Shown: positions 1 to 37,404 of the stretch, one piece after another
Numbering within the stretch: the stretch's first letter is position 1
How the letters are laid out: every line of letters begins with the position of its first letter
NCBI GenBank assembly: GCA_021846505.1
Contig: JAJZWV010000040.1
Location: 1-37,404 of the forward strand
DNA length: 37,404 nt
Source: Bacillota bacterium
Lineage (GTDB): Bacteria; Bacillota; Sulfobacillia; Sulfobacillales; JAIMBI01
Reading direction: 5' to 3'
The notes under the pieces: generated by a model
The model's database searches: none
What the model was told of the DNA's origin: nothing
The model's input: only the letters and a program-made list of their open reading frames with translations
Made by a program: the position numbers and the translations under genes

Positions 1-1389
1 ATGGGCGGCTCGAGCCTGATTTCGATCGTGTGGGGCCAGGTGTTTTCGCCCGGGCCCGAGGCACTCACGCTTCGAGTGCTGGACTCCACCGACCCAGAGA
101 CGGTCGCGAACCTGCGCGACACCCTCCCCCTTGAACACACCGTGTTTTTGGTGGCATCCAAGTCCGGCACCACCACGGAGCCCGACAACTTCCAGCGCTA
201 CTACTGGCAGGCCTTAGAGGCGGCGGGCATCGAGCCCGGGCCCCATTTTGCCGCGATTACCGACCCCGGCACCCGCCTGGCGGACCAAGCCGCCAGCGAG
301 CATTGGCGGCATGTGTTTCAAAATCCCGCCGACATTGGGGGCCGCTATTCGGCCCTCACGCTGTTTGGCCTCGTGCCAGCCGCGCTGTTGGACTTGGACG
401 GTGCGGCGCTCCTATCCTCCGCTGAAGCGATGCGGGATCGCATTGGCGACACCGCGGGGGCGGATAATCCCGCGATCTCCCTGGCCGCGTTTCTGGCCGG
501 CGGCGTCGAGGCGAGCCGGGACAAGGCCACACTGCACGGCGTGGGGCGCCTCCAGCCGGTAGCGCTTTGGCTGGAGCAGCTGCTGGCCGAGTCCACCGGC
601 AAGAACGGCACCGGTGTAGTGCCGGTGTCCGAGGGCCAGCTGGGAGCTCCACAAGAATATGGCGCGGATCGGGTGCTGGTGGCACTCCGCCTGGCCGAAG
701 ACCCCTTCGAGGCTGCCGTGGACCGGCTGGGCCAGCTGCCGCGCTTAACGTTCACCTTGTCCGATGTCTGGGACTTGGGGGGCGAGTTTCTTCGCTGGGA
801 AGCCGCCACAGCACTGGCAGGTCGCGTGCTGGGCATCAATCCCTTCGACCAGCCCAATGTGCAGGAAAGCAAGGACAACACCCGGGAGATGCTGGCTCTG
901 TACGAGGAGAGCGGCCGGCTCCCCGAGGTGGAAGACGTGCCCCACCTGGGTGTTGAGAGCCCAGCACTGGCGCCGCTGCTGCGCGCCTGGCTGGAAGATG
1001 CGCGGCCCGGCGAGTATGTCGCGGTGATGGCCTATCTGCCCGAGCGCGACGACCTCACGGCCCGCTTCGCCGCGCTGCAGGCGGCGCTGCGCGCCCGCAC
1101 CGGGCTGGCCGCCACTGTGAGCTACGGGCCCCGGTTTCTCCACTCCACCGGCCAGCTCCACAAAGGCGGTCCGGCCAAGGGCCGGTTTCTTCAGCTCATC
1201 GCCCCCGAGGAGCGCGTCGCCGCGGAGCCGGTGCCGGGCTTGCCGTACAGCTTTAACGTGCTCATTGCGGCACAGGCCAAAGGTGACTTAAAGGCGCTCT
1301 CGTCGCGGGGGCGGCCGGTGCTAGCCGTGAATCTTGGGGGCGATCCGGCCCTGGGACTGGACCAGCTGCTGGCACGGCTGGCGCCATAA
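1..1389 (+). CDS. pgi: Glucose-6-phosphate isomerase, 3' part (probable transaldolase-PGI fusion)
   Basis: Interconverts glucose-6-phosphate and fructose-6-phosphate and feeds the oxidative pentose phosphate genes that follow. The window opens inside the gene: the first codons read MGGSSL, which in this family is the internal sugar-phosphate loop, so the first ATG is not the start and the 5' part lies outside. Visible motifs are the SIS-domain phosphate site SKSGTTTEP (residues 53-61 of the visible part), GGRYSALT (113-120), and NPFDQPNVQESK (280-291), ending in the likely catalytic lysine. The tail YGPRFLHSTGQLHKGGP (about 375-391) resembles bifunctional transaldolase/PGI proteins rather than stand-alone PGI, so a transaldolase domain probably lies upstream (inference). 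It ends 83 bases before gnd on the same strand. Confidence 0.93.
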   Translation: MGGSSLISIVWGQVFSPGPEALTLRVLDSTDPETVANLRDTLPLEHTVFLVASKSGTTTEPDNFQRYYWQALEAAGIEPGPHFAAITDPGTRLADQAASEHWRHVFQNPADIGGRYSALTLFGLVPAALLDLDGAALLSSAEAMRDRIGDTAGADNPAISLAAFLAGGVEASRDKATLHGVGRLQPVALWLEQLLAESTGKNGTGVVPVSEGQLGAPQEYGADRVLVALRLAEDPFEAAVDRLGQLPRLTFTLSDVWDLGGEFLRWEAATALAGRVLGINPFDQPNVQESKDNTREMLALYEESGRLPEVEDVPHLGVESPALAPLLRAWLEDARPGEYVAVMAYLPERDDLTARFAALQAALRARTGLAATVSYGPRFLHSTGQLHKGGPAKGRFLQLIAPEERVAAEPVPGLPYSFNVLIAAQAKGDLKALSSRGRPVLAVNLGGDPALGLDQLLARLAP

Positions 1390-1472
1390 GGCCGCCCCGC
1401 TGGGATTCGGAGACGCTCGGCGGCTGCGACAGATGGAGAGGCATAGAGCGGACACGAGAAGGAGGCGCTGGC

Positions 1473-2375
1473 ATGGCGTTTGGATTGGTGGGCTTGGGCC
1501 GCATGGGGGCCAACATGGTGGAGCGGCTCCGCGAGGGAAGCCACCGCGTGGCGGTGTGGGATCGCGACGCCGGCACCACCGCGCGGGTGGCCGAAGCCAC
1601 CGGCGCGGCGGCGGCCGACTCGCTGGCCGACTTGGTGCACCGCTTGGAGGCTCCGCGCCTCGTGTGGGTGATGGTGCCGTCGGGCGATCCCACCGAAAGC
1701 ACGGTGGCTGCCTTGAAAGACTTGCTGTCGCCAGGGGACGTCCTGATCGACGGGGGCAACTCTAACTTTCGCGACTCGATGCGCCGCGGCGCACTGTTGG
1801 CCGAAGCGGGCATCGAGATGGTGGACGCGGGCACGTCCGGCGGCATCTGGGGCTTGAAAAATGGCTACTGCCTTATGGTGGGCGGCAGCGATCGGGCTTA
1901 CGGCTTGGTGGAGCCGTACTTAAAGACACTGGCCCCGGAGGGCGGACTCCTGCACACCGGCCCCTTGGGGTCCGGGCACTTTGTCAAAATGGTCCACAAC
2001 GGCGTGGAGTATGGGATGCTGGCCGCGATTGGCGAAGGCTTTGAAGTGATGGAGGCCAGCGCCTTTCACTTGGACCTGCCAGCTATTGCCGAGCTGTGGA
2101 ATCACGGGTCGGTGGTCAGCTCCTGGCTGATGGAGCTGCTGGCCGACGCGTACGGCAAAAACCCCACCCTCAAGGGACTGGCCGGCTATGTCGACGATTC
2201 CGGGGAAGGGCGCTGGACCGTCGAAGAGGCTATTGCTGAGAATGTGTTTACCCCCGTCATTGCGCTCTCGCTGCTGAGCCGCATCCGCTCGCGGCAGCCG
2301 GAGTCCTACGGAGCCAAAGTCATCGCCGCCCTGCGCAATGAGTTTGGCGGCCACGCGGTCCACACCGAAACCTGA
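1473..2375 (+). CDS. gnd: 6-phosphogluconate dehydrogenase, decarboxylating, short form
   Basis: Oxidatively decarboxylates 6-phosphogluconate to ribulose-5-phosphate. The 300-residue protein belongs to the short class (classical enzymes are about 470 residues). It has the N-terminal Rossmann motif GLGRMG, the substrate loop [20 protein letters not shown], and the catalytic-lysine helix [14 protein letters not shown]. The residue after the second beta strand is acidic (VWDRD), where NADP-specific enzymes usually have NR; this suggests NAD rather than NADP as cofactor (inference). The ATG at 1473 has AAGGAGG at 1459-1465, 7 bases upstream. zwf follows 31 bases after the stop, and pgi, zwf, opcA and pgl form the same operon. 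Confidence 0.95.
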
Positions 2376-2406
2376 TCGATGCGCGCATAAGGGGGAATTT
2401 TGGACG

Positions 2407-3942
2407 ATGGGCATCGCCACCAACCCGCTTCGGGCGGGCATGGGTGCCGTGCGCCGGGCGGAGCCGGCCACGCTGGTGATTTTTGGGGCGGGCGGCGACT
2501 TGACCCGCCGCAAGCTGCTTCCGGCGCTGTACAACCTATCGTGCGACGGCCTGCTGCCACCCAATCTGTCGGTGGTGGGCTTTTCGCGCGGTGACCAGAG
2601 CGACGAGGCGTTTCGCCGGGACATGCGCCAGGCGGTCCAGCAATTTTCGCGGCGGCCGCCTGACCGCGACGTACTCGAGCGGCTGCTGTCGCGCACGGGG
2701 TTTATTGGCGCGGATTTCGACGATCCCGCGGCATACCGCCAGCTCAGCCAGCGGCTCGAGGCGATCGAGCAGGAAGCCGGGGCGGGCAAGAACCGCCTGT
2801 TCTATTTGGCCACGCCGCCCTTCGCCTACCCGGTGATCGCCAAGCGCCTCGGCGAAGCGGGCTTGAACAGCCCGCCGGCCGGCGGCCACTTTGCCCGGCT
2901 GGTGGTGGAAAAGCCGTTTGGCCGAGACCGCGCCAGCGCGGTGGCGCTGAACCAAGACTTGCACCAGGTGTTTGCCGAGGACCAGATTTTTCGCCTGGAC
3001 CACTATCTGGGCAAAGAGACCGTCCAAAACATTTTGGTGTTTCGGTTTGCTAATGGGATTTTTGAGCCGCTGTGGAACCGCCAGTACGTGGACCACGTCC
3101 AAATTACGGTGGCCGAGTCCATTGGCCTAGAGGGGCGCGGGGGCTACTACGACCGCGCCGGCGCCATTCGCGATATGATGCAGAACCACTTGATGCAGCT
3201 GCTCTCGCTGGTGGCCATGGAGCCGCCGGTCTCGTTCGAGGGCAACGCGGTGCGCGACGAGAAAGTTAAAGTGCTGCGCGCCATCCACCCCTTTACCCCG
3301 AAGCAGGTGGCGCGGGACGTGGTCCGGGGCCAGTATGCGGCGGGGGTGGTGGATGGCCAGCCGGTGCGCGGATACCGGGAGGAGCCCGACGTCGCCGCCG
3401 ACACCATGACGGAGACGTTCGTCGCGGCCAAGCTCGCGGTCGATAACTGGCGCTGGGGCGGAGTGCCGTTCTATCTCCGCACCGGCAAGCACTTGGCCAA
3501 GCGGGTGAGTGAAATCGCCATCCAATTTCGGCGCGTGCCCCACCGCTTCTTTCAGTCGCTGGACATGCCCGAGATCGAGCCCAACGTGTTGGCGATTCGC
3601 ATCCAGCCCGATGAGGGCATCTCGCTGAAGTTCGGCACCAAGGTCCCGGGACCCGCCGTGCGCATTCGCGGCGTGCACATGGACTTTCAATACGGCAGTG
3701 CCTTTGAGGGGGCGTCGCCGGAGGCGTACGAGCGGCTCCTGCTGGACTGCCTGACCGGCGACGCAACGCTATTTGCCCGCGTCGACGAGGTGGAGTCAGC
3801 GTGGAAGCTCATCAACCCGATTCTGGAGGAGTGGAGCGACGGCAGCGCGGACCCGCCTGCCCCCTATGAGGCGGGCTCGTGGGGCCCGGAACCCGCCATG
3901 GCGATGCTGGAGCGGGATCATCGCCGGTGGCGGCGCCTCTAG
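2407..3942 (+). CDS. zwf: Glucose-6-phosphate 1-dehydrogenase
   Basis: Catalyses the first oxidative step of the pentose phosphate pathway, glucose-6-phosphate to 6-phosphogluconolactone. The length of 511 residues is normal. The nucleotide site [11 protein letters not shown] lies near residues 26-36, EKPFGRD near 169-175, the substrate signature RLDHYLGKE near 196-204, and the catalytic-base histidine in DMMQNH near 261. The ATG at 2407 is chosen because AAGGGGGA (2389-2396) lies 10 bases before it; an in-frame ATG at 2338 would overlap the end of gnd and has no such site. OpcA, its assembly or activation partner, is encoded directly downstream. Confidence 0.96.
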
Positions 3943-4037
3943 CTACCGACCGGCCAGCTCGAGCCAGGTGGAGGGCGGCCAAGGACCATCGAACCACATC
4001 ACGAACGATCCGAGGAAACTTTGAGGGAGGTTACGGC

Positions 4038-5054
4038 GTGGCCAGCACCAAATCTCGCGCGCACCTAGCTCCCGCCGCCATCGCGGCGGCTTGGACAGAC
4101 TTATGGGCCCAGCTGCATGCCGGCCATGGCGCGTTTGGCCGCGCCCACACGCAGACCCTGGTGGTGCTGGCGCACCAACCCTCGGAAGCCTTGGACGCCA
4201 CGATTACTCAGGTGAGCCAGTCGCACCCGGGGCGGGTGGTGGTGCTGTACCTGTCGCGTCGGGCGGCAGCGGCGGATCACGTGGCTCTCTGTGGCAGCCC
4301 CGAGGTGGGGCTGGGGTCGGAGCTGGTGGCCGTGACCGCCGATGCGCCGGTAGCCGACCACTGGGCCGAGCTGGTGTTGCCGCTGCTGCTGCCCGACGTG
4401 CCCGTGTATCTCTTTGTCGCCGACGACGAAGTGCTGGACACTCCGGAGCTGGCCGGGCTGGTGGAAACGGTGGACCACGTGGTGCTGGACACGGCCAGGC
4501 TGGATCGCCCCTGGGAGCCTTGGCGCCCGCTGTTTCAGCACGAAGGTGACTTGGGTCTTTTGGATTTGGCCTGGATTCGCACCGCCGGGTGGCGGGAGGC
4601 GCTGGCGGTGGCGTTTGACCCCGAGCCCTGCCTGGCGCTGCTGGACACACTCGCGTCGGTCACGGTGGCGGGTAGCCAGGCCGGATCGGCGCTTTGGCTG
4701 GCGGCATGGCTCGCCAACCGCCTGGACTATCGCCCTGATGCCGGCTCGGGCGCTGGGCGGTGGTCGCGGCGCCACCGGCCTCCGGTCGCCTTCACGTTTG
4801 AGCGCCGGCCGCGCGGGGGGCTCGATCGCATCACGCTTGGATTCGACGGGGCGGAAGCGGTGGTCCGCCACGGCGACGGCACTGTACTGGCCGAAGTGCG
4901 CCGCGGCTCCACACGGTTGGCCACCGCCGAGTTGCCCCGAGTGGGCCGCGACACGGCGCCGCAGCTGTCAGCGGCGCTCGCGGAGGGCTTTGATCCCCTG
5001 TTTGCCGACGCCTTTCGGTGGCTGGAGCTGGCCTATCCGGGAGAGGCCCCATGA
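4038..5054 (+). CDS. opcA: Glucose-6-phosphate dehydrogenase assembly protein OpcA
   Basis: OpcA proteins, known from cyanobacteria and actinobacteria, bind glucose-6-phosphate dehydrogenase and promote its oligomerisation or redox-dependent activation; they are not catalytic. The 338-residue product has the expected two-part layout. An N-terminal alpha/beta part contains the segment ending in LVLPLLLPDVPVYLFVADD, and a C-terminal part contains LDLAWIRTAGWREALA and the LDRITL strand. The start is GTG at 4038, preceded by GAGGGAGG at 4023-4030; an in-frame start at 3879 would lie inside zwf and is rejected. Its stop overlaps the ATG of pgl (ATGA), so the two are translationally coupled. Its position between zwf and pgl is the conserved order and supports the call. 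Confidence 0.9.
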   Translation: MASTKSRAHLAPAAIAAAWTDLWAQLHAGHGAFGRAHTQTLVVLAHQPSEALDATITQVSQSHPGRVVVLYLSRRAAAADHVALCGSPEVGLGSELVAVTADAPVADHWAELVLPLLLPDVPVYLFVADDEVLDTPELAGLVETVDHVVLDTARLDRPWEPWRPLFQHEGDLGLLDLAWIRTAGWREALAVAFDPEPCLALLDTLASVTVAGSQAGSALWLAAWLANRLDYRPDAGSGAGRWSRRHRPPVAFTFERRPRGGLDRITLGFDGAEAVVRHGDGTVLAEVRRGSTRLATAELPRVGRDTAPQLSAALAEGFDPLFADAFRWLELAYPGEAP

Positions 5055-5779
5055 CCCCCATGCGGGGCCACGTACTGGTGGTGGAGGACGTTACGGCGGC
5101 GGCGCTGGCGCTGTTCGCACGAGTGTTGCAGGAGGCCCGCGGGGCCAAAGTGGCGGTGGCGCTGTCGGGAGGCACAACGCCGCTCGAGATGTTTGACCAG
5201 CTGGGCGCGCCCGAAGCCCGCCGCCAGTGGCCCTGGCACCAGCTGGAACTGTTTTGGGGCGACGAGCGCCCGGTGCCCCCCGACCATCCCGACTCCAACT
5301 ACGGGCAAGCGCGCCGCCGCTGGCTGGACCGCGTGCCGGTGCCGCCCGGCCAGGTTCACCCCTGGCCCCTTCTCGACAATCTCTCGCCCGATGAGGCAGC
5401 GCGGCAATATGCCTCCACCCTCTCGGCCGTCCTGGGGCCTCGCCCCACGATGGACCTGACCTGGCTGGGCGTCGGCCCGGAAGGCCACACGGCTTCGCTG
5501 TTTCCGGGCTCGCCGGCGCTCACCCAAGCGGGCTGGACGGCCGCACCATACGTCGCGTCCAAAGGCAGCGCCCGGCTGACCCTCACCCCTGCGGCGCTTA
5601 ATTTGAGCCGACGCGTCGTCTTTCTGGCGCGGGGCCCGGATAAAGCCGCCATTGTCCGCCAGGCGTTTGCCGATCCGGCTGCAGGCCTGCCGGTGCAAGC
5701 CATCGCCCCCGCTGCGGACCCTTGGTGGATCTTGGACCGCGCAGCAGCGGTGGGCCTGCCGGCCTTTCCGGGCGCCTAG
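5051..5779 (+). CDS. pgl: 6-phosphogluconolactonase
   Basis: Hydrolyses 6-phosphogluconolactone to 6-phosphogluconate, the step between Zwf and Gnd. The product is 242 residues, of the NagB/RpiA/DevB fold. It has the phosphate loop VALSGGTTPLEMF, the segment FWGDERPVPPDHPDSNYG, and the catalytic-region motif GVGPEGHTASLFPGSP; the usual acidic residue before GH is Glu here rather than Asp. The start is taken as the ATG at 5051, which overlaps the opcA stop. GGGAGAGG at 5039-5046 would also serve the in-frame ATG at 5060. This is the last gene of the cluster: a GC-rich inverted repeat follows just after the stop. Confidence 0.93.
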   Translation: MTPMRGHVLVVEDVTAAALALFARVLQEARGAKVAVALSGGTTPLEMFDQLGAPEARRQWPWHQLELFWGDERPVPPDHPDSNYGQARRRWLDRVPVPPGQVHPWPLLDNLSPDEAARQYASTLSAVLGPRPTMDLTWLGVGPEGHTASLFPGSPALTQAGWTAAPYVASKGSARLTLTPAALNLSRRVVFLARGPDKAAIVRQAFADPAAGLPVQAIAPAADPWWILDRAAAVGLPAFPGA

Positions 5780-5782
5780 GCC

Positions 5783-5827
5783 GCTGGCGGGCGATGCCGT
5801 CGGGCCCACCCGGCACGGTCCGCCAGC
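5783..5827 (+). terminator. Candidate hairpin terminator after pgl
   Basis: The arms GCTGGCGG (5783-5790) and CCGCCAGC (5820-5827) are perfectly complementary. Inside them CCGT (5797-5800) pairs with ACGG (5815-5818) and CGGG (5801-5804) with CCCG (5809-5812). The hairpin begins 4 bases after the pgl stop. No T-tract follows, so it may be a Rho-independent terminator of the GC-rich kind or simply an mRNA 3' stabiliser. Confidence 0.45.
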
Positions 5828-6291
5828 AAGTTTGGGCGGCTCACCTCGTGGGTCGGCGCCGCGCTGGGGAAGAGCTGGGCGTGTCGGGCCCCAAGCCGCC
5901 ATGATGCGCTGCCTTACCGGCGCCGGCCCCTTCAGCGGGCTGGCCTGGGACGTGTCCTCCACTCAGGGCTACTTTCCAAGCGGGGCGCGCCGCCTATCCG
6001 TCCCACAGGAAACATCTTCCTGGCTGGTGGCGGTGGGCGCCTGCTGAAGCGCATCGTGGTCCCGTGATTTTTGCGCGGCACCCATTTCAGACGAATTCCG
6101 CCACTCCGGTGAAACCCGGCACGTTTTCTCGCTGACACGGCGCGCCCTGATGCTTGGCGGCCGCCAGCGGCGGACAGCGCCGGCCTCGCGGGGTGCACAG
6201 CGGCCGCTCTCCCGATATGGTGGCGGCGTGCCGGCAAGGCCGGGCCGATATATTGCGGCCCGCAGTGGCCAAACCAAAGGAGGTGCCTCAG
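5828..6291. other. Gene-free stretch before the first 3D-domain gene
   Basis: No supported gene is seen. Short open frames exist on both strands, but none has a family resemblance together with a ribosome binding site. A TATATT box at 6249-6254 could be a -10 element for the following gene, but no convincing -35 is found at the right distance. The conserved words of the ydaO/yuaA riboswitch seen before the second 3D gene are absent here. Confidence 0.5.
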
Positions 6292-6996
6292 ATGGCCTTG
6301 GAAGTTGCGAGCCGCGCTGAGCGGCTCACCCAGCCCATAATCAAGCACGTGAGCCAGATGGGGCGACTCTGGCAGTCTTGGCACCGCCGGGCGCGGCGGA
6401 TGGCTCGCGTGGGCGCCTCAGTGCTGGTGCTGGTGCTGGCCGCCGCTGGATCCGCGATGGCGCACGGCGACACCGCGGCGGCATCGAATGCGCGCCTGTG
6501 GAGCTTTTCGCCCGTGCACGCGTGGATGCGCCAAGCTCATCACCGGGCAGCCGCCGCCCCTGTGCACGCGCTGCGCCAGATTGATGGGCGCCCGGTGCTG
6601 CAAGTGCTGCATGTCATCGCGACCGCCTATGGCCCGACCTATGCGGCCAACTATCCGTATGGGCCGGTGGATGCGTACGGCCGTCCGCTGGCACCGGGTA
6701 TGGTGGCGGTGGACCCGCGCGTGATTCCGATGCGCAGCACGCTGTTCGTCACGGGCTATCACGACCGCGTGCTGCCCGCCAGCGGATTTGTCGGCCGCGC
6801 GATGGACACCGGCGGCGCCATCGCGGGCCATCGGATCGACATTTTCATGAACCAGGGCCGAGCCGCCGTGAGCCAGTTCGGCATTGAGCCGGTGACGGTG
6901 TATGTGTTGGGCGTGCCGGCGGCGCCGTCTGGCCATAACACCCAGTCCGCGCCGCCGCCCGCGCCCGCAGCGCTTCCGGCCGCGCGCCTTCACTAA
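6292..6996 (+). CDS. 3D-domain (Asp-Asp-Asp) cell-wall protein, membrane-anchored or secreted
   Basis: A 234-residue protein with a basic N-terminal stretch of about 40 residues, then a hydrophobic segment (VGASVLVLVLAAAGSAMA, about residues 42-59) that can be a signal peptide or anchor. The C-terminal 3D domain (about 103-205) carries the conserved aspartates in YGPVDA, AVDPRVIP and AMDTGGAIAGHRIDIF. 3D domains share the double-psi barrel of lytic transglycosylases such as MltA and occur in Gram-positive wall-remodelling enzymes, so peptidoglycan cleavage outside the cell is likely (inference). The ATG at 6292 is set by AAAGGAGGTG at 6276-6285. It ends in an Ala/Pro-rich tail. It is a paralogue of the gene at 7290 and lacks that gene's peptidoglycan-binding domain and riboswitch. 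Confidence 0.88.
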   Translation: MALEVASRAERLTQPIIKHVSQMGRLWQSWHRRARRMARVGASVLVLVLAAAGSAMAHGDTAAASNARLWSFSPVHAWMRQAHHRAAAAPVHALRQIDGRPVLQVLHVIATAYGPTYAANYPYGPVDAYGRPLAPGMVAVDPRVIPMRSTLFVTGYHDRVLPASGFVGRAMDTGGAIAGHRIDIFMNQGRAAVSQFGIEPVTVYVLGVPAAPSGHNTQSAPPPAPAALPAARLH

Positions 6997-7148
6997 AGCG
7001 GCGGCGGGCCCAATCTGGCGTTTTATGGCACATCCCGGCAAACGTGCGAGCGGGCGCCTCCCAGGCACCGGTGCACGCTTGCTGGCGCATGCGGCGTGGA
7101 CAAGCGCGCCTGGCGGACATGACGAAGTTCCAGCACTGCCGGTACAGT

Positions 7149-7266
7149 GCCGCTTAGGCCAAATCGTGGCGCCTTGCCACGACCGGGGGAACCAATTACG
7201 GGGTGAATCCGCCATCGAGCGGTAGGGGCGACTCGCGCCGCGAACCCGACAGCTAACTCCGGCGGC
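7149..7266 (+). promoter_or_regulatory. Cyclic-di-AMP riboswitch (ydaO/yuaA class)
   Basis: The leader of the second 3D gene contains, in order, the conserved words of this class: GCCGCTTAGG (7149-7158), CCGGGGGAACCAAT (7183-7196), GGGGTGAATCC (7200-7210), GGTAGGGGCGA (7221-7231) and CGAACCCGACAGCTAACTCC (7241-7260). GCCGC (7149-7153) can pair with GCGGC (7262-7266) to close the terminal stem P1. The class binds c-di-AMP and usually lowers expression of wall hydrolase and potassium transport genes. P1 ends only 9 bases before the ribosome binding site GAGGAGGT (7276-7283), and no T-tract terminator is visible between them. Control at translation initiation is therefore more likely than transcription termination (inference). 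Confidence 0.9.
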
Positions 7267-7289
7267 TAACTTCGCGAGGAGGTCATACG

Positions 7290-8138
7290 GTGAACCTTAG
7301 GATTCGTAGAAGCGCGTGGGGCACTGCCCTGGCGCTTTCGGCCGGCCTGGCCGGCGCTTTCGTGGCCGCTCCGCCGGCAGCGGCAGCCGCCCCACCCCCT
7401 ACCGCTGCGCTGGCCGCGCAGCACCCCGCCATGCGGCAGACCCTGGCCATCGGAGATTCGGGCCACTGGGTGTGCACCCTGCAAGCCGATCTGCGGCTGC
7501 TGGGCTATCCAAGTGTAGGGCCGATGGACGGCATCTTCGGCCCCGAAACCCAATCCGGCGTGGAAGCGTTCCAGCGGGAAAACGGGTTGCCGGTGACGGG
7601 GCGCACCAACGCGCAGACCTGGCAGGACATTTTGGCAGGGTTTCACCTTACCCCTTATCTCCCCCACACTGGCGACCCGGATGATGGGGGCGCGGCAGTG
7701 AGTCCCACGACCACCACGACCACGACGGCACCAAGCAGCGGGACCGCCGCCACGAGCACCGGGAGCACCACGCCGGGCCAGAACGGCACCCCCACCACCA
7801 TTGACGGCTACAAGGTCGTGGCCGTGTACCACATGATTGCCACGGCGTATGGGCCGAGCCTGCGGGACAACTATCCCTATGGGCCGGTGGATGCGTTTGG
7901 CCAGCCCCTGCAGGCCGGCATGATTGCGGTGGATCCTTCGGTCATTCCGCTGAAGTCTCGCGTGTACGTCAAAGGCTACACCGACAGCGTGCTGCCCGCG
8001 GGAGGCTTCTTGGGCCGCGCGATGGACACCGGCGGGGCCATCAAAGGGCACCGCATCGACATCTTCCTGAACCAGAATCCCCAGACCGTTTCCCACTTCG
8101 GCATTGAGCCGGTCACCGTGTACGTGCTGGGCAGCTAA
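7290..8138 (+). CDS. Secreted peptidoglycan-binding protein with 3D domain
   Basis: A 282-residue exported protein. A signal peptide (charged MNLRIRR, then a hydrophobic Ala-rich core to about residue 35) is followed by a PG_binding_1 domain (about 50-110, with GDSGHWVCTLQADLRLLGY and DGIFGPETQSGVEAFQ). A Thr/Ser-rich linker (about 135-165) precedes the 3D domain (about 180-281), with AVDPSVIP and AMDTGGAIKGHRIDIF. The layout suggests a wall-bound hydrolase (lytic transglycosylase-like fold), with the first domain holding it on peptidoglycan. The start is GTG at 7290 with GAGGAGGT at 7276-7283. The c-di-AMP riboswitch upstream ties its expression to the wall- and osmotic-stress second messenger. 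A strong hairpin follows the stop. Confidence 0.93.
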   Translation: MNLRIRRSAWGTALALSAGLAGAFVAAPPAAAAAPPPTAALAAQHPAMRQTLAIGDSGHWVCTLQADLRLLGYPSVGPMDGIFGPETQSGVEAFQRENGLPVTGRTNAQTWQDILAGFHLTPYLPHTGDPDDGGAAVSPTTTTTTTAPSSGTAATSTGSTTPGQNGTPTTIDGYKVVAVYHMIATAYGPSLRDNYPYGPVDAFGQPLQAGMIAVDPSVIPLKSRVYVKGYTDSVLPAGGFLGRAMDTGGAIKGHRIDIFLNQNPQTVSHFGIEPVTVYVLGS

Positions 8139-8148
8139 ATCGCCCTGC

Positions 8149-8178
8149 GAAGGCGCGGGCCCTCGGGCCGGCGCCTTC
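8149..8178 (+). terminator. Strong hairpin between convergent genes
   Basis: GAAGGCGC (8149-8156) pairs with GCGCCTTC (8171-8178), and inside it GGCCC (8158-8162) pairs with GGGCC (8165-8169). It lies 10 bases after the stop of the 3D gene and can also fold on the other strand to serve the convergent hydrolase gene. There is no long T-tract on the plus side (TCCATCAATT follows). Confidence 0.6.
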
Positions 8179-8190
8179 TCCATCAATTAT

Positions 8191-8226
8191 GGTCATGACG
8201 GTCATGGCAGTCATAGCGGTCACGAC
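8191..8226. repeat. Four imperfect 9-bp tandem repeats over the end of the hydrolase gene
   Basis: The units are GGTCATGAC, GGTCATGGC, AGTCATAGC and GGTCACGAC, head to tail. The last unit contains the stop codon of the minus-strand hydrolase. In that reading frame every further unit again supplies a TGA, so the gene ends in a row of in-frame stops three codons apart. Confidence 0.75.
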
Positions 8227-9032
8227 AGATGATGATGAAGCGCCGCCAAGGACCGCATCCACGCATCGCGTGCGGAGTCGACGTGATACGAGCGGCGCGA
8301 GTCGTTGAAAAACGCGTGCGGCGCGTCGGCGTACACCTGATACTGAAACGGCTTGCCCAGGGCGGACAGCTTGTCGGCCACCCCGGGCACCGCCTCGGTG
8401 ATGCGAGGGTCTTTGCCGCCGTAAAAGCCATACACCGCGCACGACACCTGGCTCAGCTGACGGTCGTCCGGCGCTGACCCGTAATACACCAGCGCGGTGC
8501 TGAGCCGCGTGCCCATGGCCGCCAGCTGGAAAGACAAAGCGCCCCCCATGCAGTACCCGATGCTGCCCACCGGCATGCCGCGGCTTTCGGGCGCGTCCCG
8601 CAGGTACCCCATCCACGCCACGAGGTCCTGGGCCATGCCGGCCATGTCGCGCGGGCCAAACAGCGCCTCCATCGTGGCTTGCAGGGCGGCTGCTTCATCG
8701 GCGGCCCGCTGGCTCATGTGCTCCTTCAGCACCTCTTGATCCCACCAGCTGCCAGGCGGCAGGGTGTCTAAGAAAGCCTTCAGCCGCTCGATGCTGTCGG
8801 CCGACAGCGGGGCGGGGCGGCCGCCGCGCGAGTACAGGTCGGGCGCCAAGGCCACATACCCCGCCTCCGCAAAGCGGCGGGCCATGTCCTGGATATGTTC
8901 GTCCGGCCCCCAGATTTCCTGGATCACCAGCACAGCCGGCAGTGGGTGCGACACATGCGGCGGCCGCACGAGGTATCCGTCCATCGACTGCCCCTCGCGC
9001 TGATGCACCACCCATCGGGCGTCATACTCCAA
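8220..9032 (-). CDS. Dienelactone hydrolase family protein
   Basis: A cytoplasmic alpha/beta hydrolase of about 270 residues. The catalytic triad of the family is visible: cysteine nucleophile in GYCMGG, aspartate in GGKDPRI and histidine in DAPHAFF, plus the conserved N-terminal strand VLVIQEIWGPDEHI. Family members open dienelactones or hydrolyse related esters; the substrate here cannot be told. The start is uncertain. A TTG at 9032 has a very strong purine-rich site (GGGAGGGGGAGA, 9047-9036 on this strand) just before it, while the in-frame ATG at 9056 has no visible site and would place that purine run inside the coding part. No other gene appears co-transcribed; the ferritin-like gene ends 35 bases upstream of the alternative start. 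Confidence 0.88.
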   Translation of the reverse strand: MEYDARWVVHQREGQSMDGYLVRPPHVSHPLPAVLVIQEIWGPDEHIQDMARRFAEAGYVALAPDLYSRGGRPAPLSADSIERLKAFLDTLPPGSWWDQEVLKEHMSQRAADEAAALQATMEALFGPRDMAGMAQDLVAWMGYLRDAPESRGMPVGSIGYCMGGALSFQLAAMGTRLSTALVYYGSAPDDRQLSQVSCAVYGFYGGKDPRITEAVPGVADKLSALGKPFQYQVYADAPHAFFNDSRRSYHVDSARDAWMRSLAALHHHLS

Positions 9033-9091
9033 AAGTCTCCCCCTCCCGGTAGCCATTATATCGGTCGGGCACTGCGGGTGGCGCCGGCTCC

Positions 9092-9886
9092 TCAAGGACT
9101 CAGCGTCGCTTGGTGGTAGCGCTCGTGCGCCAAGATGCGGTCGAGCGTGGGCAGCAGCGCGGGCAGCTCCGCGCTGGCCCAGCGGCGCACGTCCTCATAC
9201 ATCCGCGCTTCCCCCTGCTCGCCCGCCGCCGCTGTGGCGGCCGGTCCGCGCGCAAAGTCCGCCGAGACGCCCAGCTGGCCCAGGTGCTTCCCGATCCAGC
9301 CCAAGTGCCGCATTTCATCGACCGAGCGCTCTTCCATGTCGAGGCCAACACGCGGCAGGTGCTCGTCCAGAAACGACTGCATCAGGTAGGTCAGCATCTG
9401 CTGGTACTCCACTCCAATGGCTTGCTGGAGGTGCCCCGCCACGCGTGCACTGTCCGCATGGGCCGGCCATTGGTGCGGCTCCCCATGGGTTCGGTCCAGC
9501 AGCTCGCGGAACTGGCGCAGATGGTCCCGCTCATCCGCCACGATGCGGTGGAGCAGGTGCACCACCTCCACGTCGCCAATCAGGTCGGCGTGGGCCTCAT
9601 ACTGGTCAATCGCATGCACCTCGGCCTCCACGTCTTTTTGGAGGGCGGCCGGGGTCGTGGACACGGGCGTGACGGGGGGCGTGGCCAAGTCCGGAGTCCC
9701 GCCCAACTTCGCGATGGTGTGGCCCAGCCACTTGAAGTGGCGCATCTCATCATTGGCAATCTCTAAAATCTGCGGGCCGTAGGCACTCGCCACTGTCCAC
9801 GCATGGGTCAGATAGTAGAGGATGGCATCATGCTCACCATACAGGTCCTCGTTCAACAGCCGGATCGTATCGGCATCGTGCCGCAT
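9092..9886 (-). CDS. Tandem ferritin-like di-iron protein (rubrerythrin-like)
   Basis: A 264-residue protein with four E...ExxH-type helices, each carrying carboxylate and histidine iron ligands: E18 with DEMRH (46-50), E97 with DERDH (118-122), E160 with DEMRH (190-194), and E240 with HERYH (254-258). One ferritin-like four-helix bundle needs two such helix pairs, so the protein looks like two complete bundles fused in one chain. Likely roles are iron binding or peroxide/oxygen detoxification in the cytoplasm (inference); there is no rubredoxin-type CxxC. The ATG at 9886 is preceded by AAAGGGGTGG (9903-9894 on this strand). Reading further upstream would run antisense to the NTPase gene at 9983, so a longer start is rejected. 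Confidence 0.82.
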   Translation of the reverse strand: MRHDADTIRLLNEDLYGEHDAILYYLTHAWTVASAYGPQILEIANDEMRHFKWLGHTIAKLGGTPDLATPPVTPVSTTPAALQKDVEAEVHAIDQYEAHADLIGDVEVVHLLHRIVADERDHLRQFRELLDRTHGEPHQWPAHADSARVAGHLQQAIGVEYQQMLTYLMQSFLDEHLPRVGLDMEERSVDEMRHLGWIGKHLGQLGVSADFARGPAATAAAGEQGEARMYEDVRRWASAELPALLPTLDRILAHERYHQATLSP

Positions 9887-9982
9887 GCAGCGTCCACCCC
9901 TTTCGGCGCATGGGGCTAGCTTGCGGGCCGGCGTGCGGCTTATACCTGCGGCCCCAGCAGGACTTTCGGCTCGGATGTCCAA

Positions 9983-10559
9983 GTGAGCGGCATGAATGTG
10001 CAGCGCATCCCGCCGCCGGCGGGCCATCCCTGGCCGCCGCGCGTGGCCGTCGGCTCGCTGAATCCCACCAAAGTCAACGCCGCCGCCAGGGTGCTTGCCC
10101 ACCTGGCCCCGGGGTCTGCGGTGCAGGGGGTGGCGGTGGCCTCCGGCGTCCGCGACCAGCCGCTCGGGTGGGCGGAAACCACTTGCGGGGCGGTCGTGCG
10201 CGCCACTCGAGCACGCGAGGCCCTGTCGGCTCCATACGGCATTGGCCTCGAAGGCGGCGTGCTGCTGACCAAGCGTGCGGGCTGGCTCATGGGGGTTGCG
10301 GCGGTGGCTGCCCCTTCGGGACTGTGGCAGGCGCGGGGCGGCACGATCCAGCTGCCACCCATCATGGTGGAGCGCGTGCGGGCGGGCGAAGAGCTGGGTC
10401 CGGTGGTGGATGACCTCACCGGCCTCACCGAAGCCAAAGCGGGCATGGGCGCCATCGGGTGGCTCACCGGGGGCTTGGTGCTGCGCGAGGACTCCTGGGT
10501 GGACACCCTGGCGCGCGCGCTGGCGCCGCTGGTCCACCCGGAGTGGTATCGCGCCGGAC

Positions 10560-10579
<20 letters not shown>
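9983..10579 (+). CDS. YjjX/DUF84-type inosine/xanthosine triphosphatase
   Basis: A 198-residue protein of the non-canonical purine NTPase family (YjjX/DUF84), which hydrolyses ITP and XTP and keeps deaminated purines out of nucleic acids. It has the N-terminal substrate motif [12 protein letters not shown], the central GIGLEGGV, and [20 protein letters not shown] near the C-terminus. The start may be the GTG at 9983 or the ATG at 9992; neither has a strong ribosome binding site. The last 20 bases overlap the 3' end of the convergent aconitase gene. It stands alone and is divergent from the ferritin-like gene. Confidence 0.82.
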
Positions 10580-13247
<2,668 letters not shown>

Positions 13248-13395
13248 CGGAATCCCTCGCTTTCGCTCTCTCCGCTTCTCTTGCCGGATCTTCTCGGGCG
13301 CCTGCCGAGGCCCCGGCTTCATCGCTCGAAGCCACCTCGCTGACCTGCACCTGATTCTATCCGACCGCGGGCACCTCCCGATGCATGCGCCGCAA

Positions 13396-14022
13396 CTACA
13401 GCGGGCCGTCCCTGCAACAGGCCGAGTCGCCTGCGAGGCAGGACAGAGGCCGCGACAGGTCGCCGCGCCGAGCCCACACCAGCTCCGCCAGCGCGTCGGG
13501 CGGCGCCCACGGCACCCAGCGCTCGGCGCCGAACGCTTGGGCGTCATCCGGGCGCCCCACCCACAGGGCGACCGGCCCGCGAGTGGGCGGCACGCCCCCC
13601 GGGGCCAGCACAATTTTCGGCGTCGGCAGTTCGCGGCCGCCTTCCACCAGCAACCACTCCACCGACAGCCCCTGCCACGCCCGAGCGAGGTGCGGCCATC
13701 GGTCCGCCTGCTCGTGCGGCAGGGCGCTGCGCCGGGCCCAGTCGGCGCTGAGCCGCTCCACGCCATCAGGCGCCACCCGATACACGGGATCCGCCCCCGC
13801 CGCATGGAGGCGCTCCGCATCTTTCTGATGTCTGGCCGCCGGCCGCCGCGGCACGGCTTGCCCGGCCGGCTCGCCACCGAGTGGATGGTGTGACCACTTG
13901 ACGGCCGCGGCCGACTGGCCGGCCGAGCGGGCCCGCTGGACGAGTGCCACCATGAGGGTGGTTTTGCCAGCCTGAGACGCGCCCACCACTTGCAGCCACC
14001 GCGGAGTTTCAGGGCGAGCCAC
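13396..14022 (-). CDS. mobB: Molybdopterin-guanine dinucleotide biosynthesis protein MobB
   Basis: A small GTP-binding P-loop protein of 208 residues, thought to help MobA attach GMP to molybdopterin or to deliver the cofactor. The Walker A loop GASQAGKTT is at residues 14-22 and is followed by [23 protein letters not shown], typical of the MobB N-terminus; [11 protein letters not shown] is the second conserved strand. The start is GTG at 14022, inside the last 14 bases of mobA, so the two are translationally coupled. It ends with a Cys-containing tail. Aconitase follows 148 bases downstream on the same strand. Confidence 0.85.
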
Positions 14023-14614
14023 GGCGCCACGCCTCCCACTCCCGCGGGGTGTTCAGATTGGCCAGCCAGCCCGCCTGGTGCTCGGCCAGTCGCACCACCT
14101 GGGTGGGCAGTGTCTGGAGGACCGCCCGCACCGCCCGCTGGCCCTCGGCAAAGCACGCCGCTGCTGGCTCGGCCGCCCCTCGATGCCAGCAGGACACCAG
14201 CGGCTCCCAGCGACCGGTGGCCGGGTGCTGCGCCAAGGCCACTCCACCCCCCACCCGCCGTCCGTAGAGGGCTGCCAGCAGCTCCGCGGGCACGTTGGGC
14301 ATGTCCACCGCCAAGACGATGAGCCACTCGGCCCCCACCCGGGCTAGCTGTTCGAGGCCGGCCACAATTCCAGCCAGCGGCCCGGGGCTTTCATCCTGAT
14401 CCACCAGGCGCCCTGCGCCCGGAGCCGCGCCATGCGGCAGCGATATCCACACCGGGCTGACCACCTGCTCTAACAGGCGCACGCGGCTGGCGAGCAGGGT
14501 GTCGCCCGCCGCACCGACGGGCAGCTCGGCCTTGGGCCGCCCCATGCGACGACTTTGCCCACCGGCCAGCACCAGCCCGGCCGCGTCCTCCCACTTCGCC
14601 CCGCGATTGGTCAC
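14009..14614 (-). CDS. mobA: Molybdenum cofactor guanylyltransferase MobA
   Basis: Transfers GMP from GTP to the molybdenum cofactor, giving the form used by formate dehydrogenases and related enzymes. The product is about 201 residues with the nucleotidyltransferase signature [19 protein letters not shown] near the N-terminus, then [11 protein letters not shown], the metal-binding LAVDMPNV, and NLNTPREW near the C-terminus. A GTG start at 14614 fits GAGGTGG (8 bases before it); an in-frame GTG at 14626 would add four codons but lacks a well-placed site. mobB overlaps its 3' end. fdhD is divergent across a gap of about 140 bases, so the three maturation genes form one locus. Confidence 0.92.
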
Positions 14615-14675
14615 TATGGCGCCCACCTCGCTGCCGGGATTCCCCGAGCCACGCCACCCATGAAGGTCATGACGG

Positions 14676-14681
14676 TATAAT
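14676..14681 (+). promoter_or_regulatory. Candidate -10 box in the mobA/fdhD divergent gap
   Basis: A perfect TATAAT lies 72 bases before the fdhD start. No good -35 hexamer is seen 16-18 bases upstream, and the same bases read TATTAT on the other strand, toward mobA, so either direction or both is possible. Confidence 0.3.
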
Positions 14682-14752
14682 AACCAAGCAACCGAACATC
14701 AGCGACGCGCGAAGGTTGGTGAATCGCGGCCGGTCGCCGCGGGAGAGGGGGC

Positions 14753-15667
14753 ATGGGGATGGCAGGCACTGAAGCGGACCGTGGGCCGCCCCCGCCGCTG
14801 GCCGACCGTGCGCCGTGGCCGTTGGTGCGGGTCGTGGACGGCCGCATCCACCGGGTGCGCGACACAGTCGCGCTGGAAAGCCCCCTCACCCTGATGCTCA
14901 ATGGGCGCGAGTGGGTGACCCTGCTGGCCACGCCCTCCCATTCCGAAGAGCTGGTGCTAGGATTCTTAGCGGCGGAGGGCGTGGTGCAGCATGCCGGTGA
15001 GGTGTCCCGGCTGGTGCTGGATGCAGAGGACGGGCGGGCCTGGATCCGCTGCCCCGGACTGAGCCCAGCGGCCCGCGACGAGATTTTGGTGGGCCGGCGC
15101 ACACTGTCCGCCTGCTGTGGCCGGGGCCACCCGGGCTTGGTGTTTGCCAGCGACGTGGACGTGCCGCCAGTGCCCGCCGGAGCCGTGCTGGCCGCCCCCG
15201 AGCGCATTCCAGCGTGGGTCGAGGCGCTCGATCTCTCCGCCGAGGCGTTTCACGACACGGGCGGCATGCACACCGTCGGGCTGGCCAGCATCGACCGCGA
15301 TGGGTTTTGGGTAGTCCGCAGTGACGTGGGGCGGCACAACGCGCTGGACAAAGTGGCGGGCTGGTGCCTGCAGCAGGGTGCGCCGGATCCAGGAGCCGCC
15401 GCGATCATCTTTTCCGGCCGGGTATCCGCGGAGGTGGTGGTAAAAGCCGGGCGCCTCGGCGCCGGGCTGGTGGTGTCCCACGCGGCGCCTACGACACTGG
15501 GACTCCAGATGGCCGATCGCCTTGGGGTCACGGTGGTGGCGTTTGCCCGCGGAGCGCGCTTTGGCGTGTACACCCATCCGGAGCGAATCGCCTGGCCATC
15601 GGGATCGCCCAGCCCTCATCGCCCGCGCATGGAATCGCCCGCGGCACCACATGATACTCCAGGATAA
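14753..15667 (+). CDS. fdhD: Formate dehydrogenase accessory sulfurtransferase FdhD
   Basis: FdhD moves sulfur from a cysteine desulfurase to the molybdenum or tungsten bis-MGD cofactor before insertion into formate dehydrogenase. The 304-residue product shows the family segments LTLMLNGREWVTLLATP, EELVLGFLAAEGVV, FHDTGGMHTVGLA, DVGRHNALDKVAGW and FSGRVSAEVVVKAGRLG. The sulfur-carrying site normally reads CxxC; here it reads SACCGRG with adjacent C121 and C122 and no second cysteine two residues on. The purine run GAGAGGGGG lies close to the ATG at 14753 and better spaced for the in-frame ATG at 14759. The last 25 residues are Pro/Ser-rich. No formate dehydrogenase is in the window. Confidence 0.93.
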   Translation: MGMAGTEADRGPPPPLADRAPWPLVRVVDGRIHRVRDTVALESPLTLMLNGREWVTLLATPSHSEELVLGFLAAEGVVQHAGEVSRLVLDAEDGRAWIRCPGLSPAARDEILVGRRTLSACCGRGHPGLVFASDVDVPPVPAGAVLAAPERIPAWVEALDLSAEAFHDTGGMHTVGLASIDRDGFWVVRSDVGRHNALDKVAGWCLQQGAPDPGAAAIIFSGRVSAEVVVKAGRLGAGLVVSHAAPTTLGLQMADRLGVTVVAFARGARFGVYTHPERIAWPSGSPSPHRPRMESPAAPHDTPG

Positions 15668-15822
15668 CAGCATGATTGTTCCAGAAGATCCAGAAGTCAC
15701 GTTGACAGGGTCTGGGTCAGCGCCTTCAATATAGTGTCTGTGACCGGCGCGGGCTCCCTTGGACGCGCCAACACCCGCCGGTGTGCGCTGGCCGGCCAAA
15801 CGTGGGGGAGGAATGTGACGGG

Positions 15823-16524
15823 GTGCTGAACCGAGCCCAGCCAGCCAGCCGGCTGCCCGCACCGCGCTTGCTGTGGTGGTGCGGCTTCTTGGCGCTGGCG
15901 GGAGCGGTGCTGCTGATCAGCGCGCTGGCGCGCCCCAACCGCGGTGTGCTGGGCCTCACGAACAGCCCCCGATCAGTGCTGGTAGCCCTGGAGCCGCCAG
16001 CTGGCCAGCCCGGCTTTGCCGGCTTCGTGGTGGTGCTTCACGGCAATGGCAGCACGTGGACCGTCGTCCCGGTGCCGGGGACGATTGCCGGCCACACGCG
16101 CGACCCGCTGTGGCTTGGCGCCAGCAGCCTCACCCCCGCCGGTTTGGCCCGCGATGTGGGCCGCGACGCCCACATTCGCCTGTCGGGCTACTTGGTGGTG
16201 CAGGAGCCGGCCGTCGCCCAGCTGCTGCAGACGCTGTCCACGACCGTGCACAGCTGGCCTCAGTCTATCCCGCCGGATGTGGCGCTGGAGCGGCTGGGCT
16301 GGCCCATGGGCGGCTCCGTGCGCCACGGGCAGGCGGCGCTTTTTAAGGCACTCCTCACGGACCTGCCACAGCTGCCCCCCCACGATGTGGCCGCGGCCCA
16401 GCAGGTGGAGGCGGGTGCCAAAACCAACTTGTCGCTGGAGCAGCTGTTTTTGCTGGGAACCTATATTAGGAGTGACTCGCTGAAAGTGGTGGCGTGGAAG
16501 CACGTGCGGAGCGTAGCCCAGTGA
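15823..16524 (+). CDS. Single-pass membrane protein, possibly a degenerate LytR-CpsA-Psr (LCP) domain
   Basis: About 233 residues. A short cytoplasmic N-terminus and one membrane segment (WWCGFLALAGAVLLISAL, about 18-35) are followed by an extracellular domain of about 195 residues. Its order of segments recalls LCP phosphotransferases, which attach wall glycopolymers to peptidoglycan: VALEPPAGQ...FVVVLHGNGSTWTVVPVPGT, then IRLSGYLVVQEPAVAQLLQTL, then a final AGAKTNLSLEQLFLLGTYI like the TNLS motif of LCPs. The arginine-rich catalytic patches of active LCP enzymes are not obvious, so this is a weak, inferred relation. The GTG at 15823 is chosen from GGGGGAGGA at 15803-15811. The stop overlaps the GTG of the glycosyltransferase, so the two are coupled and probably act together in the envelope. 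Confidence 0.55.
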   Translation: MLNRAQPASRLPAPRLLWWCGFLALAGAVLLISALARPNRGVLGLTNSPRSVLVALEPPAGQPGFAGFVVVLHGNGSTWTVVPVPGTIAGHTRDPLWLGASSLTPAGLARDVGRDAHIRLSGYLVVQEPAVAQLLQTLSTTVHSWPQSIPPDVALERLGWPMGGSVRHGQAALFKALLTDLPQLPPHDVAAAQQVEAGAKTNLSLEQLFLLGTYIRSDSLKVVAWKHVRSVAQ

Positions 16525-17720
16525 GCCGCGCGTCGGAGGTGTCCTTCCCGCGGGCGCTCACACGCGCGGCCGCCACCCCCACCGTGATGGCCGTGGGGGC
16601 GGCGCTGCTCGCCCGGCTGCTGGCGATCGAAGTGGGCGGACTCGCGTTTCTGTACTTGCCCCATGCCTGGCTGCAGGAGGTGGCTGGGTATCAGCCGCCA
16701 GCCGGCAACTTCTGGTTCCAGACGCTGGTGGGTCCATGGGCGCACTGGGACGGCTACTGGTATTTGTCCATCGCCCACCTGGGCTACGCGGGCCGCCCGC
16801 TGGCCGCCGCCTTTTTCCCCTTGTACCCCTATCTGCTGAGGCTCTTAGGCACTTCCGTGCTGCTGGGCATCTTGCTATCGGTCGCCTGCTACACGGCCGG
16901 CGCGGTGGTGCTTTACCACCTCGCGGCGGACGAGCTGTCGCCGGGCGCGGCTTGGGCCAGCGTGCTGGCGCTGGCCTTTTTCCCCACGGCCTTTTACTTC
17001 AACGCCGTGTATCCCGAAGCCTCTGTGCTGCTGCTGACGGTGGCCTCGTTCAGCTTGGCGCGCCGCCGCCGCTACGCCTGGGCGGGCCTGGTGGCCGGGG
17101 TGGCCGGCTTCGCCAGCATCGACGCCCTGTTTCTCGGCATTCCCCTGCTCTACTATCTCTGGGCGCGGCGTGAGCCCTTTCGGCGCTGGTGGTCGCTGCT
17201 GCTGGTGCCCACCGGGGTGCTGGCGTTTATGGGGCTCTTGCAGTGGCGGTTTCGCAACGCGCTGCAGTTCCAATCGGTGCAGGGCTACTGGGGCCGCTCC
17301 CTGCATGCCCCCTGGGTGACCATCTACCAGGCCGTGGTGCAGTTTGCCCACTACCTGCCCATCGTCCTGTCGTTCCGGCACCTGTACAACACCCAGCAGC
17401 CCATCGATGCGCTCTCGAACGTGTGGAACCTCGTGTTTTTGGCTGCCGCCATCGCCATGATGGTGGTGACCGTCCGCCGCTTGCCCGCCCCCTACTGGCT
17501 GTATGCGCTGGGCATCCTCCTGCTGCCGGTGTTTGACCCGTCGGCCGGCGTGCCGCTCATGTCGTTCCCACGGCTCATGCTGGCGGCCTGGCCGCTGTTT
17601 ATGGGGGTGGGCGACTGGCTGGCGGAGCGCCCCCGCATGATTTATCCGTACCTCTGGGTGGCCGGCGCAGCTGGTGCCTTCCTGATTTCTCTGTTTGCCA
17701 CGGCACACTGGGTCGCCTAG
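16521..17720 (+). CDS. Polytopic membrane mannosyltransferase-like protein (PIG-V family)
   Basis: A 399-residue protein rich in membrane helices (about 9-10). The first outside loop carries WAHWDGYWYLSIAHLGY, the aspartate-containing motif of PIG-V/GT-C glycosyltransferases, followed by AAFFPLYPYLLRLLG. Such enzymes transfer mannose or another sugar from a polyprenyl-phosphate donor on the outer face of the membrane. The GTG start at 16521 overlaps the stop of the LCP-like gene (GTGA). An in-frame start at 16494 would extend further into that gene and is less likely. The sugar and acceptor cannot be told. The coupling suggests both proteins modify the same wall or surface polymer. Confidence 0.75.
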   Translation: MSRASEVSFPRALTRAAATPTVMAVGAALLARLLAIEVGGLAFLYLPHAWLQEVAGYQPPAGNFWFQTLVGPWAHWDGYWYLSIAHLGYAGRPLAAAFFPLYPYLLRLLGTSVLLGILLSVACYTAGAVVLYHLAADELSPGAAWASVLALAFFPTAFYFNAVYPEASVLLLTVASFSLARRRRYAWAGLVAGVAGFASIDALFLGIPLLYYLWARREPFRRWWSLLLVPTGVLAFMGLLQWRFRNALQFQSVQGYWGRSLHAPWVTIYQAVVQFAHYLPIVLSFRHLYNTQQPIDALSNVWNLVFLAAAIAMMVVTVRRLPAPYWLYALGILLLPVFDPSAGVPLMSFPRLMLAAWPLFMGVGDWLAERPRMIYPYLWVAGAAGAFLISLFATAHWVA

Positions 17721-17787
17721 CGCCCGCGCGGCAAACTTTCGCCCTGCCTGCCAGCACCTTCCCCCCATCCTGTGCTAAACTTTCATT

Positions 17788-17802
17788 GTTAATCTGGTTA
17801 AC
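17788..17802 (+). promoter_or_regulatory. Palindromic operator before marR-MFS
   Basis: GTTAA (17788-17792) and TTAAC (17798-17802) form a perfect inverted repeat around TCTGG. It sits 23 bases before the marR start and just downstream of a TAAACT box (17776-17781) that could be a -10. AT-rich palindromes of this size and place are typical MarR targets, so autoregulation of the marR-MFS pair is likely (inference). Confidence 0.5.
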
Positions 17803-17825
17803 GGCTGGCGGCAGGAGGAATGCAC

Positions 17826-18380
17826 ATGGCGCATGAGCGGCAGGACGGGAGCCCGGAGCTTACAGGTTCCGGGCCACCGGCGGACCCTCGGCTGGCAGAG
17901 TCTGCCCGGCCTCCGGCCCACCCGGCCGGAGATCGCGACGCCCTGCTGCGCCGCATGGCTGAGAGCCTGGACCGTCTGACGCGCCGGCTGGGGCGCCACT
18001 GGGGCCCTCTGACCCACTCCCAGTGGGCGATGCTGCGCCGGCTGCTGGACGGGCCGGTGCTGGTGGGGGCGCTGGCCGAGCGGCTGGACATTTCCACGGC
18101 GGGCGCCACCCGCATGCTTGATAAGTTGGAGCAGTCCGGCTTCGTGGCGCGCAGCCGGACCACCGATGACCTGAGGCAGGTTGCCGCGTCGCTGACGGAT
18201 GCCGGCCGGATCGCGGTGCAGGAGGCATTTACCGCCCACGTAGCGCGGCTGGGCGAGCTGGCGGCGTCGCTGTCTTCGGCGGAGCTGGCCGAGTGGCTCA
18301 CGCTGTTGGAGCGCATGGCGCCGCCCAAGCAGTGCCGCCACCCCCACCCGGAGGTGCCGCTCGCTGCCTTGAAGGGCTGA
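17826..18380 (+). CDS. MarR-family transcriptional regulator
   Basis: A 184-residue winged-helix regulator. A polar, Pro/Ala-rich N-terminal extension of about 35 residues precedes the MarR core. The recognition region is GALAERLDISTAGATRMLDKLEQSGFVARSRTTDDLRQVAASLTDAG, including the wing with the DxRQ-like sequence DDLRQ. MarR dimers usually repress an adjacent transporter until a phenolic or lipophilic ligand binds. AGGAGG at 17813-17818 is 7 bases before the ATG at 17826, while the in-frame ATG at 17820 would be almost in contact with it. The MFS gene begins 4 bases after the stop, and a palindrome lies in the leader. Confidence 0.88.
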   Translation: MAHERQDGSPELTGSGPPADPRLAESARPPAHPAGDRDALLRRMAESLDRLTRRLGRHWGPLTHSQWAMLRRLLDGPVLVGALAERLDISTAGATRMLDKLEQSGFVARSRTTDDLRQVAASLTDAGRIAVQEAFTAHVARLGELAASLSSAELAEWLTLLERMAPPKQCRHPHPEVPLAALKG

Positions 18381-18384
18381 GCCG

Positions 18385-19656
18385 GTGCGGTCCTTCTGCG
18401 GCTATGCCCAAGCGGCTCGCCGCCTGATGTACGCACGAGGCCTCCGAAGCCTTGGCCAAGGCATGCTGGTGGTCAACTTTGCGCTGTACCTGCGCGCCCT
18501 GCACTGGACGGCGGGGAGCATTGGCCTGCTGCTGACCGCCTCGGGCTTGGTCGGTGCCGCCCTGGGCCTGGGCGTCGGATACTTGTCGGACCGCTATGGG
18601 CGCAAGTCTTTCATCCTCATTTACGAGTCGGTCACGGTCGCGTCCGCACTGGCGGTCACCTTTATCGCCAGCGCGTGGATTATCGTGCTGGCCGCCATGG
18701 TGGGGAGCTTCGGCCGCGGCCAAAACGGCGGGGCTGGCCCATTTGGGCCGGCCGAGCAGGCCTGGCTGACGCGCACCGTGCCCGCCACACTGCGGAGCCG
18801 CCTATTCAGCCAAAACGCCGCGATTGGGTTTGTGGGCATGGGCATCGGGGCGGCGCTGGCCGGCACGGTGGGCCTGTTTCACCCGTGGCTGTCGGGCGCG
18901 GCCGCCTTCCGGCCCCTGTTTGCGCTGGTGTTTTTGGGATCCGGCATCAATTTGGTGATGCTGTCGCGCCTCCAGGATGATTACGAGCGCCCCACCCACA
19001 CCACCGCCGCGGCCCAGGCCGAACACACCGCCATCACGCGCGAGGAAAACCGCGCGCTCATGCACCTCTCGGCCACCAACGCGCTGAACGGCTTTGCCGT
19101 GGGCCTGACCGGCCCGCTGGTATCGTACTGGTTTGCGGTGCGCTTTGGCGTAGGGCCGGCCGCCATCGGCGGCTTGATGGCGGTGTCGTTTGTCGCCACC
19201 GGCTTTTCGAACCTCGCCACCGGTGCGATGGCCGAGCGGCTGGGGCCCGTGCGGTCGGTGGTGTCCATTCGCCTGGTGGGTGTTGGGATGCTGGTGGCCA
19301 TGGCCCTGATGGGCAACTTTGTGTGGGCTTCGGTGTTTTACTTCACGCGCTCGCTCATGAACCGCGGCTCCGTCGGCGCGCGGCAGGCGGTGTCGCAGAG
19401 CCTCACGCGCGACGAGCGGCGCGGCGTGGCCGCCAGCTACAACATGGCCTCGATGCGCGTGCCCGCCTCAGTGGGCCCCACGGTGGCCGGCTACCTGATG
19501 GAAGATGGCAACCTCACGCTGCCGTTTTTCCTAGGCGCCGGGCTGCAGTTGGGCTACGCTCTCTTGTACGGTCGGCTGTTTGGCCATCTGGACCAAGGGC
19601 TGACCCGGCGGGGGGCCGAGTCCGACCAGCAGGTGACCCGGCCCCCCGCTGTGTAG
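18385..19656 (+). CDS. Major facilitator superfamily transporter
   Basis: A 423-residue membrane protein with two groups of about six helices separated by a hydrophilic loop (about residues 198-225, containing QDDYERPTHTTAAAQAEHT). MFS motif A, GYLSDRYGRKSF, follows the second helix, and a second version (GAMAERLGPVRS) lies at the matching place in the second half. Substrate unknown; export of a compound sensed by the MarR protein is the likely role. The GTG start at 18385 is 4 bases after the marR stop, so translation is probably coupled and no separate ribosome binding site is needed. Confidence 0.88.
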   Translation: MRSFCGYAQAARRLMYARGLRSLGQGMLVVNFALYLRALHWTAGSIGLLLTASGLVGAALGLGVGYLSDRYGRKSFILIYESVTVASALAVTFIASAWIIVLAAMVGSFGRGQNGGAGPFGPAEQAWLTRTVPATLRSRLFSQNAAIGFVGMGIGAALAGTVGLFHPWLSGAAAFRPLFALVFLGSGINLVMLSRLQDDYERPTHTTAAAQAEHTAITREENRALMHLSATNALNGFAVGLTGPLVSYWFAVRFGVGPAAIGGLMAVSFVATGFSNLATGAMAERLGPVRSVVSIRLVGVGMLVAMALMGNFVWASVFYFTRSLMNRGSVGARQAVSQSLTRDERRGVAASYNMASMRVPASVGPTVAGYLMEDGNLTLPFFLGAGLQLGYALLYGRLFGHLDQGLTRRGAESDQQVTRPPAV

Positions 19657-19708
19657 CCGGCCGGGACGCCTGCTGAGAAAGTTTTGGGCGAAACGTTGAG
19701 CAAATGAG

Positions 19709-20890
19709 GTGTTGCAGCTGGACAAGCGGCTGGACGACTGGACGGCCGTGCGGCGGGACTTCCCCTGCACGGATGCGCGGGTATTTTTGAACACGGGCAC
19801 CTTGGGCCCGGTCGCCACTCCGGTGATGGATCGGTATCTTGCCGCCATGCGGCAGTGGAACGCCGCAGGCCCCGGAGCCTCGGACGTGTACGTCGGGTGG
19901 CGCAATCGAGTGGAGACGGCCCGCGCCAAGTTGGCCGCGGCGCTGGGCTGCCGCGCCGAGAGCCTATCATTTTTTGCCAACGTCACCGACGCCATCAACG
20001 TGGCGCTGGTGGGACTGCGGCTCCCCGCGGGCGCACGCATCATCACGACCGATGAAGAGCACGGCGCCCTGGTCGGCCCCCTGACTCAGCTGGCGCTGAG
20101 CGGCGCTCGCATTGACGTGGTGCCGTTTGGGGCGGGCGGGCCCGATTTAGTGGCGCGGCTGGCGGACGCCATGGACCAGGCCCCCACCACACTGCTGGCG
20201 CTGTCGCACATGTCGTGTGAGACCGGCGCCGTCTTTGACGCGCGCGCCTTAGCTGATGAAGCCCACCGCCGCGGGGTGCTGGTGATGCTCGATGGCGCGC
20301 AGGCGGCTGGCCAGATGCCGATGGCACTGGATGCCTGGGGCGTCGACCTGTATCCCTTCAACGGCCACAAGTGGATGGGAGCCCCGACCGGCTCAGCTGG
20401 CTTGTACATCGCACCCGCCGCCGCCGAGCGGGTGGCGCTCACGTACGTGGGCGATGGGGTCGGATGGTCCACCGGCTATCCCGCGGCCTGGACGGAGACA
20501 CGCCCCACCGACGGTCGCCGGTTTGAATACGGCACCCGCAACTGGCCCTGCTGGGTGGCTTGGGGGGACGTGGTCGACTATCGCGCTGCGCTGCCAGGGG
20601 ATCCCCACGAGCGGCAGCGGCAGCTGGCTCACACGCTGCGCCAGGCACTGGCAGCCATGCCGGGTGTCGTGGTGCGCTCTCCCGATCCCGTGGGCGGCAT
20701 CGTGACGATTGAAGTGGACGGGTTTTCCGGCGAAGCGCTGTACCAGGCACTCTTGGCACGCGGCGTCGTGGGGCGCCGCGTGCGGCGGCCCCACCTGGAC
20801 GGGATCCGCCTTTCGGTGGCGTATTTCAACAACCTGGAGGACTTGGAGAGCGCCCAAGCGGCGCTAGCGCAGCTGCAGGCACTGCGCTAG
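19709..20890 (+). CDS. Class V aminotransferase (cysteine desulfurase/isopenicillin N epimerase-like)
   Basis: A PLP-dependent enzyme of 393 residues in the aminotransferase class V family. FLNTGTLGPVATPV is the N-terminal substrate strand, DGAQAAGQMPM carries the PLP-contacting aspartate and glutamine, and NGHKWMGAP (about residue 221) contains the lysine that forms the Schiff base. The family includes cysteine desulfurases, kynureninase-like enzymes and epimerases. The loop that carries the catalytic cysteine in cysteine desulfurases is not recognisable, so the reaction stays open. The GTG start at 19709 has only a weak site; a TTG at 19712 is possible. It follows the MFS gene by 52 bases and may be in the same transcript, in which case it could act on the exported compound (inference). 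Confidence 0.82.
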   Translation: MLQLDKRLDDWTAVRRDFPCTDARVFLNTGTLGPVATPVMDRYLAAMRQWNAAGPGASDVYVGWRNRVETARAKLAAALGCRAESLSFFANVTDAINVALVGLRLPAGARIITTDEEHGALVGPLTQLALSGARIDVVPFGAGGPDLVARLADAMDQAPTTLLALSHMSCETGAVFDARALADEAHRRGVLVMLDGAQAAGQMPMALDAWGVDLYPFNGHKWMGAPTGSAGLYIAPAAAERVALTYVGDGVGWSTGYPAAWTETRPTDGRRFEYGTRNWPCWVAWGDVVDYRAALPGDPHERQRQLAHTLRQALAAMPGVVVRSPDPVGGIVTIEVDGFSGEALYQALLARGVVGRRVRRPHLDGIRLSVAYFNNLEDLESAQAALAQLQALR

Positions 20891-21021
20891 CGCCGCGGGC
20901 TCGTCACCTGGAGAGTTCCCTTAGACGGGGACGGGGCTCGTCTTAGGCGCCGAGGATATCATGGGCGCAGATGGTGGCAAGGGCAACCTCTGTATTATCC
21001 ACTCAGCAAGGGGGTCCCAGT

Positions 21022-22941
21022 GTGTGCGGCATTGCGGGCTTTATGAGCGTGGATCCCGCGGGGACGCCGACCGAGGCGATTGTGGCCATGCTGGAGGCGA
21101 TGCAGGCCACCATGATTCACCGCGGCCCGGACGGCGCGGGGCACAAAGTGGGGCCCGGCGTGGGCTTGGGCTTTCGCCGGCTGGCCATCCGCGACTTGGA
21201 CGGCGGCCAGCAGCCCATGGTCAGCGGCGATGGCCAGGTGTGGTCGGTCATGAACGGTGAGCTGTACAACTATGCAGAGCTTCGGCGCCGCCTGGAAGCG
21301 GCGGGCATCCGCCTGCAGGGCCACTGCGACGCCGAGGTTATTCCCCACCTGTACCAGGAGCTGGGGCTGGACGAGATGCTGCGGCTCCTGCGCGGGATGT
21401 TTGCGCTCGCCATTTACGATGCGCGCACCGACACGCTGCATGTGGCCCGCGACCCGTTTGGCATTAAGCCGCTGTACGTAGCCGAAGCCACCGCAGGCTT
21501 TTTCTTTGCCTCCGAGGCCCATGCCCTGGCGGCGGCCGGCGTATCCACCCAGGTGGACCCGGTGTCGCTGTGGCACTATCTCACCTTCCAGTATGTGCCC
21601 GGCCCCCGCACCATGTGGGCGGGCATTCGCCAGGTGGAGCCGGGCACTTGCCTGAGCTGGCGCCGCGGGGCTGGCGAAGTGTCCCGCTACGCCCGCCTGA
21701 CGTTCACGCCCGAGGCCGACTGGACGCCCGAGCGCTCCGCCGCCGCCGTGCGGGTGGCGCTGCAGGACTCGGTGGCGGCGCACCTGGTGAGCGATGTGCC
21801 GGTCGGGGCTTATCTATCCGGCGGCATCGACTCCAGCGCGGTCGTGGCGCTCATGAAGCAGCACCAGGAGGTCAACACCTTCTCCATTGGCTTTGACGGG
21901 GCCACCCCCGAGCGCGACGAGCTGCCGCGCGCGCGCCGCACGGCCGCGGCTCTCGGCAGTCGGCACCACGAGCAGTACGTGACGGCTCGCGACTATGCGG
22001 ACCACTGGGAAGATATTGTGCTGGCCCAGGGCGACCCGGTGGCGGACCCCAGTGCGCCGGCCCTGTATTTTCTGGCGTCCGAGGCCCGCCGCCACGTGAA
22101 GGTAGTGCTGTCGGGCGAAGGCTCGGACGAGCTGTTTTGCGGCTATGCGATTTATCAGGAGCCGGTCTCCTTGGAAGCGTTTGACCGCATCCCGCCGGGA
22201 CTCGCGCGCCAGCTGCACCGGCTGGCCAGCCGCCTGCCGGACGGCCTGCGCGGCAAAAGTTTGCTGCAGCGCGGCACCACGCCACTCCCCCAGCGGTTTG
22301 TGGGCAACGCTCACATTTTTCGGGACGCCGAGAAGGCGGCCTGGATAGCAGACGGCGCTCTGGCAGAACTGCCGCCGCCCTCCTGGTCGCTCACGGCCCC
22401 CATCTACGAAGAGACCGACCACCTGCCGGGCCCCACCCGGATGCAGGCCGTGGACCTAAACTTCTGGCTGCCGGGCGACATCCTGCAGAAGGCCGACAAA
22501 ATGTCGATGGCCCACTCGCTCGAGCAGCGGGTGCCGTATCTGGATCCCGTGGTGTGGGAGGTGGCCCGGCAGATTCCCGTCAGCTTGCAGCTGGCGCAGG
22601 GATCGTTTAAGCGTGTGCTGCGGGACGCGGTGGCCGACCTGCTGCCCGATGAAATCACCCACCAGCCCAAGCTGGGCTTCCCGGTCCCGCTGCGCCAGTG
22701 GCTCGCCAGCGATCTGAAGCCACTGGCGCAAGATTTGGTGGCGTCGTCCACGGACACGCTGCTGAATCGGGCGCGGGTGCAGAGCTTGCTGGCCGGCCCG
22801 CGGCCCTTCCCCGCCGATGACCGCAAGCTGTGGACCATCCTCACCTATCTGATGTGGCACCGCGTGTTTGTCGAGCAAACCGCCCGCGGCCAATCTCGGC
22901 ACAGCGTGATGGAGCGCGCGGCGGCGCTGTCGAGCCGGTAG
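21022..22941 (+). CDS. asnB: Asparagine synthetase B (glutamine-hydrolysing)
   Basis: Makes asparagine from aspartate, ATP and glutamine. The start is the GTG at 21022, which puts a cysteine at position 2 (CGIAGF): class II glutaminase domains need this cysteine as N-terminal nucleophile after Met removal, and AAGGGGGT lies at 21009-21016. A longer in-frame start at 20971 would bury the cysteine and is rejected. The glutaminase domain has RGPDGAG and NGELYNY. The synthetase domain has the ATP-pyrophosphatase loop SGGIDSS, SGEGSDELFCGY and ADKMSMAHSLEQRVPYLD. The length of 639 residues is normal. No T-box leader was recognised in the 130 bases upstream. It converges with the PIN-like gene, 18 bases between stops. 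Confidence 0.95.
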   Translation: MCGIAGFMSVDPAGTPTEAIVAMLEAMQATMIHRGPDGAGHKVGPGVGLGFRRLAIRDLDGGQQPMVSGDGQVWSVMNGELYNYAELRRRLEAAGIRLQGHCDAEVIPHLYQELGLDEMLRLLRGMFALAIYDARTDTLHVARDPFGIKPLYVAEATAGFFFASEAHALAAAGVSTQVDPVSLWHYLTFQYVPGPRTMWAGIRQVEPGTCLSWRRGAGEVSRYARLTFTPEADWTPERSAAAVRVALQDSVAAHLVSDVPVGAYLSGGIDSSAVVALMKQHQEVNTFSIGFDGATPERDELPRARRTAAALGSRHHEQYVTARDYADHWEDIVLAQGDPVADPSAPALYFLASEARRHVKVVLSGEGSDELFCGYAIYQEPVSLEAFDRIPPGLARQLHRLASRLPDGLRGKSLLQRGTTPLPQRFVGNAHIFRDAEKAAWIADGALAELPPPSWSLTAPIYEETDHLPGPTRMQAVDLNFWLPGDILQKADKMSMAHSLEQRVPYLDPVVWEVARQIPVSLQLAQGSFKRVLRDAVADLLPDEITHQPKLGFPVPLRQWLASDLKPLAQDLVASSTDTLLNRARVQSLLAGPRPFPADDRKLWTILTYLMWHRVFVEQTARGQSRHSVMERAAALSSR

Positions 22942-22959
22942 CTGGGCGAGGATCCCGTG

Positions 22960-23436
22960 TCAAAACGACCAGTCGTTGTCAACAATGATTCGCAGGAGCC
23001 GGTCGTGCTCCAACCGAGCACATTCGCACAGCCGAGGAATCTTAGGCGTGTTCGGCCCCGACCGGCCCTCGTGGGAAATTACCAAGGCTTGATGTCTGAG
23101 GGCCCAGGCGACGACCCACACGTCAGCTTCGTTGGCCTGATCAATATGATGAATGTCAATCCCATCTTTTGAAAACTTGTTCATGAGCAGGCGAGTGAAT
23201 TCTTGTAGGGTCTCAACCGCCACGAACATGGCCGGGTGGCTTTCGCACCACGTTAACCCGTCGTCCCCTTTCGCCCCTCGGGCCAATTCCCGATGAACGA
23301 TGTCGGGCGCAGTCAGCATCGCTCGGTCTGCGAGGTCGCCCAACCGGTCCCACAAAGAAGGGAAGATCTTCCATGGATAGAACTTCCCCAGGTCCACCAG
23401 AGCCGAAGTGTCTATGCAGTACCATCCCGCCGTCAC
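22960..23436 (-). CDS. DUF4411 PIN-like protein, probable toxin
   Basis: A 158-residue protein opening with YCIDTSALVDLGKFYPWKIFPSLWDRL, characteristic of DUF4411. It has PIN-type acidic residues D9, E50 (VHRELARG) and D105 (NEADVWVVAWAL), consistent with a metal-dependent ribonuclease fold. DUF4411 genes commonly sit next to XRE plus ImmA/IrrE-type genes, and this pairing has been catalogued among type II toxin-antitoxin-like modules. The GTG start overlaps the ImmA stop (GTGA), so it is co-translated with its likely antitoxin. Base composition is lower in GC and codon use less biased than in asnB next door, suggesting horizontal acquisition. RNase activity is inferred, not seen. Confidence 0.82.
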   Translation of the reverse strand: MTAGWYCIDTSALVDLGKFYPWKIFPSLWDRLGDLADRAMLTAPDIVHRELARGAKGDDGLTWCESHPAMFVAVETLQEFTRLLMNKFSKDGIDIHHIDQANEADVWVVAWALRHQALVISHEGRSGPNTPKIPRLCECARLEHDRLLRIIVDNDWSF

Positions 23437-24236
23437 CGTCCGGCCCCTTCCGCACGGCGCACCACGCGTTCCAGATAAGCCCTCGGGACCCGGTCCAGAT
23501 ATCGCGCGGCCTCAGTCTCCGTAATGGTGGCATCTTTGAAGGCATCGCCTACCAAGCGCGCGAACCGATAGCCGACGCGTGAGAGGGCGACTGTGTCCCG
23601 GGGTACTCGGCTCGGTCCCTTTGCCCCCTGCGGATACGATTGGCGCACCTCGGCCAGCAGCTGCGCGAACACTGCTTCCGACACCCTCCCCAGCTCCCTA
23701 AACCGATAAAGCAGCGCCTCGCGACTCGCCCCGGACAGCCGAGCCGCGGCCATGAGAGATGCCGTCGGGTCAGCGACTGAATCCAGCCGGGGAAAGGTCG
23801 CGATGAAGCTAGCTGGCATTAGGGCAGATGCCGCCACGGCATCACAGTATCGCTCCATGGCGGCACTGGCCGCCCCGGGAGTCGGCGAGCAGATTCCTCC
23901 TCCATTGAGGGCCACGTGAACCAACTCATGAAGGAGACTAAACGTTCGGCCAGCAGGCGTATCACCTGAGGACAAATTGATGATGGGAATAGGTTGGCTT
24001 GGCAACGACATGCCCCGAACGACGTGGGGGTCAACCCGCTCGCGCGTCTGCAGGACCAGTGCGCCCAGCGCCTCAACTCCATGGCGCCACGCGCGGTACC
24101 AAAGGTCGGGGCTCAAAGAGCGTACGCCCGGTTTGGGGACTTGGCCATGGCGGCGGATGGCACTCGCGAGCCGTGCCCCCGACGCGCCTGCCTCCTCGTC
24201 GAGAGAAAGCTGCGGGATGTAGTTGGCTAGATCCAT
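23433..24236 (-). CDS. ImmA/IrrE-family metallo-endopeptidase (COG2856)
   Basis: About 267 residues with the zinc motif HELVH at residues 103-107, embedded in TFSLLHELVHVALNGGG, and a downstream YCDAVAASALMP segment, the usual third-ligand region. ImmA/IrrE peptidases cleave repressors, and in XRE-linked forms act as the regulatory or antitoxin partner. In many relatives the XRE helix-turn-helix and this domain are one chain of about 370-400 residues. Here the XRE frame stops at 24245 and this frame can begin at the ATG at 24236, 8 bases on, without a good ribosome binding site. It is therefore either a coupled second gene or the rest of a frame-shifted fused gene. The coding frame stays open upstream to 24293. 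Confidence 0.82.
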   Translation of the reverse strand: MDLANYIPQLSLDEEAGASGARLASAIRRHGQVPKPGVRSLSPDLWYRAWRHGVEALGALVLQTRERVDPHVVRGMSLPSQPIPIINLSSGDTPAGRTFSLLHELVHVALNGGGICSPTPGAASAAMERYCDAVAASALMPASFIATFPRLDSVADPTASLMAAARLSGASREALLYRFRELGRVSEAVFAQLLAEVRQSYPQGAKGPSRVPRDTVALSRVGYRFARLVGDAFKDATITETEAARYLDRVPRAYLERVVRRAEGAGR

Positions 24237-24244
24237 CCCCGCGT

Positions 24245-24586
24245 TTACGGAAGATCCAAGGCTATGCCGCGCACATGGTGCATGCGCCTCCATTCGAACT
24301 TCACCTCCGACGACCCCTGACCTGGCTTCGCCGTGCGGTAATCCGGCGGGGTATCGGGCTCAGACGGCGGCTCATCTAAGTAAAAGATGGCCGTAGGGCG
24401 CCGGTACATTTGGGCCAGCGTGCTGAACTGCCCCCAAGTGGGACGGCTAACCCCCTTTTCCCAGGACCGGATGCGATCAGGTGTCGCCTTGAGTCGCTTG
24501 GCCACGTCGGCCAGGTCGAGTCCTGCCGACTCCCGAGCCCATTGGAGCACGCTCGGTGTGACCAGCGCCTCCATCCGTGCCACCAC
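24245..24586 (-). CDS. XRE-family helix-turn-helix regulator (first part of an XRE-ImmA pair)
   Basis: A 113-residue protein with an HTH_3/XRE domain (about residues 12-60: LQWARESAGLDLADVAKRL, IRSWEKGVSRPTWGQFSTLAQMY), followed by YLDEPPSEPDTPPDYRT. The last segment is the standard linker into the ImmA/IrrE part of fused XRE-COG2856 proteins. The GTG at 24586 is preceded by GGAGGGAGGG. The chain ends at IALDLP in the TAA at 24247-24245, while the neighbouring frame continues the family pattern with DLANYIPQLS. This suggests either a natural split or one frameshift. It likely represses its own operon through the inverted repeat at 24603-24641. Confidence 0.82.
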   Translation of the reverse strand: MVARMEALVTPSVLQWARESAGLDLADVAKRLKATPDRIRSWEKGVSRPTWGQFSTLAQMYRRPTAIFYLDEPPSEPDTPPDYRTAKPGQGSSEVKFEWRRMHHVRGIALDLP

Positions 24587-24602
24587 TAGCCCTCCCTCCG
24601 CG

Positions 24603-24641
24603 CGACCCGCGCGTCTAGCGCACCCGCGTGCGCACGGGTCG
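24603..24641 (-). promoter_or_regulatory. Nested inverted repeat before the XRE gene (candidate operator)
   Basis: Outer arms CGACCCG (24603-24609) and CGGGTCG (24635-24641) enclose inner arms GCGCA (24618-24622) and TGCGC (24629-24633). A further half-site CGACCC occurs at 24667-24672, and a 10-bp direct repeat TCGCCGGCTC at 24647-24656 and 24687-24696. Lying directly upstream of the XRE ribosome binding site, it may be an operator for the XRE protein or a 5'-leader hairpin. Confidence 0.45.
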
Positions 24642-25058
24642 TTATCTCGCCGGCTCCCCCACTCGACGACCCACAGAATCGGTGCGTCGCCGGCTCTGTT
24701 CGCCCTTCATGCCACAAGTATCAGCGATGAAGACGCAGGCCGGCTTGCTGAAATGCTACCACCTTATCGTGGAGCGCCTGCATGCCCGGGTCCGCCACGT
24801 GCTGGTCCGACAGGGGCACAGCCCCCGGTTAGCCGGGACCCGCCAACATCACCACAGCCCCGAGTCGCTCGCCCGTGTCTTCGACGCCGCGTTTGGAAAC
24901 ACCTGCCCCCGGACGAAGCGCTACCCCCCGCGCGAGAAAGCGGCCGGGCAGCAGCGGCCCTTGCGGCCGCCACGCATTGAACAAGTGCATTCTCGCGACA
25001 GACCCGCAGGGACTCCCCCCCCCCCGCCCGGGCAACGGCCATCTCCTATCCGTGTGAC
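24642..25058. other. Gene-free stretch between the XRE operon and the RHH gene
   Basis: Open frames run through on both strands, but none shows a recognisable domain or a ribosome binding site, and their composition (Arg, Pro, His) is that of GC-rich noise. Visible structures are a small hairpin, CCCGG (24824-24828) with CCGGG (24833-24837) around TTAG, and a run of 11 cytosines at 25015-25025. Confidence 0.5.
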
Positions 25059-25094
25059 CATCCCCACGGATGTTGACAGCCATCCTTGTGGATG
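25059..25094 (+). promoter_or_regulatory. Two tandem palindromes with embedded -35 box (candidate RHH operator)
   Basis: CATCC-4 bases-GGATG occurs twice, at 25059-25072 and 25081-25094. Both copies continue with TTG, and their centres are 22 bases (about two helix turns) apart. A perfect TTGACA (25073-25078) lies between the copies, although no good -10 is seen 16-18 bases further on. Paired palindromes of this size are typical targets of ribbon-helix-helix dimers. The RHH gene starts 36 bases downstream, so autorepression is likely (inference). Confidence 0.6.
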
Positions 25095-25129
25095 TTGCCG
25101 TTGGCCCAAGAGACATGGGAGGTGGTTGG

Positions 25130-25516
25130 GTGGCGATGCAGGAGAAAATCACCCTGAACCTGAATGTGGTCGATCTAGGCAAGGCAGACCTGCTGGTGGA
25201 GCAGGGCTTCTACGCCAATCGCGCGGACTTTCTGCGGGCAGCGGTGAGGACGGAACTTGGGCTCCATGAGGCGACATTGGCGCGGCTGACCAACGTAGAC
25301 CAGCTGCTGGTGGGCGTGACTCATCTAAGCAGGGCTCACTTGGATGCGGTCGTCGCCGGCAAGCAGCGGCTATGCTTGCGAGTGGTCGGCTTGCTCGTCA
25401 TCGACCACGATGTAGACCCGGCTCTGGCGGACCGGGCTATCGAGTCGCTGTGGGTCCGCGGCGTGGTCCGCGCCGCACCGCCGGTCCGCGCCGTCCTGGA
25501 GGACCGTTCGATCTGA
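25130..25516 (+). CDS. Ribbon-helix-helix (CopG/MetJ-type) regulator
   Basis: A 128-residue protein. Residues 3-48 fit an RHH fold: the DNA-binding strand EKITLNLNVVDLG, then helix KADLLVEQGFYAN and helix RADFLRAAVRTELG. The C-terminal 75 residues include two hydrophobic strands (CLRVVGLLVIDHDVD, VRGVVRAAPPVRAVLED) and may form a sensing or multimerisation domain that I do not recognise. The start is GTG at 25130 with GGAGGTGG at 25118-25125; the ATG at 25136 is also in frame. The tandem palindrome just upstream suggests it controls itself. No partner toxin gene follows in the next 180 bases, so it is not an evident antitoxin. Confidence 0.72.
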   Translation: MAMQEKITLNLNVVDLGKADLLVEQGFYANRADFLRAAVRTELGLHEATLARLTNVDQLLVGVTHLSRAHLDAVVAGKQRLCLRVVGLLVIDHDVDPALADRAIESLWVRGVVRAAPPVRAVLEDRSI

Positions 25517-25634
25517 CTTCGCTGGGATGGCTGTCACCGCGCCAAGTCGGGCAGCCCAGGGACTCGAATCGAGACGGGATCGGGCCGCAGCCGTGAGCGC
25601 CCATCCATCCTCCCCTGGATAGCTTTCAATAGGG

Positions 25635-25663
25635 TTGGGGATTTTTCCAGCACACCCTATACT
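25635..25663 (+). promoter_or_regulatory. Candidate sigma-A promoter for the secreted-protein gene
   Basis: TTGGGG (25635-25640) and TATACT (25658-25663) are 17 bases apart, and the -10 element lies 41 bases before the GTG at 25705. The match to consensus is moderate for the -35 and good for the -10. Confidence 0.4.
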
Positions 25664-25704
25664 ATGGGGAAACGTGGCCGCTGGCGGCCGCTGGGAGGGA
25701 TATT

Positions 25705-26994
25705 GTGCACATCCACCACCCCCACACGCCGCATTGGGCGCTGGGACTTTTGTCGGCGGCCGCACTGGCCGCACTGCCCGCCTCGCTGGCGATGGCCTCG
25801 CCTTCCCCTTCGGTGTCGCTGTCTGTGTCCACCCACCAGGTGCCGCTGGGAGGCCAAGCCGTCTTCACAGCCCAGGCCGACAATGTGGCTCCGTCCGCTC
25901 TATATCAGTTTTGGGTGGAGAGCCCCGCGGGCCACTGGGCCGACGCCCAAAACTACAGCCCATCACGCACCTTGACCTTGGCGCCGCCGATGGCGGGCGG
26001 CTATGTGGTGGTGGTGGATGTGCTCACACCGGGCCAAGTGGCGGCGGGCGACTGGAGCCAAGCCATCACCACCACGCCTGCGGCGCTCTATGTGGACAGC
26101 AGCGTAAGCCTGTCCACCCCCTCCGGACCATACGTGAAGGGCCAAACCGCCACGGTGACGGCCACGGCGGCGAATGTGCCCGGGGCCCAGTATCAATTTT
26201 GGGTGGAGAGTCCCGCCGGCCAGTGGACGGGCGGGGCCTATGGCTCCGCGCGCACCGACTCCATCTCAATGCCTGCGGCCGGCACCTACCGGGTCGTGGC
26301 ATATGCCAAGGCCCCCGGCGCGCCCGGTGACGCCGCCGGCGCCCTCGAAAGCCCGGTGGCCACCTGGTCGGCTGCCGCTGGCCCGGGATCCTCTGTTGAG
26401 TTGCAGGGCGGGAAAATCTCCGCCTCCAACCCGGTGGTGCTGGCGGCCAATCAGCCGGTGGCGCTCACCATTGTCAACGTGGACGCTGGCGGCAACCCGA
26501 TCCCCATTTTGGGCACGGCCCCGGGCATCTTTCAGCTGCCGAGCCTCGCGGGCCTGTCCGGCACCGCCGAGTGGGAGCCGGCCGGCGGCGGGGTTCCTAT
26601 CACCACCGTCACGATTCCGCCCGCCGCTTCATCGGCCACGGTGTGGCTGGTGGCCAGCGAGGCGCAGGTGGTCGACAGCCTGCCGCCCGCCGTGCGCACG
26701 CTGGTCGTCACCACCAAGGCCCTCCCACATAACACCGTGCAGGTGTCGGTGGCGGGCATCCCCAATGGCCTGGGGGCTGACGAGGCAAAGCTCACGACCA
26801 CGGGGTCTGTCACGGCCGCGGTCTCGGACTCCCTGACCAGCGATGCCGCCCTCAGCGGGTTTCCGCTGGCGGTCAGTGACAGCGGCACCGCCGTCTTTGA
26901 CGTCACGGGCAGCAGCAGCCGGAATCCTCAGGTTTACACCCTCACCATCGCGGGGGTGTCCGCCCAGTTCTCCATGACCTTGGCCCCCGTGTAA
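25705..26994 (+). CDS. Large secreted protein with repeated YQFWVESPAG motif
   Basis: A 429-residue exported protein of unknown function. The N-terminus is His-rich (MHIHHPHTPHW) before a hydrophobic signal core (about 12-31), ending near AMAS. Two Ig-like repeats follow, each with SVSLS at its start and a YQFWVESPAG.W core (near residues 71 and 164). The C-terminal half is rich in Thr, Val, Ala and Gly with beta-strand patterns, and ends in YTLTIAGVSAQFSMTLAPV. The start is GTG at 25705 with GGGAGGGA at 25693-25700. The overall look is a surface or wall-associated beta-sandwich protein. I do not recognise an enzyme. A weak GC hairpin (27016-27021 with 27032-27037) lies between it and the convergent efflux operon. 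Confidence 0.75.
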   Translation: MHIHHPHTPHWALGLLSAAALAALPASLAMASPSPSVSLSVSTHQVPLGGQAVFTAQADNVAPSALYQFWVESPAGHWADAQNYSPSRTLTLAPPMAGGYVVVVDVLTPGQVAAGDWSQAITTTPAALYVDSSVSLSTPSGPYVKGQTATVTATAANVPGAQYQFWVESPAGQWTGGAYGSARTDSISMPAAGTYRVVAYAKAPGAPGDAAGALESPVATWSAAAGPGSSVELQGGKISASNPVVLAANQPVALTIVNVDAGGNPIPILGTAPGIFQLPSLAGLSGTAEWEPAGGGVPITTVTIPPAASSATVWLVASEAQVVDSLPPAVRTLVVTTKALPHNTVQVSVAGIPNGLGADEAKLTTTGSVTAAVSDSLTSDAALSGFPLAVSDSGTAVFDVTGSSSRNPQVYTLTIAGVSAQFSMTLAPV

Positions 26995-27058
26995 TCGGAG
27001 GTCCGATCGGGGCCGCCGGCTCGGTCCGGACAGCCGGAGGCCACGCTGAGGGCTTGGC

Positions 27059-27775
27059 CTAGGTGTGCACCCGCACGGAGCAGCTCTCGCCCGGCAGCAG
27101 GGTGTAGCCCATGGTGTGCAGGCGGATGTTGACCGGAATCCGCTGAGTCGTTTGCACATAGGTGCCGGCCGTCGCGGACGCCGGGATGACCGAGAAAAAG
27201 GACTGCGTCGCCGGGGCCACGGCGGTCACCGTGCCATGAAACGTGACGCCCGGGATGGCGCTGACCGTCACGTCCACCGATTCGCCCACGTGAATGTGCC
27301 GAATGTTGGTTTCCGGGATGTTGGCGGTGACGTAAGCCGTCTTCAGCTGCACCAGCGTCAGCAGCGGCGTGCCTGCGGCCACGTCCTGGCCCGCCGCCGC
27401 GCTGGTGGCGGCCACGTCGCCGGCCACCGGCGCCACAATGGGGATGGTGGTGGTGGCCGAGCTCACCCCGCTGCTGGGCGGATCCGTCTTGGCCGAAGCC
27501 GTGCTGGCTCCGGCCGGCGCCGCCGTGCTTTGGGCCGCCACGGCTTCGGTGCCAATGACTTGGCCTTTCGCGACGTGCTGCCCCACGGCCACCGTGAGGG
27601 TGGCCAGCGACCCGGGTGCACTGGCCACCACTGGCACGGTGGTGGCGGCAATGCTGGCATCCTGCGAGCTCACATAGTGGCTCTGGGTGCTGTAGTAGTA
27701 ATACGCCAGCGCGGCCACAATGGCGAGGCCCACCAGCACTAGCACGTTGACCAAAATCAGGCGGCTTGCTTTCAT
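27059..27775 (-). CDS. HlyD/EmrA-type membrane fusion protein, second copy
   Basis: A 238-residue adaptor with one N-terminal membrane helix (LILVNVLVLVGLAIVAALAYYYY, about 6-28), a split biotinyl-lipoyl-like domain (VPVVASAPGSLATLTVAVGQHVAKGQVIGTE and PIVAPVAGDVAATSAAAGQDVAAGTPLLTLV) and a C-terminal beta-barrel part ending in LLPGESCSVRVHT. The long coiled-coil hairpin of proteobacterial EmrA is missing, replaced by a short Ala/Ser/Pro-rich loop. It follows the EmrB-like gene by 32 bases. The ATG at 27775 has GAGGGGAAGAAG directly before it. It is probably the export adaptor of that pump and the last gene of the operon. Confidence 0.85.
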   Translation of the reverse strand: MKASRLILVNVLVLVGLAIVAALAYYYYSTQSHYVSSQDASIAATTVPVVASAPGSLATLTVAVGQHVAKGQVIGTEAVAAQSTAAPAGASTASAKTDPPSSGVSSATTTIPIVAPVAGDVAATSAAAGQDVAAGTPLLTLVQLKTAYVTANIPETNIRHIHVGESVDVTVSAIPGVTFHGTVTAVAPATQSFFSVIPASATAGTYVQTTQRIPVNIRLHTMGYTLLPGESCSVRVHT

Positions 27776-27807
27776 CTTCTTCCCCTCACTTTTCTCGGGC
27801 GATCGCG

Positions 27808-29397
27808 TCAGTCCATCACCAGGGCACCATCCCGCTCCCCCTGGGCCTGCTGCTGCCGATACGTCTTGACAAACAGCGCCACCACCGCTCCCACCAGCGT
27901 GAGCGCCGCCGTCAGCACAAACACGTTGTCGATCGCCAGCACAAATGCGTCGCGCGCGATCTCGCCGGTGATCAGGTAGGCGCCCAGCAGCTGGGCGCCC
28001 GGCGCCGTCATGCCGGCTCCCTGAATCAGGTGGCCCATGCCGGCCATCAGGGAGGCGCCGGCGCTGCCGGGCGTGTACGCCGCCGACAGCGTGCTGGCAA
28101 ACGCGCGGGTTTGGTCCTGCAGCACACCGGTCAGGGCCGCCAGCCCAAAGGCCCCCGACACGCGCTGCAGGATGTTGTTGACCGACGACGCCGCCCCAAT
28201 CTTCGGGTTGGGCACCGCCGACATGCCCGCGGTGGTGAGCGGCATCATGGCGAGGCCCATGCCCACACTTCGAATCATCAGCCACTCGGCCACGACGAAG
28301 GTTGGCGTGGCGGTGGACAGGTTGTGAAACACATACGTGCCGTAGCCCATGAACAGGAGGCCGACAAATACCGGCCAGCGCGCCCCCACGCGGTCGTAGA
28401 GGCGGCCCGCCAGCGGCATGAAGATGGCGGTCACCAGCGCGGCCGGCATCATGATGAGCCCGGTCTCCATCGCGCCGTAGCCCGACACCGTCTGCAGAAA
28501 CAGCGGCACGTAAAACACCCCGGCATACATGCCCACCATGACCACCATGGACAAAATATTGGTCAAGGCGTAGGACCCGTACCGAAACACGCGCAGGTCC
28601 AAAAGCGGCTCGCGCCCCGTCAGCTGCAGATACACAAACAGCACCATAAACCCGACGGAGGCAATCAGCAGCAGCAGGATGCCTTCCGAGGTCCAGCCCC
28701 ACGTCTGACCCTCCGACAGCGCCAGCAAAATGCCAAACAGCCCGGCAGCCGCGGTGGCCATGCCCGCCCAGTCCAGCCGCCCCACCGGGTGGCCGGGGAT
28801 GTTGGGCAGGTATCGCATCGCCAGCAGCACCCCGATGATGCCAATGGGCACGTTCACATAGAAAATCAGGCGCCAGTCAACGTACTGCACCAGGTAGCCG
28901 CCCAGCGTCGGCCCAATCGCCGGCGCCATGATGAGCGCCAAGCCCCAAAAGCCCATGGCTGTCCCGATGCGGTCGCGGGGCACCATGCGGTACACCAGCG
29001 ACATGGTGGTGGGCATAATCAGCCCGCCGCCCAGCGCCTGCAGGACGCGAAACCCTGACAGCACGCCCACGCTCCAGGACGCCCCGCACAGCGCCGATCC
29101 CGCGGTGAACACCATCAGCGAAAACAGATAGATCTGCTTCAGCCCGTACTTGTCGCCCAGCCAGCTGGAGATGGGCACCACCACGCCCAGCGCCAAGATG
29201 TAAATCGTCACGACCCACTCCGCCCCTTGGGTGTTGACGTTGAACACGTTCTCGATCGTCGGGATGGCAATGTTGACGATGGAGCTGTCCAGGATGCTCA
29301 TGAACGCCCCAATCACGACGACGAACAGCGCCAGCCCCCATCCCTTGCTCAGGGTGGCGCCCTCCCCCGACTGCGGCACCGCTGCGGCGGCTGCCAT
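27808..29397 (-). CDS. EmrB/QacA-type drug efflux MFS transporter (DHA2, 14 helices)
   Basis: A 529-residue proton-driven exporter. The first helix ends with LDSSIVNIAIPTIENVF, the DHA2 motif D1. Motif A is WLGDKYGLKQIYLFSL, and motif C-like GFRVLQALGGGLIMPTT and MAPAIGPTLGGYLVQYVDWRLIFYVNVPIG follow; the total hydrophobic pattern fits 14 helices. The ATG at 29397 is preceded by GAGGAGGTGAGG; further upstream in-frame codons overlap this site and are rejected. It is flanked by two HlyD-type adaptors on the same strand, in an operon headed by marR. Substrates are probably amphipathic drugs or fatty-acid-like compounds sensed by MarR (inference). Confidence 0.92.
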   Translation of the reverse strand: MAAAAAVPQSGEGATLSKGWGLALFVVVIGAFMSILDSSIVNIAIPTIENVFNVNTQGAEWVVTIYILALGVVVPISSWLGDKYGLKQIYLFSLMVFTAGSALCGASWSVGVLSGFRVLQALGGGLIMPTTMSLVYRMVPRDRIGTAMGFWGLALIMAPAIGPTLGGYLVQYVDWRLIFYVNVPIGIIGVLLAMRYLPNIPGHPVGRLDWAGMATAAAGLFGILLALSEGQTWGWTSEGILLLLIASVGFMVLFVYLQLTGREPLLDLRVFRYGSYALTNILSMVVMVGMYAGVFYVPLFLQTVSGYGAMETGLIMMPAALVTAIFMPLAGRLYDRVGARWPVFVGLLFMGYGTYVFHNLSTATPTFVVAEWLMIRSVGMGLAMMPLTTAGMSAVPNPKIGAASSVNNILQRVSGAFGLAALTGVLQDQTRAFASTLSAAYTPGSAGASLMAGMGHLIQGAGMTAPGAQLLGAYLITGEIARDAFVLAIDNVFVLTAALTLVGAVVALFVKTYRQQQAQGERDGALVMD

Positions 29398-29451
29398 GGC
29401 CTCACCTCCTCGCTCGCGGGGCTGCGCCGCTTCCGGGCCCCCGCGCAACCC

Positions 29452-30081
29452 TTACACGTGGATCTGCGCTGCCGCCGACTCACCGGGGAGAAAGCTCACT
29501 CCTTTGGGCGCCGGGGGGAGCGTCACCCACACCGGCACCCACTCGGTTTGCGGCGAAAAGCCCCGGGCGGGCAGCGGGGGAGCTGACGCGGCGAGCGTGG
29601 CCCGCCCCAGGCGGGCCACCCGCCCATGCCAGGTCCGCCCCGGGTACGCTGCCAGCGTGAGATCTACCCGCTCGCCGCGCCGCACGTGCTGCGTCTCGCT
29701 TTCAGGCAGCTCGACTTCCACAGCCGCCTCGCCGGTGCGCACCAGCGCCATCAAGGGAGCGCGCGCGGCCACTTCGGCGCCGGGGCTCGCCACCAGGGAG
29801 CCTACGCGGCCGCTTACCGGCGCCTGCACGGACAAATGCTGGCCCGCCGCGGTCGCCACGGTCATCAGCACCTCCCCGCGGTGGACCCACTCGCCCAACC
29901 CCACGCCGACGGACAGCACGTGCTCCCACTGGCTGGCCTTGACCCATGTGCTGGGCGCGGTGACAAATGCGTAGGAGCTGCTCACGAAATGCTGCTGCTG
30001 ATACTGAAACCACAGCGCGGTGGCCGAAAGGGCCGCCGCGGTGGCCCCCGCAATCAGCGCCACACCCCACCGCTGCCGCAC
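29452..30081 (-). CDS. HlyD/EmrA-type membrane fusion protein, first copy
   Basis: A 209-residue adaptor with an N-terminal membrane helix (GVALIAGATAAALSATALWF, about 6-25), the segment QQHFVSSSYAFVTAPSTWVKAS, a lipoyl-like half LSVQAPVSGRVGSLVASPGAEVAARAPLMALV, and a beta-barrel end with VSFLPGESAAAQIHV. It is much shorter than classic EmrA and has no coiled-coil hairpin of its own. The start is GTG at 30081, right after the stop of the coiled-coil gene upstream, with GGAGAGGTGG inside that gene. The pump gene begins 54 bases downstream. Confidence 0.82.
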   Translation of the reverse strand: MRQRWGVALIAGATAAALSATALWFQYQQQHFVSSSYAFVTAPSTWVKASQWEHVLSVGVGLGEWVHRGEVLMTVATAAGQHLSVQAPVSGRVGSLVASPGAEVAARAPLMALVRTGEAAVEVELPESETQHVRRGERVDLTLAAYPGRTWHGRVARLGRATLAASAPPLPARGFSPQTEWVPVWVTLPPAPKGVSFLPGESAAAQIHV

Positions 30082-30082
30082 G

Positions 30083-30895
30083 TCAGTCCACCTCTCCTGG
30101 ACACGGGTCGGACGCCTGGGCCCTCACCGCCGCGGGGCCGGGCGCTTCGCTCTCCGCCAGCGCGCCGTATCCCGCCCGCAGCAGGGCCAGCTCCTCCGCC
30201 TGCCGCAGCAGGGCCAAGAGCCGCTCCTCGCGCTGCTCAGCCGCGCGCAGGCGGTCGGCAGGCGCGTCTGCTGGGGTAATGGGGGCTTCCCGCCAGGCCA
30301 CCCACGCCGCCTCCAGCCGCTCGGCCTCCTGGTCCAGGGCCTGCCGGCGCCGCTCGATAGCCTCCGGCGTCAGCAGTCCCCGGCAGGCCGACACGTCTTG
30401 GGCAGGCTCTCCCCTCGCCCACGCCCGATACCCGTCGCGCAGCAGATGCGCATCCACCAGGCGCTCGGCGCTGACGGACTCGTGGGCCAGAACCGCCTCG
30501 GCTGCCTGCACCTGCCGCACTTCAGCTTGGCACGCCCCAACCTCCAAATGTGCCGCAAGCCATCCGCGCCGCCAGCCCGCCACCTCCGGTGGAAGCGGCG
30601 CCGCAGCCAGAGCCGCTGGCAGTGCGGCCGCCTTGGCGGCTGGGCTGGGAGCTGCCTCCGAGCGCCGCGGGCGCGTCAGCGCCAGCGACAGCAGGAGCGC
30701 CGCCAGCCCGGCTCCCCACAGTCCCCACGACCAGCCGCGATCTGCGGCCGGCAGGGCCTGGCGGAGCCACCATCCCACCGCGCCCGCCGTTAGCGCCTCT
30801 GCCACGCCGATGATCCGCATCGCGGCGAAGCCGTCCCCTCCAGTACGCACGCGCACCTCGCTCCCTTTGTTGCGCCTCACCAGGTTGATTGGCAT
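30083..30895 (-). CDS. Membrane protein with two N-terminal helices and a coiled-coil domain, unknown
   Basis: About 270 residues; no family recognised. Two adjacent membrane segments (about 28-46, around the tryptophans of GWWL, and 54-72, LWGAGLAALLLSLAL) are followed by about 190 residues rich in Ala, Glu, Arg and Leu with heptad-like patterns. Examples are IERRRQALDQEAERLEAAW and REERLLALLRQAEELALL. It lies between marR and the short HlyD adaptor and is coupled to the latter (stop and GTG 1 base apart). It may supply the coiled-coil part that the two adaptors lack (inference). The start is uncertain: ATG at 30895 after GCGGAG, or GTG at 30856 after AAAGGGAG. Confidence 0.6.
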   Translation of the reverse strand: MPINLVRRNKGSEVRVRTGGDGFAAMRIIGVAEALTAGAVGWWLRQALPAADRGWSWGLWGAGLAALLLSLALTRPRRSEAAPSPAAKAAALPAALAAAPLPPEVAGWRRGWLAAHLEVGACQAEVRQVQAAEAVLAHESVSAERLVDAHLLRDGYRAWARGEPAQDVSACRGLLTPEAIERRRQALDQEAERLEAAWVAWREAPITPADAPADRLRAAEQREERLLALLRQAEELALLRAGYGALAESEAPGPAAVRAQASDPCPGEVD

Positions 30896-30951
30896 CGGGT
30901 GGCTCCGCAGCGGTGCCGCAGGCGATCAGGTCCGCAGCCCGAAGGCTCCGG

Positions 30952-31428
30952 TCACTCGGCGCGCGGCCCGCCGTCGGGCTCCTGCCGCACACTGTCCAAA
31001 ATGACGGCGAGAATCCTGGTCAGCGCTTCTAAGTCCGCTGCGGGAATAGGCTCCGTCAGGCGGCGAAATCGCAGAAACGCTTGGTGGCGCGCCCATTCGA
31101 TGCGCTCGCGCCCACGCTCCGTCAGCCCGACCAGCACCTGCCGCCGGTCGTCCTCGTTGCGGTCCCGCACCACGGCGCCGGCGTTCACCAAGCGGTCCAC
31201 CACGCCGGTGGCCCCCGCCATGCTGATGCCCATGGCTTCCGCCAGCTCGCTCATGGGCGCGGCGCCCTCGCGCTTCGCGAGCCACACCAGCATCATGAAC
31301 TGGGTCGGCGTGAACCCCGATGCGGCGGCTGGGCCATGGTGCACGCTCCCGGCCATTCGCCCAATTTGCAGAAACAGGGACTCCACCTCGGCCAGAAGCT
31401 TGTCACGCCGTCCATCATCGCCGCTCAC
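30952..31428 (-). CDS. MarR-family transcriptional regulator of the efflux operon
   Basis: A 158-residue winged-helix protein: FTPTQFMMLVWLAKREGAAPMSELAEAMGISMAGATGVVDRLVNAGAVVRDRNEDDRRQVLVGLTERG. The wing carries the classical D.DDRRQ motif. It is the first gene of the minus-strand operon marR, coiled-coil protein, hlyD, emrB, hlyD and is probably its repressor. The GTG start at 31428 has AGGTGA 6 bases before it. A near-consensus promoter lies 34-62 bases upstream. Another MarR gene in this window (17826) is only distantly similar and serves a different transporter. Confidence 0.92.
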   Translation of the reverse strand: MSGDDGRRDKLLAEVESLFLQIGRMAGSVHHGPAAASGFTPTQFMMLVWLAKREGAAPMSELAEAMGISMAGATGVVDRLVNAGAVVRDRNEDDRRQVLVGLTERGRERIEWARHQAFLRFRRLTEPIPAADLEALTRILAVILDSVRQEPDGGPRAE

Positions 31429-31461
31429 AACAATTCACCTCACGAACTTTCAGCGATACGC

Positions 31462-31490
31462 ATTGTAAGAGTCGGGGCGCCAGCTGTCAA
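31462..31490 (-). promoter_or_regulatory. Near-consensus sigma-A promoter of the marR-efflux operon
   Basis: On the minus strand a perfect TTGACA (31490-31485) is followed after exactly 17 bases by TACAAT (31467-31462), 33 bases before the marR start codon. This is the best promoter match I find in the window. A strong promoter needs tight repression, which fits MarR control. Confidence 0.75.
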
Positions 31491-31877
31491 CCAGGCTGGG
31501 CATTCTAGGCCGCTGCGACCCGCAGATGGGAGGGCTGCGGCGAGAGAGTGCGTGGCCGCGCGGGGCGGCGTCGCGGTGCTCTGTGCTTAGCACCAAGCTC
31601 GGGGAGGCGGTCTGCGGCCGCTGGGACCGCACCCGGGCTCATGTCCGCGCCCTGCCCGCCGCCAGTTTTCAGGCGGCACGCCCCACCCCCAGCGTCACAT
31701 CGCGCCGTCGGGCGCCGCGCAACCCACGCGGCCCCGGCTCTTGGCGGGCAGGGTGCGGGCGCGGGATCAGTCAGGCTAGGCCGGTCCATGAAGCGCGGTC
31801 ATCCCCATCCGCGACGGCCGGGAGGTTCCTCCGCACGCCGCGGGTCGCCGTCGGCGCTCACGCCCCAGTGGGTAGAG
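31491..31877. other. Gene-free divergent region between marR and tetR
   Basis: No supported gene. Short open frames on both strands lack ribosome binding sites and domains. One inverted repeat, GGTGCT (31575-31580) with AGCACC (31589-31594), is visible. The flanks hold the marR promoter on one side and the tetR promoter with its operator on the other. Confidence 0.5.
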
Positions 31878-31907
31878 TTGCCCAGGCTGAGGCGGAAGTG
31901 GTAGACT
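31878..31907 (+). promoter_or_regulatory. Candidate tetR promoter
   Basis: TTGCCC (31878-31883) and TAGACT (31902-31907) are 18 bases apart, with four of six matches each. The TetR palindrome begins 7 bases after the -10 and would cover the transcription start, as expected for autorepression. Confidence 0.4.
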
Positions 31908-31913
31908 AAAAAA

Positions 31914-31929
31914 GAGACCGATCGGTCTC
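31914..31929 (+). promoter_or_regulatory. TetR operator 1, perfect palindrome
   Basis: GAGACCGATCGGTCTC reads the same on both strands (16 bp). It lies between the probable tetR -10 box and the gene. An almost identical copy precedes the next operon (32614-32628), which identifies it as the binding site of this regulator by inference. Confidence 0.75.
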
Positions 31930-31988
31930 ATCAACGAGACGCGAACTCCACCCGGGGGATCTGAGGTGCCGAGCGAGGGGGACAGAGC

Positions 31989-32594
31989 ATGGCCGCCAGC
32001 AAGGGGAAGCAAAGCAAGGCCCTCATCGTGGGCAAGGCCTCAGCTCTGTTCAACCGCCAGGGCTACCTCTCTTCGTCAATTGGGGACGTCATGCGCGAGA
32101 CGGGATTCCAGAAGGGGGGAATTTACAATCACTTCGAAAGCAAGGAAGACCTTATGTTGGCATCCTTCAGCCACGCGGTGAGCACCATGGCGCGTGCATA
32201 CCAGGAGGCCCTCCGCGGAAAGCATGGCTGCTGGGAGCACCTGCTGGCGATTGCGGGCGTATTTCAGCAGCTTGCCGCCGGGCACCTCTCACCCGGCGGA
32301 TGCCCCATCATGAACGCGGCGATTGAGGCGGACGACGCTTATCCTTCGCTCAAGGTTCAAGCGCGCCGGGCTATGGACGACCTGCTGCAGATGGTCCGCG
32401 GCGTGGTGGAGGACGGCCAGCGTGCGGGTGAAGTTTCCGCCAGCGCAGACAGTGCGGAGGTGGCGGCCGTGTTTATCGCGACGCTCGAAGGCGCCCTGAT
32501 GCTGAGCAAGTTATATGACGACGCGACCCCGCTGACCCAGGCGGTCCAGCATCTGGCGTCATGCTGGTCAGCCGAGTTGGGCTTGGCCACGTAA
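31989..32594 (+). CDS. TetR/AcrR-family transcriptional regulator
   Basis: A 201-residue repressor. The N-terminal helix-turn-helix is about residues 12-58: ALIVGKASALFNRQGYLSSSIGDVMRETGFQKGGIYNHFESKEDLMLA. The ligand domain contains GHLSPGGCPIMNAAIEADD, a motif common in one TetR subfamily (LmrA/YxaF-like). The ATG at 31989 has GAGGGGGA at 31974-31981. The same palindrome flanks the gene on both sides, so it probably represses itself and the thiolase-thioesterase-ketosynthase operon. The gene ends in a run of eight T's (32595-32602), a likely termination or pausing site before the second operator. The inducer may be an acyl-CoA or fatty acid, given the target genes (inference). Confidence 0.93.
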   Translation: MAASKGKQSKALIVGKASALFNRQGYLSSSIGDVMRETGFQKGGIYNHFESKEDLMLASFSHAVSTMARAYQEALRGKHGCWEHLLAIAGVFQQLAAGHLSPGGCPIMNAAIEADDAYPSLKVQARRAMDDLLQMVRGVVEDGQRAGEVSASADSAEVAAVFIATLEGALMLSKLYDDATPLTQAVQHLASCWSAELGLAT

Positions 32595-32613
32595 TTTTTT
32601 TTGCGTCCCAAAA

Positions 32614-32628
32614 GGACCGATCGGTCTC
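32614..32628 (+). promoter_or_regulatory. TetR operator 2, before the thiolase/thioesterase/ketosynthase operon
   Basis: GGACCGATCGGTCTC shares the 12-bp palindromic core GACCGATCGGTC and the right half of operator 1. It differs only in the outer left half. It lies 33 bases before the probable start of the decayed thiolase gene. Confidence 0.7.
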
Positions 32629-32660
32629 AAAATGACGGCGAAAGTGAGGTGACCCGAACC

Positions 32661-33568
32661 GTGACGGTAGGGTCTCGGCGCGGCGCGGTCCGGATTGACG
32701 GCGTGCGCTCGCCGATGAGAAAGAAGAACGGATCCTTGAGCACCCTGCCGCTCGACAAGCTCATGGCGCTGGTTCTGCAGGCCCTGGTGGAGCCCGACCT
32801 CATCGGCGACGCCACACGGGGGTGCGTCACGCAGATCGGGGAGCAGGGCGGCAATCTGGGAAGGTTGGCGGCCCTCTTAGCCGGGTTCGCCGTGGAGGTA
32901 GGTGGGGCGATCAATCGCGCCTGCGGATCCAGCCTGGAGGCCTTGAATCAAGGGGCGCATGCCATCATAGCCGGCAGGAGTGACATGGTGATGGCAGCCG
33001 GCAGGGAAAGCATGAGCCGGATGTCCATCGAAGGTGCCCCTGCCCCCGCCCCCGTGAGCCTGGCCGCCGAGTACGACATGGTGCCCCCAAGCGTCGCCGC
33101 GGAGCGGATCGCTCAGCAGTGGGGCCCGACGCGGCGCAACCTTGACGCCTGCGGGTGGGAGAGCCATCACAATCGCTCGAGACGCAGTCGGACAGGCGCA
33201 CTGCCTGAGAGACGGCTCCCATCCACGCTCCTGCGGCAGCGTGGGACCCCGTGGAGGGTGACGAAACGCCACCAACCGCGTCAGGCGAGCCAATGGCCCC
33301 GCTGCCTCAGGTCGCGATCGATCTGTTCGACGTATGCGGCGTTTGCATCCGCCGCGCTGGCCCGCGCGCGGGATCTTCGCCCCGACGCGAGCCGGGTCAG
33401 CGCCAACGGGGCGCGATTGCCCTGGGTCACCCCCTTGGGGCCAAGGGCACCCGCCTCGTGACCACTCTGCTACACAAGATGGAGCGGCGGAACGCCCACT
33501 ATGGGCTGACGACGCTCTGCACCTTGCACGGCATGGCCGCCGCCACCATCATCGCGCGCAAGTCCTAA
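32661..33568 (+). pseudogene. Thiolase (acetyl-CoA acyltransferase), decayed
   Basis: The first frame matches a thiolase N-terminus: TVGSRRGAVRIDG, then INRACGSSLEALNQGAHAIIAGRSDMVMAAGRESMSR with the acyl-accepting cysteine, then DMVPPSVAAERIAQQWG up to about 33180. After that the homology breaks. AIDLFD is read in another frame, AAFASAALARARDLRPDASRVSANG again in the first frame, and GAIALGHPLGAKGTRLVTTLLHKMERR in the other. About 100 middle residues are missing (about 300 codons against about 390 in intact enzymes), and the final active-site segment reads TLCTLHGMAAA instead of a CIGGG-type loop. At least two frameshifts plus a deletion make a functional enzyme unlikely. GAGGTG precedes the GTG at 32661. 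Confidence 0.82.
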
Positions 33569-33600
33569 AGTCCTAAAGTCCTAAAGTCCTAAAGTCCTAA
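33561..33600 (+). repeat. Perfect 8-bp tandem repeat, five copies
   Basis: AGTCCTAA occurs five times without a mismatch. The first copy contains the TAA that ends the thiolase frame, and the last runs directly into the ribosome binding site GGAGGAG of the thioesterase. Because the unit is not a multiple of three, the array puts a stop in all three frames. Copy-number change would alter only the leader length, not the thioesterase frame. Confidence 0.95.
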
Positions 33601-33617
33601 GGAGGAGATCACATCCG

Positions 33618-34055
33618 ATGACGTCGTGGCTGACCCAAATGCAGCGATTCCGTGAATCGCCCGGCTCCGCTCCCCCCATCGCCCAGTTAATTGGATTTCG
33701 CCTTGCAGAGATCGCGCCTGGCCGGGCGGTGTTCACGTTGGCGGCGGGAGACGTTCATCACAATCCCATGGGCACCCTGCATGGGGGAATATTGTGCGAC
33801 CTCGCCGATGCGGCGATGGGCAGCGCCTACGCCGCCACCCTCCACGAGGGCGAAACATTTACCACCCTCGAACTCAAGATCAACTTTTTGAAACCCGTGT
33901 GGCGGGCTCAGCTGACCGCCGTCGGCACGGTAGTGCGGTCAGGCCGCACAGTAGGGCTGGCCGAGTGCGACGTGTGGGATGACGGCCACCACTTGGTGGC
34001 TCGTGCGAGCAGCACCTGCATGACGCTGCGCGGGCGGAAGGCAGCGGGGCGATGA
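33618..34055 (+). CDS. PaaI-family hotdog thioesterase
   Basis: A 145-residue acyl-CoA thioesterase of the PaaI/YbgC hotdog type. The catalytic-region motif HHNPMGTLHGGILCDLADAAMG contains the conserved HGG, and TTLELKINFLKP is the next conserved strand. It hydrolyses acyl-CoA (often aryl or medium chain) in the cytosol. GGAGGAG at 33601-33607 lies 10 bases before the ATG at 33618 and directly after the octamer repeat. It is in line with the ketosynthase gene, whose open frame begins at its stop. The operon is probably under TetR control. Confidence 0.9.
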   Translation: MTSWLTQMQRFRESPGSAPPIAQLIGFRLAEIAPGRAVFTLAAGDVHHNPMGTLHGGILCDLADAAMGSAYAATLHEGETFTTLELKINFLKPVWRAQLTAVGTVVRSGRTVGLAECDVWDDGHHLVARASSTCMTLRGRKAAGR

Positions 34056-34081
34056 GCGGCCCGCGGGAGGAGATGAGCGCC

Positions 34082-35308
34082 ATGACGCGAGTCGCCGTCA
34101 CCGGATTGGGCGTCGTCAGCCCACTGGGCAACACGGTGGCGGACTTCTGGGACGGTCTGGTCGCCGGGCGCTCCGGGGTCACCCGCCTGCAGGGCGAATC
34201 GGGAGAAGGCCTGGCGCAAATAGGCGGCGCGGTCCACAATTTTCATCCGGAATCGGTATTGGGCAAAGCCCCCCGCCGCATGGACCGGTTTTGCCAGTTT
34301 GCTGTGGTGGCGGCGCACCAAGCCATCGAAGATGCCGGACTCCGGCTCGGCGGCGAACGCCCCGAGCGAATCGGGGTGTACATTGGCAGTGGCATTGGCG
34401 GGATCCACACGCTCCTGGAAAACCACCAGGCGCTGTTGGCTCGAGGCCCACGCCGGGTCAGCCCCACCATGGTGCCGATGATGATCCCCAATATGGCCGC
34501 TGCCCAGGTGAGCATTCACTTTGGGCTGAAAGGGCCGTGCCTCGCACCGGTAACGGCGTGCGCGACGGGCAACAATGCCATAGGGGAAGCGTTTCGCTTG
34601 CTGCAGCGGGGCCAAGCCGATGTGGTGCTGGCGGGCGGAACAGAAGCCGCCATGACCGACCTGACGTACGCCGCCTTTGCGAACGCCAAGGTGCTGTCCC
34701 CACACACGGACCAACCGGCGCGCGCGAGTCGACCGTTCGATGCCACCCGCGACGGCTTTGTCGTCGCAGAGGGCGCGGGGGTCGTCGCCCTAGAAACCTG
34801 GGAGCACGCCCAGCGGCGAGGCGCGTCCATTCGGGCCGAGATTATTGGGTACGGCACGTCGGCAGATGCCTACCACATGGTGGCCACGGATCCCGAAGGC
34901 GCCGGCGCCGCCGCCGCCATGGGGGCGGCCCTGCACGATGCGCGGGTCAGCGCGGACGCGGTCCAGTACATCAGCGCGCACGCGACCGCCACCCCGATGG
35001 GAGATTTGTCGGAGACACGAGGGATCAAGCTGGCGTTTGGCTCGCACGCCGGCCACCTGGCCATCAGCGCCAACAAGTCGATGATTGGCCACGCGTTCGG
35101 CGCCGCCGGCGGCATTGCAGCGGTAGCGCTGGTCAAAACCCTGGAAGCGGGCACGGTCCCCCCGACGATCAACCTCGACCATCCTGATCCGGCGTGCGAT
35201 TTGGATTATGTTCCCCGCCTGGCCCGGCAGGTTCCGGTCCAAATCGGCCTGTCTAACGCGTTCGGATTCGGAGGACACAACGCGGTGCTGGTGTTGAAGC
35301 GGGTGTGA
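34082..35308 (+). CDS. Beta-ketoacyl-ACP synthase II (KAS II/FabF-like)
   Basis: A condensing enzyme of 408 residues. The catalytic triad is visible: C160 in TACATGNNAIGEA, H300 in SAHATATPMGDLSE and H337 in KSMIGHAFGAAGG. The second motif normally reads HGTST; here it is HATAT, so Gly and Ser of the active-site loop are replaced by Ala. N-terminal VAVTGLGVVSPLGNTV and C-terminal SNAFGFGGHNAVLVL are typical. The start is set at ATG 34082 by GGGAGG at 34065-34070; in-frame ATGs at 34052 and 34073 are overlapping or too close. It may be a specialised FabF rather than the housekeeping one, since no acyl carrier protein or fab genes are nearby. Confidence 0.9.
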   Translation: MTRVAVTGLGVVSPLGNTVADFWDGLVAGRSGVTRLQGESGEGLAQIGGAVHNFHPESVLGKAPRRMDRFCQFAVVAAHQAIEDAGLRLGGERPERIGVYIGSGIGGIHTLLENHQALLARGPRRVSPTMVPMMIPNMAAAQVSIHFGLKGPCLAPVTACATGNNAIGEAFRLLQRGQADVVLAGGTEAAMTDLTYAAFANAKVLSPHTDQPARASRPFDATRDGFVVAEGAGVVALETWEHAQRRGASIRAEIIGYGTSADAYHMVATDPEGAGAAAAMGAALHDARVSADAVQYISAHATATPMGDLSETRGIKLAFGSHAGHLAISANKSMIGHAFGAAGGIAAVALVKTLEAGTVPPTINLDHPDPACDLDYVPRLARQVPVQIGLSNAFGFGGHNAVLVLKRV

Positions 35309-35711
35309 GGCGCTCACCCGGCACTTCCCCGCCAGCCAACGCGGGTTCCCGGAGGCGGGCAACCTCGACCGGCGCCTTCGCGCCCTCGACGGCCGCGCTA
35401 GGAATCTCCGGGGAACCGCCGTGGTGCACCTAGTCGACCATCCCGAGTCCCAGCGGCACCCTCATCGTGCGGCCCAAGGACAGTCACTGCTCTCGGCGGC
35501 ACGGAGTGGCTGAGAGCTCGTGGCCGCCGCGCGCGGCCCGCGCACCCCCATGCCGCCCAGGAGAGCGGCAGCGCGCCAACTCGACAAAGGCTCCCGCTTT
35601 ACCAGAACCCCCGCCGATGTCACACTGAGCCGATGAGGCGGCGGCAGGTTCTGGCGCTTATGACACAGCAGGCGTGGCACATGCCCGCCGCCGTGCGCAG
35701 GGGGGATGTTA
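35309..35711. other. Gene-free stretch between the ketosynthase and rmlA
   Basis: No supported gene or RNA is seen. A short perfect hairpin, GGCGC (35371-35375) with GCGCC (35380-35384) around CTTC, lies 62 bases after the ketosynthase stop and may help terminate that operon. The rest is GC-rich with no clear promoter boxes. Confidence 0.5.
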
Positions 35712-36809
35712 GTGGCCAACGCAGGCGAAGCCCTGAAAGGCTTGGTGCTGGCAGGTGGGACTGGGTCTCGCCTGCGCCCCCTCACCTACACCCGCTCCAA
35801 GCAGCTGCTGCCCGTGGCCAACCAGCCGATTCTGTTTTACGCCATCGAAGCGCTGGTGGCGGCCGGCATCACGGACGTCGGCGTGGTGGTGGGCGACACC
35901 GCCCGCGAAATTGAGGCGGCGGTGGGCGACGGGCGGGCGCTCGGGTGCCGCATCACCTACATTCCCCAGGCGGCGCCCCTGGGTCTGGCGCACGCGGTGG
36001 CCACCGCCGCGCCATTTTTGGATGGGCACCCGTTTCTCATGTATCTGGGCGACAATCTCTTAAAGGGCGGGGTGGCCCACTTTGCCCAGCGCTTTCTGGA
36101 GTCGGACTGGGATGCGGGCATTATGCTGACCGCCGTGCCGCACCCGGAGCAATTTGGCGTGGCGGTTGTCGACGAGCGCACCGGCGGCGTGGTCCGTCTG
36201 GTGGAAAAGCCCGCCATCCCGCCATCCAACCTGGCGCTGGTGGGTGTGTATCTGTTTCGCCCCGCCATTTTCGACGTGGTCGATGGGCTGTCCCCGTCAG
36301 CCCGCGGCGAGCTGGAAATCACCGACGCGCTGCAGGGGCTTTTGGACCGCGGCCGCACGGTCCATGCCGAGCAGGTGGACGGCTGGTGGAAGGACACCGG
36401 CAAGCCCGAGGACTTGCTGGAGGCCAACCGGCTAGTGCTGGAAGACTTAGAGCCACTGAGGGCAGCCAATGCTTCGGTCGATGCGGAAAGCCAGGTCAGC
36501 GGCCGCGTGGCGCTCCATGCCGGGGTGGTCGTGCGGCGGTCGACCCTGCGCGGGCCGGTGGTGCTGGGGCCCGGCACCATTGTGGAAGACTCGTTCATCG
36601 GACCGTTCACCAGCCTGGGCGGTGGAGTGCGGGTGGTGCACACCGAAATCGAAAACAGCATCGTGCTGGCCGAGGCGGTGCTGGAGGACGTGCCGGGCCG
36701 CATCGACGGCAGCCTGTTGGGCCAAGGCACGCGCGTGACCCGGCGCCGAGCAGCGCCGCGCGCCATCACGCTGGTCACAGGCGATCACTGCTTAGTGGAG
36801 GTGCTGTAG
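35712..36809 (+). CDS. rmlA: Glucose-1-phosphate thymidylyltransferase, long form
   Basis: Makes dTDP-glucose from glucose-1-phosphate and dTTP, the first step to dTDP-rhamnose. The nucleotide loop GLVLAGGTGSRLRPLT is near residue 9, and the substrate segments are YIPQAAPLGLAHAV, MYLGDNLL and VEKPAIPPSN. At about 365 residues it is the long type, with a C-terminal left-handed beta-helix-like part (from about 255, with repeated V/G/S-rich hexads such as VVLGPGTIVEDSFIGPFTSLG) that the 290-residue RmlA lacks. The GTG at 35712 is well placed behind the G-run at 35700-35705, while the ATG at 35706 touches it. Its stop overlaps the rmlC start by one base. Confidence 0.92.
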   Translation: MANAGEALKGLVLAGGTGSRLRPLTYTRSKQLLPVANQPILFYAIEALVAAGITDVGVVVGDTAREIEAAVGDGRALGCRITYIPQAAPLGLAHAVATAAPFLDGHPFLMYLGDNLLKGGVAHFAQRFLESDWDAGIMLTAVPHPEQFGVAVVDERTGGVVRLVEKPAIPPSNLALVGVYLFRPAIFDVVDGLSPSARGELEITDALQGLLDRGRTVHAEQVDGWWKDTGKPEDLLEANRLVLEDLEPLRAANASVDAESQVSGRVALHAGVVVRRSTLRGPVVLGPGTIVEDSFIGPFTSLGGGVRVVHTEIENSIVLAEAVLEDVPGRIDGSLLGQGTRVTRRRAAPRAITLVTGDHCLVEVL

Positions 36810-37276
36810 TGGCTGACGCTCGGATTTTAGGGGTGGTGTGGAAGCCGCTGGTGCGCCATCCAGACGACCGCGGGTTTTTTGAAGAGGTGCTGCGCGACGA
36901 TGAGGGCCTCTTGTCGCGCTTTGGACAAGCCTCGCTGTCGCTGTCGTATCCCGGGGTCATCAAAGCGTTTCACTATCACCAGCGGCAGGATGACCTGTGG
37001 TTCTTTCCTGTCGGCGACGCGCAGGCGGTGCTGCACGATCTGCGGCCCGAGTCGCCCACCCGGGGCGCCACCAACGTGTTTTACCTGGGCGAGCACCACC
37101 CCGGCCTCCTGGTGATTCCCAAAGGCGTGGCCCATGGGTATCGGGTGCTGGGCGCCACGCCGGCGCAAATCTTATACTTCACCACCGAATCGTACCGGCC
37201 GGAGGCGCCGGATGAGTTTCGGCTGGCGTGGGATGACCCCACCATCGGGTTTGACTGGACAACTCGCCCGCGCTGA
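36809..37276 (+). CDS. rmlC: dTDP-4-dehydrorhamnose 3,5-epimerase-like protein
   Basis: A 155-residue cupin protein. The catalytic region reads KAFHYHQRQDDLWFFPVGDAQAVL (histidines near residue 53-55), followed by the second conserved segment LLVIPKGVAHGYRVLG. The product epimerises C3 and C5 of the 4-keto sugar made by RmlB. The motif is closer to the shorter epimerase type found in archaea and some Gram-positives than to E. coli RmlC. The GTG at 36809 shares one base with the rmlA stop, and GGAGGTG is at 36797-36803. rmlB follows 35 bases later. Confidence 0.88.
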   Translation: MADARILGVVWKPLVRHPDDRGFFEEVLRDDEGLLSRFGQASLSLSYPGVIKAFHYHQRQDDLWFFPVGDAQAVLHDLRPESPTRGATNVFYLGEHHPGLLVIPKGVAHGYRVLGATPAQILYFTTESYRPEAPDEFRLAWDDPTIGFDWTTRPR

Positions 37277-37311
37277 CGCGGGTCTGGCCGCAGGCTGGGA
37301 GGAGGCGCGGA

Positions 37312-37404
37312 GTGCGCATCGTGGTGACAGGCGGCGCGGGCTTCATCGGATCCAACTTCGTGCGCTGGATGCTCGATGCCGACCCGGCCGTATCCATCGT
37401 GACG
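37312..37404 (+). CDS. rmlB: dTDP-glucose 4,6-dehydratase, 5' end only
   Basis: The last 31 codons of the window start with GTG at 37312 behind GGGAGGAGG (37297-37305) and read MRIVVTGGAGFIGSNFVRWML, cut by the window edge. TGGAGFIGSNF is the Rossmann motif of extended short-chain dehydrogenases of the RmlB type. The place behind rmlA and rmlC makes RmlB by far the most likely member; another sugar-nucleotide epimerase/dehydratase cannot be excluded from 31 residues. Confidence 0.8.
   Translation, partial: MRIVVTGGAGFIGSNFVRWMLDADPAVSIVT

Follow-up and report, generated by a model that had tools for sequence, protein, structure and literature searches.

A predicted c-di-AMP riboswitch whose pseudoknot overlaps the Shine-Dalgarno motif of a cell-wall protein gene in Sulfobacillia

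Riboswitches for c-di-AMP have been characterized mainly as regulators of transcription. The RF00379 aptamers of ydaO/kimA in Bacillus subtilis and of kdp in B. thuringiensis share the aptamer and the OFF logic with the leader described here, but they regulate K+ transport by means of an intrinsic terminator (PMC6488665; PMC9960051). For the nlpC gene of Corynebacterium glutamicum, it was reported in 2023 that the c-di-AMP riboswitch represses translation and not the transcript level, and a pseudoknot between a CTCC motif and the GGAG of the ribosome binding site (RBS) was put forward as a hypothesis (PMC9960051). Even before that, blocking of the RBS had been suggested for Streptomyces (cited in PMC8079986). 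Translational c-di-AMP riboswitches are, therefore, already known as a kind. However, termination of transcription was reported for the rpfA riboswitch of S. coelicolor, in which a canonical terminator is likewise missing (PMC10117811), and thus the lack of a terminator does not by itself imply translational control. In the SAM-II, SAM/SAH, preQ1-II, and Tte preQ1-I riboswitches the Shine-Dalgarno (SD) motif or its 5' edge is part of the pseudoknot or junction of the aptamer, as at the locus studied here, whereas the aptamers and ligands are different; c-di-AMP is not among the members listed where PMC10907184 defines this direct-occlusion group.

We analyzed a 37,404 nt stretch of DNA (the window) from a bacterium whose nearest relatives are Sulfobacillus and Bacillota MAGs, and whose class we read from these relatives as Sulfobacillia. 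A first-pass annotation had placed a c-di-AMP riboswitch of the ydaO/yuaA type at 7149-7290 and had proposed a search with the Rfam covariance model. Using cmscan, the full RF00379 model (1-134) was matched at 7147-7283 of the forward strand with 75.2 bits (E 7e-16), well over the gathering score of 38 bits, and all conserved words of the class were found to be present. The annotation was thus borne out, and its coordinates were right within a few bases. Near the leader, the cmscan search returned nothing else beyond one sub-threshold chance match. The features of the locus are as follows:

7147-7283, forward strand: c-di-AMP riboswitch aptamer, full-length RF00379 match (cmscan)
7157-7160, forward strand: 5' strand of P1, GGCC (Rfam alignment)
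7232-7237, forward strand: 5' strand of the pseudoknot, CUCGCG, located in the loop of the last hairpin of the aptamer, forming six Watson-Crick pairs with 7273-7278
7264-7267, forward strand: 3' strand of P1, GGCU (Rfam alignment)
7273-7278, forward strand: 3' strand of the pseudoknot, CGCGAG, which overlaps the SD motif at its 5' edge
7276-7283, forward strand: SD region GAGGAGGU, from the sequence, with the core AGGAGGU at 7277-7283
7290-8138, forward strand: gene for a PG_binding_1 and 3D-domain protein of the secreted type, 282 aa, GTG start

Judging from these sequence features, the leader RNA would bind c-di-AMP. The diadenylate cyclase domain PF02457 is encoded once in the genome (E 8e-43), and the assembly (3.58 Mb, 119 contigs) contains four RF00379 matches. 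The fourth of these (locus L004, 1501-1641, minus strand of the locus; 40 bits) lies on the apparent RBS of a gene for a PG_binding protein, which has no in-frame ATG, GTG, or TTG where one would be expected; CTG or ATC may be its start codon.

The protein encoded downstream of the window aptamer contains a PG_binding_1 domain (1.2e-15) and a 3D domain (1.8e-14), as had been annotated, and its relatives are 55-78% identical. Directly upstream, at 6154-6996 of the forward strand, a paralogue with the 3D domain only is encoded, and no riboswitch was found before this gene. Homologous 3D matches are also located upstream of the riboswitch gene in three congeners. For L044, which is the homologue from the cultured Sulfobacillus harzensis, the 3 kb upstream contained no RF00379 match above threshold.

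The SD motif is a 7 nt consensus match located 6 nt upstream of the start codon, and the same 6 nt separate the end of the aptamer (7283) from the GTG (7290). As the first-pass annotation had stated, no terminator is visible: 0 terminator-like sites were found in 5700-8300, and thus the leader lacks the intrinsic terminator that separates aptamer and start codon in the transcription-terminating ydaO type, while the SD motif lies within or adjoins the structure that the ligand is predicted to stabilize. Transcriptional control is nevertheless conceivable if the ligand stopped RNA polymerase, or Rho terminated the untranslated message, without a canonical terminator. The S. coelicolor rpfA case is a precedent (PMC10117811), and a translation block can secondarily reduce the transcript level. 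However, a U-run terminator is missing, the start codon follows the aptamer so closely (6 nt) that no expression platform would fit in between, and the overlap of SD motif and pseudoknot is kept across the class, so that we regard this alternative as unlikely. Translational control at the window locus, which had been annotated as a variant of a terminating class, is very likely, although the C. glutamicum report and the Streptomyces proposal cited above mean that it is not the first case.

We consider it likely that the leader is a c-di-AMP riboswitch that switches translation off by occluding the SD motif directly. Upon binding of c-di-AMP, the aptamer would close both P1 and the pseudoknot 7232-7237 x 7273-7278. 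Because the 3' strand of the pseudoknot runs into the SD motif, docking of the 30S subunit would be blocked 11 nt upstream of the GTG, and the peptidoglycan-binding/3D cell-wall protein would not be made. At low c-di-AMP concentrations the pseudoknot would open and the SD motif would become free. The sequences show directly the aptamer and where it lies, the loop-tail pairing together with its covariation, and the lack of a terminator, whereas ligand binding, the sign of the switch (OFF), and its action on translation are inferred; the known members are likewise OFF switches.

The annotated control at the level of the RBS was, therefore, supported, both at the window and at about 50 loci, but a different element is involved. 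P1 as aligned pairs 7157-7160 with 7264-7267 and ends nine bases (7268-7276) before the SD core (7277-7283), exactly as had been noted, and it is the pseudoknot that reaches the SD motif. Thus, P1 is probably not the key regulatory element. The loop-to-tail pseudoknot that accompanies RF00379 aptamers is present (CUCGCG x CGCGAG). At the window it overlaps the SD region by 3 nt (7276-7278) and includes only 2-3 nt at the start of the SD motif, and therefore occlusion at this locus relies on adjacency. On its own, the loop-tail match of the window is weak evidence (p = 0.025 versus shuffled loops).

Could the aptamer be a degenerate and functionless remnant that was retained before the gene by chance? 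Many relatives score higher than its 75 bits, up to 110 bits, and some of the aligned pairs are mismatched. However, in addition to the intact conserved words, the orthologues of three congeners retain the aptamer with its CUCGCG/CGCGAG pairing at unchanged spacing, and we regard a remnant as very improbable. Folding of the single sequence 7130-7320 with ViennaRNA gave no informative signal (z about 0.4), and the method cannot represent a pseudoknot. A predicted hairpin, 7270-7312, pairs the SD motif with early codons around the GTG, and a similar AGGU/ACCU pairing occurs in the congeners; the hairpin is not more stable than shuffled sequence. If it formed, it could mask the SD motif also without ligand and would compete with the pseudoknot.

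RF00379 was present in 58 of the 61 genomes searched, including that of the window, and 94 loci of the class, many of which are orthologues, were collected and their start codons assigned by rule. The spacing between the end of the aptamer and the best start codon was bimodal: it ranged from -11 to +16 nt for 50 loci, and was at least 29 nt, mostly 56-256 nt, for the rest. The fraction of 50 out of 94 is a biased rate, because some loci were chosen as neighbours of 3D genes. Among the automatically collected loci, 15 of 34 were RBS-adjacent, compared to 2 of 45 in a Bacillota-wide sample (Fisher p 4e-5). One locus, L082, encodes a glycosyltransferase and offers an alternative in-frame ATG; it was moved out of the group, leaving 49 RBS-adjacent loci. 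In one scan, terminators were found at only one of these 49 loci versus 25 of the 45 others (p 2e-9). The proteins of the RBS-adjacent group carry a 3D domain in 38 of 50 and a PG_binding_1 domain in 35 of 50 cases; half of the distant-start group are group-1/group-4 glycosyltransferases, and the remainder are ABC, KdpA, and other proteins. Within the lineage, the same aptamer thus precedes a terminator at glycosyltransferase and transporter genes, whereas at genes for secreted cell-wall proteins the SD motif is located in the knot.

The pseudoknot was analyzed with an alignment-free test, in which the score of each tail paired with the loop of the same locus was compared to its scores with loops from other loci. 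The z values obtained are a guide and not a probability, because the permutation preserves composition and leaves shared ancestry in. For the 49 RBS-adjacent loci the helix score with the own loop was 16.7, compared to 14.0 +/- 0.33 after permutation, with a maximum of 15.2 in 10,000 permutations (z = 8.0). When one locus per distinct loop was used, covariation was retained (z = 7.7). The loci contain 28 different loop/tail helices, 26 of which have at least six pairs; examples are CUUUCC/GGAAAG, CUUCCC/GGGAAG, CUCCUUC/GAAGGAG, and CUCUCC/GGGGAG. An overlap of at least 3 nt (median 6) between pseudoknot and SD motif was seen in every one of the 48 loci scored, and the pseudoknot ends 4-15 nt upstream of the start codon. 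Loop-tail complementarity was also found in the Bacillota-wide sample (z = 7.7), and the crystallized ydaO RNA carries it as well, according to the printed construct sequence (CUCCUUCG x CGAAGGAG; PMC5393176), in a report that describes the pseudoknot of this RNA as stable. The pseudoknot is, therefore, a general feature of the aptamer in its ligand-bound form. What sets the RBS-adjacent loci apart is the location of the SD motif, which is within the 3' strand of the pseudoknot or abuts it.

The same loci bear on the opposite direction of control, a translational ON switch, in which the core CUCC (7257-7260) would pair with the GGAG of the SD motif in the ligand-free state, and the ligand would lock CUCC in the aptamer and free the SD motif. 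The core strand CUAAC[CU]UCC is indeed complementary to GGAG/GAGG in most RBS-adjacent loci. However, a CCUC-type core is also found in many distant-start loci, where the SD motif is far off, so that the complementarity may be a by-product, and sequestration by the core CUCC was not preferred as the main mechanism. In addition, the ligand-bound pseudoknot covers the edge of the SD motif, and the described c-di-AMP riboswitches are OFF switches (PMC9960051). An ON switch, therefore, seems quite unlikely, and the OFF switch by direct occlusion is preferred.

The closest described system, RSnlpC of C. glutamicum, resembles the window locus in its aptamer family, the downstream cell-wall gene, the lack of a canonical terminator, and the proposed CTCC x GGAG pseudoknot, but it belongs to another phylum and its protein is of the NlpC/P60 type. 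The mechanism of RSnlpC is a hypothesis on one sequence combined with reporter data, whereas that of the window leader is predicted from covariation over about 50 loci. The idea that a stem relaxes first, which was raised for RSnlpC, is not needed for the window locus.

In the glycosyltransferase leaders (L017, L109, L114, L115, L135, and similar ones), a GGGGG tail is complementary to the CCCCC of the 5' strand of the terminator, and in most of them it overlaps the pseudoknot strand, which is weaker there. From its sequence, the GGGGG tail is likely to act as an antiterminator, and the terminator-type and the RBS-adjacent leaders may share a common logic.

As far as the literature searched shows, the comparative support for the mechanism and the lineage-wide split of platforms have not been described before. 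The one earlier experimental report on translational c-di-AMP control ends in a pseudoknot hypothesis, to which about 50 loci now add comparative evidence. They also provide about 28 natural pseudoknot/SD sequences for probing the mechanism with compensatory mutations. Our judgement is evenly balanced on a wider reading, namely that in Sulfobacillia the pseudoknot itself would be the output device: its purine-rich 3' strand would serve as the SD motif of secreted peptidoglycan-binding genes and, in the same genomes, as the antiterminator strand of glycosyltransferase genes, so that one aptamer would serve two expression platforms depending on what follows the knot.
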